Positions 1 to 64,000 of a stretch of DNA of 64,000 bases are shown here, one piece after another. The translations under genes and the position numbers were made by a program. Positions within the stretch are counted from its first letter, which is position 1; the number at the start of each line of letters is the position of its first letter. The notes beneath the pieces are model-generated. The model made no database searches and was not told the origin of the DNA. It was given only the letters and a program-made list of their open reading frames with translations. This stretch comes from Schizophyllum amplum (Eukaryota > Basidiomycota > Agaricomycetes > Agaricales > Schizophyllaceae), in NCBI GenBank assembly GCA_007026445.1, contig VDMD01000015.1, positions 372,001-436,000 of the forward strand. Reading direction: 5' to 3'.

Positions 1-46
1 TTATCTCCCACATCGCGTCGAGAGCCCGCGCGCTTCACGACTACTC

Positions 47-3000
47 ATGAAATCCCCATCGGATACCCGGAAGCCGTACGGCGGCCCCGTACGGTCACTC
101 GTCATCGCGCTCGACGTCGGGACCACCTTCAGTGGCGTGCGTCGTCTGCTGTGGTCGCGGCGCTCGACTGATTAACCTCTAGGTCTCCTACGCCATCCTC
201 GAACCGGGCTTCATCCCCAAGATACACGGAGTCACCAGGTGCGTGCGCGAGCCGACGATCGCGACAAGCGCCTGACTCGTCGCAGATTCCCCGGCCAAGA
301 GCACGTCGCGGGCAACTCCAAGATCCCCAGTGTCCTCTGGTACGACCGCCATGGTAAGATGGTCGCCGCAGGCGCCGAAGCAGAGACCGCCACCATCGTC
401 TCCCAGGCTGAGGAGGAGGGCTGGATCAAGGCCGAGCTCTTCAAGCTCCGCCTCCGCCCGCGCACCATGAAGCTCTCCATGAACGGGATGCGCCTCAGTC
501 CCCTCCCCCAAGGCATGTCCGCCGTCGAAGTCTTTGGCGACTTCCTCCGCTACCTCTTCCATTGCACCCGCAACTTCATCATCGACACCCATGCCAATGG
601 AGCCAGCCTCTGGAGCATGGTCGAGAAGAACCTGCAGTTCGTCCTTTCCCATCCCAACGGCTGGGAGGGCGCGCAGCAGACTAAGATGCGCCGCGCCGCC
701 GTCTACGGCCGCCTCGTACCCGACACCAACGAGGGCAAAGCTCGCATATGGTTCGTCACGGAAGGCGAGGCCAGCCTGCACGCCTGTGTCCTCAACGGAC
801 TCGCTGCCGATGTCCTTTCTGTGCGTGTTACCCACACTCGCTCTGAACCGCCTCTCATAATCTTACAGAACCCATCCAATCACGGTTTCATCGTCGCCGA
901 CGCGGGCGGAGGCACGCTCGACATCAGCTCGTACGCCATCCGCGGGACATCACCACTCGTCATGGAGGAGATAGCGCCGCCTGACTGTGAGTCTGCAGCC
1001 ACCGTGTCGCCTCATCTTCTCATACTCTGCAGGTATATTCGCCGGTTCCGTCTTCGTCAGCCGTCGCGCGAGGCAGTTTTTGGAAGGTGCGGGCGTCACT
1101 GTCCTCACCACTGTTTTCTTCCAACTAACGCCCACCAGAGAAATTGAAGAACTCCAAATACGGCACCGACGATGCGCTGGACCACATCGCGAGGAAGTTT
1201 GACGAGACGACGAAGCGGCTCTTCCGCGACGAGCGCGACATGCAGTTTATTCCATTCGGTTCCCCGCTTGACAAGGACCCAACTGTAGGCATCCGGGGAG
1301 GACAGTTGAAGTTGACCGGGTGCGCGGGTCTGATGCGTGACCCTTAGTCTATGTGCACTTACACAGTCTAACAGAGCGGAAGTTGCTGACCTGTTCGAAC
1401 CGTCTGTGCAAGGTGCGTCTTGCCATAAATACGTACGGGGGCAACTGGGGCTTACAGATTTCTTGTAGCCGCGGTCGATGCGATCAAGGGTCAGATTGAA
1501 GCCTCTCAAGGCATGATCAAGTCCGTCTGGCTTGTCGGAGGTTTCGCTGCGAGCCCTTGGCTCTTCTCACAACTCCTGGACCGCCTTGCGCCCTTCAAGA
1601 TCGTCGTCAGCCGGCCGGACGCTCAAACGTGCGTTGTTTTCTTTCTTTTTTTTCTATCAGTATGGTTCTCATCAGTTATTCTTCGCCTTCCCATTTTTTG
1701 CACAACTCGTGCTGTTATTTTACCACAGTTCGAAAGCAGTCGCCGACGGCGCAATCGGCTTCTACTGTGACCACCACGTCTCCGCTCGTATGGCACGTTT
1801 CATGTACGGTGTCGAGTTCCTCAGGGAATATGACCCGAAGGACCGTGAGCACGTCAAACGCAAGGGTCGCCTCTGTGAGCTGCCGTCCGGCCCGAAGCTG
1901 CTTCCGGATGCGTTCGACTGCATTCTGGCGAGGGTGTGTGCGATTCGGCTTCAGAAGGTCACACAGTGATGCTGACGGTCGTCGTGATTGTGTAGGGCGT
2001 CAAAGTGAAGGAGTCGACGGTGTTTACGCGCAAGTACTGCACCGAGCTGACGAGCTTGACCCTGTTGTCGGTATTCGAGGTCGAGATCTGGTGCTACCGG
2101 GGTGGGAATGATGTCCCGAAGTGGATTCTGCGACAGCATGGTGAGTTGCCTGCGCGAGGCTTACTACCTAAGAGGGAGAATCAGGAGTGCTGACGCGATC
2201 GTAGAGGACTACTCCACCCTGTGCATCGTGCGCGCGGACTTGTCCCCGCTGGCGAGCAGCGCGCAGCCAAAGCATGGGCCGAGCGGGAAGACGTACTGGA
2301 AAATCGTGTTCTCTGTGGAGATCCACTTTGGCCTGACCGAGTTCAAGGCGCGCATCAAGTGGACAGGGACCGATGGGCAGGTGAAGTAGTGAGTGTTGAA
2401 GTGTCACTTCCTACGTAGCGCCCACTGATCTGGCTTCTCAGTGGCCCGGCATCGATCGTGTACAACGAGCGGGGACATCGTTCGGAAGAAGACGAGCCGG
2501 ATGCTATTCCTGAAGATGATTTGAGCGTCGCATCGAGTCGTCGCAATGATCGGCGGACGTCTTCACGCGCAGTGTCTCCCAACCGCGCTGCCACAGCGTC
2601 TGCATCTAGCAGAACCGCGTCTGCGATGGCGCCGACGGACAACGGCAGTGTCTACGGCTCGCAATACTCGGCTTCATCGCACCATCGCACGGCGACGGCC
2701 TCCACTACCAGCCACCACACGTCGGCGAGCCGGCACACGTCCACGAGCCATCATACATCGGCGAGCCAGCACACAGCGGGCACACATCACACATCGGACA
2801 GCCGCCGCACGTCTGGGAGCTACCATAGCTCGTCTACGGCCCAGCCTAGCTCGGCAGGTACGATCCCGGAGGTTGTGCGCCATCGTGAGGATCGCGCAGG
2901 GTCGGAGCGTCCCTCCATCGAACGTACCTCTACCGGGCGGTCGTCCTCTACTTCGCTGTCCTACGCGAGCACGCGTGCGCCTACCGAGCGCGAGTCGGTC

Positions 3001-4742
3001 TCGCGTGCGTCCACGGCTGTCGGCGACGAGACTCGCTCTCGTGGCAGCAGGTCCTCGCGTGCGCCTACAGAAATGACAGAGAGCACCAGCACGTCATCGC
3101 GGGGGCTCGGCGCTGCGCTTAACTCTATCTGGGGCACAGGCGGTTCGCCTGCTGGAACGGTGCCACCATCGCCGGTGCCCCCTGCCCCTGTGATGTCCGA
3201 GGAGCCTCCTGCCCCCGAGCCGGAGCCAGAGGTCCAGCAGCCAGAGCCAGAGCCTGAACCACCTGCACCAGAGCCTGAATTTGCGACGCCGTCTAAGAAG
3301 GGGAAGAAGGGCAAGTCCAAGGCCACCACCGCGCAGGCGACCCCGCAGCCGGCAGCGACGCCTAGAGCTGCGACGCGCGCGCCAAGCCCCCAGCCAGAGC
3401 CAGAGCCGCCCGTGGAGGAGCCGCAGCCCGAAGCCCCCGCTGAGCAAATTCCTGGATCCTTTGAGCGTACGTTCGTCAAGCTTTCTACTACTCGCACATA
3501 CTGATACATTACCCTTAGCAGCCGACCCGGCACCAGCGCCAGAACCGGAACCGGCGCCAGAGCCTGAGCCAGTCGTCGAGGAGACCAAGCCGTTGACAAA
3601 GGCCCAGCAGAGGAAAGCGCTGAAGGCCTCCCAGGCAGCATCTCTGGCGGCGAGCAAGGCTGCCTCGCAAGCTCCTTCCAAGGCGGCGAGCAAGTTGCCG
3701 TCCAGAGCGGCTTCTCCGCCGCCTCCGCCAAAGGCACCCACGCCGCCACCCGAGGAACCTGCTGCAGCTGCGGAGCCTGAGGCCGCGCCCGCGCCAGAAC
3801 TTGAGCCCGCTGTCGCAGAAGACGATGGTTTTGCGATGCTCGAGCAACCAAAGTCGCGCATCGGCTCTCGCGTTGGCTCCCGCGTGTCATCCGCGAAAGC
3901 GACGCCCAAGATATCGCCGAAGCCCGGCTCGTCGCCGCAGCCTCCTGCGTCCCCGCAGCCCGCCGCTCCCGCAGCGCTCCCTGAGCCGGTCGCGCTCGAG
4001 GCGCCAGTGGCGCCGGCTGGAGGCTTGTCGTCACTCTTTGGCGGGTGGGGCGGCGGTGCTGCAGCGAAACCTGCCGCGGCGACATCCCTCTTCGGAGGTT
4101 GGGGTGGTTTCGGTGGCGGCTCACAGGCGGCGAGTCCGAACAAGGACGAGAATGGGCTGTCGTCGTGGACGCTACCCGAGGCAACGCCTGCGCAATCGCC
4201 CAAGCTCAACAACAACTGGGATCTCGGCGGCAACACATTCGACAACAACAGCCTTTTTGCAGCGCCTGAAGGCGAGCAGCGCGAAAATATCCCGGGCGCG
4301 CTATCGGACATGCTTTCAGACCCGCATTCGCAGCAGTACGGCGGGTACGGGTCGACAGATCTACCGCCCATTGACGGCGGCGGTGCAGATGACTTTGGAT
4401 TGCTGGGAACGCCTAAGCAGGCCGGATTGCCCGAGTTGGGAGAACAGCATGATGGTGCAGGAGGCTGGGGAATCAATGATGAGATTGCGCCGGAACCTCC
4501 GGTAGAGGCCCATGCAGCGGAGGAGGCTTCCGCACCGGCGGCAGCAGCAGCAGAAGGAGAGGGAGAGACGCCGGGCAGCACTGAGCCCACTACACCTGCA
4601 AAGGAGGAGGAGAAGCCCGCTGATGAGGATTGGGGCCTTCCCGTCAAGAAGGGCAAGAAGGGTGCGAAGAAAAAGGGTACGTGCACACAACATGTCATGT
4701 TGACCATCGCTGACATGATTCTTTGCAGGCGGCAAGAAGTAG
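47..4742 (+). CDS. Hsp70-like ATPase with long disordered C-terminal tail
   Basis: A divergent Hsp70/actin-fold ATPase of the HSPA12-like group that Agaricomycetes carry in many copies; these bind ATP but their clients are unknown. Seen: first phosphate loop ALDVGTTFSG about 20 residues from the ATG, second phosphate motif ADAGGGTLDIS, adenosine motif VWLVGGFAASPW, and the usual family end GPASIVY near 2443-2463, spread over about a dozen GT-AG introns of roughly 50 nt. Oddly, there is no stop where relatives normally end. The frame runs on for about 700 residues of Ser/Thr/His-rich and then Pro/Glu/Ala-rich sequence, with two SLFGGWGG motifs and lysine blocks KKGKKGK, through introns near 3467-3519 and 4680-4728 to TAG at 4740-4742. 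The ATPase call is firm. That the tail belongs to the same mRNA is inferred from open frame and splice sites; a separate downstream gene is possible. Confidence 0.8.
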
Positions 4743-5034
4743 TGTAACGATGGCGTTGGGAATGCGTGATTTACGACCAAGATATGTTGTATGAACTGAT
4801 GAATGTTGTTGTTTGTGGAACGAATTTCTCTGCATGTATGCGTCTTTTGTTTTGTACGTACCTAGATACTGTAGCAATTAGCACTGCTTCGTCTGGCCGG
4901 GCTCTTCCTCCCAAGTTCGCAGGCGTACTGGGTTCTTACACATTAGCCTCACTACTCGCCCCGCCTCAAACTCATGTGCGCATCAGCTTGCAGTACTTCA
5001 CATGAGTGCACCTCTGCATCCACATATACTGCAT

Positions 5035-5104
5035 TCCCCTACTCTCCGAAGGAAGGAGGGTTTGTCTGGGAAGAATCGTGCCAGGCACTGTATACAAGCG
5101 ACTG
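5035..5104 (+). repeat. 70-bp dispersed repeat, copy 1
   Basis: By eye this matches 7814-7883 with one mismatch (position 5040). Both copies are in the same orientation in the 3' flank of a plus-strand gene, 2.8 kb apart. No terminal inverted repeats or target duplication are evident, so this may be a fragment of a mobile element or a copied 3' regulatory segment. Confidence 0.85.
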
Positions 5105-5525
5105 GCCGCCCGTGGACGGGTCTGCCGTGCATGCTCGGGGTAGGCTTGGCGTGTGCAGTGGGGGCTGATGCGTAGCGCGGGAGCGCGAGCCGCGTGCACT
5201 TGCGCTAGGTGTTGAGGCGTCAGCGCGAGCGTAGGGTGAGGGGAGGCGGAGACGCCCGTGTGATGGGGCGGACTGATGCACAACGCGCGGAGAGGCGCGG
5301 TGAATAGCACGAAGGCGGAGGCGCAGGGGAAAAGGTGGGGGCGAGGGTGAGGGTGTGGGAATGGAAGTAAGGGTCGGGGAGGGCGCGGGCGAGGCGTGAA
5401 GCCCGCCGGCGCCGCTCGTCGCATGACGAGGAGCCGAAAATAGCCCCAGGGCGCTATTCGGCGTGCTCTCCGTCTCCACGCGCCTCTGCTCCTGCTCGAC
5501 CTCACGCGCGCGGCTGTGCAGATGG

Positions 5526-5581
5526 CGTCGTCGTCGTCGTCGTCGTCGTCGCGTTTGTACTGCTGCCGCCGCCGCCGCCGC
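5526..5581. repeat. Trinucleotide microsatellites (CGT)n and (CCG)n
   Basis: About nine CGT units at 5526-5552 and a CCG run at about 5565-5581, in non-coding DNA. Confidence 0.85.
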
Positions 5582-5799
5582 ACGCGCGCCCTCCCGCTTC
5601 CTGTTCCTCCGTGTTAGCGTAGATAAACCTGTAAATAAAACACGTTTTAGCTTTAAAGGGGGAGGTGCGTAGGGGACACACCTAGGACGGGCAGCGCTTC
5701 ACACGCTTCGCCCGCCATATTCACCGCGGCGCGCTGTTGAGCGCGCCGATTTGCACAAAAATCGAGGATGGGAGAGAGGGAGGGTGTCTTGAGGTGATA

Positions 5800-6219
5800 A
5801 TGAGCGAGGGAGATGGTGAGGAGCGACCACGACCGCGCGGCGGTCGTGGTGAGATGGGTGAGTACATCATATATGTATCGTAACCGTGACGCGCTCTCAC
5901 GTCAAATAGGTGTCCTCTCTATCGTGGACCGTGGTACTTCCTCATGTCTCAACGGCCTCCTTCGGCTACTTGTTGGTGGAGACGAGGGCATCGTCGGTAA
6001 GTGCTATGTGTGAAGGAAGGAGGGAAGTCCCTGATCCTCCAGCAGACCCAACGGCGTCCATGACACCCATGATGCCTACCAGTCCTGGTGCGCCCGACCC
6101 CGCGAAAGCACACAAAGCAGAGGCAGATGATGTTCGGTTTGCTGAAAGCGTTTACAGGTGAACATCGCAGTTTCTATACTGACTACTTATCATTGTGGTT
6201 AACGCATGTTTGCAGCTGA
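5800..6219 (+). CDS. Possible small four-exon gene, unknown
   Basis: Weak prediction. ATG at 5800 opens a short exon rich in Gly, Glu and Arg. Three consensus introns (about 5859-5910, 5998-6045 and 6159-6215) then join exons in one frame to a protein of roughly 85 residues ending at TGA 6217-6219. The second exon is mildly hydrophobic (GLLRLLVGG) and the third is rich in Pro, Met and Ala. I do not recognise a family. Support is only that three GT-AG introns of typical length keep the frame open; in other phases the third exon meets stops quickly. It could equally be a leader or non-coding transcript of the downstream reductase. Confidence 0.25.
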
Positions 6220-6444
6220 GTTGGTGACGGCGTAGAGACGCGCGTCCTCTCACACTACGGCATGAAGTGACCAACATGTACATTATACGCTCGTGTTACA
6301 ACAGCCCCCGAAGCAGTGATGCGGGCTTTCAATCAATACAGTAGCCTGGACCTCCACTCACTATTCCTTTCATGAGACTTCACGGCAAATGACGCTGCTT
6401 TGACAGAAGCTCGTTATGTCCGGATGCGTACTAGCCGTCGTGAT

Positions 6445-6609
6445 CACATACCTGTGAGGCAGGATACGCGTTGCTTCGGCAATGTGCGACGTACGAGTTC
6501 ACATACCTGTAAGGCCGGATACGCGTCGCTTCGGCGATGTACGACGTACGAGTTCACATACCTGTAAGGCAGGATACGCGTTGCTTCGGCGACGTACGAC
6601 GTACGAGTA
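6445..6609. repeat. 55-bp tandem repeat, three copies, upstream of the reductase gene
   Basis: Units start at 6445, 6500 and 6555, each opening with CACATACCTGT and closing with GACGTACGAG. Copies differ at a few positions. The array ends about 70 bp before the reductase ATG, where it would fall in the promoter or 5' leader. The short palindromic core ACGTACGT-like segment in each unit could be a repeated protein-binding site (inference). Confidence 0.92.
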
Positions 6610-6678
6610 TACTTAAAGACTCGCAGCGTTCCATGACTGATCTCACCGCAACCATCGACCACAACCCCTGTACTTGCA

Positions 6679-7767
6679 ATGGTGCACATCCTCGGTAAAG
6701 ACGTTGGGCAAGTCGGGTTCGGTCTGATGAGTGAGTGGAGATGTGGCCTTTTGTCTGTCATAACCGACTCACTCTGCGCAGGCCTGATTTGGCCCGGCTC
6801 TAGTGGACTCCCGGACGAAGAAGCCATTAAGACTATGAAGGCCGCTCTCGAAGCAGGCACCACCTTCTGGAACGGCGGTGACTTCTACGGCACGCCCGAA
6901 CGCAACTCCCTCCATCTCGTCAAGGCATACTTCACCAAGTACCCTGAGGACGTCGACCGCGTCGTGCTCTCTATCAAGAGTGGTTCCGGCGCGCACGGGC
7001 CCTTGGACGCCAGCCGTGCCGGTGTGCGCGCCTCAGTCGCCAGCTGCGCCAGCGTCTTGGAAGGCGTGAAGAAGATCGACATCTACGAGTGCGCACGCAA
7101 GGACCCGAACGTGGACATCGAGGTCACGGTCGCTGCTCTCGCCGAGCTCGTCGCGGAGGGCGCGATCGGCGGCATCGGCCTGTCAGAAGTGGGCGCGGAG
7201 ACTATCCGTCGCGCGGCGAAGGTGCACCCTATCGCGGCTGTGGAGGTTGAGGTCTCGCTCTGGGTCACCGATATTCTGAGCAATGGTGTCGCGGTGACCT
7301 GCGGGGAGCTGAACATACCCATCGTCGCGTACTCTCCCCTCGGCCGTGGCTTCTTTGTGAGTCTTCCACGCGTTCGTACACAACACGGTCATACTGACGT
7401 CGCACAGGCCGGGAAATATAAGACCTTCGAAGACCTCCCGAAGATCATGCACATGTTCCCGCGCTTCCAACCCGGCGCCTTTGAGCACAACATGAAGCTC
7501 GCTAATGAGGTCGAAGCAGTCGCGAAGAAGAAGGGCTGTAAAGTGTCGCAGGTCGCGATGGCCTGGGTGGCATCGCTGAACAATAAGCCCGGCATGCCGC
7601 CTATCCTCCCCCTCCCTGGGACATCCTCGCCGGAGAGGGTGAAGGAGAACAGCACGTTCATTGAGCTGTCGGCGGAGGAGCTGAAGGAGCTCGAAGATAT
7701 CGTTGGCCGCTGCGATGTAGTAGGCGACCGGTTCCCTGGGGCATTCAACGCACTGTCATGGGGTTGA
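6679..7767 (+). CDS. Aldo/keto reductase, pyridoxal reductase (Plr1) type
   Basis: NADPH-dependent aldo/keto reductase with the TIM-barrel fold, closest in motifs to fungal pyridoxal reductase, which reduces pyridoxal to pyridoxine in the cytosol. Seen: opening strand GFGLM before the first intron (about 6731-6780), WNGGDFYGTP with the catalytic Tyr, the Lys in VVLSIKSG, DIYECARKDPN, GGIGLSEVGAETI, and a C-terminal NADPH-binding region with LPLPGTSSPERVKEN. A second intron lies near 7357-7407. The residue usually His in the AKR tetrad is not evident in DIYECARKDP, as is common in this subfamily. About 325 residues, normal length. The promoter carries the 55-bp tandem array. Substrate is inferred from family likeness only. 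Confidence 0.9.
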   Translation: MVHILGKDVGQVGFGLMSEWRCGLLSVITDSLCAGLIWPGSSGLPDEEAIKTMKAALEAGTTFWNGGDFYGTPERNSLHLVKAYFTKYPEDVDRVVLSIKSGSGAHGPLDASRAGVRASVASCASVLEGVKKIDIYECARKDPNVDIEVTVAALAELVAEGAIGGIGLSEVGAETIRRAAKVHPIAAVEVEVSLWVTDILSNGVAVTCGELNIPIVAYSPLGRGFFVSLPRVRTQHGHTDVAQAGKYKTFEDLPKIMHMFPRFQPGAFEHNMKLANEVEAVAKKKGCKVSQVAMAWVASLNNKPGMPPILPLPGTSSPERVKENSTFIELSAEELKELEDIVGRCDVVGDRFPGAFNALSWG

Positions 7768-8863
7768 GATGTTGAAAACAGGAGTCAAGAAGTCGTACAT
7801 ACGCAGTAGATAGTCCCCGACTCTCCGAAGGAAGGAGGGTTTGTCTGGGAAGAATCGTGCCAGGCACTGTATACAAGCGACTGCAATTAACCTTTTTTTG
7901 GCAATAAGTACTTATGTAGTTCCAGACTGGTCTCTGACCGCTGAGTCGGCCGTAGTGAACGTCCGCCAGCCCAAGTTGTCTGCCTACTCACGTATTTCCC
8001 ACAGCTTTAGTTTCTGGCCTTGCCTTTCGTCCTAAGTACGTCTACGATACGTCTACCCATGTGCCACCTTATCGACTGAAGTCTTACTGGTACGTACAAC
8101 GAAACAGTAGGGTAGATGCAAGGGGGTGTCGAACTAAAAATAGCGCACCGGGGGTGGGGAGGGAGGGGGGCTCGCAACCGGCATAAAAATAATTTGGACT
8201 TAGTCTTGTACGAGCTTTTGGGCTGCTTGGAGCATCCCATGGCACATAATGCACTTGTCTGTGGACCTTACATATATTACCCACAGCAAATCCCCTGATT
8301 TTCGATGAGCCAGGAGGTAATAAGTAGGCTCTTGCACGCGCAAAGTCACGTGCCTCATGTTCGAACTCGACTGATGACATTCGAAAGAGAAATTGACTCA
8401 TGGTTACAGCAGGGCACAAGGAGCTTTATATCACTCTAAACAATGGTATGTAAGTGTAAGATATAGGTATAGATGACTGTGACGCCCCAGCCGACGCGCG
8501 ACCGCCATACCGGCAATTGCCGAGTGCACGTGCTATCACGTGGAGGGGGGAGGGGGGGAGGGGTAACCGGTCTACGAATAATTTGGACCCGCGGTCATTT
8601 TCTGCAAACCCGGCACCCCCTTGGGTAGATGCGCGCCCGGGACCCAGGTCACGATATGTACATTGTAACATATCAACATTACCCCGGCAGTTGCCGAGCC
8701 CCTTCAGATGCGCGTTCAGCTTGCAGGGCTTGCTCTGCTGCATGGGTCCTGCCAAACATTTGGTCAACGTATCGATATATGGAGCTTCTCCGGGTCCCAT
8801 AAAATTTATTCTATGTACGTGAGTACAATTCAGAAATTGACTGGTTGGCGGTGTTGCTGCCAG
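7768..8863. other. Intergenic region with G-rich repeats
   Basis: No gene seen. It contains copy 2 of the 70-bp repeat, two diverged G-rich segments (8151-8199 and 8542-8588) that share a run of G tracts followed by a similar AT-rich stretch ending AATAATTTGGAC, and two short near-repeats around GGCAATTGCCGAG (8512) and GGCAGTTGCCGAG (8685). It looks like decayed mobile DNA next to the retrotransposon insertion. Confidence 0.5.
7814..7883 (+). repeat. 70-bp dispersed repeat, copy 2
   Basis: Same orientation as 5035-5104 with one mismatch. It begins 47 bp after the stop codon of the reductase gene. Confidence 0.85.
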
Positions 8864-8868
8864 CTACT
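8864..8868. repeat. Target-site duplication, left copy (CTACT)
   Basis: Five bases directly before the 5' LTR, repeated exactly at 19774-19778 directly after the 3' LTR. Five-base duplications are usual for Ty3/Gypsy integrases. Confidence 0.93.
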
Positions 8869-9064
8869 TGTAAGGGGGAGCGCCCCAAAAGGACTTAACT
8901 ATTATTTATTATATTTTGTATAACGTGTGCGAAGCTGTCCCGATTGGGACAGCTTCCTTCTTGTCACACACCATCACGTATACGTACTGAATTGCATCTT
9001 GCGGTTCTGTTTATACGTGTGTGATCTAAGGAGATAGAGCTCTACGAGGCCTTGCCTCGTTACA
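8869..9064 (+). repeat. 5' long terminal repeat
   Basis: 196 bp, starting TGTAAGG and ending CGTTACA, identical by eye to 19578-19773. It holds an 11-bp hairpin (8931-8941 with 8946-8956, loop GATT) and a 7-bp hairpin near its end (9044-9050 with 9054-9060). Confidence 0.96.
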
Positions 9065-9194
9065 CCTTTTTAAACACTCCGCCGATCGCAATTTAGTTGC
9101 GTTCACACACACACCCAAACTACGAAAATTTTCCCAAGCTTGATAAAAGCTCGGCGTCGAAGTTTCCCGTCGACAAACTTGGATACATAGCAAT

Positions 9195-12100
9195 ATGACC
9201 AAGAAGAGGAGCGGGGGAAAGAAGGCGAAAGCCGAGCAGAAGGAGCCGCGAAGGTATAACCTTCGCAGCTTCACAAAAACCGAGACGGCCATAGCCACAT
9301 CGGAAGAAGTGGCGGCGCGTGACGGAACAAACCGGGACGCGTCGCGTCAACGGTCGAAGGACGAACCTCCTCACCTGAAAAAGGAGAGTGAAGGGTCGCG
9401 GGTGAGGTCGGGAGGACGGAGCGATCCGGCCTCCACGCTCACAACTTTGACCGGAGAAGAAACGGCATCCGCTGGCCGGATGTTGAACGAGACAATGGTC
9501 GGCGATAGCCGACCTACCCCATATATCGAGTCCATAACGGGCTCGATGAGCGCGAAATCGCTGAACCCTGCCGAGCGCGGGGAGCGTCGCAACATGAAGA
9601 AGCCGGCAGCCGACTTCGACAGAGCGACGCCGCATACCAACGCGATAAGGGCACGCAACAGAACGATGAGCGTACGAGACTTCGTACGCTTGCTGTTCCT
9701 TCAATGTCAGGTAGCTGATCAGCTAAATGACATTGAGGACGCAGCCGAACGTATCGCGTCCAGTGACGGGGAGATCACTGAGGAGCAGATGGTCGATCTG
9801 CTCCAGGAGTATGTCGAACCGTCGATGCATTCGACGTTCTGGAGAGCATTGGGAGTAGCTCTCGGGGAGACACCCTCCCGAGAGCCGAGTACTGCGGACA
9901 ATGAGGATGCCGCAGTACATGCCGCAATGGTGTCTCTATTCAGAGCACGCCAGCTGGACGAGGACGACTTTACGTACCTCCGGCGACTTGAAGCCCAACG
10001 GCGTCAAGTCGAGCAACTCTTGCCTATAGGGCAAGCGTCGTCCAGCCAGTTTATCACACCACGCATGGCCGCGGTGCAGGAACTGCAGCATCAATCATTT
10101 GATGCTAGGGTTATCCTCCAGCGCATACGCGAAGGGGATATCCGAGAATCAGGAGGGACGGGAATTGGAGACCAATTCATCCGTTTCGAGCAGGACGACG
10201 TGAGCCGTCCTGCCGACATCTCCGCGGATGAGTACACTCATCTGCTCAGGGAGAAGCATCGAAGCGATACTCCTGTATCGCGGTCGAGCTCAACCCAGAC
10301 CAAGGTCAAGGACGAGTACGATGGAAGTCGTACTCATGGCCTAAGGCGATCGACGTCGTGGAAATACCCCACCGCCGACAAGGACCCTCGGCCGGTGGGT
10401 TATAAACGACGACCGCGGCGGAAGACGTCGAGGTCACCTTCCTCGTCATCCACATCCCGGTCGTCATCTTCTTCTGATGACGACGGAAAGGATAAGCGCT
10501 CTTCGCGCTACCACGGAGCCAACTGGCAAGGACGAGGTCACCGAGACTCTGGACCTCCCGACGACGACAGCTCGTCGTCGTCTTCCTCATCTAGGCCTCC
10601 ACCACGAAGGAGGCCAGGACGCGAGCCATCAAGACCTCGGGATGACAAGGGCAAGTCATCCCGATCATCGCACGGGGATCGAGGAGGACGACGTCCTCCT
10701 CCACCGCCACCTCCGGGACCACCGGGAGATGATCCCTCATCGGAGGAATCATCGTCAGAATCCAGTCGGGATGACAGACGCCGACGGCATGGTCGAGGCC
10801 GACGCTCCGCGTCTACCTCGTCGAGTGAGGATGACCGTCGCCACCGGCACAGGCGTCGACACCGCGGTCGACGCCCTGATTCCGCACCTCCAACGCGGAA
10901 TCGACAAGGGACGGCAGACGTAGAGGACAGACCTCTACGGTTCGACGATCGACAAGAGTACGAATACATTCGTTCTCGCCACGGACGGTACTCAAGGTAC
11001 ATCCGTGACCAGCTCGGCCAAGAGCTGGTATTCCCGCAAGGGGTGAAACCGGGCAACTTTAAGTTGCCCGTACCTCCCACGTACAAAGGTACTAGCGACC
11101 TTGAGGAGTTTGAGGCATGGCTTCATAGCCTAGTACGGCTGCTACGATTCACCATGATGGGTGGCCGTGGAAAGGAGAATGAGCGGGTGCTCATTACTGG
11201 CATGTACTTGTCGGGCATAGCAGAGGAATTCTACTATGACAATGTCGAGGACGTGGATCGACGAGTGCGACGGTGGACCTTCGAAGGATTGGTCCACGCA
11301 ATCTTCGACCGCTTCATCCACGACACGACGCTACAAGAAGCTACGAGCGGGTTCTGGACCGCTTCGTACGACAGCAAGTCTGGCGTACAAGGGTGGTACA
11401 ACGAGTTACTGCGCCTAGCGCGGCGTATGGTCGAAGCACCCGATGATTATACTCATCGGATGCGGTTCATTAGTGGTCTCCCACCGGATATCATGACTCG
11501 CGTGCTGGAAGAGGGATACTCAGCGGAGCGTAGTACGCTCCGCCGCATACTTAAGTCGGCACTTAAACATGAAGCTGCGTTACGCGTACGGCGAGCGTAC
11601 CGCGAAGAGCTTTCGCATGTGTTCCCTTCGGGCACTCGAAAGAGCCATGGCGATGACAAAGAGAAGTCATCGCACATTCGTGCAGAGAACCGCTCCCCAA
11701 ACCGTAGGGAGCGAAGATCCGAGCAAAGACGTGTGGTGCGCGTAGAGCGGCGCCACAGGAGCAAGGATAGGGCCGAGAGACGAGAGAGAGATCGTCGCGA
11801 GCACCGCGAGACGCCGCGAACGGGAGCGGATAACGCACGCCCCGCGGCGCCAGCGGCAGGCAGCAACAGTCGCCCGGCCGATAAGGCAGGTACCAAGAGC
11901 GGGAACTGTTACAGTTGTGGACGAGCGGGCCATTTCGCCAATGACCCCGCCTGTCCCAACTATAAGCCGCGCATGTTCGCGCAGAACGACATGGCGGCTA
12001 GCGACAGCGAACGCCGGGACGCCAGCCGGCTTGCGGCGGTGGCAGAGGTCCCCGAGCCCCCGCCGGACGACATGGAGTCGTCCGAAGGAGAGGTCGTCGA

Positions 12101-12692
12101 GTACTACGAGTACTCTGAGGACGAGACGGACGACGAGCACGAGCGCATGGACTCTATGCGCTCGGGTGACCGTATGGGGGCTATATTTCCCCCATCAAGA
12201 GAGCCCCACCGAGGGGGAACACTGCGTAAATCGACGCGTGTGGGCCATCGTCCGGAGCGAACGATGGCTGAGAAGAACTGCCTCACTGCGTTGATTCGCA
12301 TCAACGGCACGGAGGCGTTCTCGATGTTCGACTCGGGGAGCACCTTGACGGGCATCACGCCGGACTTCGCCCGGGTGAGCCAGATCAAGGTATTCGAGCT
12401 CGACAACCCCGTCACGTTGCAACTCGGGACGGTGGGATCACGATCCCGTATATCGTACGGATCGAACGTACGAGTCGATATAGCGGGGCGGTCGCGCGAC
12501 ACATATGTTGACATAGTCAACATAGACCGCTTTGATGCGATAATTGGCGCGCCCTTCATGCGTGACCATCACATCAAGCTCGATTTTGCGAGCAACACCA
12601 TACGCATGGACGGACAGGTCATTAATGCCCTGTCCGAAGGGGAGGAGACCGCCGCGATAATGCGACGGTCCGCAATGCGCAAGAAAGAGTGA
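9195..12692 (+). CDS. Retrotransposon Gag plus aspartic protease (ORF1)
   Basis: Encodes the capsid protein and protease of the element, 1165 residues. Seen: a basic N-terminus, a helical segment near residues 155-290, a Ser/Arg/Asp-rich disordered stretch at about 400-590, a retrotransposon-Gag domain at about 615-800 (FEAWLHSLVRLLRF, FWTASYDSKSGVQGWYNELL), a single zinc knuckle CYSCGRAGHFANDPAC at 905-920 and the protease loop MFDSGST with Asp1046, followed by DAIIGAPFMRD. The knuckle has six residues between His and the last Cys instead of the usual four. Stop TGA at 12690-12692 is followed directly by CTA and an open pol frame in the same phase. ATG 9195 is the first in frame after the LTR leader. 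Confidence 0.95.
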   Translation: MTKKRSGGKKAKAEQKEPRRYNLRSFTKTETAIATSEEVAARDGTNRDASRQRSKDEPPHLKKESEGSRVRSGGRSDPASTLTTLTGEETASAGRMLNETMVGDSRPTPYIESITGSMSAKSLNPAERGERRNMKKPAADFDRATPHTNAIRARNRTMSVRDFVRLLFLQCQVADQLNDIEDAAERIASSDGEITEEQMVDLLQEYVEPSMHSTFWRALGVALGETPSREPSTADNEDAAVHAAMVSLFRARQLDEDDFTYLRRLEAQRRQVEQLLPIGQASSSQFITPRMAAVQELQHQSFDARVILQRIREGDIRESGGTGIGDQFIRFEQDDVSRPADISADEYTHLLREKHRSDTPVSRSSSTQTKVKDEYDGSRTHGLRRSTSWKYPTADKDPRPVGYKRRPRRKTSRSPSSSSTSRSSSSSDDDGKDKRSSRYHGANWQGRGHRDSGPPDDDSSSSSSSSRPPPRRRPGREPSRPRDDKGKSSRSSHGDRGGRRPPPPPPPGPPGDDPSSEESSSESSRDDRRRRHGRGRRSASTSSSEDDRRHRHRRRHRGRRPDSAPPTRNRQGTADVEDRPLRFDDRQEYEYIRSRHGRYSRYIRDQLGQELVFPQGVKPGNFKLPVPPTYKGTSDLEEFEAWLHSLVRLLRFTMMGGRGKENERVLITGMYLSGIAEEFYYDNVEDVDRRVRRWTFEGLVHAIFDRFIHDTTLQEATSGFWTASYDSKSGVQGWYNELLRLARRMVEAPDDYTHRMRFISGLPPDIMTRVLEEGYSAERSTLRRILKSALKHEAALRVRRAYREELSHVFPSGTRKSHGDDKEKSSHIRAENRSPNRRERRSEQRRVVRVERRHRSKDRAERRERDRREHRETPRTGADNARPAAPAAGSNSRPADKAGTKSGNCYSCGRAGHFANDPACPNYKPRMFAQNDMAASDSERRDASRLAAVAEVPEPPPDDMESSEGEVVEYYEYSEDETDDEHERMDSMRSGDRMGAIFPPSREPHRGGTLRKSTRVGHRPERTMAEKNCLTALIRINGTEAFSMFDSGSTLTGITPDFARVSQIKVFELDNPVTLQLGTVGSRSRISYGSNVRVDIAGRSRDTYVDIVNIDRFDAIIGAPFMRDHHIKLDFASNTIRMDGQVINALSEGEETAAIMRRSAMRKKE

Positions 12693-12755
12693 CTACAAGA
12701 GAGTCACGAGAACGACCCAAGGGTGGAGGTGGTCGATGAGGAAATCGTCGACCAC
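12689..12755 (+). promoter_or_regulatory. Candidate stop-codon readthrough signal between gag-pro and pol
   Basis: TGA (12690-12692) is followed by CTA, the context best known for UGA readthrough. The stop lies in a small stem, GTGACT 12689-12694 with AGTCAC 12702-12707. A stronger stem follows: GTGGTCGATGA 12729-12739 pairs with TCGTCGACCAC 12745-12755 (11 pairs, one G-T) around the loop GGAAA. No other stop separates the two frames. Function is inferred. Confidence 0.7.
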
Positions 12756-15700
12756 ATAAACCCAGCCCCAGAATTGAACGAAGGGGAAACAGTATGCATG
12801 TCGAATGAAGAATTCGACAAGCATATGGACGGGTTGAGGGCCATACGAGTCGAAGGGATCGCCGAAAAGCGATCCCCCACCGTGGAAATTGTCGATGAAG
12901 AGGTCATCGACAACGTGAATCCCGCAGTCGAGTTAAACGACAGCGAGTCGGTATGCATGTCGAATGAAGAATTCGACAAATACCTTAAGGAAATAAAAGA
13001 AGAAAAAACATATCGTCGCAAGGATGGCGGGGGACAAGAGTCCACCGCCAAGGAGCCACCGCAGGGAAGCGATGACTGGCTGTGGAAGGAACGGCCAGTC
13101 CGAGAAAACGCGCCACAGCCCCCATGCAAATGGGAGCACATGATGCATGAGCGAATCGACGACGCTCGATACGAGAGGATCCGCGTACTATTCGAAGAAC
13201 CGTACGCATCGCGAGGACAGTTCGAGGACACGCCGGAGCGACATAATGTCGATCCGGAGGAGGGGCTACAAACCGTCATTGACTATGCGTCAATGATGCG
13301 AATTGGAGAGCATGAGGAAATCAAAGATGTCCCCATGGAGGTTCCTGTCAGGGAACCAGAGAGTCGCCGAAGCAAAGAAGAAGACGAGGCGCGTTACGCG
13401 TCGTTCACGGAGGACGACATTCCTCGCTTACGACAGAGGTGGTTGGACAAGGAGAGCGATCTCCTGTCCGGAGTTCCAGAAAAACTTCCCCCGATGAGGG
13501 AGGTTAATCATAAAATTCCGCTGATTGATGAGCAGCGGAACTACCGATACCACATGCCACGATGCGCGGAGGTGCTCAAGGAGCAACTCCTCGCTAAGAT
13601 CGGGCGGTACGAGAGAGCCGGATGGTGGGAGCAGATCAGCACCGAACAGGCTGCTCCCATGTTATGTATTCCGAAGAAGGATGGTACGCTTCGTACCGTC
13701 ATTGATTGTCGGAAGCGGAACGACAACACGGTAAAGGACGTAACTCCTTTACCGGACCAGGATCAGATTCGAATGGACGTCGCGCGCGCGCCGTACCGGT
13801 CAAAAATCGATCTATCGGATGCGTACGAGCAGGTGCGCATCGTACCTGAGGACGTAGGGAAGTCCTCATTTGCCACAATATACGGATCGTATATGAGCAA
13901 AGTGATGCAGCAAGGGGACTGCAACGCGCCATCAACCTTTCAAAGGTTGATGACGCATATCTTCCGAGACTGTATCGGAAGATTCATCCACGTATACTTG
14001 GATGATATATTCGTGTTCAGCGATTCAATCGAGGAACACGAAGGCCACTTGGCTATCATATTCTCCCGCCTCCGTGAGGCGGAATTGTATATGAAGGCTG
14101 CCAAGGTTGACCTATACGCCGAGGTAGTCGACTGCCTCGGCCATAAAATTGACCACGCCGGCCTTCACGCCGACGGGGATAAAATGGCAAAAATACGCGG
14201 GTGGCGAACCCCCCGCGACTACGGAGACATACAACGATTCCTTGGAATCGTTCAATACCTTGCGCAGTTCCTACCGGAACTGGCGGCGTACGCAGGCCCG
14301 CTAAGCGCCATAACGAAAGGGGGGCAACCCTTTTTCTGGCGAGCAATACATGAGCGATGCTTCGAGCGCATAAAGCATTTATGCTCGAAGACACCGATCC
14401 TCAAGCCCATTGACGCGCGCAAAGATGAACCAATATGGGTCATCTGCGATGCGTCCATGGCCGGAGTCGGGGCGATGTACGGCCAGGGTGAGAGCTGGAA
14501 GACTTGTCGTCCAGCTGGATTTATGTCGCGGAAATTCACCGCGACACAACGTAATTATCGTACGTTCGAGCAGGAGACGCTAGCAATACTCGAAGCTCTC
14601 CTGAAGTGGGAGGACAAATTGATCGGACGACGTATACACATCGTCACGGATCATCGAGCCCTTGAGTTCTTCCAAACTCAAGGGCGACTATCAGCCCGAC
14701 AGACGCGATGGATGGAATATCTATCGCGCTTCGACTTTGACATCACGTATGTCAAAGGGTTGGAGAACAAGGTAGCGGACGCGCTGTCCCGCTATCATTT
14801 GAATGATACATGGGAGGATATAACTCCTCCCTACGAGTACGCGAATGCCGACGTGAGGCTCGATCCTGAGGGGGAGGATCTTCCCCTCGGTCGTAAAGAG
14901 GAGTTGGATGTAGTGAACATGGCCTATGTTCACGCAATGAATGAGCGCGTAGAGGACCGCGACCTAGAGGCGGAAGAACTGGCACGAGAGGCAGAGCCCG
15001 TCCGAGAGGACGAGCTGCACCACGTGGATCCGGCGCAGAACCCAACGGTCGAGGAGATTCTGGCCAGTGGACCGGATCTCCGGGAACGGGTGGCGCAAGA
15101 ATTCTCTGAATTCTTCCGCACTATTCAAGCCAGCTACAAAGAGGACCCGCTTTGCAGTAAGATCCTCGCCGCACCACGAAAATATCACAATTTTCGCGTG
15201 TACGAAAATGTTGTATGGACCAGGAATGAGCACAACGACTGGGTCGTTGTGGTACCAAAGGGTCGCTTTGTCGACAACACGTTGCGCGGGCTTGTCGTAG
15301 AACAAGCCCATGCAGTGGTGGGTCACTATAACGCGACGCGAACCGGCGAATATATTCGCCGATGGTACTGGTGGCCGAAGATTTATTCGGACGTGGAGAA
15401 GTTCTGCAAATCTTGTGAGATTTGCCAAACCGCCAAAGGGGCCTACGCGAGTGGGGCTAAAGGCGAGCTACACAGCCTGCCGATACCCATCAAGCCGTGG
15501 GACTCCATTGGAATGGACTTTATTGGTCCATTCCCCGAGAGTCAAGGGTTCAATTATCTCTGGGTGATAATTGACAGGATGACCTCAATGGTCCACCTGA
15601 TACCGGTGAACACGACCACGACAGCCGTTGAGCTATCGTGGATTTACTTTCGGGAGATCGTTCGCCTACACGGTCTCCCTTCGTCGATTGTCAGCGACAG

Positions 15701-16652
15701 GGACTCTAAGTTCACGTCGCTATGGTGGACGGAGCTCCACCGTCTACTTGGGGCAAAGCTCCTGATGTCCACCGCCTTCCATCCTCAAACGGATGGCCAG
15801 ACGGAGCGGGCGAACCGCTCCATCGCTCAGATTCTTAGGTCGTTTGTACGACCCAATCAACGCGATTGGGTGCAACGACTTCCGTTGGTGGAGTTTGCAA
15901 TAAACTCCAGCATTAGCAGCGCGACCGGGTTCGCACCGTTCGAGCTCAACTACGGCTACATGCCGTCGATGATCCAAGAAATCCGTGAATCCACGGACAA
16001 GCCGCCCAAGGGTCTGCGGGACTTTGCTATGCAAGCCCTGCAGAACGTAGCGGACGCACACGACTGCTTAATCGAGGCGCGGGTATTCCAAAAACATCAC
16101 GCCGACAATCATCGGCGTGAGGACCCAAAGATAGGGGAGGGAGACTTTGTCTACCTATCCACCAAGAATTTAAACTTACCCAAGGGACGAGCCACTAAGC
16201 TCCTCCCTAAATTTGTCGGACCTTACAAGGTCCTGAAGGCCCAGCCCGAGTCATCGACATACGAGCTGGACCTACCAGATGCGCTCCGGCAGCGGCGGAT
16301 TCATCCGCGCTTCCACGTCAGCTTGTTGCGACCTCATGTCGCAAACGACGATGTATTATTCCCCAGTCGTGCGTTCGTGCAACACTACGACTTCGGCGCC
16401 CCCAACAACGCCGAGTTCCTCGTGAACAGGATCACGGGACACAAATGGGTCGGTGAAGAGATATTCTTCACCGTCGAATGGGAGCTCGGCGACGTGACGG
16501 ACGAGCCGTTAACGAACGTTAACGAACTCACGGCGCTGGATGACTACTTAACGCTACAAGGCGTTAAGGAATGGTCGGAGTTGCCGGGTAAGCGGCCGGT
16601 GCGGCAGCGTCGGGCGCCCGCGCGCACGCGCGGCATGGTGCGCACCAGTTGA
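12693..16652 (+). CDS. Retrotransposon Pol: reverse transcriptase, RNase H, integrase (ORF2)
   Basis: Polyprotein of about 1319 residues, open from the codon after the ORF1 stop; its first ATG is only at 12798, so it is probably made by readthrough. Seen: a duplicated 53-residue acidic module (from 12723 and 12882), reverse transcriptase with IPKKDGTLRTVIDCRKRN and the YLDD site near residue 435, RNase H with CDAS, FEQETLA, TDHRAL and VADALSR (about 585-700), the integrase zinc site (HAVVGH then CKSC, about 870-905), and catalytic core with GMDFIG, VSDRDSKF and QTDGQTERANR (Asp, Asp, Glu at about 940, 1000 and 1036). A GPYKVLK/HPRFHVSLLR end and a chromodomain-like segment (FFTVEWELGDVTDEPL) follow. 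All catalytic residues are present. No protease is in this frame; it is in ORF1. Confidence 0.95.
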   Translation, partial: LQESHENDPRVEVVDEEIVDHINPAPELNEGETVCMSNEEFDKHMDGLRAIRVEGIAEKRSPTVEIVDEEVIDNVNPAVELNDSESVCMSNEEFDKYLKEIKEEKTYRRKDGGGQESTAKEPPQGSDDWLWKERPVRENAPQPPCKWEHMMHERIDDARYERIRVLFEEPYASRGQFEDTPERHNVDPEEGLQTVIDYASMMRIGEHEEIKDVPMEVPVREPESRRSKEEDEARYASFTEDDIPRLRQRWLDKESDLLSGVPEKLPPMREVNHKIPLIDEQRNYRYHMPRCAEVLKEQLLAKIGRYERAGWWEQISTEQAAPMLCIPKKDGTLRTVIDCRKRNDNTVKDVTPLPDQDQIRMDVARAPYRSKIDLSDAYEQVRIVPEDVGKSSFATIYGSYMSKVMQQGDCNAPSTFQRLMTHIFRDCIGRFIHVYLDDIFVFSDSIEEHEGHLAIIFSRLREAELYMKAAKVDLYAEVVDCLGHKIDHAGLHADGDKMAKIRGWRTPRDYGDIQRFLGIVQYLAQFLPELAAYAGPLSAITKGGQPFFWRAIHERCFERIKHLCSKTPILKPIDARKDEPIWVICDASMAGVGAMYGQGESWKTCRPAGFMSRKFTATQRNYRTFEQETLAILEALLKWEDKLIGRRIHIVTDHRALEFFQTQGRLSARQTRWMEYLSRFDFDITYVKGLENKVADALSRYHLNDTWEDITPPYEYANADVRLDPEGEDLPLGRKEELDVVNMAYVHAMNERVEDRDLEAEELAREAEPVREDELHHVDPAQNPTVEEILASGPDLRERVAQEFSEFFRTIQASYKEDPLCSKILAAPRKYHNFRVYENVVWTRNEHNDWVVVVPKGRFVDNTLRGLVVEQAHAVVGHYNATRTGEYIRRWYWWPKIYSDVEKFCKSCEICQTAKGAYASGAKGELHSLPIPIKPWDSIGMDFIGPFPESQGFNYLWVIIDRMTSMVHLIPVNTTTTAVELSWIYFREIVRLHGLPSSIVSDRDSKFTSLWWTELHRLLGAKLLMSTAFHPQTDGQTERANRSIAQILRSFVRPNQRDWVQRLPLVEFAINSSISSATGFAPFELNYGYMPSMIQEIRESTDKPPKGLRDFAMQALQNVADAHDCLIEARVFQKHHADNHRREDPKIGEGDFVYLSTKNLNLPKGRATKLLPKFVGPYKVLKAQPESSTYELDLPDALRQRRIHPRFHVSLLRPHVANDDVLFPSRAFVQHYDFGAPNNAEFLVNRITGHKWVGEEIFFTVEWELGDVTDEPLTNVNELTALDDYLTLQGVKEWSELPGKRPVRQRRAPARTRGMVRTS

Positions 16653-16658
16653 ACATAA

Positions 16659-16678
16659 CTCACGTGCACGCACGTGAG
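16659..16678 (+). other. 8-bp hairpin directly after the pol stop
   Basis: CTCACGTG (16659-16666) and CACGTGAG (16671-16678) flank the loop CACG. It lies seven bases after the TGA that ends pol. Two more strong stems follow before or just inside ORF3: 16758-16768 with 16773-16783, and 16824-16836 with 16839-16851. Confidence 0.8.
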
Positions 16679-16796
16679 ATCACGCTGGGCCACCCGCGTG
16701 ACTCAGACTGTAAAGTCTCGGCAAGTGCCGACACCGTCACAGTGTCGGTCACAACGCGGAAGGAACTTTTCCAAGTTCCTTCCAACTACCACTCTG

Positions 16797-19205
16797 ATGG
16801 ACACGAACAGCACTCACCATAACGCTGCGACGACTGCACAGTCGTCGCAGCAGGGGGAGGGCCCCGTCCATCATTTACACCATATGCAAGTGGATGACGA
16901 CATCCGCGAGCGAAAATTCGAGGCGAATACGTTCGTCGGCGCGCTGATATGCGGGTGCTCGATCTGCACCGCATACATGCAGCACGTCTTCAGCGCTGTG
17001 ACGGCCAATAACGCGTCCCTCATGGAGGCCAGGCAGCGGCTCTGGGGCACCGGGCCGGCGGCGGCGCCACAAGTGGCGACGCCGCCGCAAGGAACGGACG
17101 AGAGAATGCGCGAGCGGATGGAGAGGCTCGCGCATGAGAGGGACGATGCACGCAAGCGGATGGAGAGGCTTGCGCGCGAGAGAGATGAGGCCCGCGACGA
17201 CGTAGAGGTCGCGCAAGGCGAATTGCAGCACGCCAACGACAAGCTGTCGATGGCATTCTGCGAGCTGGACCAGTGGCGTGTGCGCGAACACCTCCACACG
17301 GAACATGTGGCGTCGCGCTATTCCACGGTGTCGGGCCAGTTCGTTGATACGAACACGGCCCCGCGTCTGTGGATCGAATTCTCCGCGGAGGACATCCTCC
17401 ACGGGCAAGAGCGCGACGACGCTATGCGCCGCATCGTCGAACGCGCCAAGCGGTCGTCTGGGAAGGGAGTGGACCGACGGTCCACTGCCGAGAGAGGGGG
17501 CGCAAGCGCGAGCACGAGCACGGCCCAGCCGTACCCAGGCGCCGGTATGCCATTCACCATCGGCCCCGTCGTGACCGATGGCTACATGGACGACTACTCG
17601 GACCGCGCGACGTCGAGCGACGAGGACGACGGCAGTTCCGTCGGCCAGAAGCGGAAGGCGACGAGGACCAGCGGAGGTCAGAGGAGCCGCGGGTGGGAAC
17701 AAGGCGCTGGCGGGTCAGCCAGCGCACCGCCACCACCGCCAACACCGCAGGCCCTACCGCCGCAGGCTTCGCAGCCGCAGGCGTTCCTACCGCAGCAACA
17801 GGGTCTGACCCTCGCAGCGGGAGGAAACATGCGTGGCCGCGGAACGTTCTTCCGCGGCGGGCGAGGGCTACCGCGGCAGGGGGCGGTCGGGCGCTCGGGG
17901 CGGACGAAACCGCCGCCCCCCATATCACTCGATGAGGTGCTACAGGGCCGCGATCCAACCGAGATCGAGGACCCCGAGATGAAGCGGCTGGTGCAGACGT
18001 TCTTGGACATCTGCGAGGTCGACCCCGAGAACATCACATCCGACGACTTGCGTCGTCGCGTGTTGTACACGAACGAGGTCAAGGTCGCCCAGGCGTGCGA
18101 CAAGTTCTTGCGCACGCGGCCGCAACGCTTCCTCCTCGGGCAGAGCCAGATGCCCAAGTGGCCTGGCCATACGAAGGGGCAGCAGAGCCAGCCGGGAAAG
18201 CGATCTGGCCTGGGGCCGATGCTGTCGTATTACGCGGCGAACCACATCACCGCGCCGCGGGGCATACGCTCCGTAGAGTACACGAAGGAGATCGTCCTGA
18301 TCTCCATTCCTCATGTACGGGGCTACCGACTAGTGTCGTTGGCCATCCCGACGCTGTTCACGTTCGCGGAAGCCGCTAGCTTCCGCGACTTGTTCGTGAT
18401 GTTCATCATCGAGGTGATGTGCGTGCCGCTCGACACGGGTCGGGTCGGGTATGAAGCCTGGATCGAGGCCCTGCAGACGCCGACCACCACCGTGCGTACG
18501 GCTACGCCGTACGACCCGTTCGCAATGGGACCGTTGACGTCCTCAACGCTCGTCGCGTACCTGACCAGCATCGGGGTCAGCACGATCGAGTTGGGCGACG
18601 CCTTGCCGTACTGTATCGAGTACGTGTACAAGCGTGCGTCGTCCATGACGTCCCCCGATGGTGTCGCGGCTATGCGGCGTGCATACGTGGCCGCCCTGCA
18701 GTTTCGTGGGCTGAACGCGTGGCCTGTCGGGCTACCAGGACCACGCTACTGGACGTCGTTCAGTGGTGATGTCCATAACGGCGTACGCTACGCCGACCCG
18801 GTCATGCCTGGCGACACCCAGCGCCTCGTACTGCGGCCTACAGCGTTGCAGGGCGACATCGTCGACCCCCTCGGCCACCTGTTCTACAACCCGCGTACGG
18901 CGCTGGAGGCCGAGCAGTTTGGCCCCTGCATTCCGATCCAGGTCGCGTCATGGCCAGACCCATCACTCCGCGCGCCGCCGCCGCCGCCTCCGCCATCAGC
19001 GCCATCGCCCGCCACGACCAGCGCCATCCCCGCCACCGGTTCGACCCCGGCCGCGGATCCTTCCGCGAGTGCCTCGACGGCAGTCGACGTATCGTCGACT
19101 GCCCACGACGTGGTGATGACCGAGACAACAACCGGGGACGGCGGTCAGACAACCGCCGGGCCGGCCGCTGTGTCGACAGAGAGCGGGGCCGCAGAGCCGT
19201 CGTAG
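16797..19205 (+). CDS. Retrotransposon ORF3, coiled-coil protein of unknown function
   Basis: An 802-residue frame between pol and the 3' LTR, the place where envelope or accessory genes sit in some Ty3/Gypsy elements. ATG 16797 is the first in frame; the phase equals that of ORF1 and ORF2, with TGA and TAA after pol. Seen: a Thr/Gln/His-rich N-terminus, a charged coiled coil at about 100-150 with the repeated unit RMERLA-ERD-AR, a Ser-rich stretch, a Gln/Pro and Gly/Arg-rich region (RGRGTFFRGGRGLPRQG), a compact hydrophobic region at about 475-710 (ISIPHVRGYRLVSLAIP), and a Pro/Ala/Thr tail. There is no signal peptide, no cysteine-rich ectodomain and no clear membrane anchor, so I do not call it an envelope. 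RNA binding is possible from the RGG-like part. I do not recognise the family. Confidence 0.85.
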   Translation: MDTNSTHHNAATTAQSSQQGEGPVHHLHHMQVDDDIRERKFEANTFVGALICGCSICTAYMQHVFSAVTANNASLMEARQRLWGTGPAAAPQVATPPQGTDERMRERMERLAHERDDARKRMERLARERDEARDDVEVAQGELQHANDKLSMAFCELDQWRVREHLHTEHVASRYSTVSGQFVDTNTAPRLWIEFSAEDILHGQERDDAMRRIVERAKRSSGKGVDRRSTAERGGASASTSTAQPYPGAGMPFTIGPVVTDGYMDDYSDRATSSDEDDGSSVGQKRKATRTSGGQRSRGWEQGAGGSASAPPPPPTPQALPPQASQPQAFLPQQQGLTLAAGGNMRGRGTFFRGGRGLPRQGAVGRSGRTKPPPPISLDEVLQGRDPTEIEDPEMKRLVQTFLDICEVDPENITSDDLRRRVLYTNEVKVAQACDKFLRTRPQRFLLGQSQMPKWPGHTKGQQSQPGKRSGLGPMLSYYAANHITAPRGIRSVEYTKEIVLISIPHVRGYRLVSLAIPTLFTFAEAASFRDLFVMFIIEVMCVPLDTGRVGYEAWIEALQTPTTTVRTATPYDPFAMGPLTSSTLVAYLTSIGVSTIELGDALPYCIEYVYKRASSMTSPDGVAAMRRAYVAALQFRGLNAWPVGLPGPRYWTSFSGDVHNGVRYADPVMPGDTQRLVLRPTALQGDIVDPLGHLFYNPRTALEAEQFGPCIPIQVASWPDPSLRAPPPPPPPSAPSPATTSAIPATGSTPAADPSASASTAVDVSSTAHDVVMTETTTGDGGQTTAGPAAVSTESGAAEPS

Positions 19206-19567
19206 GCGTGCGGACGAGATCGTCCGCGACGCGCCTCGACGCAACAGCACCGGCGGCGTTGTCGTCTCCGGTGGGCTGACTGTGGTCGTTCGTCGGGGGT
19301 CGCCGTATCACGAGACCGGATGGCTCTGATCTGCGGGTCGCCCTGGTATTCAAACTTGCTCCAGACGAGACGTTACGCGCAATGTGTAACCCTCGTCTGT
19401 TTTTATTTTATCTGTCATTCTCGGCGCCGGTGTATCTATCTGATGCACCGGCTCATCTTGTACTCACTCGCGCGCCGGGGCATCATAGCGATGCACCGGC
19501 CTATCTTGGACTATTCCGCGTCAACGGACGCGCCTTTCTTGAAGGATGGAGACGTGTGCCACGTCTC

Positions 19568-19577
19568 AGGGGGAGGG
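19568..19577 (+). other. Polypurine tract
   Basis: AGGGGGAGGG ends at the base before the 3' LTR, as expected for the plus-strand primer of an LTR retrotransposon. Confidence 0.85.
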
Positions 19578-19773
19578 TGTAAGGGGGAGCGCCCCAAAAG
19601 GACTTAACTATTATTTATTATATTTTGTATAACGTGTGCGAAGCTGTCCCGATTGGGACAGCTTCCTTCTTGTCACACACCATCACGTATACGTACTGAA
19701 TTGCATCTTGCGGTTCTGTTTATACGTGTGTGATCTAAGGAGATAGAGCTCTACGAGGCCTTGCCTCGTTACA
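19578..19773 (+). repeat. 3' long terminal repeat
   Basis: 196 bp, identical by eye to 8869-9064, including the 11-bp hairpin (19640-19650 with 19655-19665). Followed by the right copy of the target duplication. Confidence 0.96.
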
Positions 19774-19778
19774 CTACT
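19774..19778. repeat. Target-site duplication, right copy (CTACT)
   Basis: Exact match to 8864-8868. Confidence 0.93.
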
Positions 19779-20673
19779 TCATTGATCATGAGCGCTGAAC
19801 AGTACTACTGACCCAGTGTGGCACTTGCAGTGGCTTCATCCATGTCGTCTCAGGTAGCGCTCAAAGTTAACGCAAGCGGGATCTATAAACCTGGTTCAGA
19901 ACGCGATGGCTCATTGTGGCGAGGTGACGCTCGAGGATGCCCGGCACTTGTGGTAGATACTAACGCAACGCCCTGTGCCGTGACCCGTCTGGATGATGCC
20001 ACGGTCGCTCCTGGGTCGCTCTCTTTTGTGGCCTTTGATTTGATGCAAAGGTCGCTGGGCATAAGTACAGACGTTTCACATATTCTTGCTTTGGGTGAAA
20101 AGTGATCGCATCCGTAAATTAAAAATCAGAAAAATCCCCGAAATTGCTATATCGAAGTGTGCTGGCGTCCGTAGCGCACTTTCGACATTGTCTATGAGCT
20201 GAAGAAAGTCTTATTCATGAGTAGGCGGTTTAGAGCTATGTACAGGAGCAAGAACAAAGTAGAATGACACGGATACGAGTCAGAATGCATAGCGCTCCCG
20301 GCCAGTCGGCCGCGCGTACATCAGCTATGACGGGGACAGTGACGGGAAAGGGGAGTTAAAGCAGCGCCATAAAGCAGCGCCATCAAGCCCAGAGAAGGCG
20401 CTTCGGCATGGGAGTAGGGAGAGGATGGAGTGGGGGGCTCAGTGAAGTCCAACGTACTCTGCAGTGCGATGCAGAATGACACATATCCATGCAGCTGGTG
20501 GGAGTACTTCTGCAGGGAAGCCTGGGGGCCTGCTGAGGATCGCACCGGTCGGGTGTAGAGTACTGTTGAGTGGTCGCGTACTATTTTTGAGCACAATGAG
20601 TCTGACACGTGAGAAGACGAAAACCAACATGAGTCACGTGATAACATGCATAGCAAGTTATGCAGCTCTCTAT

Positions 20674-20702
20674 TAGAGTGTATTTGCACTGAGATATACC
20701 GA
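20674..20702 (+). repeat. 29-bp inverted repeat, left arm
   Basis: Pairs with 21202-21230 (27 of 29 bases). The 499-bp interior has no coding frame of note. This could be a non-autonomous terminal-inverted-repeat element, but I find no clear target duplication next to the arms. Confidence 0.7.
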
Positions 20703-21201
20703 CTTTCTCATCTGAATTTTGCCTCTTGTACCAATACACGCTATATGCAATATGGACGAGCTCCAACGGTCGCTCAGTATAAACAATGACCTCCTAATGT
20801 TTTTTCGAGGCCTGCTTGTATATGTTGAACTGGTCGCAACGACGCCGATGGCTCCGACGACGATGCTGAAGAGGGCTGAAGGCACACTGCACTGAAGGGC
20901 CCATCGTCGGGCAGGTCCAGCAGCACCGTCAATGACACTGCATCTGAGGCAAAGCACATCACAGTGCTGAAGTTCAGGTTCCGCGGCTGCCTCAAGCGGG
21001 CCCTCTAGTGCCAGAACGGCGCGTTGTCCTCGGGTAGGTTCGACGCCGCAGGGTACAGTCGAAAAGGGAGAAGATATTCCGCCTCGGATGTATTTACTAG
21101 CCCCTCGTCGTATTGCATCTGGTCCTCGTCGTGGAACACCGAAATGTATTCAACGACTCGAATCTCGGTACATATTGCGAGCTCCTGTGTGCAATACAAA
21201 C

Positions 21202-21230
21202 TCGGTATATATCGGTGCAAATACACTCTA
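21202..21230 (-). repeat. 29-bp inverted repeat, right arm
   Basis: Reverse complement of 20674-20702 with two mismatches. Confidence 0.7.
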
Positions 21231-21548
21231 TTGACGGATACACATCTATCTGCACAGCGAGCAGGAGCTTCGAAACCTTTCAATACCAAGTATGAGATGA
21301 ATGAAAAGACCGTGATCCACCGTGCGACTAAGTATGTTCAAATGATTTTATGAATGCTTTATGACCTTTTAGCGTTTAGGACCTTTTGAAGTCGCACCCA
21401 TTGTCTAGCGCCATTCAAAATTTATGACCTTGTATGTGTCAGGTCTATGCAGCGCATATATATATATATTGGGCCTGCTTCAAAAGAGAACATCTTGCTC
21501 GCCGTTGCCATAAAACTTCAACCGACACTCGCCCCGAGCACCTTCACC

Positions 21549-21983
21549 ATGTCTCAGCACGCTAGCAAAGCCTACATGACTGGCAAAGCGAGCTACCACA
21601 GCCCATGTCACAGTTCATCTGCAATCACACGCTCGAGCTCATCTGCAACCACACGCTCGAGCACCTCGACTGCAGGCTCCAACGCATCGGGCTACGAATC
21701 CAGCAGAGCATCGACCACGGGCTCCGAATCGTCTAGCACGTCGACCGTCGTGGACCCGCGGCTCATACACGACCCCAGCACGCCGATGGCTTCGAGGCAC
21801 CTCAACTCCAAAGAGTTAGAAGCTATCCGGACTCTCATGTCCTTCGATAGGGAGAACACCGTGCGACCACTCGTGCTCTTCAACCCACCTCCTCCTGGAT
21901 ATACCCCGCCTCCGATGAAAAAATGGGCCGTAGAAGGGAAGCAGACAGTACACGGAGGGCATCTTGAAGACCAACAAATGTGA
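21549..21983 (+). CDS. Small Ser/Thr-rich orphan protein (A)
   Basis: A 144-residue intronless frame. ATG 21549 is chosen because a (TA)n TATA-like run lies about 80 bp upstream and the sequence before it is untranslated-like. The protein begins MSQHASKAYMTGK, has a long Ser/Thr-rich middle, then an amphipathic segment LNSKELEAIRTLMSF and a Pro-rich stretch (NPPPPGYTPPP). No signal peptide and no known domain. Its start resembles that of the protein encoded at 43424-43801, and its helical segment resembles parts of that protein and of the one at 28403-29003, so these may form a small lineage-specific family. Function unknown. Confidence 0.55.
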   Translation: MSQHASKAYMTGKASYHSPCHSSSAITRSSSSATTRSSTSTAGSNASGYESSRASTTGSESSSTSTVVDPRLIHDPSTPMASRHLNSKELEAIRTLMSFDRENTVRPLVLFNPPPPGYTPPPMKKWAVEGKQTVHGGHLEDQQM

Positions 21984-22389
21984 CACTGAAGCTGAAAGGA
22001 CAACACGCGGACTCATAGTAGGTACACTACAACTATTCTTGAATTCTTCCAAGCTCCTTTGCAGGCTCGAGCGAGCAACTACCATCGGGCACGCTTCGCT
22101 TTAGCAACGAACCAGATGATGATTGAGAGGGTTAGAAGGGATAGCGCTACAGATCCATTGAACAATGATATAGAACTAAGCGGTTGTAGTAAAGTAGGAG
22201 GTGCATGAAGCACGGGGTATTGCAGAGGAGTGACTAGAATGTGTAGCGACCCATGGACGAACGAACAAGAGAAAAGGCGATGTAAAGCTTTGCGCGAGAT
22301 AGATAACTACACTACGATGAAGGTGGGTGACCAGGTAGCATGAGGCAGATGCCCGCCCCAACGAAGGCGGACTTGATTGATGGTGACGC
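21984..22389. other. Convergent 3' flanks
   Basis: 406 bp between the ends of the small Ser/Thr-rich gene and the PhoD-like gene. I see nothing else in it. Confidence 0.5.
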
Positions 22390-25300
22390 CTACCAGCGAG
22401 GTGGCGGCGCGCGGACGATGTAAGAAACTGTTTGTCCCGCACCCTTCTCCTTCTCGACCTGGATGCTGAAGACGATGTCACCAGACGACCGGTCCCAGTC
22501 GACCTGGCAGTAGTTCCGCCTGCCCATAATGAATCGCTGACCACGACTGCTTCCGTCGGGCTCTCGCTCGAAGACAGGAACCATAGTCTCATCCGTGTCC
22601 GCGTGATGCAACGTCTTGTGAGTCTTGGACGCCAAGGAGGAGACCAAGCGGATGACGGCGGGAGGTGGCGGCGTGTTCACGATGGCGCCTGCAGTAGAGG
22701 ATCAGTCAACTACCGTCGGGGCGTAAATCGACAAACTGACTAGTCGTGACGTTCAACATGAACTTCGGATCTGCAAGGGGCGGGAGGGCTTTTGTATTCT
22801 TGCCCTTGAGCGTTTTGAAAACGCCGACGGCAGCGCAGTGCACATCTCCCGACACGAACGAGATCCTGATCTTCTTCGCAACTGCAATCTTCTGCAGCTG
22901 CTCGATTAACCAGTTGCGCTCCTTCTACAAAAGCAGTCAGAACTAGCTCAAAGCGAACACCTTAGAGTCATCTAGCCGTACCTTATGCGCGGTCGCTGTC
23001 CAGTGATCGTTCTATAAATGTATGTTTAGTACAACGACGGGAGTTTTGATACAATGCACGCACGAGATCGTCAAGTAGCTCCGCATCCGCATTGAACTTG
23101 TTCACGAAACTGGTCAAACCCATGGATCCACTCCTGCCTAACGCCACAAGCGGGTTGAACTTGGACTCGAGCGCGGCCTCGAGAAAAACCATGCGTGGGT
23201 ACGCGATAGGAATACCTGAAGGCATTTCTTGAATGCCCACCCTCTATACTTCTTCGAAGTACTCACCCAGCTGAACGATCAGATGCTCCGTCGTCGGCGG
23301 GATATGCTGCAACCTCTCGAACACCTTCTGGTACTCTTCCGAGCTGCAGACGCGGTCCTTCATGCGTTCGGCTCTGGACAGAGTTAGTCAGGCCTAGGAT
23401 AAGCGATGCGGATGCACCTCACCGGCAGTCCAACATGAGAATCTGGACCTGTGGTCCGAGCCAGCTGAGGAAGCTGTGTGAGGGATACGGAATATACGGG
23501 CCGTGCTCGCCGAAGATGATAGACTGGTTGACGTGTGCTCCTGGGGTATCGTCCAGCCCGTCAACTTCGGCTGCAAGATAGGGCCTTGTCAATAATCGCT
23601 AATATGTGTGAGCATGACGGCTTACGGTTGACAAATAACTGGAATAGCAGATAGTAGAAGTAGCCTCGGGAGCCGATCGTCTGGAAAACAGGCGCTCTTT
23701 GCATGTCGTCGGGATAGCTGCCAAAACCGTCGATCTATGATAATGGTGAGCACTCTCAGAGGATGCTTGAGTTATACCACGTACGAGATCTGCATGAGGG
23801 AAGGCATATCCTTAGTTCAATACATAGCAGCCAGTACAGCACCGTACCGTGATCATCTGCCATGTTCAGCATAGGGCTGCAACATGACAAGCACCCATCA
23901 GATACAGCTGAATTAAGGATAAAAGGCGATGGCACGCACATCGAGCAGTTCGCCCGCGCGAACGCCCCGCTACGGAACTGCTGGCAATAGTGGTTGAAGA
24001 AGAAACGATCGATAGCCTCGCGAATCTCGTCCGTCAGAGGGTAGGCTTTCCGTTCTTCTGGTTTCGTCTTGGTCACCCAATCCTGCAGCTCAGGCTCGCG
24101 AGTGAGTCTGCGGGATACAACGTGAGCTTATAGCAAGGAGCGAGGTTGCCGAAGGATACCCACGAGTCACAATAAATCTGGTCGCCACCACCCGTAAGGA
24201 CGTGGAATGGTTCCTCCGCGTGCTTGTTCAACAAATCGACCCAAACTGGGTCATAACCGGACTTGAAGCCGGGTCCACGGAAGTCATCCGGGTTCACACC
24301 AGCGGAGAAGCCGTTGCACTAGGCACGACGTGAGTGGTGGAGGATTTAGCATCAAAGAGTAGACTTACCGAATGAACTGCCATGCGCATGTTTTGGTTGC
24401 GCCCGGGCACGAAAAAATGCAGCGCCTGGCCACGGTTGATAGTGTAGGTTATGGCCATTTCATGATCGCTCAGAGGAATGTGGATCATAAAGCGCCAGAA
24501 TGTAAACGTCCTGCGCTAGCGTAAGAAACGACTCATGAGTATCAGGGCTCTTCACGCACCCGCCCTCGCCGCCATGGACGTGGATCTCCTGTCCGGGGGA
24601 CTCTTCAACCTTCTTCGTGCTGTGACCGTTGCCGTTCTCCGGCATGCCACTGGCAGTGACGGTTGGTATCGCGGTGGAATGGGGATCAGCAGGATGTGGT
24701 CCGAGATCAAAAGACTGGTTTGCGCCTCCCCTGCGGTGCTTCTTGCGCTGCGAGGAAGCAACATTCTCGGGATCCCATTCATATGTGAGTGTTGGGTGCG
24801 GGGAGTATATAGAACCTGCGTCAGCGGCTATAAAAGAAAGTTGAGCACAAGTTATGCTAGTATAACAGGGAGCATACGCACTGACTACCAAGGCTGCACC
24901 GTGCCAGGTGCCGTTCGTGTCGACGGTGTCGTATCTAAGGCGGCATGAGAATTATGATCACGCCCGACGCGTCAATAGCTAGCGCACCTCAATAGGGGGC
25001 CGACCATAAACTGCAAGGCATGTTAAACAAGGAGTGCTCTCCTGACACATTGCGCTACATACCTGCAAGTGCGGCTCCATGCGCGCAACGCGGAACATCT
25101 TCGACCGTTCCACCGCCGACATATTCGTCATCTGGCTCGAGGTGACCGAGGTCTGTGTCCTTCTGTCCCCCTCACTCGTCTTGCGGTACTGATCCTTCGA
25201 GGGGACAGGCGGACCTGCAGGTATATGTGGGTAGAAGCCGCCGATGAAGCTCTCGTCCATCGGCGTAACCTGCTCGACGGGCATCCACCGCCCATCGTGC

Positions 25301-25429
25301 CCGCGCTGGGGATGGCGCAGATGTTCCTCTTCCTGCAGTTATACTCGTCAGGACGCGCTCGGAGCTGCAGGAGCGTCGCGCACGCACCTTGGCGGCGCGC
25401 CGACGCGCGTGAAAGCCGGGATCATCCAT
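22390..25429 (-). CDS. PhoD-like phosphatase
   Basis: Metal-dependent phosphatase of the PhoD-like family (metallophosphatase fold), with many introns. The first exon starts with ATG at 25427-25429 (MDDPGFHARRRAAK) and, after an intron at about 25331-25385, joins a segment ending MDESFIGGFYPHIPAGPP, the typical start of fungal members. Further signature segments: FHVLTGGGDQIYCDSW (metal site), LNMADDH, DGFGSYPDD, IIFGEHGPYIPYPSHSFLSWLGPQ, MLDCRAER, NDHWTATAHKKERNWLIEQLQ, ISFVSGDVHCAAVG (metal site) and LPPLADPKFMLNVTTSAIVN. No signal peptide or membrane segment, so probably intracellular. The stop is at 22390-22392. Substrate is unknown for the fungal proteins. Confidence 0.9.
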
Positions 25430-25891
25430 CCTTCACTGACTATGTGCTGTTAAAGAGCGATTTCGGGGGTATTGGGTCGGGAGAAGGAGTGGAGGGGAGA
25501 CTGGAACCGCGCTTTGTGACGGCAAGAGCCAGGAGCAGAAAATATGTCGCGGTCGAAAAGGGTTGCCGCCGATGGAACCTCGATTTCATAACTCGCGTGA
25601 TGACGATGTCACGGCCCGACGCGTTCCGGGCCGCGTGCATTGTTCAACTCGGTGAGTCACACGCATGAGGCGCCGGAGGTTCTGCAAGGCCTGCCAAGCT
25701 CGTACGAGTAGCGGCAATCGCACGCTTGCTCCTTGGAATGCTCCGAGGATCGTCTTCCACTTACCCACAGCCCTCAATCACACATGACCAGTAGGGATTC
25801 AACCCACGCCTGCCCTCAGAGCCTTGATTTCACCCTAATTCCCTCTATTCCACATCCGTGATATTGAACCAAAACGCGTAAAGAACATTCC
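25430..25891. other. Promoter of the PhoD-like gene and 3' flank of the CAP gene
   Basis: 462 bp between two minus-strand genes. The only structure I see is the tRNA-Ser-like fragment near 25784-25855. Confidence 0.5.
25784..25855 (-). pseudogene. tRNA-Ser-like fragment (decayed tRNA gene)
   Basis: On the minus strand the order anticodon-loop-like TGAAATC, a long variable-arm-like stretch GGCTCTGAGGGCAGGC, a T arm GTGGG-TTGAATC-CCTAC and then TGGTCAT resembles the 3' half of tRNA-Ser(UGA). The 5' half does not provide an acceptor strand able to pair with TGGTCAT, and the A box is poor. It is therefore probably a tRNA relic, not a working gene. Confidence 0.25.
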
Positions 25892-27907
25892 CTAACCAGA
25901 ATGCTCGACGATGGTCGACACCAACTTACCGCCCTGGACGACCGTCTTCAACATTTCGGGCACCGGCTGCTCCTCAAACACGCCCTCCTCCTCGCCCTCG
26001 ACAGGCAGGCTGACGTTGATGCTGCTGCACTTGGCCGTTGTGATTTCCGTAGATAGACTGTCCTTGGACAAGTAGATCTGCCCGACGTCCGTCGAATCAA
26101 GTTGGATCATCGGACATACGCCGGTGATCTGGATAGCGAAGGACGGCGACTTGGTGACTGAGATCGACGAGACAACGGATTCGACGAGGATGGACGTTTT
26201 CTCGCAGTTTACTGGGATGCCGATGAGGTAAGCGAAGACGGACTGTACGTGAGTGCGCACCTAACGAGATCGCGTTGACCTTGCCCTTGATTACTACCGT
26301 CGATTTCTTGCAGCCGAAAAGGGTGACGGCCTGGTTAATTTGCACCTCGTCGAGAGTGATGGACGGCTCGTTCTCTTGGTACTCCTGCAACACTGTCAAA
26401 AATCGCCGCACCTTCGCAAGGCCCTACATACCACATTCCAAGTCTTGCCCTCAAGGGCAAGCTTGGCCGGCTTCTTCCCCATGAGTGCTTGCGGCTTGGT
26501 CGGTCTCAGGGGCTTCTTGCCTGGAGGACCTTCTCAAGTAAAGTGTGAGATCAGCCTATAGGCTCGGAGGTACGGGTAGGTCGACGTACTCGGTGATGAC
26601 GCGCCAGTAGAGCTCGGCACCGTGCTTCCTGCGCGCAATGCCGGGTTTTTGTGCGTCATCTCGCTCTTGTCGACCTTGCGCAAGCCCTTTGTGACCTCCT
26701 CGCCGCGGTTCAGCTCGGCGAAGACAGCGGCTGCGCCACCTGCGGGCGCAGCTGCAGCTGCAGGTGCAAGAGGTGCGGCAGGAGGCGGTGGCGGGGGAGG
26801 AGGGGGTGGTGGCGGGCCCCCAGCTGCCGGGGCGGCGGATGGAGCGGAGGCGGAGGATGAGTACTTGTCGATGGTTGTTCCCTACGAGAAGGCATGTGCT
26901 CTCAAGGTCGCAACGGCTCAGATATATGCTCACCTTCGGGTTCCAGACGAGACCCGTCGTATGATACTCCATCACATATTTGCGCATCTCGTCAAGAATT
27001 CCGGAAAATCCACGAACCCATTCAATGTGCTTCGGGTCCCTATCGATATCATCAGCACCATACTCAAGAGGCGGCACAACTACGCACTTGTCCTTGAACT
27101 CCTTCATCACTCTGTTCCCATAGTACGACACGCTGTCCTTGATCTCCCCGATATACGGTCCCGGCTTGACCTGCCGCGCGCGTCAGCACGCGTTCCCCCT
27201 CTCCTCCCTTTACCCGGTCCTCCACTCCTTTACATACCTGCACGACCCATCCGATGCACGGCGCGCCCTCCGCGAGCACGGTCAGGTGGTTAAGCCAGTC
27301 GCGCTCCTTGCGGTTTGCCTCCTTGCACCGCTGCACGGCCTCGATATCCTTCTGCAGCGGGATCAGCAGCTGCTCGATCGCCTTCCCATCCGGCTTCTGG
27401 CACGCGCCGGCCTTGCGCAGCAGTCCGCTCAGGTCCGCGAACTGTTTCTCGACGAGGGTGACCTGGGAAGGATAGCATCAGTGGGGTGTCCATGCATCCA
27501 TCTACGCGCGTCCACTCGTCCGCGCGTTGTGTATACACGCACCGCCTCGATGACCGCAGGGCCTGCAAAGGATTTGGTGAGCTCGACGAAGGGCTTAATC
27601 TTCGCCTGCATGATCATCTCCTCGTACGCGACGACACTCTTGGGATCTTCCGCGAGCGCCGCGCCCGACGCAGCGGGGACGGCAGCAGCAGTGGGCGTCG
27701 GGCCCGCGCTCGGCGGCACAATCCCCTCGAGCTCCGCCTCGCTGGGGTTCGGTGCAATCGGGGCGCCCTGCGCCGCGGCGATGTCCTCGAGACGCGACGT
27801 CGCGGCCTCGAGCCTGTTTGCCTTCCTCGTTAAGGAGGTGGAAAGGGGGAGTTGAGCATTGCGCACCGCTTAATAATGGTGGCGAGCGAGTTGAGTCCTC
27901 CGGACAT
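25892..27907 (-). CDS. SRV2: Adenylyl cyclase-associated protein (CAP/Srv2)
   Basis: Actin regulator that recycles cofilin-bound actin monomers and, in yeast, links Ras to adenylyl cyclase; cytosolic, at cortical actin. Seen in order: ATG 27905-27907 with MSGGLNSLATIIKR, an intron, then RLEAATSRLEDIA (oligomerisation/cyclase-binding helix), the helical CAP-N domain (VVAYEEMIMQAKIKPFVELTKSFAGP, GPYIGEIKDSVSYYGNRVMKEFKD), a polyproline tract of about 13 Pro, the WH2-like KGLRKVDKSEMTHKNP, and the beta-helix CAP-C domain (VNCEKTSILVESVVSSISV, SINVSLP, EQPVPEMLKTVV), ending HSG with the stop at 25892-25894. All parts of the family are present. The first intron is at about 27816-27867. Confidence 0.95.
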
Positions 27908-28402
27908 TGTTGGAAGGGTGAGAGGGGACGAAGAGGGTGGTGATGTTGTAAGGGAGGCGGAGGCGATTCGCGTCGCGATTCAAGATCGGGGGCGTGGGAA
28001 TGATGTCGCGTGCCTCACAGGTCACGGTGATGTTGGACTTTGTTCTTGACCTTCACACAGCCATGACCCTTGCTTATTCTTCTGCCGTCCATCCTACAAC
28101 CTGACTGGGACCCGTGCTAACAGCATGCGGAAGTCATAAACAATAAAGAGGAAGATGCTGCCGCGCATTGCTGCCTGTGGCAGGCTCGTGCGATAGCGAC
28201 AGTCGACACCGCTATGACCGCCTGGTCCTTGTCTACGCTGCTTCTCGTATTGTCTTCATGAGCTCGTTAACGGTGCATTGTCATGGTCCAAAGGTATAAA
28301 AGGAGACCCGACCAGGTCAGCCGTTCTTCATTTTGAGAACCCAACGACCCCCCTTCAACCGCCTCTTTCATCCAATCTCGAGGTTCTACTAGCCCGCAAA
28401 AC
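27908..28402. other. Divergent promoter region
   Basis: 495 bp between the start of the CAP gene (minus) and of the next plus-strand gene. It contains the TATA element listed next; nothing else distinct. Confidence 0.55.
28295..28302 (+). promoter_or_regulatory. TATA box of the 28403 gene
   Basis: TATAAAAG, 101 bp before the ATG at 28403, in the expected orientation and distance for a basidiomycete core promoter with a 60-70 nt leader. Confidence 0.65.
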
Positions 28403-29003
28403 ATGACCTCCTTCGTTTCCAACTCCAGCTCCTCTGCCACCCCTAGCACCAACGTGAGCTTCTAACATAAGTCCATACGGTCGAATGATTCTAACAGTCC
28501 TACAGCCGGGTTATTCGGAGTCCTCACCCACTCTCCAGGACGCGCAGCTTCTATTCGACTTCGCCAGGACCCCCGTCGACTATAGCAAGCCACCCGCGCA
28601 ATACTTTGTCCCACCTATACACTCTGCCGTACCTTTCGTCCCGGGCGAACTTGCATGGCCAACTCGGCTCCAGGCTCCCTCCGACGCTATGGACGTAGAC
28701 GAGCCTCCTCTTCCCGCAGGCGCGGATGACGGCCCTTCGGAAGAAGATATGGGTTGTGCTCAGGCACTGCTCAATCTAGCCATCACCTCCCCGAAAAATG
28801 CGATGCCTAACAACGCCACTCAAGCCTCTACCAACCTGAACGTCCTCGCCTTGTGCGCCGCTCATACTCTCGGCAACGCTCACACTTCGCTTGGATCGGA
28901 TCCGCACAAGCCATGCGTGGCCCCCGGCTGCCCAGTGCAAAAATCCGCGAGACCCCGGCTCATAAGCGAGAAGGCGCGACGCTCCAGCATCAGTGCGATG
29001 TAG
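28403..29003 (+). CDS. Small orphan protein (B)
   Basis: Two exons, joined across an intron at about 28454-28504 (GTGAGC to TACAG), give about 182 residues. The first exon is Ser/Thr-rich (MTSFVSNSSSSATPSTN). The rest is rich in Pro and Asp/Glu, with two helical segments of similar pattern (SPTLQDAQLLFDFAR and PSEEDMGCAQALLNLA) and a basic C-terminus with Cys pairs (CVAPGCPVQKSARPR). No signal peptide and no recognised domain. A good TATA element at 28295 supports a real gene. It possibly belongs with the orphans at 21549 and 43424. Function unknown. Confidence 0.55.
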
Positions 29004-29352
29004 CTTTGAATAGCCGGTTAAGTACTCTATGTATGTTCCCTTTTGCTCCTATACTCTATCTCGGACTCCCTGCTTTTGGACATCAGACAAGCAGATAATT
29101 GTTACTGTACACCATTCACCTATTAATTACTTGCGTTCACGTCCCATTACAAGCCCATATGCATTTTAGACAAGGATGCCCAGGAAGCGCTCCTGAGTTT
29201 TTTCGTCATAAGAAGTTCCCCACCCTCAATTGCAACCTACGGCTGGTGGGGCCGACGCGCTGTGGCGCTTCAACCTTGTCCTTCACCCCCCGTGTCGACG
29301 TGACCCTCACATCACCTGTGACTTTCTGCGACCTCTTTTGTCTTCCACTGTC
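29004..29352. other. Short intergenic region
   Basis: 349 bp between two plus-strand genes; presumed 3' flank and promoter. No distinct element seen. Confidence 0.5.
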
Positions 29353-30243
29353 ATGTTAACAACAACAACACCACCACCAGTACTGGCAACTCGTCCACCC
29401 ACTGTGCAAGTGGCATACACAAGCCACTACTGCGAGGAGAACGTGTATCTGCTCCTCCAGACCCTCGCGTCCGACGCCTCTGTCGCCGACACATGGAACG
29501 CGTACGCTGTCTTCATCTCGAACGAAACGAAAAGTGCTCGTCTTAGTCTATCCCCTTCTGCTCAAGGCTCTCCGTCTAACGCGGGAATTTGCATCGCTCG
29601 TAGGTCGCGCTATGGAACCAGAAGCTCGCGCCTGAAGATAGTGTTATGCCGGTCGTATGGGACTACCATGTCGTCGCACTGCTTAGGCCGAAAGAGCCTG
29701 AAATCTCCCAAGAGTGCGAGGAAAGGGTACTCCCTCAAGCTTGGATCTACGACTTCGACAGCCGAATCCCGACACCTGTTCTCCTGGAGGGTATGTCCAT
29801 GATGCATGGATAAGAATCACTCACCGCCGTCCTGCGCTGATGCTTTCTCTTCTACTAGAATACCTAGAGGGTACCTTCCGTGATGAAGTTCCTACGCAGT
29901 TTCAGAGGTCTGTGGTGAGGTCCACGAAGGTAGGTACTGCTAGCTGACTCGTACAGCCTCTTCCGTGTCGTCTCCGCCCAGGAGCTCTTCGATTACTTTG
30001 CGTCTGACCGCAGTCATATGGTACTTCTTCTGCTCTATAGCGGCTGCGAAGTCTCATCATCCCTGTCAGCTTTCGAGCGAGGCGTCCCTCGTGTACGTCA
30101 AGCCCCCGCCGGGGCATGCGGCTATCCGGGGAACCAAGGCCGTACACGACACTAATCTTATGGGGAGCTTTGTGAATATGCGGAATGAGGAGGACACGTA
30201 CGGGCGTGTCGTGAGCCTGGAAGAACTGCAGGGGTGGTGTTAG
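29353..30243 (+). CDS. NTAQ1: Protein N-terminal glutamine amidohydrolase (NTAQ1), with a 1-nt problem at exon 1
   Basis: Deamidates N-terminal Gln to Glu in the Arg/N-degron pathway. Seen: HYCEENVYLL with catalytic Cys27, AYAVFISNETK, then VWDYHVVALL with the family-defining WDYHV and its catalytic His, WIYDFDS with the third catalytic residue, SLFRVVSAQELFDYFASDRSHM, and the GRVVSLEEL end before the stop at 30241-30243. Five exons. All later introns splice in frame, but the first does not. Exon 1 ends in a run of four A (29530-29533) before the donor GTGCTC, one base more than needed to meet the acceptor at 29603 in frame. No other donor or acceptor in the 70-nt intron repairs this. It is either a real frame break or a homopolymer error in the assembly. 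Confidence 0.85.
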
Positions 30244-30629
30244 AGTAGTAGTATGATGTGCAAATGATGGTCCATGTTTGCCTGTGCTTGCCCAATTCAC
30301 ATACGGCGCGATCATGAAGTAACTGTTTCTCCGTTCCACCGGTCACCGCTGCCGGTCAGTCTCGTCGCGTCGCTCTCTTCAACATTTCGTCTTCCCATCT
30401 ATCCGGATTTCTGCTATCTTGTTTATAGTTCTAATTTCTTCTGACTTTGCTAGTCGCGCTGGTTAGGAATTGCCTTCATCAGTATCTAATCCACCAACAA
30501 CTCGTGTTCCACACGTTGCGCTCACCTTCCTTGTCCGTCTTGCTTCGTGCCCCGCCGCAATACGCCCTGACCTGACCCGGCAGTCCCCAACTATAACAAC
30601 GTGTTTGGCACCGGCCGCGCACATCACCC
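30244..30629. other. Intergenic region
   Basis: 386 bp between the NTAQ1-like gene and the large disordered protein, both on plus; presumed terminator and promoter. Pyrimidine-rich stretches near 30360-30450 are common just upstream of fungal start sites. Confidence 0.5.
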
Positions 30630-33600
30630 ATGCATCGCTTCAGGTAAGTTGGACTGTCACCCACGCTTTTCCCGGACTAGCATCGTCCAGGCGCGCGCTA
30701 TCCGCCACACTACCTCTCTGATTAGATTACCCCGCGGCTAACCCATCCGCACAGGAAACGCTCCGACGCGAAGCGCCAGCAGGTCAGCCTGGAGGTCCAT
30801 CTCGCCCAGATTAGCGAGCAGCACGACGGCCGGCTCAGCCCCGGCGCGCTGCCCCAGCTCCCGCCAGCGAGCGACTTCAGGACCTCGTTGATTCTCCCAG
30901 AGTGCGTCTGCTGTGCCCAGCCACTGTATGGTTCCTGACAGCGCTCTCACAGCCTCTCACGACGCTTCACTCTCCTCCGCGAGTCCGTCGACGCAACCGC
31001 GCTGCGCTCACGCTTCGCCGAGCAGCGCGCGCGCGGCGCAGAGTACCAGGTCTCCGCTGAAGAGGAGGACATGATCCTCGAGACATTGGGCCGCATACGC
31101 TCCCCGAAGCTCAAGTCCGACAACATCGACCATGACCAGTCCACGTCCATGTCCATGAGCGACGACGGCCGCTTCTCCCAGTTCTCAACCTTCACCCCCT
31201 CCGTCACGTCTACTCCGCAGAAGGTGCCGTCCAGCTCAACCCTGGGATCAGAATTCTCGAACCACGCAGAGCAAGGATCAGCTACACACTCATCCCCCAG
31301 CACGCCACGATCTGCGAAGCGATACAGCAACAACTTCTTCGGATCGAATAAGTTCAAGGATTATTCGTACATTCGGGAGACCCAGCGGGCGCGTCTAAAC
31401 TCCCAGGACAGCTCTACTAGCGCCCGACGACCCGCTCGAAGCAATGGTTCCACGCTGACGGTGGAGAGCGATCCGTTCATGGCCGCCCCCCGCTCGGCTC
31501 CACCGTACTCTACGAAGCAATTCGACCAGCCGAAGACGGCAGCTTCGCTGCGTCTCGGCAAACGGGCATCGAGAGCACTGGAGGCCGTTATCAAGGAGAT
31601 TGAGGAGGAGGGCGGCCTCGAAGAGGATGACTACCAGACCTCAAATGGGCGTGAAGGTGATCGTGGCGACGACGATGATCACGGCTACGAGATGGAGGTC
31701 CATATACAAGATGAGCTCGACGGTCATGTGGTTCTGGGAGAAGATGTCATGGAAGCCGCGCAGTCTTCGTCGCGACAGAGACCTATTGAACCGGAGGACG
31801 GCGACGAGATTGTCATCATGCCTCGAGTGAAGATGAACGTGCGTGTGAATTTCTCTCTGGAGATGCGGGGAACCATGCATGCGACCATTGTTTCCTTTTT
31901 TGTTCCTCCCCTTGTACTTTTAATTTCCGACATCATGCTTGTGCGCCCGGCCAAATTTCAACACCTTTCTTCTTCCCTCCACCTTTCCACTGCCTGTGCC
32001 CTCAGACGCCGGTTACGTCTGCCTCGCGCCTTGTTCCCTCCCTGCCTCGCGCTGTCTCCATTTCCATCACATCTAGCCGACTATCTTTCATTCTTGTACA
32101 AATTTGCTGACGGACCGCACAGCCTTCCCAAGAACAGTCGCCGCCAACATCCGACACGGAAGAGGACCATCGCATGAGTTTACCTATCCCAATGGCTATC
32201 CTTCCGGACGCCCTGGACCCCAATGACCCTTCTTCCCACTCCGTCGCTACAACGGACGAGGCGCCGCAAGTGCAGCACTCATCCTCGGCCCGTGCATCAC
32301 CCATCCCCTCCCAAGTGACGCCTGGCTATATTCCTGGTATGCCGCGTCCTATGACGCCCAGGGACGATATCGAGGAGCGCTCGCACTCAACAACGCCGCG
32401 TGCAACATCCCCCACACATGGGCACACTCATTCGTCGTCGTTCATGGCGTCGACGACGTCATCATTCGCAGCAACGGGCTCAGGCATGTCTTCCTTCAAC
32501 GGGTCAGGCAGCCTGGCAGCGAGCCTTCTCCGTCGGGAATTGTCGAATCGTGGCTCCGGATCGCCGCGGTCTGGTTCTCCTATGTATCAGCGCGCGGGGG
32601 ATGGGGCGGACAACACCACGCAGCATTCCTCTAATCCGAGCTACTCCTCTACATACTCCTCGAATAGTTGGCGACGCCCAGCGTCCCCGCTATCCGGTCA
32701 GGCTTACCAACCCTTCAGCAACGCCGTCTCCGCACCCGATCTCTCCAGGACCCCGCGCCCTACAGACGAAACGTCTCCCCCTCGACAGAGTACTTCGTCG
32801 CGCCCCGAGACATCTTCAGCGTTCTCGCACGCCTCCAAAAGCGCATGGGCGCACCACCGCGACGCGAGCTGGACGACGAGCGAGGAGGTGCACGCGCAGC
32901 AAAATGGTTCCGCGGGTGATCAACACGGATCGGCATCGACCCGATCACTCCGATCACCCGCTCTTCCCGACTCGCCTCTCCTTGAAGCCATTCACTCGCT
33001 ACACGCCGTCACGCGCGGCATGGCCAGCCCGCCTCCGTTCGACACCCGGCCCATGTCGCCCATGTCCCTTGGCGGCGGGGGCGGCGCTGGTGGCCCTGCG
33101 CACTCGCCGAATGCGTCGCTCGCCTTTGACTCAAAGCGCTCGTCACGCCAGAATCACCCAAATAGCCCGTATAGCAATGGGATGTTCTCTCCGATCTCGG
33201 GGTCGTCGAGGAGCTCGCTCGAGTCCTCGGGCTCGAGCTACCACTCGTCGGAGTGCGATGGGAGAGATAAGGTATGGGAGGTCTTTGGGGATACGGACGA
33301 GGCGCGTGAGCCGAAGTGGCATGATATTCCGGAGGGGACGCCGCAGGATGGTGCTCGCGGCGCAGGCGTTGAAGACGATGAGGCGATCGTCCAAAGGATT
33401 GCCGGTCTGACGAAGGCCGACTTCGCGAAGATCCAGGACAGGCTCGTCGAGGCTTCCAGCATGCGCCAAACATCCGTCGCAGATCATAAGGAGCGTGCCG
33501 CGTCGCTGAGGAAGAGGAGGCCGTCAACGGCTCATTCGAACTATTCCTATAAGGACGTTGTTCGGGTGCGTGCTAAGCCATATTGCATAGGCCATGTCTG

Positions 33601-36264
33601 ACAAGTTTGCAGGCCGCCACTTCTGCCAGTCCACCTCAGTCCCCCACCATTGCTTCTCAACGTCCATCTGACGACGATATCGACTATGAGGCCAATGCTC
33701 GCGCCAACGCGCTGCTAAACTCCGTCGTGGACAGCATCAGGACAACAGGCCCGCTGTCACCGCCGCCCACCTCTCCCCCTTCGGGTCCGCTCCCCGCTCA
33801 GCCCAGGCAAACGCAGCCTCTGAATGCAACACGCAAAGAGGCTCCTCCCTCTTTGACCATTCCCCAGATCGGTAACGCGCGCGACCTCTCCCCTGCGACT
33901 CGCCGCAATCGCGACCTGGCACACCTGCTCTTCGGCGCGGGCGAGGAGGCGGCTGAGCAGGATGAGGACCAGGGACAGCAGATTACGATGCATGCGCCAA
34001 GGCAACCGTCGGATGCCAGCACCCCTGGCATTGACCCTCAGACGCCGGCGACGTTCCCCATGCTGTCGCCTAAAGAACACCCGCCGATAACACCTTTGAC
34101 CGCGGGTGGTCCCTACAGACTGAGGAATCCGTCCACTCCCCGCATACCCCAGACGCCCGAGGAAGAAGAAGAGCTTACGCGGGAGGTGCAGCGTAAGGCG
34201 GACGCGGCTATGGCTGCTCTGCGCAAGTCCCCCTCTGCGACGAACCTGGCGGCCAATGTGCAGAATGCGCCTCCTAACGGAACGCGGAAGCGCATTAGCC
34301 CGCACCAGATATCCACTCCCAAACTGGTATCCGCGTCCACGAGCGTCGACGCGATCTCCCTCAACTCTCCTGGATTGCCTCCAGGGCATCAAGGTACCAC
34401 GTCGTCGAAGATCGGGATGAGGCTCAAGAGACTGCGGGGCACGTTGCGAGGCAAGGCGCCTGTGCTTCCGACAGGGGAAGAGGTCACACCTTTCACTTTG
34501 GGTGCTCCGCCGTCCGCGGCCACTCCACCGCCACCAACTTTCCGCCTGGATCCCTCTCCTCCGCAGACGCAAGCATCGACACCAGCCGAAAGTACGCATG
34601 ACAGTACAGGCGGTGCAACTGGTCTATCCAAGTCCGCATCCGGTCGCGGGTCGGGCTTCAAAGGACTGTTCATGTCGCGGCTGCGTAGCAAATCACGCGC
34701 GGGTGATAATACGCCAGACCTGGACCGCAGAGAAGTTTCGCAGCCGATGCATAGTGCGACCGCGTCCATGTCTGCCATGTCTGCTTTGAACTTCGGTGAC
34801 AACCGGATGCGGACTGCCAACGAGAACGCGTACAGTGCTCCATTGCATAGCGCGCCTCTACTCTCGCGACCATACGCCGAGGAGCAAGACAATGGTTTAC
34901 GTGATGCTTCGACCTCGTCGAATGAGCCATCGTCGACCGAGGACCAGAGCAGCCGAGGGTCTGATGTACAGGCGCTCAGGCAGCTCTTTGACGCTGCCTC
35001 CAACTTGGGCCTTGACCCTGATGCTTTGGGAGAGCTTTTGAAGCGCTCTGGCTCGACCTCATCCAAAGCACCGCGCAAGTGGATGTCGCGAAGCAATTCC
35101 GTGTCGACTGCCTTCGAATCCAGGCCAAGCACGACGATGGAGTCGCGCTCCATCCCTGACATCGCACGGGACTCGCCCGTCCCGGAGGAAGCATCCACGT
35201 CCACCTCCCCGGAGCCCATGCATCGCAGCATGTCCCGCAAGCGCCAGGCTCGCCCCAGCATGGAAGATACTCGCAAGAGCACTGTTGTGCGCCGCACTAT
35301 TATCTTTCCATCCAGCACGCGGATGTCGAACTTTGATCTTGGCTCCCTGATGAAGACGCCGAAGGGCCGGAAGCGTGCGAGCACGTCCTCGGTGCTGTCC
35401 AACCGCTCAGTGCAGGATCGGGCGCCGACCCCGCCTCCACCGCGGGCGTCGATGGCGCGCCATGGGTCCATGGACGAGCCGCCACCTGTGCCTACACTGC
35501 CGCCTTCGTTGTCGTCGCCGACGCAAGAAACGTTCCTCGCGGTCCCTCCTGCCCGCCCTAGTGTCTCTGGAGATCAGTCCAATGCGGAAGCGTACGATGC
35601 ATTGTGCGTACATTTACTGAATTTTCGACAATGTAACTCAACGTCTACAGCTATGATATGTACTCTGGCGAGGCTCGTCAGACTCCGACGAGTGAGCCTG
35701 ACCCGAATAACAGTGGACCTGGCGTAGAAGTCATCGAGCTTGCGAACGGCGAGATGATCTGGTCAATCGTTGACGGTCTGCGTGACGATGACAGGGAGTC
35801 GTTGTACACTGGTCGGGCGAGTTTCGCATCGGAATACTCTGTCGGCGGCGACAGCATGCAGGTCACCTTCAAGGAACGCGGGCAAGGTAGCAAGCGACAG
35901 TCCATCAGAAATAGCAGCATGTCTGCCTTTGGGTCGTCGCTCAAACCACCCGCAGCCGCCGGCGCTAATCGTCCGGAGACCAAGGTATGAAAGGTATTGT
36001 TGTCTTGACATCTGTGACACCTACTGACGGATCTCCCCTCAGGTGTTCTACTCCTCGACAGCGCAGATTGGCCGCCTCATTGAACAGCTGGCCAACTCTG
36101 GCTCGGACGCCGGCGCATTCAACTTCGCGCAAAACACGCATGGGCAGATGCAGCTGCAGTCGCAGCCACAGTCGCATTCCTCGTCGTTCATGTCGTCCAC
36201 GGACTCAAACTGGACGGTGGAGGAGCGCCTGGAACACATGCTGGGATCGATGAGGCCCGTCTGA
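30630..36264 (+). CDS. Giant intrinsically disordered protein, unknown function
   Basis: About 1,700 residues in seven or so exons. ATG 30630 opens a five-codon exon; after an intron (30644-30752) comes a folded-looking helical start (RQQVSLEVHLAQISEQ, SRRFTLLRESVDATALRSRFAEQ, AEEEDMILETLGRI). Then follow long Ser/Pro/Thr-rich stretches with short islands (RLGKRASRALEAVIKEIEEEG, DRLVEASSMRQTSVADHKERA, YEANARANALLNSVVDSIRT, KIGMRLKRLRGTLRGKAP). The C-terminus is the best conserved-looking part: GVEVIELANGEMIWSIVDGL, then VFYSSTAQIGRLIEQLA and WTVEERLEHMLGSMRP. The 284-nt intron at about 31839-32122 is unusually long here. I recognise this end as typical of uncharacterised basidiomycete proteins. 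Many Ser/Thr-Pro sites suggest a phosphorylated scaffold, perhaps in polarity or cytokinesis, but that is only a guess. Confidence 0.75.
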
Positions 36265-36577
36265 TTGGACCCTCATCCCGTCGTCGGTCGCTATACCTAT
36301 GAACGGACGAATACTCACTAAGAAACATGTGAAGCCATATATCTGCGTCTCTTATGATATCCTCTATCGCGTTCTGTTATCTACTCTTTTGTGCATGTCC
36401 ACAACACGTTTGGCGCTTTTGCGTTGCTGACCCGCGTTCTCATTCATGCGTCCATCGTAATAACATACTCTGCGATACATAATGCTTGTAAAGATACAAC
36501 TTTGGTACTTAGTACATCATCGTTGCGTACATCGTCCTTCCTGCTCGTGGTATTCATGGGCATAACTTTTGCTGGAG
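36265..36577. other. Convergent 3' flanks
   Basis: 313 bp between two genes that end toward each other. Nothing else seen. Confidence 0.5.
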
Positions 36578-37312
36578 TCAGAACGCGCGCGGCGCATCTA
36601 GATGGCGATTGAGACAGAGGGTGACGATGACCTCGACGAGAAAGGCGTCGTGGTCGAAGATATACTCAAGAATACCATGCGAGGGCCCAACGCTTGTGCC
36701 TCGCGTGAAGCGGCGGTAGGTAGCGATAACATGCGATCCGGCATACAGCTTGTGAGTGTCGTTAAAATGAATGATTTCTGAGATCACGTATGCGCACTCA
36801 CATCGTATGACAGATTATCGTACCCACCCCGCCGCCACTCGCATTTCTTCCCCGTCGTTGAAGGAAAGGCGCGTGCGCTGTATTGACAAGTCGCGTCAAA
36901 TCACTGTTAATAGAGCATTGCGCTTGCTTACCTGCTGGATGAGCCGGGGCCGAGAAGCTGAGAGGCATGCAGATGGCGCGCGCCAATCGTAACACGTCCC
37001 AAGTGGTCCCCTGCGCTCCAGTCTATGGTAGCTACGACATCGCGGTTATTCTTCTGTATCTAGCCGCGCAAAATCAGACTCATCATCCAAAAGCAACATC
37101 ACGGAGCGCACCGTTGTCCTCGACCCGCCGTGCGTCGTTTCGACGCAGAACAGATGCGGCTTGCTATCCTCGCCGATGACGACGCACGCGCGCGGGTCGT
37201 CCGCGCCCGTGTAGAACAGATTATGCCACGAGTCCGCGTCGCGACCATGCCAGCCCGAAAGCCTCGCGTCATGCCTGGGAGCCAGATTCTGCCACGTCCC
37301 GCTTGCCATCAT
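36578..37312 (-). CDS. DUF6593-like protein
   Basis: Resembles the basidiomycete DUF6593 family (unknown function). Four exons can be joined in frame on the minus strand. The first runs from MMASGTWQN to HGGSRTT and contains CVVIGEDSKPHLFCVETT. The second contains NNRDVVATIDWSAGD and LGRVTIGARHL (the family's typical VA-I-W and RVTIG strands). The third ends in GKKCEWRRG, matching the family's DGKEYKWK-like strand. The last begins EIIHFND and ends APRAF at the stop 36578-36580. The N-terminus is uncertain: upstream frames (37378-37719) could add a Pro-rich leader with PPSYTDT. Introns are short (about 50 nt). The family assignment is by recalled motif pattern, not by search. Confidence 0.6.
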
Positions 37313-38029
37313 CGCCCTGGTCTGTCGAACTCAGGGCTCGCCAGCCTCTCGCTCTTCTTATAGGCCCATCGCCCTTCCTATAGGCGCCTCGCCCTTCGTA
37401 TGCATGCACGCGCAGAGTGCGCCTCAAACCTTCGCATTCGGAAGCGCGCACCACGCCCACCATGGCACCATACCACTGCACCCGCCATGAGACGGTGACG
37501 CGCACCGCGCCCAGCGGAGGGCCCGTGGATGTTGCGTAGGCGATTGACATAAGCTGTCACGGTGTCTGTATAGCTCGGGGGCGCTTGGTAGGCGCGAGGA
37601 GGCGATATGGCGACGATTGCCGAGCGATCCATGTTTGGTGGGTTCAGCCGACCCACACTACAGCCATGTGTAGAGGCCATGTGCGACCGACCAGCACGGC
37701 AGTGTGCACGGGGTGGCACAGAAGGACCCTCATAGCGTCGAATTGTTCCCAGCGCCTATGGAAGCGCGCGCACAGGCCCCAAGGGTGGTCGGTCAGCATC
37801 GAGAACGCATGGCCTACCGTCATAGACTGCCACCGGACATACGAAGCCGTCACTCGTACAGATTGGACATGTAGCCCCAAACAATGCCTCTTACAGCAGT
37901 ATATCTACACAAGCAAGACACCGTAAGCACACGGTGTCGATTTAGGAGGGCGTACAATAGATGATGGACATTCAAAACCGGAGGTCAGCCGCGACGCAGT
38001 CATTCGCGCATTGCCATGCTCTCGCCGCC
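37313..38029. other. Intergenic region, possible 5' exon
   Basis: 717 bp upstream of the DUF6593-like gene and downstream of the BTB gene, both minus. A minus-strand frame at 37378-37719 with the segment PRAYQAPPSYTDTVTAYV could be a 5' exon of the DUF6593-like gene; I could not join it with confidence. Confidence 0.35.
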
Positions 38030-39405
38030 TTACGAGCTGACTTTCCACAATGGCTTCTTCTTCAGCTTGCGCGTCACGTGGACCGCGCTGCCGCCAAAGT
38101 TGCCTCCACCGAACGCGAGCACAACAGTCTCCTCGGTGCCCGCCGCGCGTGGGTTCGAGCGCTTGCGCACCTCGATGGTGTCTTTTGCGAATTTGAAGCG
38201 CGCTTGGTCGGTGCCTATAGCGAAGCGAGATGAGTAACTATACAGATACACAGCGAGCAGAAGCGCGTTTCGCCCCAGTAGAAAGTTTCGTAGCACGAAC
38301 GACACATACCAAATTGGAAGGTCGGCGACTCAACGGCGGACTTGAACATCTCGAAAGGTAGCCGGGAGAAAACCTGCATGAGGACGTCACGCCCGGATGG
38401 CTCGGACGGATCTTCATTCGCGCCAGTGAGGTCGAGGGTAGCGGGCAAGACGACGACAAGAAAGTTGAAAACGTCGCCCCGCAGCCGCTGCGTGTACAGG
38501 CCGAACAGCGACGTCGGTTGGGGTAACGGCGGCGGCGACGCGAGAGTAGGTGTCCCAGGTAGCATCGGCGTACCCGTACGCATGGGTGTACCAGCGCGTA
38601 TGGGTGTCGCGCTGCCGGGCGCGGCCTCTGGCACGTCGACGAAGTCGAGCCAGGAGCCGATGTTGTCCAGGCTGATGGATCGTCGGCAGACATCATAAGC
38701 GAACTCGCATAGGTCGTCCATGCCGCCGAGCAGACAAGCCGCGGCAAGCACGGCGCGCGCGTTCTCGGGATGGATGAGGCGGAGCGATGCCGACGAGTAG
38801 AGGTAGCCAAGCGCTATGGATGGCGAGGCGCGTCAATGAGCGGATTGCTTACAGGGGTCGGGCGACTGACCTATGGCGAAACCCTTTACGCAAAGATTAG
38901 TATACTAGCGCGGGTAGGATGCAAGGACGCACGTCTGGCGTGACCTCTCGGTCATGATCCAGGGGGACGTAGATAGCGCGCTGCCCGCCCGGCTGCAGCG
39001 TCGTTGACATCAAGTGGGCCAGGTAGGGTGACCGCGACAGGATGATCGAGTGCAGGCGATACATGTTTTGGTGGACGTGAAGGAGGATGTCCGAATAGTT
39101 CTGCGCGACGCGTCAGTACATCTCAGCTGCACCTAGAGTTCGACGACGTACCCCAGCCTGGAAGCCTGCCTGGTACAAGTGCTCGACAATCTCTTCATTG
39201 TGGTTGCCCGGGAAGCTGGCGAGGTCATAAGCGCTCAAGCGCCGACATAAGCCAAGACGCGCGCAAACACGCACCCGTTCCGCAGAGGCGCCGAGGAGGT
39301 CGCCTGCTGGTGCTCCGGAGACTCATGAGAGGAGCCCGCGCCGTTTACGTCGACCGAGCCGTTCTGGAGGCCATTGCCGAAAGTGTTTTGGGCGGTGCCG
39401 TTCAT
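38030..39405 (-). CDS. BTB/POZ domain protein
   Basis: A protein-protein interaction protein of the BTB fold, a family often used as adaptors for Cullin-3 ubiquitin ligases. ATG 39403-39405 (MNGTAQNTFGNG) is followed, after one intron, by AYDLASFPGNHNEEIVEHLYQAGFQ and then the BTB core YSDILLHVHQNMYRLHSIILSRSPYLAHLM. RLIHPENARAVLAAACLLGGMDDLCEFAYDVC continues the domain. The middle part has a repeated T/P-rich segment (GTPMRTGTPMLPGTP), and the C-terminal part (LPFEMFKSAVESPTFQF, then TVVLAFGGG) ends KVSS at 38030. About 390 residues. Some codons upstream of the chosen ATG are also open, but this start gives a normal leader. Confidence 0.8.
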
Positions 39406-40643
39406 CTCCTTTCCTTGAATATGTATCGCGAGCAGAGTGCGGGCTCGTCTTTCAGAGAGAGGAGAGCAGCTGGCGCGACAAGAAGGAAACGAGCAAAGGG
39501 GGGGCAAGGAGGGAGAGGAGGAGAACAAGGGCGCGAACTTCGAAGGAACGATCAGACTACCACAAACAGAGAACAACAAACACGCTTTGCACATTGTCTT
39601 CAACCTTCAACATCACTTCACCCTATGGCTTTCGATGCTCTGTCTCTATGCGGAATACAGTGGCTACACTCAAATGATTAACTGCTGCGACCTCGTCGAA
39701 GCTACATATATCTCGGACGTCAAGTCAAGAGCTGGGCTCAATCTGCGTCAATAATCAGCTTCCCGGCCCTAAAAAGCACCCATCCGACGCGACTCACCGA
39801 CTTCAGCGTGCTGGACGATCTATAAAGACACCTCTATACGTGCCAATCTCCTCAACCCTCTTTCCCCCGCGCTCGACAGGACACCCAGTCCATGGATGAA
39901 GAACACTGGGACGATTACGGACCCCACCAACCCAACGCACATCCCCACAAAGACCACGAAGATGACGAGGAACAATATGCCTGCAAGGGCGACCAGAGCC
40001 TCAGAGCTGCGCATCTGGCGATCCTACAAATCTCGCGCGCGATGGGTCCGGACTGTAATTGCGTCGGCGCGCACAGCGGCCGGCCGTTGTGGACCTGGCG
40101 ACTTGACTGTGCTGGGCGTTGCGTGTGGCTGCTCTCTCCCCGGCGAAGGCCATATATATACTGGGGAAGCCCTCGTCTTTGTCTTTCTACGACCGGCGAT
40201 CCAATCACTATAATCACCAGCAGGCGCTCTCATTCCCTTTCATCTGCATATGCACGGAAGATGTGACCAGCAGGGACAGGGCACGTTGAGCATAGATGAA
40301 TCGCAGAGATAGGCTTTCTACTGCTGCGTATACCAGGACAAAGCATCGTCACACGTTGGCGTGAACGAGGGCGCATTGCAATTGGACACCGGAAGTACAG
40401 TACTTTCTTCTGCAAAGGCCTTGCGTTATGCCCGCACGACACGCTATGCAAGTGCTGCCACGCCACCCCTCGATGTGCTCGAGGTCTCAAAACTGCGTTC
40501 GTCGAACAAGCGAGTTTAATAGAGGAAATGATGTCTCTATCCATCGTAAACCTGTGTGTTCATCAAAGATCCTCTGCTGCAGCGATACAAAGGTATAAGT
40601 AACCGACTTCTCGTGTCACTTCCACACGAACAATACAGTAGAC
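39406..40643. other. Intergenic region between the BTB and exchanger genes
   Basis: 1,238 bp. It holds the BTB promoter (purine-rich near 39480-39540), the possible small membrane ORF on minus at 39820-40014, and the 3' flank of the exchanger. A TATATATA stretch at 40152-40159 could serve either strand. Confidence 0.45.
39820..40014 (-). CDS. Possible small membrane protein, 64 residues
   Basis: Weak. A single-exon minus-strand frame, ATG at 40012-40014, whose residues 6-45 are strongly hydrophobic (ALVALAGILFLVIFVVFVG, then a second stretch VGSVIVPVFFIHGLGVL) followed by a basic tail. This is what a two-helix or hairpin membrane protein would look like, and a TATA-like run lies about 140 bp upstream on that strand. 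The opposite strand is also open with an acidic, His-rich frame, so the hydrophobicity may be a mirror of that. No family recognised. Confidence 0.25.
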   Translation of the reverse strand: MRSSEALVALAGILFLVIFVVFVGMCVGLVGSVIVPVFFIHGLGVLSSAGERGLRRLARIEVSL

Positions 40644-42642
40644 CTAGCACTGATCGAACAACTGGCTGACCGAAGTGCCTCCTTGCGGGTAGTACCAGAA
40701 CGAAAACGCCTACGAATCGCAATCAGTACCCATTCCTTTCCATAACCAACGAAAAAAACCACTTACAATCAAAACATATGTCCCGAACAGCAAGATCCCA
40801 CTCATGTAATGCGTCCGTCCATCCTCCGTCGCGAACCGCACCAACAGCACCGACAGGAACAGCGTCACCACCTCCAGCGGGTCGAACAGCAGCGACAGCG
40901 GCTTATTCGCTATCCACCCGATCAGCACCAGTACCGGGATCACGAAGAGCGCGATCTGGATGCACGAGCCGACGGAGACGGCGAGCGCGAGGTCGACCTT
41001 GTTGCGGTACGCGACGAAGACGGCGGTGACGTGCTCCGCGGCGTTGCCGACGATGGCGAGCAAAATGAGACCCAGCCATTCGGTGCTGACGCTGCCAGAC
41101 TGCCCGATACCCTCGAGGGAGTCGGTGAGTGCTTCCGCGGTTACGTCTGAGGCGATTGAGTGTTGAAAGGAGGAGGGAGATGGATGAAAGGTGACTAACA
41201 AGTGAGGCCGGTGGCGGCGACGAGGGAACCGATGGCGACGGCGAGGTTCATCTCCGGGCATTCCTTCTCCTCTTCGTCGTCGGACGCATCTGTCCGCCTG
41301 TGCAGCGCGGCTTCGACGTCCCTACGGGCTGCGGCCTGCACCATAAGCCGCTCACGAGCAGCGCGGAGCCTTCAGGAGTAGGTCAGCCACCGATCACCCG
41401 CAAGCCCAATAAGATGCACATACTTCATTTCCTCGTCTTTTTCGATCATTTTCGAGTTGGCTCCGGGAATCAGTGGACTCCTGTTACCCCTTCCAAGTGC
41501 CGCCGCACTCCCGAAAGGCAGCGAGTTTGCACGTCGACCGGGCTGCGTAGACGACTTTCGTGTCGCAAGCTCCGGAGCCGCCACCGGCGCCGGCTGTGGA
41601 GCCGCCATCTGCGCCGTCCGACCGCGCTCCGGTGATGACGAGCGCGAAGACGAGCGGGAGGTCCTCGGCGAGTCGTTCAGCACGTCGTTCTCCGGGTTGT
41701 ACAGATATGTATGACTGTACAGCTGGAAGACCATGTAGGAGATGTAGATGAAGATGAGGATGAGCGCGCTCCCGCGGGACATCTGCAGGATAATGTCGCG
41801 CTCCTCATCCTCGCCGCTCGCCTGCTCGATCGCGAACGCGAAGACGGTGGGGATGACGAGTGCGATGACGGCGAGGGTTAAAAGGGACGTGTTGAGCTGC
41901 GCGGCGGTCTGCTGGAACTCCTGCTCGGAGAAGCGGACGCCGCCGACGATGAAGGCCATGCCGGTGACGAGGAGCAGGTTGGAGAGTAATCCGCCGAGGA
42001 GGGAGGCCTGAACGACGCGGATCTCACATTTGACGAGCAGGAGGATGGCGATGATAAACTCGGTGGCGTTGCCGAGGGAGGCGTTGATGAGCCCACCGAG
42101 CGCGTCACCCGTATAGAGTGCGATGGTCTCTGTTCCATGACCAAGCATACCGGCAAGGGGGATGACGCCTAGGAGCGCCATGGCAAAGACAGCCTGCGTA
42201 TAGGTCAGTAAACCGCGCACACGATCACAATCCTGGCACGTACCCCGTCCTCCTGATTGGTATAGTGAAGAGCCCATGCGATGGGGTTGAAGATGAGCAG
42301 CACGTTTATCCAGCTGTAGGTGAGTGCAGACCTGACACTCTCCTTCCAGCCTGGGGCTGGGCCGCGCGTGTTCGCGGGGCGGATGAACAGGCTCTTGGTG
42401 AGCTTGCGCGAGAAGGGGGGCGGGCGAATAACACGTTGCGTCGTCGCAGCGCTTTCCCCCGTCGTATGGGTTCCCGTCTGATGCAGCTCGACGCCGTTGC
42501 CCTTACGGTGGGCCGGCGCATCGTCGTCGTTGTGGTCGTTGGCGCCGCCGTCGGGCTCGGGGGAGCTCGCGGCGAAGCGCTTCTCGTCGTGGGCGTCTGT
42601 TAGGACAGCATTAGATTCATGCTCGTCAGTCGTGTTTGGCAT
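40644..42642 (-). CDS. Vacuolar Ca2+/H+ exchanger (CAX family)
   Basis: Cation/proton antiporter that loads Ca2+ into the vacuole using the proton gradient. Seen: a hydrophilic N-terminus, a first repeat with GDALGGLINASLGNATEFIIAILLL, further helices, an acidic and Ser-rich central loop (NSKMIEKDEEM, EEEKECPEMNL), then a second repeat with EWLGLILLAIVGNAAEHVTAVFVA. The GNA-E motifs of the two repeats carry the Glu residues of the ion site. The last helices end SVSQLFDQC at the stop 40644-40646. About 11 membrane segments, as usual. Four or more short introns. The start is taken as ATG 42640-42642 (MPNTTDEHES); an in-frame ATG at 42684 would add 14 residues. Confidence 0.93.
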
Positions 42643-43423
42643 TCCTTGGCGATGGGGGAACGAAGGGTCGACAGGGGTACACACATTATTGTCGTCTCCT
42701 TTTATCCACGCGTTGGCTTGGCGGCCGTTGTCGTCACCGCCGCCACGTGGTGTGACGCATCAGGCATTCCCAAAGCGCCGGAGTTGAACCCAAGGTTGAA
42801 CCTGAGGCCTGAGAACCTGTGATGCAACCACTATGTATTATCGCCAGCCGCCAGGATGGGCTCGCTCACGCACAGCAAGAGTCGTAATACACTGTACAGC
42901 CACACGCACAAGTCGATTGAAGGCAGAGAAAGGCAGAGAGCGGGACATCTCCGCGCAATTGTCTCCGAAAAGGCAGTTGATGGCCATCATGATCAGTTCG
43001 TCGGCATTAACCTCAATCAGTTCGTCGGCATTGCCACAATTTGAGGTTTGACTCCCTCGGTCCTCGGTTTGCCCTCAGCGAATCAGCCCAGTGATTCTGA
43101 AGCCACGAAGGCGGCTCGTAGTCCAGTAGGTCGCTGCATAGGTCGCTCCCCCAGCAACCTGAAGACAGTTGGCCTTTCAATTATTCAAATTCACTGTACA
43201 TGCATGGTATAAAACAGGATGATATACATTGTCCATCACTGACGAGCGACCGTAGCAATAAGTGTGGGTGGGCGAGCTTGGAGACCTGGATGTGTCAATA
43301 AGACTAGTCAACGATAAGTAGATGGCGCAGGCTCTCTGAGTCTCACCTAAAGTTCCCATTTTCGGCGCTTTCGCGAGGCTTCATCAACACTACATGGCAA
43401 GTTGTGGCCCTCACAAAACATTT
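42643..43423. other. Intergenic region upstream of the exchanger
   Basis: 781 bp; no gene seen. It contains two copies of ATCAGTTCGTCGGCATT (about 42992 and 43016) in tandem. Confidence 0.5.
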
Positions 43424-43801
43424 TCAACGAGCGGTCTTAGCTGCATTCGCTACCCTCAACATGCCGGCGAGGACCTTGGCTGCCTCCACATCCTCTGCAC
43501 TGAGCTCCTGTCGTGACGGGGCCGGCGCGGCAGCGTGAGGATGAGATGCTTGCGGATGGGAGGCGCTGCGAGGCGACACGGTCGTGGCGTAGTCCTGCAT
43601 GGGGGGAGCAGGGCCTGGGGGATATTGCACAGCAGGAGCGACGGAGTTGTGCGTGCGAGGAGTGGCGCAGTGCGTGCGAGGAGCGGCAGTACTGGACGAG
43701 CGTGGCGCGGCAGCACTGGACGAGCGAGCCGCCGGATTGCAACACGGACGGTCGTAGCAGTTCAGTTTGGTCAGGTAGCCGGAAGAGGGTGCGTGAGACA
43801 T
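43424..43801 (-). CDS. Small Ser/Ala/Pro-rich orphan protein (C)
   Basis: A 125-residue single-exon frame from ATG 43799-43801 (MSHAPSSGYLTKLNCYDRPC) to the stop at 43424-43426. The middle is low complexity (repeated SSSAAAPR and TH-rich units), and the end has a helical segment ELSAEDVEAAKVLAGMLRVA. The N-terminus resembles that of the orphan at 21549, and the helix follows the same spacing of hydrophobic residues as in the other two orphans. The presumed leader contains a 23-bp minisatellite. A longer in-frame ATG at 44038 would translate the minisatellite and is less likely. Function unknown. Confidence 0.5.
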   Translation of the reverse strand: MSHAPSSGYLTKLNCYDRPCCNPAARSSSAAAPRSSSTAAPRTHCATPRTHNSVAPAVQYPPGPAPPMQDYATTVSPRSASHPQASHPHAAAPAPSRQELSAEDVEAAKVLAGMLRVANAAKTAR

Positions 43802-44531
43802 GGTGAGGAATTTTCTCGAGGACGTAAACGGACGGCAGAGCAGGCAAGGATGAGACGGCAGAGCGTGCAAGGATGAGACGGCAGAGAGGGCAAGGATGAG
43901 ACGGAAGAGCAGGCAAGGATGAGACGGCTCCTGCAAGGCTGTCAGCGTGTGCAGGTCGTCAAAAAACGGCGGGCAAAGTGAGCTGAGGATACCACAGCGA
44001 GCAGAGTCCATTATATATGCCGCGACCGGTCCATTCACGGTTGGTCACAAAGCACCGGTACCAGACGTTCGAACCTGAGTATCAGCGTGGACGTCGAAAA
44101 ATATGACCGTGCCCTGCGCCCAACAATAGGAGCGTGAGCGTCAAAGGCCTTCGGGCTGACTGTCATGAATGGTAGTGCACTCATAGACACAATAGCGCGA
44201 GGACCCCTGCAGAACCCTTGCTGGAAAGGATGTCTACCTCGGCATATTATTGGATGCTGGTTGTGTAGAACAAAAGACCTTTCGCAAAAAAACTCCGGTG
44301 TTCTTGGACTCGCGAGGGGGAACTCATCCTGGACTGGCGAGGGCGACTCGTCCTGTATAAGCAAGAACGTGCGTCACATCCATAAGCGCATTGTATGTTA
44401 CATACCGACAAGATGATAAGCAGCAGCCTTGCAGTACACGCGACCAAAGACAGGCGGTCCACCGCCCAAACCGCCAACCGAAGCCGCCGACCAAAGAGCC
44501 CGGCAGCACCTCTGCAAACCCAGCAGCATCC
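43802..44531. other. Intergenic region with a minisatellite
   Basis: 730 bp between the orphan gene and Sen34, both minus. It contains the 23-bp array below and a TATA-like stretch near 44012-44019; the rest is unremarkable. Confidence 0.5.
43831..43922. repeat. 23-bp minisatellite, four copies
   Basis: Units begin GACGGCAGAG or GACGGAAGAG and end CAAGGATGA; the middle three or four bases vary. It lies just before the ATG of the orphan gene, so it is probably in its 5' leader. Confidence 0.88.
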
Positions 44532-45606
44532 TCAACCAAACCCGGCCCACTCGATAGACAGATACGACACCGTACGTTTCTCGTCGTCCCAGCTGCACAA
44601 AAGATGCGCTTTCTTGGTCGCCGTGCCCAGCCGGCCGTGTGCCACGATTTCCATAGGTCGCATAGGCGCGTCGGGCGCCTCGATGACCGTTGCTGCGAAG
44701 TGGGAGTGGTAGCGGAGGGGGTCGCCTGCGGGTGGGCGTTAGTGTTCAACGAGACAAAGACCATACGAAAGACACTGAGTCCAGATGAGAGATACCGACC
44801 AGGATAGACCAGATAATCCGCGCCAAAGCGGATACCGATGCCCATGAAGAAGCCCTGCTCCCACATATCACGAAAGACGCCGTACTGCGCGCGGTCCTGC
44901 AGCGTTTCTGGGTACATCCAGAGCCCGGCCGCGCGCGCGGCGTCGAGCGTCGCATACGCTTTACCTTCTGGCTCATACCACGGCATCCCCGTCGACGAGG
45001 CGGGCAGCGAGATGGTGAACACGGACGCCTGCGCGGCCGGAACTGCATCTTCTTCTGGCTGTTGCGGGGCAAAGACGGCCGAGTCGTCCGCCTGCTGCGT
45101 CTTGGCGGCGCGCTTCGCCTCGCGCGCCTTGCGCTTGCGGACGGCCTCCTCGGACATGGACTTGTCCGCGGCGTTCGTGTGGCGGGAGCGCGCGAGCTCC
45201 TCCGCGGCGGTAAGCTGTGACTCGATGTCTGCGGTCTGCAGGTCTGCCCAGCGGTTTGCCTCTGCCTGGGAAGGGAAGCGGTGGGAGAGCGCGTCGTCGA
45301 CGAGGACAGCGAAGCCTGGGGAGTGGTCAGACAAGCTATGCACGGGGACGTGATTGTTTACCTTTGTCAACCAAGAGGGCGACCTCTTGTGGCATGAGGA
45401 CGAGGGGAACGCCAAGAAAGGCATTTTGTTGTGCGAGCCGGGGGAGAGTGCCGGTCAAGAGACCACAGATGCGGTGTTGGGAGCGAATGACGGCGATGTC
45501 TGCGCTGGGTGCTGTGAGCAAGAGCGATAATGTCTATGTGTCGGTTACCATCGACATCCCAAACGAAAGCGCGGCGGTTGGAGACGGTGATCCTGACAGG
45601 CGCCAT
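44532..45606 (-). CDS. SEN34: tRNA-splicing endonuclease subunit Sen34
   Basis: Catalytic subunit that cuts the 3' splice site of intron-containing tRNAs in the Sen2-Sen15-Sen34-Sen54 complex. Seen: ATG 45604-45606 with APVRITVSNRRAFVWDVD; then IRSQHRICGLLTGTLPRLAQQNAFLGVPLVLMPQEVALLVDKG, the N-terminal domain; a charged middle rich in Ala, Lys and Arg; and the nuclease domain GFFMGIGIRFGADYLVYPG, then DPLRYHSHFAATV, ending with a KKAHLL lysine and SIEWAGFG. The Tyr (LVYPG), His (HSHF) and Lys (TKKAH) of the catalytic triad are all present. The last intron falls inside YPG/DPL. It shares a 73-bp divergent promoter with the next gene. Confidence 0.93.
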
Positions 45607-45679
45607 CGCGGCGGGTGCTAGGAATGAATCGATCGACGGAGCACCGGGCCGGGTGCGCGCGTCCTTGCTCCCGACTCCG

Positions 45680-46165
45680 ATGGCGTCCCCGGCCTCGGCA
45701 GACGACGGCTCGCACCCGCTCATCGTCTTCCAGCGCGCGCTCGACAGTCACGTGCGGCGGACAGAGCACTGGGGCCTCGCCCTCCTCCTCTCCCGCACAG
45801 ACGCCCGCATATTCGAGATCGTCGGCAACACAGACTCCTTCGGCTACGTCCCCCGCCCCGCCCGCCAGTACGCCGCAGACCCCGCCTGGCGCGGCGGCTA
45901 CACCGTCGGCCGCGTCGCACCCAAGGACATCGACGCGCTGGACGCACGCCTCCGCGCCCTCCCCATCGTCCGCAACGACCCAGAGTTCGACTGCCAGACA
46001 TGGGTCCTCGCCGCCCTCCGCATCCTCAAGCAGGACGGCCTCGTCGAGCCAGAGATCGATGTCCGCGAGGCTGTCGTCCGCGAGGAGCTCGAGAAGGAGA
46101 AGGAGCGCTGGGAGGCCGCAGACGACACAGCCGATGAGCGTCTGTTCCCTCATCCGAGCAGATGA
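45680..46165 (+). CDS. Uncharacterised fungal protein with FDCQTWV motif
   Basis: A 161-residue single-exon protein. Seen: TEHWGLALLLSRTDARIFEIVG, a GGYTVGRV strand, LRALPIVRNDPEFDCQTWVLAALRILKQDGLV and a charged C-terminal helix. The order His-Trp near the N-terminus and FDCQTWV later is shared with a common group of unnamed fungal proteins and is reminiscent of papain-like folds, though no activity is known. ATG 45680 is chosen because it lies after the Sen34 start on the other strand; an open frame continues to 45530 inside the Sen34 first exon. The two start codons are only 73 bp apart. Confidence 0.7.
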   Translation: MASPASADDGSHPLIVFQRALDSHVRRTEHWGLALLLSRTDARIFEIVGNTDSFGYVPRPARQYAADPAWRGGYTVGRVAPKDIDALDARLRALPIVRNDPEFDCQTWVLAALRILKQDGLVEPEIDVREAVVREELEKEKERWEAADDTADERLFPHPSR

Positions 46166-46365
46166 TCCTACACATCCTTCCCCGATCACACTCTCGATAT
46201 GGACGCTTGCTTGACGGACAACCGTACTTATGTTTTCCATTATATCCTTTAATTGTAAGACCTGTAGCACCCACTGTGCATCTACAACGGACCTTGGGGG
46301 ATACTTGTTGACATGTAATCACACACCCCCAGTCAGATAAGCAAGCAATAACTACCATCGCGTCT

Positions 46366-48643
46366 CTAATCCGCCTTACGCCTCCCAATCTGCACTCTAG
46401 TGGCAGTCGGACGCGCCGCAAATGCTCTGCTTGCACTGCCGCTACCACCCAACCCACCACTGCCACTCTCCCCCTGCTCCAAGCTCTCCTCCGCCCCGTC
46501 GCTCATCCCCCGCCGATGCCCTGTTGGCTTCGCATTCCCTCCATCATGCCCCCTCGCCTTCCCGCCCCCGCCCACACTCACCGCCCTCACCACCCAGTCG
46601 TTCAGCCACATTACCAGCGCGAACACCCGCAGGCGGATGGGGACGAACGGTGAGGGGTGATGCGTCTCGGAGGAGCCGGGGTTGTAGGGGTCCGTGGGCA
46701 CGGGCCGCGCGCGCATGGCCATGATGATGTACTGCGGAAGGTGAGTACGACGGAGCAAGACGATAAGGACGAGACGATTGCAGGATGCTAAAGCAGAGCG
46801 GCGAGGAGAACCTACACTGACGAGCGAGGTAACGGGAAGTACGAGGAATACAGTACGCACCATCGGGAACACCAGCGCGAATATTGCCCCATTCGCAAGC
46901 CCCGTGCCACACGTGCATAGCAGCGACGCGGGTAGCCCTGTGCAAGACGATTTAGTACGCGCGATATTCGACGCGTTGGTGCGCGGACCCGGCGCCTACT
47001 GTCCCCATCGCATATCGCAAAAATGGCAAGAGACACACGCACCAAACGCAAAGAAATACGCCCACCGCTCCTCCAGATAACGCACGCGTCTCGCCAGCGC
47101 CATATTCCGCGCGATCCACACGAACCTGCGCTCGCGGTCAGCGCGGCCAGACCCCAGCCACGCCACAATGCACGCACTCAAAGCAGTAGTACCTGCAAGG
47201 AGGGATGCGTCAGTGCGCTAACCTACACATCGTGTGAAAAGCAAAAGGAAAGCGACAGTGCAGGTTCACAGCCCGACACCTCGCTACAGAGTCGACTCCT
47301 GCCTCATGATCCCCGCTCAGAAAAAAATCAATCATAAAATCCCACTCACGCATCCACCCAGCACAAAAACGCCAACTCCATCGGACGCCCAACGCGTGGC
47401 ACCATCCCCAGCGCCAGCGACAGCGCTACGGATGTGATCACCATCACCCCGCGGTATGCGCTGGTCGCGATAGCGCGGAGCATGCCCGCGTAGGACTGGG
47501 ACGGCGGCGCAGCGGCGCGCGAGCCGTGCTGCAGCGCGAAGGTGCGCTTGGCGATGAGGGTGCACCAGGTGCTCTGGAGAGAGGGAAAAGTCAGCGGGGG
47601 TGGGTGGGGTAGTGGAGAAAGAGTGGGGATGCGTCAGTTGGTTGCATCAACACTTTCGCCCGCGAAATACATTAGTTCATGGATAAGTCCAGGCTGCCCT
47701 CGCTCCTGGTATACACCTTTTGCCTCACTCACATTCAGATAGAAAGATGTCCCGACGACCGGCAGCAACCACAGCGCCTGGTAAAACCAGCCCACATTAC
47801 GGTGCACCCAGCGGGTTTGGCCGTGCAGCAACGGCGCGAGCAGCAGGTCGAAGCCGTAGATAGACGCCAGAGACAGCAGGTTGAGGAGGAGCGACTTCAC
47901 GATGTTCGCGCGGATCTCTTGGTCGCTGAGGGTTTGAGATGCGTCGTAGGTGGTACAGGGCGGCGACGGGGGCGAGGGAGAGGGGGATGTAGATGGAAGT
48001 AAACACAGACGTCCAATTTGCAGGCAGAGAAGCAACGTGAAGAAGCGAGCGACGAAATTCAAGAGTCGTGCATAGAGAAAACACAGATCAGCTCATCTGT
48101 ATCTCACACAACATACATAACCGCACACACTGACCTCATAATCGTCGCATACACCAGATCCCACCGAAATGCATCGCGCAGCCCGTGCCATGCCCAGGTC
48201 AGCTGCAGCCACACCGTTTCCTGCAGGGAGAGGAACTTGGGGTATGCAGCGCGCGCTGAGGTGTAGGTGGCGGGAGGGGCGGGGAAGCCAGGAGATGAGG
48301 GGGGATAGCCAGCTGGAGATGCAGGAAAGCCAGATGAAGCGGGGAAGCCAGCTGGTGCAAGGAAGGCTGATGGGGAAGCGGGGAAAGTAGATGATGCAGG
48401 GCTTGACGAGGAGGGAGGACCAATCGCCGATGATGAATAACCCCCTCGCGATGGAGAGTGGCCTGGCCGAGATGGAGAGTAGCCCGCCCGCGAGGGCGAA
48501 TGTGCTGCTTGTGAGGCCGGATAGCCCGCTCTACTGGCGGCCGCTTGGCCTGTCGGCGGGGCTGCCGATGCACCCTGCCCTGAGGAAGATGGATCCTGTG
48601 AGGGGTATACCCTAGGAGACCGTGGAGGACGTCGTTGCGACAT
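46366..48643 (-). CDS. EI24-domain membrane protein
   Basis: Multi-pass membrane protein of the EI24/CysZ-like superfamily; animal EI24 (EPG-4) is an ER protein in autophagy. Seen: a 150-residue N-terminus of Ser/Pro/Gly-rich units (SPSRAGYSPSRPGHSPSRGG, then FPASP-type repeats), QETVWLQLTWAWHGLRDAFRWDLV, several hydrophobic helices, RWVHRNVGWFYQALWLLPVVGTSFYLN (typical of the family), STWCTLIAKRTFALQHG, more helices, FPMVRTVFLVLPVTSLVS, VPTDPYNPGS and a Gly/Ser tail ending at 46366. About seven short introns. The start is ATG 48641-48643. The repetitive N-terminus is probably disordered and cytosolic. Confidence 0.8.
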
Positions 48644-49241
48644 GATGGTGGTCGCGGATAAGTCGCGTCACTGACGCGAGGCGCGACGTCGCCCGAGGGT
48701 GAGGACGCCACAAAGCACGTGCGGTTGCCGCAGGCGGGTCTTGGGTGGTTCAACTTCGAGTCTCGAGTCTCTCGCCCTTTGCGTTGAAGCGTCGTCGGGC
48801 TTTCTTCTGGTCACTGCTAGTCCACTCGCAATCCCCTGCCTCTCTTCACAACCTGTTTCCGGAACGTAGCATCATATAAACATAACTTATACAGTACGCT
48901 GCATGGCTACTGCTACGCATCCTACATACTCTATAATCTAGCATGCGCTACAACGTTCGGGATGATACATACAAGAAGCGAAGAAACGAAACAGGACACA
49001 TCGATATAAAAAAGAAAATAGAGCGGGAACGAGCATGGCAGACCGGGACAAGGGCCCATGCCCACGGCTGAACATTGTACCAAGCCTGGGACAGGGAAGG
49101 GAGATGGCTAGTGGGAAGTGGGACGAGCCTCGGGAACTGCGCGGATGGAGTAGGTAAGGATAGGGAAATAAGGGGTGGGGGAACATGTACAGACACCAAA
49201 GGCGAGGCAAGAGGACACGACGCGAGGGTATATGCGCCCGT
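48644..49241. other. Intergenic region
   Basis: 598 bp between the EI24-type gene start and the end of the first H1 gene. Nothing distinct seen. Confidence 0.5.
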
Positions 49242-50564
49242 CTACTTCTTCGGCACCTGACGCAACGAATCAGCACAGCCCAACGTCCACAGCCAGACTC
49301 GCTTACCGTCGTCTTGCGCCCCGAGGACGTCTTGGTCGGCTTGGCTGGCGTCTCCTTCGCCGCCGCTGGCTTCTTCGCCGGCGTAGCCTTCTTCACGGAT
49401 GCCTTCTTCGCCGCCGTCTTTGCCTTCGCCGCCGGTGTCGTGCCCGTCGCAGCCTACAGGTCCAATGAGTCTCCCGCCTCTAGCCATCGACTGCATACTC
49501 GTACCTTCTTCGCAGGCGCGCGCTTGGAGGCCGTCGTCGTCTTCTTGGTCGTGGCAGTCGCGTTCTTCTTCGCCGCACCGCTCGCTGCTCGCTTCTTGGC
49601 AGGCTCCGCCGCCTTCGTCTTGCTCGCGGGCGCCTTGCTCGCAGACGCCTTCGCCTTGGCGGGGGCCTTTGCGCTGCCTGCAGCGGGCTTCTTGATGCCT
49701 GCGGTGGCAGGCTTCGTTGCGCGCGACCCGCTCTTCGCAGGCGCGGCCTTGGTGGCAGCGGCAGGCTTCTTCACAGTCTTCGAGGAAGTGGCCTTGGCCG
49801 GGGCCTTCACCTTGGAAGCAGGCGCTTTGGCGGCGGGCTTAGTTGCCTTAGGGGCGGGCTTGTTCTACGATGGGTTGTGAGTACGACACAAATGATGCTG
49901 ATGCATTCACGGACCTCCTTTGATGCAGTGTCAGTGGCGCGAGCCTTGGGGGCGAGCTTTACGCGGCCAGATGGACCTTAGAGTAATGCGAAGTCAGGGG
50001 AGCTTGTGGCGAAGGTATCGTGCAGGAGACGTACCCTTGGGCAGAACGAAGACGCCCTTCTCGGTACCGTGCGCGATCGCCTTAGCGAGCTGCGTGGTCT
50101 GGGCAGCGCCAATGTCGAGCTTGTACTTGTCCTCGACGTATCTATGGGTTACAATGAGTCATCTGGTAGCAAGGGGGAGTGGGGAACGCACTTCTTGATC
50201 TGGGGGCGCGAGACACCGATGCGTGCGTCCTCAGTGTTATCTGCGATGCATTCCTGTACTCGCCGTTAGCACAAGTGGCAGACTGACATGGGCAAGCGAG
50301 GCTGCGAAGCGTGAGGGGGAAGGCCGAGGCGGCGAAGAGGGGGGGGAGGCGCTCGCCCTCTGCCCAGTGGCGATGACGACAGCGGCGCGGAGCCGCCAGC
50401 GCAGCGACGAGTTACGGGACACACATAGCACAGCGAGCAAGGACAACGCGTACCTTGATCATCTCGACCCATGTAGGGTGGGCGGGGATGCCAGTCTTGC
50501 TGGCGGCGGGCGCTGTCTTGCTCGACGGCTTCGCGGCGGTGGTGGACTTCTTGGCGGCGACCAT
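49242..50564 (-). CDS. Linker histone H1 (first of three)
   Basis: Binds nucleosomes and linker DNA. Seen: ATG 50562-50564, a Lys/Ala-rich start, then the globular winged-helix domain split over three exons: HPTWVEMIK, then ECIADNTEDARIGVSRPQIKK, then KYKLDIGAAQTTQLAKAIAHG and KGVFVLPKG, and KVKLAPK. A long Lys/Ala/Pro/Thr-rich tail follows (repeats of PAKA, KKPA, TKKT), ending VPKK at the stop 49242-49244. The intron inside the globular domain at about 50254-50455 is near 200 nt, longer than most here. Intron positions match those in the other two H1 genes, showing common origin. Confidence 0.95.
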
Positions 50565-51184
50565 GGTGTTGTCGATGAGGTAGCTTGGTAATGGGCGATG
50601 TGTTGAGGATGTGAGGGGGCGGGGCGAAGCGCGCGGGAGTGGCTTGAGAGGGGGATGTAGTGGGAGGAGACAAGACTGGTTTCAAACTCCGAGGGAAGTA
50701 AACGAACCTTGACCCGCGCACACGTGACGAAGTTGAGGCGGTGGGCACTATTGCGCCTATTGTTCACGCATATATGTGCTTCTAGATGCTCTACATGCTT
50801 AGTAGAAGCTGTGGCAGTGTCCCTCTTCTCTCTGTTTGAGGAGAGCGTCTGCAAGAGGCGCTCACATCGCTCATCTCTCAGCGATAAGCAACAAGACGCC
50901 TACAAAATGGACATCCATGAGTAGATGGAAATCGCGTTCTAAGCGCCGATTATGGCTAATAAAGACTCTATAGCCATCCCCCTTCCTGCCAGAACATACG
51001 CACATCTGCCCCCTTCGCTCTAGTGCCCCCCACTGCTTCATCAACCAGCAAGCCCCTAAACGCGTCCCTTTGTTTACGCGCTGTTGACGCGCTTGATCGG
51101 ATCCCTCGGACCAATGGCGCACGTGTAAATCGTTGTGCTCGCCCGGGCCCCGCACCGGCCCGCCGTCAGTTCACCTTGTACTTC
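50565..51184. other. Divergent promoter region of H1 and MZM1
   Basis: 620 bp between two genes that point away from each other. No clear TATA element on either side. Confidence 0.5.
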
Positions 51185-51746
51185 ATGACGATGTCCGTAG
51201 AATTGCGGGCGGCAGCGCGCTCGGCGTACCGCGAGCTCTGGCGAGCGTCCTCACAGACATTTGCCGGTGAGTAATGCCGCAAAACATTTACGGTTCAGTA
51301 CTGACGGACTTGTCCAGGGGATGCGCCCGTGCTACAGGGCAAGCCATACTTCCAGTGGTCTTCAACGTCTCTGACGTCTGCCACAGCATTCCGCGCCAAG
51401 ATGCGCGACGATGCTACCAAAGCACTTGCCGTCCCCGTTCCAGGCGCAATTGAGGAGCACGTCAAGCTAACCCGCGACATTGCCCTCTTCCTCCGCCGCA
51501 ACATCATCCAGGGTAGCCGGAACGGCGAAGACACCTGGAGTGCGTCCCCTTGCCTATACCTAACTCTCCTTCTCATCCTGGATCGTTCATAGAACTCCGC
51601 GTTACGCCTCACACCGAGCTTGGTGACAACGACACGGTAAAGCAGCCCAAGGATGCTATTGAAATGCCTAGCCGCCGCGCACGCAAGCAGGAGAAGGAGG
51701 CCGCCAGGTATACGCAATTCCTACCTGCTACAGCATCCAAAACTGA
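51185..51746 (+). CDS. MZM1: LYR-motif complex III assembly factor MZM1 (LYRM7)
   Basis: Mitochondrial matrix chaperone for the Rieske protein during respiratory complex III assembly. Seen: ELRAAARSAYRELWRASSQTFAG (LYR-type start), after an intron DAPVLQ, then AFRAKMRDDATK, IEEHVKLTRDIALFLRRNIIQG and WKLRVTPHTELGDNDTVK, the standard end of fungal Mzm1. A further basic tail (RRARKQEKEAA) leads through a last short intron to TGA 51744-51746. The second intron (51339-51386) starts with GC after CAGG, a GC-AG intron. The start is the first of two close ATGs (51185, 51191). The next gene starts 48 bp after the stop. Confidence 0.88.
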
Positions 51747-51794
51747 CCGCGCAGCGCCCCAGGCCCACCGAATCCCATTAGTTCTCCGCGGCCC

Positions 51795-52331
51795 ATGTAC
51801 TACACCCAGCTCCGGCGCGCCTCCCAGAACCGCAAGATTCCCGAGCTGCGTGAGGAGGACTTGCAGGAGTCCTTCGTGCGCGGTACATTTCTCCCTTATC
51901 CTCTGTGCGTCACACGACTGAACACTACATGCCACAGGCAGCGGCCCCGTACGTCATACGCGCTTCTCAGTGTCCAAAGTACGATGCTGAACGATACTTG
52001 TAGGGCGGCCAATCCATCAATAAAACCGAAAACAACGTCCAACTCGTCCACACGCCCACCGGCACCCGCGTCTTCTGTCAGGAAACACGCTCGCTCGAGC
52101 AGAACCGCAAGCGTGCGCGCAAGCTTATGGTAGCCAAGGTGCGAGCCTTGCTCTCGGTTCTCACCGTTTGTCCTCTGACTCGGCGCTGGCAATCAGCTCG
52201 ACCGGATGTACAATCCTGGTACCTCGAAGGAAGACTTACTACGGGCAAAGGTCGTCGAGCGCGAGCGGCGTCGGCGGAGGAAGGCGAAGAAAAAGGCTCA
52301 GAAGCAAGCGGAAGAGGCAGAGGATGACTGA
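51795..52331 (+). CDS. Mitochondrial class I release-factor-like protein (MTRFR/C12orf65 type)
   Basis: A short peptidyl-tRNA hydrolase-type release factor with a GGQ domain but no stop-codon recognition domain, used in rescue of stalled mitochondrial ribosomes. Seen: MYYTQLRRASQNRKIPEL, EEDLQESFVRG, then, across two introns, SGP and GGQSINKTENNVQLVHTPTG (the GGQ is split from SGP by an intron), FCQETRSLEQNRKRARKL, and after another intron LDRMYNPGTSKEDLLRAKVVERERRRRKAKKKAQ, the basic helix that reaches into the ribosome. Stop TGA 52329-52331. About 130 residues. The N-terminus is short for a mitochondrial targeting signal, so an upstream exon, possibly within the MZM1 end, cannot be excluded. 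Confidence 0.88.
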
Positions 52332-52988
52332 GCCTGTTTTCTGTCGCATACCGCCAATACACACCCTTCATGCTCTATGGTTTCGTGCAACTTTAACCTC
52401 AACTTTGTCTGCTGCGCGTCAATTTGGGACCTCACGAGCTCTTGCGTCGAATGATGGGTGTGTACACCTCAGGCGTGTAAGTATTCCTCAGTATTTATAC
52501 AACGATAATAACCTAGGGTCTTGAGTGGGGTGGGCGATGTCCTCGTCGGCCAGTCGTCGGCGCAAACCAGAAGATAACAATACACAAAAGTACGGAAGAG
52601 GCATCTCTGCAGGGTGAGAGGGGTAAGGGTGGACTAAACATGCATGCGGCGTCACAAAGGACAAAGGAGAAGACGAAAGCATACGCCATAATGTATCGTA
52701 AGGAATTTGGTGCATCTTTGGATGGAAGGGGTATGGTATGCCTAGAATTCATGGCCGGCCGACAAGGAGACACAGCGCCCGCCACAAGAAGGCTCGTTGG
52801 TGCGCAAGAGGTGAGGAGAGGTGAAGAAAATATCATGATACAGCTTCTAAGTAGAGGTTCGAAGGGGAAGGAGGGACGTCTTATGGTTATGAGGCAGAAG
52901 CCAGGCGTGGGGAGAAACACTATAATTCGGTCATAGGGTAGGTACGAAGGCAACAAGGAATGTGGAACGTGGGGGTTGATTGAGTCCA
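52332..52988. other. Convergent 3' flanks
   Basis: 657 bp between the release-factor-like gene and the GDS1/APSES-like gene. A plus-strand frame at 52640-52936 has no recognisable features. Confidence 0.5.
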
Positions 52989-55900
52989 TCACGAGTGCGA
53001 GGCCTTCGAGGCGCGTCGGGCGGCGGCAGCCCGCGTACGCGGCCGCGACAACTCGGCGACGCGCTTCGAGCGGCGGAGCGATCCACAATCGCGCTTTGCG
53101 GGCGGCGGGTGATTTGTATGAGTCGGCTGCAGGGGCAAGCTGGGCGACCGCGGCGGCGTATCCGGCTCCGGGGACTTTCGCTTCATACCGGCGCGCACAG
53201 GTGACTCCGCCTCAGGAGCGTCGTCCACGTCGCATTGAGGCTCGGGTGTTGGAACGTCAGCGTCCGACAACGGCGACATCCGCATATCGACGTCCTCCGA
53301 GGGCGACTCTTCCACCGCGAGCGCCGGTGCCGATACGAGTGTGGGAGAGACGACAGCAGGCTTCTCGACCTCCCACTCTGGGCTTGCGCACAGCCCATGG
53401 AACATCTCCTCCTCCTCTGCGCTCAGCGGCAGCTCCGCAACTGGCTTTTCCTCTTCCGCCTTCTTCGCTCGCGCGATAGACGGCAAAGTCCATTCCGCGT
53501 TGCTCTGCAGGACGTCCGACTGAATGCACAGTGCCGTAGCCTGCGGCGTCGAACCGAATTTCGGGCCGAACTCGTTGGGCTGGCGGGTGGCGGAGTTCGC
53601 TCGATGGAAGTCCTGCAGCCTAGAGGGAAAGCGTTCGTGTAGCGTATCGGATAGGAAGACGCCGAGCTCGTTCTGGTAGCATGGATGTTGGCGCACATAG
53701 TCCTGCGCTGTGGAAAGCGGCACCCAGGTCCCTATAACACTGACCGGGCCTTGATCAACCGTGACAGTCGAGGACATCTTCGGGTACGGCGTGTTGCCAT
53801 GCGCGACGATGGCGGACATGTTGACCCAGTCCGTGTCGATACGGCGCAAGACACCCATGTCTCCCAGCTTTGTCTGATAGACGCATATACCTAGGTAGGC
53901 ATCAGCACATTGAACATAAAGTGGCAGTATCGAATACTGACCTTCAATCTGCGTCGCGGTGATCGCAGGGTTACAAGGCTCGATCGTGTGCATGATGACC
54001 TGCTGGTGGTCGTATCGCGGCGCCGGCTGAAGTGAGTGGCTGAAGGGCAGGGCCAACGCGGACGGTGACACTCCTGGACCAGGAATGGTAGGCGAACTCA
54101 TCGACATGGAGGCGAACACGGAGGTCAGTGAGGGTGTTGCTGGAGATATCGGAGAGAACGGAGCCCAGCTCTCCTGGCTCGCCGCCGACAGTGGCGGAGG
54201 TGTCATAAAGGCCGATGTAAGGGATGAGAGCGGCGGCGGACTACTTGTCGTCCTCACACGTGTAGGAGCAGTCGGATACTCGACAGCTGGCGACGACGGT
54301 CCGTCGTCCTGCCAGGAGTCCTCGCGTTCGCGATAACTATACTCAAGTGCTGGCACGTCCGTGAGGGACGCAGCGAAGTGCGAGTATAGGATCGACAGCT
54401 CTTCGTCGGACACACCAGGAAAGCCGGAGTCCGGGGACGAAGGCAGCGGAAGCATGCCCTCAGTCTCCTCCTGCTTGACGGACTGATCATCCTCGGATAT
54501 CGTCGAAGGCGTGGACCACTCCCGCTTGACCGGAACGCTGTAGCGACCGTACATCTCCGGCTCCGCCTTGACGCCCGTGTCGTACATGCCGTCAAAGCTA
54601 TGCCCACCGTATTCGGCATCCCAATGATCTAGCAGACCTTCAACCACAGTTGGTTCCTGCTTGACAGCTACCTTCACCGGATCAGACATCGGTAAAGGCA
54701 TGCTGTAGAGCGGCGGAGACTGCGGGCCAGGGCTATCGAACCGCTCGCTATCCAGGTCCCCGTCGATGTCGAACTCGTCGATCGTCGTCGTGAGTAGACC
54801 ATCAGACACCGGAAGCCCTTCTTCCTGGTCGGACACTGGGTTGGGCGGGGGCGGATAGTAGTCCTCATAGTCATCCTCGTCATCAGACTCGTCAGACTCG
54901 GGCGGTGGCGATGCCAAGCTGCGCATGGAGGGGGACCTGCGCAGGCGAGTGTTGAATGACGGCTGGAGGTCCGGGTAGGGACCGTCGAATGTGGGTGTGT
55001 ACGTCGGGATAGCGATGGAGCGGCGCGGATATGGAGGGAGCGTCCATGTCGCCTCTGATCGTGGCGAGAGCGGCGCCGACGTGTCTTGTTCCGTGTGATC
55101 ACAGGCGTCGTCATCGTGGTTGAAATCAATGATCGGCTCGGCAGATGATGGGTCAGGTGTGCCGTTGGGCGGCGACGACGACTGCGGCGTGTTCAGCGGC
55201 TTCAGCCGTAGCGTCAGCTTCACCCTCTGCTCCGGAGGCGGCTCGCTGTCCGACTCATGGTTAACACATGAGCGAGTTGGACGCTTGCGCTTGGACCCGC
55301 AGCCGTCGACACGCTTTTGCCGCTCCTTCAGCCGCTGCTTGTCCTTCGTGTCGTTGAGGAGACCCAGCCTTCCGTTCTCGCCGTAGTCGCAGATCCTGAT
55401 GCCAGCGCGAGCGAATGGGCAGGGAGCGCCCGCCGCCTTGCTCAGATACCAGACCTGGGTACCGCGTCTGAAGTTTGTGGCGCGCTCCTCCGGCGGAGCA
55501 GTCGATTGGGCACCTCCAGACGTCGAGTGCAGAGCAGGAAGGAGGTCATCATCATGCGTTGTACCGGAAAGAGTGTGGCGAAGGAGGAGGGGGCAGTCTT
55601 GCTGTGCATCGCATCGTCCGAGGTGTGTACGTATGTATGTCGTGATCGCCTGGCTTGCTGCAGAGACGCTACGATCGAGGAGTCAGCATATATGCGGGGG
55701 AACACGAGTGTATCACGCACTTCTGGCATACAAGCCCATAGTTGACCACCATGTCTGCGAGATCCTTCACCGTCATGGCGCGGTTGTTCTAAGGAAGTGG
55801 TGAGACACGCCGTGATAAGGTGTGATGTGAGCGGCGACGCACCACTGCAAGAAGGGAGCGCCCGATTGCGGCCAGCACTTTATTGTTCGCGTCCTCTGGA

Positions 55901-56115
55901 TGGAGTACGACGCACGAGGGCGGGAACTCGATGGCTAGAGGTGTGCTGCCGGGCGTGTTTACAGTACGATTATTTGTATTATTAGTATTCTTGTTGTTGC
56001 CCTTGCTGTCGAACGCTGGGTCCGTCGCCTGGCCTGGGCGGGTGGCCGGCTTGCTTGTGGCGTGAGGCCGTCTGGTCGCATGTGGCTGATTATGTGTGGC
56101 GACAGAGGAGTCCAT
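52989..56115 (-). CDS. GDS1-like winged-helix plus APSES/KilA-N-like nuclear protein
   Basis: Probable DNA-binding regulator of about 950 residues. ATG 56113-56115 opens an Asn/Thr/Pro-rich exon ending VLAAIGRSLLA. After an intron follows NNRAMTVKDLADMVVNYGL, after another QDCPLLLRHTL, and then FRRGTQVWYLSKAAGAPCPFARAGIRICDYG and a basic stretch LKERQKRVDG, together like the GDS1 winged-helix module. A long acidic/Pro/Ser-rich middle (several VKQE sumoylation-like sites) leads to an APSES/Bqt4-like domain: GVLRRIDTDWVNMSAIVAHG, GTWVPLSTAQDYV, LGVFLSDTLHERFPSRL. The C-terminus has KRKSPEP and RRSKRVAEL, nuclear-signal-like. A 51-nt intron near 53889-53940 is itself in frame. Domain calls are by motif memory. 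Confidence 0.7.
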
Positions 56116-56658
56116 AAGAGCTGGTCATGAACGTGGGTGACGACCAGCGACTGAGGGAGAAAGAAACGGCGAGGGAAGGGAGAGAAACGGTGAGTGGCGG
56201 GATGGGGTGATGGTGGCGAAGAACAAGCAACGGAGGTCGAGAGAAGAAAGGAGACTTGAAACCATCCTCAGGTAATCACGGGACCCCCACAACCGCGTTT
56301 GCTTTGCAAATTCACTCCCCTTCCCCATTTGGCATGCTGGTGCTCGGGGTCCGGCGCAGCCACGGCAACGCGCGGCAGCGTGCCTCGTCTGCCCTTGCCT
56401 CTTCAACCTCACGCCACATAAGCACGGCTATGCCCCCGGTGCGTCCTCCATGCCCAACATCCCCCTCCAGTACGACCAAAATATTGCTCCCCCGCCCCAG
56501 CTGGGCGCCAAGTCGCTATCTCCCCAGCCAGCGATACGCGCCCTCATGCCACCGGGACCTCCGAGTCCGAGCTTCGTTTCTCTGATGATCAGACCAACAT
56601 ATGCGGACGACGCCACAAACAGGTAGCAATTCAAGGCTCCTTTGAATTCGCCCTGCGC

Positions 56659-56896
56659 CAGGGGGCGCACAGCGGGAGATGCCGTGAAACGACTCCCCCA
56701 AGGTGGTCTGCGACCCTGCATCCGAAAGGAGTATGTCGCGTGCTCGTCCCGTCGCGCCGAATGGCGCCTGCGACCCTCTGACCACCCTCCAGAGACGCCG
56801 TAAGAAAGAGAATGACATGCTTAGGTGGTGAAAGGGTTCGTTTATGAGTGTATAAACCTGTGGTAATTTTTGTACGGAAAGAAATTAGCACTGGAG
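56659..56896 (+). repeat. Foldback inverted repeat, left arm (238 bp)
   Basis: Reverse complement of 57273-57511. The outer 170 or so bases match perfectly by eye; six or seven differences cluster toward the inner end. The spacer is 376 bp. Confidence 0.93.
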
Positions 56897-57272
56897 CCTA
56901 AACTCAGTGGTACTTGGGTGTCGGCAGCGGGATCGGAGGGTCGATACCTCGTGTATGTAAGTACATGGTATATGGATAGCAAGGGTGGTAGGAAACCATG
57001 CGGTAGATGTCTGGAATGATGTACATCAGCGATGAGGATGAAGGCCACAGATTTCATACCGAGTGGGAGTGCTCAGTCACTACCTGGTCAACACCATCGA
57101 CTTTCGATGCGCTGAGCCTGACCATCACGATGTCAGCGGGTCTCGGAAATCACAACACATTATCCGAACCTGTCCAACTTCTCATGCGCATTACCGCTGA
57201 ACATGATACTGCTCGACGACGACGGGTGGGACGGCAATTCTAACAACGGGTGGCCTAGCACTTGAACTGAGT

Positions 57273-57511
57273 CTCCACTGCTAATTTCTTTTCATACAAA
57301 AATTACCACAGGGTTTATACACTCATAAACGAGCCCTTGCACCACCTAAGCATGTCATTCTCTTTCTTACGGCGTCTCTGGAGGGTGGTCAGAGGGTCGC
57401 AGGCGCCATTCGGCGCGACGGGACGAGCACGCGACATACTCCTTTCGGATGCAGGGTCGCAGACCACCTTGGGGGAGTCGTTTCACGGCATCTCCCGCTG
57501 TGCGCCCCCTG
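57273..57511 (-). repeat. Foldback inverted repeat, right arm (239 bp)
   Basis: Partner of 56659-56896. A transcript crossing both arms would form a long double-stranded stem. Confidence 0.93.
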
Positions 57512-58392
57512 CCCTGCGCAGCTCTGGACTCCATCTCCACGTCAGCTCGACCCTGTCTGCCCACCCAGAGCCTATTGTTCGCCGTCGCGTGCCTTTCCTT
57601 CGCTTCGCATCGTATATCGGCAGGACAAAAGGAGGGCGCAGAGCAGTAGAGTCTACCATATCGGTCGCACAACACTGACCATTCATCATGGGCGGTCACG
57701 TACATCAAGCCCGCTATTGTCAAGTGCCCGTCTCCGCCTCGTCTCCATTCAGTCTCGTCATGATACCGCATCCACACATCGTGACCACCTTCACCTTCAA
57801 GCTGCCTAGATTGGCTATTCCCCTTCCACCAAGTTTGTATGCATTTGGTTCAGCCTGTTCGACATCCCGCTCGACGGTGTATTCCTAAGGCGCGCTCTTC
57901 CGCGTCGTTGGCTATCAATGAGTCTTTTCAAGCGTGCCGTCAGCCTTGTCGTCATCTCCCGTTGTATGACTCCCCTCGTCCTGGCCAGACCTGCCCTTGA
58001 GATGACAGCACCCTCCATTCATCGCCCTTGGCCGGAGAGGTCTGACCGGGCCACAATCACGAACGTGTCACGAGTAACATCACGCCTAACGGGACCCCCT
58101 TTTGGGGCGCTTATCCTCCGCCTGCACCCGATCGCGTTGCCATTTTGAAAATACGCGTGTCGCGCTCATTTGCGATCGCGACGCGTCGTCCCCACGTCGT
58201 GTCACTGATGATGTCCACCTCTATTGAAGTATCGCGTAACTGTACAGAAAGAATAAACTAGTGCACAAAATAATATAGATTCGCAGAGCGCACAGCCGAG
58301 AGAGAGCATGCAAGACGAGACGATCCAGGTACTATGGTACAAAGAGGGTGGGAGGGCGACCAGCGCTGAACGTGACGTTCAAGCGAAGCCGC

Positions 58393-59620
58393 TCAAGCCG
58401 CAACCTGGGATGAGAATCAGGACCTCGAGGTGGCAACCGTCAAACAAGGTCTCGCACCTTCTTCTTAGACGCAGGCTTCGCTGCAGACTTCGGTGCGGCC
58501 TTCGACTTGGGCGTCGCCTGCGGATCACGTCAGACTACGAACGCAAGCGAAAACCCGTCATGTACCTTCGTAGCGGCCGCCTTGGTAGGGGCCTTCTTCT
58601 CAGCGACTTTCTTCACCGTCTTCGCCTTAGCGGCAGCAGTCGTAGCAGCAGCGGCCTTCAAGTGAAGGCGATGGTCAAAAATGATAGTGAACGCAGGTAA
58701 GTGGAGCGCACCTTCTTGGTTGTGTCCTTGCTAGACGTCTTCTTCGCTGGAGCAGCAGCCTTCGCGGCCTTGCTAGTGAGGACTTTCTTCGCAGGGGCAG
58801 CCTTCTTTGCCGCAGGCTTCTCAGTGGCCTTGGAGGTGGCCTTCTTCGACGCAGCTGCAGGAGCCTTCTTGGTGGCTGCAGCAGGCTTCTTGGTGGGAGC
58901 GGCCTTGGATGCGGTAGCCTTGGCTGCAGACTTGGTCGCAGGCTTAGCAGCGGGCTTCGCGTTCTACGAAGGAGCTCAGGACAAGCAGTAGGAAAAGATG
59001 ATGACTATGCGCACCTCGTCGCTCGCCTTGTTCTTGGGTGCCAGCTTTACCTTGCCAGACACGCCCTTGGGAAGAACGAACATGCCCTTCTCAGTACCGT
59101 GCGTGATGGCGGAGTTCAGGTGGTGGGTGTTCGTAGCGTCGGCCTCGAGGCCGTATTTCTCAGACGCGAACTGCAGGAGCGAGTGAGTCAGTAATGTTGG
59201 GTGGCGAGACTGCCACCACATACCTTCTTGATCGCCTGGCGAGAGACACCAGTACGACCACCGTCAGTTGTGATGCACTCCTGCAGCAAACATAAGCGTC
59301 ACGAGCAAGCCTAAAGACAACAGACAGCGCACAGCAATGATCTCCTTCCAGGTTGGGTGGGTGCCAGTGGCAGCCTTAGCCTTCGGTACAGCAGCCTTCT
59401 TCGTGGCAACGGCCTTGGGCTTCGGGGCCGCCTTGGCCTTAGGGGCAGCCGCCTTTGAGGAGGGCTTCCTCTTCCTCGTAGCAGGTTCTTCGTCCTTGCC
59501 TTCAGCAGCGCTGGAAGGCTTGGAGGCAGACTCCTCCACATCCTCCATCATCTCGTCAACCTCGTTCATGTCGACGGGCTCGGACAGGGCAGACATAGCG
59601 GGCGAAGCGGGGGCAGACAT
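58393..59620 (-). CDS. Linker histone H1 (second of three)
   Basis: Seen: an acidic N-terminus (VDMNEVDEMMEDVEE), a basic stretch, the globular domain split as HPTWKEIIA, ECITTDGGRTGVSRQAIKK, FASEKYGLEADATNTHHLNSAI, KGMFVLPKG, KVKLAPK, then a long Lys/Ala tail over several small exons, ending KKK-VAA at the stop 58393-58395. ATG 59618-59620 (MSAPASPAMS) is preferred over 59683 because a TATAAATA lies at 59717-59724. Globular-domain introns are at the same places as in the other two H1 genes. The acidic N-terminus sets it apart from them. Confidence 0.93.
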
Positions 59621-60036
59621 AGAAGAAGCAAAAGTAGTGGCGGGAGACGGTGGCAGGCAGTTGGCGAGGGGGGGAATCAACAAGCGTTGGAATCCGACCC
59701 CGCGACGGGATCGCCGTATTTATACCCGCGGATAGGGGCAATCACAACGCGTTTGCGGGCGAGTCACGTGAGCGCTCTCAACAAAGAAAGTCAGCACAGC
59801 CACCGCTCAGACCGCTGTGCCCAAGCGTGACCGCGCCACTCGCGGAGCCGTCACTTACCAGTGACTCGTCACTCCGTCGGTCTGCCGACGGTCCCAAGGA
59901 CGGCGGCAATGTCAAAATGTGCGCGCATCGCACAGTTAGGTCGCTGCTGCCCCGAAGGCGCAGATCAAAGCAAGAGTGCATTCGCTAGATTCTATACACG
60001 GTACACTACCATCATCCTCAAGTCCATGTTCAACTA
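59621..60036. other. Promoter of the second H1 gene and 3' flank of the synthetase-like gene
   Basis: 416 bp. Apart from the TATA element nothing distinct is seen; an AC-free palindromic ACTCGTCACT-like repetition near 59850-59880 is minor. Confidence 0.5.
59717..59724 (-). promoter_or_regulatory. TATA box of the second H1 gene
   Basis: TATAAATA on the minus strand, 97 bp before the chosen ATG at 59620. Confidence 0.65.
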
Positions 60037-62033
60037 TCAGTACGGTGACACTATCTGGAACGCCCCGTTTGTATGCACACGCGCCGTCGCACCAACAGCC
60101 AGCCACCCCTCTTCGTCGCCGTCGCTCGTCTGCGACGGTACGGATACATAATCCTCTGTTCCCAGAGGCTTGCCGACAGCGGGACCCCGGATGAGGAGCG
60201 TGCCGACAGGATCCTCTCCGTTGGCGACGGCTTCCTCGTCCACGTTGATCAAGCGCGCCTCGACGTTTGCGCTCGGCGGGCCCACGTGCGCGGCTTCCAA
60301 AGGGGACGCGGGGAACTCCTGCACATCGAGGGCGAAAGAGGCAAGCACGGGGCCGGCGACGAGCGGCGAGATGAATGCGTTGGCGAGCGGGACAGAGAAT
60401 GCAACACGCGCGGGCGTCAGGAGGGCTGTTGGTACAGCACCTGTTACGCATACAGGTCAGTTTCACGCATTGCAGGCAGTCAACCTTCATCCGCACCTCC
60501 GCTGACAACCAGCAACCGCAAAGAGCCGGCGACCTCACCGACGACGCCACCGCGTGCCGCGTCGTAGACGAGGCGGTCCCAAAGGCTCTCCTTCGTGAGG
60601 TAGCCCTCGGAGATACCCGCCAGCTTGTGCCTCCAGGCGAAAGGATGAAGGAGAACATTTTTACGCGCATCCTTGAGAATGGCGGTAACCATACCCTGAA
60701 GGTGCGCGGGCTTGAGGAACATGATGGTAGGCGACGGAATCGAGTACGATTTGAATGACAGTGCGTCCTTGACGTCAAGGGGTACCTCGGCTACGGCAAT
60801 GAGCTTTGCGAATTATACACCAAACTAGCAACGCGTACCGTCATCCGTGCGGAACTGTTTTGTGCTGGCTAAAGTCGCAAAGGAGACTCCCTCGTAAATG
60901 GCAGCGTATGCGACGGCACGCCCGTAAGGTGTGCTCATAGAATGCGCGGAGACCATGGTGTCGAGAGTGGAGACTGCCTGTTGCTGCGGGATCATCGCCT
61001 TAACCGCGCACACGCCAGCCGTAATGTTCGCGTGCGTCAGCTGGACACCCTGCACCTGGCCTTCGTCATTGGGGTAGAAGGCAAGTGAGAACACGTCGGT
61101 AGGCTCTGCGCAAATAATTAGCCTGGATGAAAAGGATACTATGTATGAACTTACTAGGCAGAGGGGTCAACGTCTTCTCAACACGGAAGCCCTCCCGCTC
61201 TACATCCTCGAAATTGAGAACCTTGACGCGACTGGCTACGCTTGCCATAACTCGTGGGCTCGGCTCCCCAACGACGATGATAGTGTGATGCTCGTGCTCG
61301 CCAGCCTCGTAAATGAGCTCCAGAATAGAGCCAAGAAATTCAGCATGAGTGATGATGGCCGAAGGGGGGTGCTGCTCAAGAACGGGGTCGAGGAGGGTCG
61401 CTGAGGACAAAGTGAAGGAGGGGATGGAGTGGGACGACAGAGCCAGGTCGCTTATGAGGAATTCTGAGAGAATGTCAGCACATAAAGAGGTGACACTCGC
61501 ATGAATCTCACCAATGCTATCGTTCAAGAGAAGTAGGACATTGGAGTCCTCGGGTACGAGGTTCGCGAGTCGGAGAAGACCAGTGCCGAATGACGCGACG
61601 CGGTCTTGAAGTGCCATGTTGGTGATCTACGTGTCCCGGTCAATGCCTCAGAGCTCTGGCTATCAATAACATGGCATACCTTCGTGTTGAATAGCGTCCT
61701 CGGCGTGTCCTGGTCTGACCGCACTAGGTCGGAGAGCACGGTGACATCTTTGTGGGGGCGGACGGGAAACTATACGCGTAGCGCCCAATTAGCATCCGCG
61801 CACAATACTTGACCGGAACCACATACCCTTCCCATTAATCCCGTTCCATAGTTCCTGTACACCGGACTCTCCTTCACATTCCGAACTTTGGAGGTGTCGC
61901 TCTGGCGGCCGAGCAAGATCGGGTGAACAAGCGGCTGCGGCTTGTAGAGGTTTTGGAGGAGGAAAAGCGTCGCGGCGATGAGCCCGAGCAGAATTGTCAG
62001 GTCATCTGTTGCCAGATAGTCTGAGAGCGACAT
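60037..62033 (-). CDS. Acyl-CoA synthetase-like protein with degenerate active site
   Basis: Fold of the AMP-forming acyl-CoA synthetases (long-chain type), about 580 residues. ATG 62031-62033 starts MSLSDYLATDDLTILLGLIAATLFLLQNLYKPQPLVHPILLGRQ, with an N-terminal membrane helix and the HPILLGRQSD segment typical of fungal long-chain synthetases. The place of the ATP loop (normally YTSGTTGxPKGV) reads AFYPNDEGQVQGVQLTHANI, lacking the Ser/Thr/Gly loop and the Lys. The later GWLAVGATARVHTNG lacks the invariant Asp of TGD, no YG-TE motif is seen, and the C-terminal lid domain is absent (stop 60037-60039). It is therefore probably not a synthetase but a membrane-bound pseudoenzyme. Seven or so short introns keep the frame, so it is a maintained gene. 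Confidence 0.85.
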
Positions 62034-62646
62034 GGTGAGCGCCCTGCTGTCCTGGCGCTGCGTTGACGGGAGTGGGACTCTGAAGGAACTGTGACGCCAA
62101 CGGGGACCGGCGCTACCGGCCCTGCGGAGGCTTTGCTGTTGTTTAGCGACGCCTTGAGTGATGCCGGACCGACTTGATCGCGTCCTCTGCCTCTTACCGT
62201 CGCGTTTCTCGCTCTCTCGACGCGTCACTGGATATGCAATGCTCATAGACTGCTGCTTGCACCCGTCTTTGGTCTCGGCATGCAACCTTGCAGACGACTA
62301 CGCGCGTGACACCTGCATTCTAGCCCGCGACAAGGCTGCAATTTCGCCCTGTATCTTCCCCATCGAATTCCTGGTCGATCTTGTCTTCCCTCCTCTTGTT
62401 TCCTGCGCCATGATGTACTCCCAGGTCTTCCCTTTCGAATGATGTCTCTTATGTGCCGCGGCATTGCCTGACTGTGCCGCTATGGGCAGTAAAGGCGAGC
62501 GGGTCTGTGCGTCCACCACGTGATGACTGCTATATGAAGGCTGGGAGGCAGAGGGTTTGACGTCGCCCCTCCTTCCCCCTGCTTTCCCCCTTTCCCCTCG
62601 CACACTTCGAATTCTCTATCTGCCCCCCTTCGGATCTTCTACATCC
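62034..62646. other. Divergent promoter of the synthetase-like gene and the third H1 gene
   Basis: 613 bp. It contains a CACGTG E-box at 62517-62522 and a TATA-like GCTATATG at about 62528-62535, about 110 bp before the H1 ATG. Confidence 0.5.
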
Positions 62647-63889
62647 ATGACTATCTCTGCCAAGCAATCTCCTCCCAAGGCCGTTGCGAAAACCGGCGGC
62701 AGCAAGGCCAGCGTGGCGCCGCACCCGACATGGGTTGAGATGATAAAGGTGCGTATTTAGTCAGGTCTGGCCTCCCCCTTCGCTTCAGCTGACGAAGTAC
62801 CTTTCTTGCCACCTAGGAATGTATCGCTGCTCATCCTGAAGAGGCCCGCGCAGGTGTTTCGCGCCCGACGATCAAGAAGGTGCGTCTCCGACTGATGATC
62901 AAGCAGCATTCTCAACTCGAGTGTTTCCATCCAGTTCGTTGAATCCAAGTACCACATCGAAGTCAATGCCGCTGCTGCAAGCCAGCTCAACCGTGCTATC
63001 ACGACGGGTGCCGACAAAGGCACATTCGTTTTGCCCAAGGGTAAATGAGCGCCCATTCGAGGTCGACGGTATATTTACGCAAATGTTAAGGCCCCTCGGG
63101 CAAGGTGAAGCTCGCCCCCAAGAGCCACATCGCAGAAGCTACCAAGGAGGTGCGCCGCTACCGCCATATTCTTACTTCACATCGTTAATTATTGTTCAGA
63201 ATGCCACTCCCGCAGCCAAGAAGCCCGCTGCTGCCAAGAAGCCCTCTGCCGCCAAGAAATCCAGCCCACCGACTAAGAAGGCTACTACAGCTAGGAAGAC
63301 CGCGCCTGCGAAGAAAGCGTCCGCCGCTGCCCCCAAGAAGTCCAGCCGCTGGCCGCCAAACCCAAGTCCCCAAACACCACCACGACGAAGTCCGGGAGAG
63401 TTGCAGGCACGGTAACAAGCCCTCCTGCGAAGCCTGCTGTGACGAAGACATACGGGTCCGGCGCGCGGAAGGCGGTACCGGCGAAGAAGCCTGCGTCGCC
63501 CCCGACAAAGACTGCGACGAAGAAGCCTGCTGCAATGAAGCCCACGTCCTCGACGAAGAAGGCGGCGGTGACTAAGAAACCGTCAGCGGCGGGCAAGAAA
63601 GAGACTGTAGCTAAGAAGGATGGCGTGGCTAAGAAGGATGGTGTGGCTAAGAAGGCGCCTGCCAAGAAGGTATGTTCATATGGATGATGAGCTGTTTGTT
63701 GTGCGTTATTGACTGCGTGTGCAGGCTGCGCCGGCCGAGAAGAAAGCGGCTGCTAAACCCAAGGCAAAGACGGTTTCGAAGCCGACTACTACCAAAGCGC
63801 CCACACGGGTCAGCAAGAGGGCGACGAAGGTGAGACCATACATTTGCTTTAGGGATTCGAAGGACTCACCGTGCATCCAGGCTGCCTGA
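62647..63889 (+). CDS. Linker histone H1 (third of three), apparent frameshift in tail
   Basis: Seen: MTISAKQSPPKAVAKTGG, then globular-domain exons HPTWVEMIK, ECIAAHPEEARAGVSRPTIKK, FVESKYHIEVNAAAASQLNRAI, KGTFVLPK, KVKLAPK, then a Lys/Ala tail starting NATPAAKKPAAAKK. Within the tail exon the frame breaks near 63345-63352: KKASAAAPKKSS is followed by non-H1-like residues and a stop at 63413-63415. One base out of phase, the Lys/Ala tail resumes (KKPASPPTK, KKDGVAKKDGVAKKAPAKK) and, through two more introns, reaches TGA 63887-63889. No intron fits the break. Either a recent 1-nt loss (truncated tail) or an assembly error. Intron positions match the other H1 genes. Confidence 0.85.
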
Positions 63890-64000
63890 GCTCTTGCGTC
63901 TTCGTGAGTCTGGGTGACTTAATGCGAAGTCTTTCGGCGTCGTGGACGACGCGTGTACGAATATAGCTCTGGATCTATTACTTCAGCTGGGAAGTGTTCC
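63890..64000. other. 3' flank of the third H1 gene to the window end
   Basis: 111 bp; nothing seen. Confidence 0.4.

Follow-up and report, generated by a model that had tools for sequence, protein, structure and literature searches.

The window analysed here is a stretch of 64,000 nt from Schizophyllum amplum, and positions 8869-19773 of it hold a retrotransposon. The element and its parts, in window coordinates, are the following.

8869..19773, plus strand: retrotransposon, stem-rich (109 perfect stems of at least 7 bp; MFED 22.9%)
8864..8868, no strand: TSD CTACT, second copy at 19774-19778 (sequence inspection)
8869..9064, plus strand: 5' LTR, 196 bp, TGTAAG...GTTACA, identical to 19578-19773
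at 8931, plus strand: 5' LTR hairpin, 11 bp, perfect (stem count)
9195..12692, plus strand: ORF1, putative Gag region, CCHC knuckle and aspartic protease; 40 stems of at least 7 bp
12723..16652, plus strand: ORF2, RT, RNase H, integrase and SH3_Tf2-1 (Pfam); 44 stems of at least 7 bp
12723..12986, plus strand: internal duplication, units 12723-12827 and 12882-12986, 76 of 105 nt identical
13930..13952, plus strand: perfect stem in the RT-coding part, 11 bp, loop 1, absent from the stems listed in the preliminary description
16674..19205, plus strand: ORF3, 843 aa; 18 stems of at least 7 bp
16824..16851, plus strand: longest perfect stem, 13 bp, loop 2 (15 bp in copy C264)
19578..19773, plus strand: 3' LTR, carrying the 11-bp hairpin of the 5' LTR at 19640

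Ty3-type LTR retrotransposons (Metaviridae) are recognized by a pair of LTRs with a TSD and by the order Gag/PR, RT-RNase H, integrase. Here, the two 196-bp LTRs are identical and flanked by CTACT, and the Pfam matches across ORF1 and ORF2 run from PR through RT-RNase H to integrase. The element is a young, multi-copy Ty3-type LTR retrotransposon. In ORF1, Pfam matched RVP_2 (5.8e-06) and, under the cut-off, zf-CCHC (0.0037); the Gag capsid has no Pfam match, and the Gag label is a probable one based on position and the knuckle. For the ORF2 integrase, H2C2 was matched and rve fell narrowly under the cut-off. ORF3 has no Pfam match, and none of the candidates scored is a homolog at E<=0.001; the ORF is weakly similar to the third ORF of a sister family. 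Both units of the internal duplication keep a stem (12729, 12889).

The preliminary description had reported dense perfect inverted repeats in this element. They are real, and the report was too modest (109 stems of at least 7 bp against 8.2 after shuffling). Allowing loops of 0-12 nt, we counted 109, 68 and 37 perfect stems of at least 7, 8 and 9 bp, respectively, with the LTR hairpin counted twice and a GAC-repeat hairpin (10559/10560) in two registers. The corresponding means in 100 dinucleotide shuffles of the element were 8.15, 2.07 and 0.46, and the maxima 20, 6 and 4; the earlier chance figure of about 0.5 for 9-bp stems agrees with the mean of 0.46. Expressed as ratios of counts, the enrichment grows about 2.5-fold with each base pair. 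The excess is confined to loops of approximately 1-13 nt, and loops of 3-8 nt occur in 76 of the 109 stems. All 18 stems listed earlier were found, including the one with a single T-G pair at 12729/12745; the stem at 18365/18379 proved to be 10 bp long, not 9, and to start at 18364.

The stems had also been said to run through LTRs, leader, ORFs and spacers. This is true of the LTRs and the ORFs (11/kb in ORF1 and ORF2, a lower 7.1/kb in ORF3); the 129-nt leader has a single stem, of 6 bp, and neither short spacer (30 and 21 nt) has one of at least 6 bp. Similarly, a stem about every 50 nt at 9665-10110 is obtained only if 6-bp stems are included (12 of at least 6 bp, 7 of at least 7 bp, 4 of at least 9 bp). 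The trait is bounded by the element ends: when density is compared as had been proposed, the element stands above its shuffles, and the rest of the 64-kb window shows no stem excess (44 in 53,094 nt versus 39.8 after shuffling). Stem density is also independent of protein sequence and codon use. Codon-preserving shuffles (100 for each ORF) gave far fewer stems than observed in ORF1 (4.6 versus 40), ORF2 (3.2 versus 44) and ORF3 (4.1 versus 18), bearing out the earlier claim that protein coding is no explanation. All three codon-phase classes of stems are used (38/31/33), and stem coverage is 0.20 at codons invariant in 12 relatives and 0.16 at poorly conserved codons. That chance, base composition or protein sequence makes the stems is contradicted by both kinds of shuffle and has next to no probability. 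A comparison of the element with the known structured RNA families of Rfam gave 0 matches at the gathering score.

Folding energies were compared with dinucleotide shuffles in 350-nt windows. The MFED of the element is 22.9%, and each of its 61 windows exceeds in stability the average of that window's shuffles; MFED clearly above order-shuffled controls genome-wide is a feature of GORS. Against codon-preserving shuffles, MFED is 23.1% for ORF1, 25.6% for ORF2 and 11.8% for ORF3. The yardsticks are the RNA phages MS2 (27.4%) and Qbeta (32.8%), and 16 kb outside the element yield -0.1%. In the MFE folds counted, duplex runs reach 12 bp at most.

The same trait is present in three further copies, the pol-region loci of four copies having an MFED of 22.4-24.8%. 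It is weaker in the two nearest families, with MFED of 8.8-11.0% in the sister family (six overlapping loci), and of 14.4% over the 5' 7.4 kb and 5.4 and 8.9% at the pol loci of the C82 element. The remaining Ty3 families of the genome show it slightly or not at all (-2.7 to 4.7% at 15 loci; the survey left out L012, L015 and L020), with a slight stem surplus at some of these loci (L028, 9 versus 2.4; L029, 10 versus 3.5). Host stretches included in the comparison lack it. Conservation, which the preliminary description had proposed to check, is thus limited to the family: its copies have the stems in common, and the sister family (74% aa) does not share them. Where the sister family can be aligned, 46-47% of the element's pairs are complementary, and compensatory double changes number 5/22, 5/25 and 7/28 for three copies. 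Pairings that are not conserved between related genomes are a further feature of GORS. No relatives of ORF2 were found in viral_contigs, genome_contigs or phages, and relatives elsewhere, at 54-63% identity, are protein sequences only; the DNA-level comparison is limited to elements of the same genome.

Among the copies, the substitution rate is lowered in perfect stems. We took the stems from a real other copy and used the nearest copy as reference. Only 13 of 277 singletons fall in stems versus 48.4 expected when the divergent tracts of copy C264 are included, and 12 of 167 versus 28.1 without them (p=4e-4). With these tracts dropped, third codon positions have 9 stem singletons of 130 versus 22.5 expected, and stem losses number 7 versus 21.8, with none of 150 random placements giving so low a value. 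Loops show no depletion (13 singletons versus 16.3). Mutations costing more than 1.5 kcal/mol are fewer than in matched random sets on both the sense (62 versus 92.8) and the antisense strand (51 versus 87.6). Some observations count against selection: a more distant reference copy gives a weaker constraint (17 versus 28.4, p=0.017), ORF2 by itself has 9 of 51 singletons in stems, equal to expectation, the partial copy C1 has 2 of 17 versus 1.8, compensated pairs are scarce, and singletons are in surplus in stem flanks (57 versus 42.4). Differences between the two copy pairs (32 in stems versus 35.3) were counted with a mask biased upward.

We based the conclusion about constraint on perfect stems and polarised singletons. 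Stem gains are 11 versus 5.9 with the divergent tracts of C264 and 4 versus 3.4 without; the excess hangs on these tracts and was withdrawn. A test of paired against unpaired sites by pair probability was rejected, as its outcome varies with the copy folded. The wider paired/unpaired contrast is gone or reversed once the pairing of both states is taken at maximum. Lower variability at paired sites, a further mark of GORS, is thus seen in perfect stems but not consistently across all predicted pairs. For the sister family the contrast is 57/5858 versus 49/2783 with mean pairing and 128/6438 versus 38/2527 with maximum pairing, and, since the effect is lost in the latter, we did not use it. The control pair L022-L024, the sole alignable one of four, shows no constraint (29/2009 paired versus 11/1109 unpaired).

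Copies tend to retain their hairpins, suggesting that a folded RNA genome is necessary to the element. The reading we consider best, with a probability of roughly 0.6, is GORS: over most of its length, the genomic RNA would be maintained in a folded state as a string of short hairpins, mostly with perfect Watson-Crick pairing, whose stems are 7-13 bp and whose loops are mainly 3-8 nt. Because stem positions turn over between families, selection would act on how folded the RNA is as a whole rather than on individual stems. Less surely, foldedness might serve compaction of the RNA and its packaging by the Gag of the element's clade. The preliminary description had named selection for a structured genomic RNA and a palindrome-making reverse transcriptase as possible causes. 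The former is better supported, because copies keep stems, stem density is undiminished in invariant codons, compensated double changes are rare although arm-copying should yield them in number, and the trait recurs in weaker form in the two nearest families but hardly or not at all in other Ty3 families.

The trait had been thought to be without a described precedent. Its type, however, is known from positive-strand RNA viruses (HCV, pegivirus, coronaviruses), for which the available part of PMC7642675 describes structure in coding and noncoding regions, many consecutive short stem-loops of limited duplex length, positions poorly conserved between relatives and scarce covariation. The element resembles them in its genome-long short stem-loops with shifting positions, little covariation and short duplexes, and its MFED (own shuffles, 350-nt windows) is close to the top vertebrate RNA virus value given in that part, 23.4%. 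It differs in being a retrotransposon that replicates via DNA, in its unusually many perfect hairpins and in the lack of a sense-strand bias in its family. As to LTR retrotransposons, none among the matches listed (titles and abstract starts) was described with GORS.

The purpose of GORS in vertebrate RNA viruses, hiding from innate sensors or other, is debated. For the element, it is possible, though we hold it only tentatively, that the folded RNA is shielded from RNA silencing by being hidden from Argonaute-siRNA and RdRP. The host carries RNAi-type genes (Argonaute, RdRP and Dicer-domain matches were found in the genome), and duplex runs do not exceed 12 bp; stems of such length are too short for Dicer. 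In RNA viruses, GORS has been tied to persistence and shielding, as far as the excerpts of PMC7642675 and PMC3695492 go. Against this, Ty3 families elsewhere in this genome have little or no structure, and maize TE hairpins accompany more small RNAs, not fewer (PMC10760457, in excerpt). We slightly prefer packaging, because a host-wide pressure should mark other Ty3 families too. A retrotransposon clade with the trait at RNA-phage strength beside Ty3 families with little or no structure, in the presence of RNAi-type genes, constitutes a natural experiment: within one cell, structured and unstructured families can be set against each other for their small RNAs, transcript levels and packaging.

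Strand and wobble signals bear on explanations at the DNA level. A preference for the sense strand is our own expectation and no published GORS criterion. The element family has no such signature (MFED 24.0 on the plus and 24.2 on the minus strand), and the sense-antisense difference of sister copy C101 is just +1.3 +- 1.1. For the C82 element, folding favours the sense strand by 4.2 points (48 windows, p=0.004), its 5' piece giving +2.7 +- 1.5 or +4.8 +- 1.4 depending on the window grid; the pooled advantage of one sister copy and both C82 pieces (+2.6, p=0.008) is driven by C82. The preference is small in MS2 and Qbeta too. Strand symmetry of folding z-scores was dropped as proof against RNA selection, RNA phages being nearly symmetric. 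The element family also shows no preference for G-U pairs, which counts against RNA selection: its one-mismatch stems comprise 3 G-T, 9 A-C and 16 others, and helices with a wobble exceed shuffles 5.4-fold for G-T and 6.2-fold for A-C. Qbeta, by contrast, favours G-U (5.9-fold versus 2.5-fold, small counts).

Because of this absence of G-U preference, DNA-level palindrome-making stays a candidate, albeit an unlikely one. In quasipalindrome template switching, nascent cDNA would fold back, copy its own arm and rejoin the template, perfecting inverted repeats. The mechanism is known in E. coli and yeast and would yield perfect local inverted repeats, yet the available text of PMC7202029 describes it as single events. 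It fits stems that are Watson-Crick perfect, G-U intolerant and strand-symmetric, an excess restricted to short loops and the use of all codon-phase classes. The stem at 16962 is lineage-specific with one arm rewritten; another one-arm difference between lineages lies at 16934, and both-arm differences at 16679 and 17322. However, about half of the arm mutations should then reach the partner (reasoned, not simulated), whereas 2 of 125 variable stem pairs among copies are compensated. Nor are stems depleted at invariant codons, and the trait is scant or missing in other Ty3 families; the predictions of compensation and codon conservation thus fail. A left/right arm bias relative to the sister family is absent as well (11 versus 10, 10 ties), but synonymous sites are saturated, and we discarded arm polarity as uninformative. 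It is still a little less probable that the element's own reverse transcription perfects and maintains the repeats, the folded RNA being a by-product that is tolerated or used. If a polymerase does make palindromes, this would be a new mutational signature.

Equally improbable is a role of single-stranded DNA, in which hairpins in minus-strand cDNA would aid synthesis, or paired bases would be shielded from damage and stems passively enriched. Strand symmetry, the lack of G-U preference, the lower rate in stems, the roughly 2.5-fold enrichment per base pair and stem gains at chance level outside the C264 tracts are all in line with it. On the other hand, a damage signature is absent (the four transitions occur at similar rates of 0.015-0.020 per base), the trait is slight or absent in the genome's other Ty3 families, and the sense strand is favoured in the C82 element.

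Over-structured local regions are also found within maize TEs; there, in the excerpt of PMC10760457, they are pre-miRNA-like and tied to small RNAs, unlike the short stems throughout the element. Genomic RNA of yeast Ty3 and Ty1 likewise has structured parts, but SHAPE revealed a structural mosaic with stable regions in at most 30% of the RNA (PMC11381356, in part), against 61/61 windows above shuffle means here, a rough comparison since the measures differ. RNA phages MS2 and Qbeta have a folding excess comparable in size to that of the element, which nevertheless has 2-5 times more perfect stems of at least 7 bp (10.0 per kb versus 2.0 in MS2 and 4.6 in Qbeta).

The hairpin-rich element, a Ty3-type LTR retrotransposon, lies entirely on the forward strand and has the following parts:

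8869–19773 (+), LTR retrotransposon of 10,905 bp, bounded by identical LTRs and a CTACT duplication
8869–9064 and 19578–19773 (+), LTRs, 196 bp each, identical to each other
ORF1 (+), zinc knuckle and protease
ORF2 (+), RT, RNase H and integrase
16674–19205 (+), ORF3, without domain assignment

In the searches made, no homolog of ORF3 was detectable apart from a weak alignment (26.6% over 320 aa, pairwise E 1e-14) to the sister (nearest related Ty3) family's third ORF. In the other copies of the element, its best matches are split or contain stops.

With loops of 0–12 nt, the element contains 109 stems (perfect inverted repeats) of at least 7 bp, 68 of at least 8 bp and 37 of at least 9 bp, compared with means of 8.15, 2.07 and 0.46 in its dinucleotide shuffles (n = 100). 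Against codon-preserving shuffles, we counted 40 versus 4.6 stems in ORF1, 44 versus 3.2 in ORF2 and 18 versus 4.1 in ORF3. Elsewhere in the window (53,094 nt) we counted 44 stems where 39.8 were expected, so the count proposed in the preliminary description places the excess in the element only. All 18 stems named there are present; its extension of the pattern to leader and spacers did not hold, as these short regions have at most one 6-bp stem. The excess is confined to loops of about 1–13 nt (3–8 nt in 76 of the 109 stems), and the stems are therefore local hairpins.

The folding-energy excess over dinucleotide shuffles (MFED, 350-nt windows) is 22.9%, and all 61 windows of the element are more stable than their own shuffle means. 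Codon-preserving shuffles gave 23.1% for ORF1, 25.6% for ORF2 and 11.8% for ORF3. With 250-nt windows the element (23.3%) resembles the RNA phages MS2 (27.4%) and Qbeta (32.8%), while 16 kb of the window outside it gave −0.1%. The phages nevertheless have far fewer stems of at least 7 bp (2.0 and 4.6 per kb, respectively, versus 10.0). For vertebrate RNA viruses, the values in PMC7642675 are 7.5–10.7% (HCV) and about 15% (SARS-CoV-2), with a recorded maximum of 23.4%, all obtained with a shuffling program other than ours. Among the matches listed for retrotransposons/retroelements, genome-scale ordered RNA structure (GORS) and quasipalindromes in a PMC subset (titles and abstract starts), there was no report of an LTR retrotransposon with such ordered structure or saturated with perfect hairpins. 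PMC11381356 characterizes the RNA of yeast Ty3 as a structural mosaic.

The genome (49.65 Mb, probably of a basidiomycete fungus judging from named relatives) contains three further copies of the family (pol matches of 98–100% aa, one with a poorer 72% end piece) and a partial copy on contig C1. The three copies have similar stem counts (110, 111 and 109), and 15 of 17 regional stems are common to the partial copy. MFED is 22.4–24.8% at pol-region loci of the four family copies and 8.8–11.0% at six overlapping loci of the sister family (57–76% aa). Another near family, the C82 element, shows 14.4% in its 5′ 7.4 kb and 5.4 and 8.9% at pol loci. Fifteen loci of more distant Ty3 families range from −2.7 to 4.7% (L025–L027 being the 4.3–4.7% loci), three longer stretches of such families from −1.9 to 0.9%, and eight 6-kb window stretches outside the element from −4.1 to 1.9%. 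The trait is thus a graded property of one clade and not of the host. LTR pairs of the sister and C82 copies are 99.6–100% identical; these copies are therefore young, and their lower density does not stem from decay. A separate ORF3 does not seem to be needed, since the C82 element has a single long frame (open at 2,952 aa) instead of three ORFs. The C82 LTRs (L044:646–934 and L045:2125–2413; 289 bp, identical) carry perfect hairpins of 8 and 9 bp. In the sister copy on contig C297 (L039–L041), about 9.6 kb of other sequence separates the pol halves.

Other copies differ from the window copy by 53 to 373 substitutions. Of the 277 copy-specific substitutions, 269 lie in ORFs, and third codon positions account for 188 of these, which indicates lineages under protein constraint. 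With stems of the nearest real copy as reference, only 13 of the 277 fall in stems (48.4 expected). The copy on contig C264 (L033/L034) has two divergent tracts (window 16700–17100 and 11560–11760) with up to 17–23 differences per 100 nt and far fewer elsewhere; recombination with a lineage not seen among the copies would give such a picture. Stems in these tracts partly differ from those of other copies. Some in the divergent tract are lineage-specific, through changes in a single arm at 16962 and 16934, in both arms at 16679 and 17322, and with a compensated pair at 17294/17310. Without the tracts, 12 of 167 substitutions fall in stems (28.1 expected, p = 4e-4), as do 9 of 130 at third positions (22.5 expected). 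Stem losses, again without the tracts, number 7 versus 21.8 expected, as low in none of 150 random placements. The depletion persists with a more distant copy as reference (17 versus 28.4, p = 0.017) or with C264 dropped altogether (11 versus 20.5, p = 0.02). Loops are not depleted (13 versus 16.3), and the eight bases adjoining stems are enriched (57 versus 42.4). Counting stems of either copy, pairwise differences in stems were 53 versus 75.1 expected (window–C264), 46 versus 53.6 (window–C38), 26 versus 47.1 (C264–C38) and 50 versus 76.4 (C224–C264). There was no depletion in ORF2 alone (9 of 51), in the partial copy (2 of 17, 1.8 expected) or in differences between the two copy pairs (32 versus 35.3, the mask being biased upward). 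Stem gains exceed chance only when the C264 tracts are included. The constraint is seen for perfect stems; over all predicted pairs, the outcome depended on the copy chosen for folding.

At the element's stem sites, 46–47% of pairs in the sister family are complementary, with compensation at chance. Because stem places differ between the two families, pressure seems to act on foldedness itself. In coronaviruses with GORS, stem positions are likewise not kept between relatives, according to the part of PMC7642675 consulted. Foldedness may serve compaction and packaging by the clade's Gag, which would fit the restriction to one clade. Shielding of the folded RNA from silencing would also fit: duplexes are short (runs of at most 12 bp) and the genome has Argonaute, RdRP and Dicer-domain matches, but this leaves unexplained why other Ty3 families manage without folding. 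Matches to the RNAi-type RdRP family PF05183 come in 45 pieces spread over 13 contigs and probably represent many genes or pseudogenes.

Alternatively, a palindrome-making process could rewrite one arm as a copy of the other. Three points favour selection for structured RNA over such a process, and two are opposite. Arm copying would pass about half of arm mutations to the partner, yet compensated double changes make up 2 of 125 variable stem pairs. Blind rewriting should be purged at invariant codons, but stems are at least as dense there (coverage 0.20 at codons invariant in 12 relatives, 0.16 at variable ones). Moreover, the trait is weak or absent in the remaining Ty3 families of the genome. 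On the other side, G-U is no commoner than A-C mismatches in the element family, whereas it is preferred in Qbeta. Codon phases of stems are also nearly even (38/31/33), so amino acids must also have changed; at codons invariant in relatives, the element deviates at 4 of the 49 that lie in stems and at 4 of the 237 that do not, a difference noticed after the fact. Among recent stem changes, those leaving sense-strand G-U (10 versus 16.8 expected) are, in small numbers, somewhat less avoided than those leaving A-C (5 versus 16.2) or transversions (3 versus 14.2). In the C82 element, folding is stronger on the sense strand than on the antisense (by 4.2 points over 48 windows, p = 0.004), with no clear preference in the sister family (+1.3 ± 1.1) and none in the element family (−0.2 ± 1.5). 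Because the two strands of RNA phages differ by 2–3 points, symmetry between strands argues only weakly for or against either process.

Three repeats were also observed. An in-frame duplication of 105 nt at the start of ORF2 (window 12723–12986) keeps a homologous hairpin in both units, with one compensatory pair. Between ORF3 and the 3′ LTR (window 19420–19512), each of the two units of a 48-nt direct repeat has a hairpin of 11 positions with one mismatch. Outside the element, at window 6444–6608, a 55-bp unit is repeated in tandem, with three copies at 92%.
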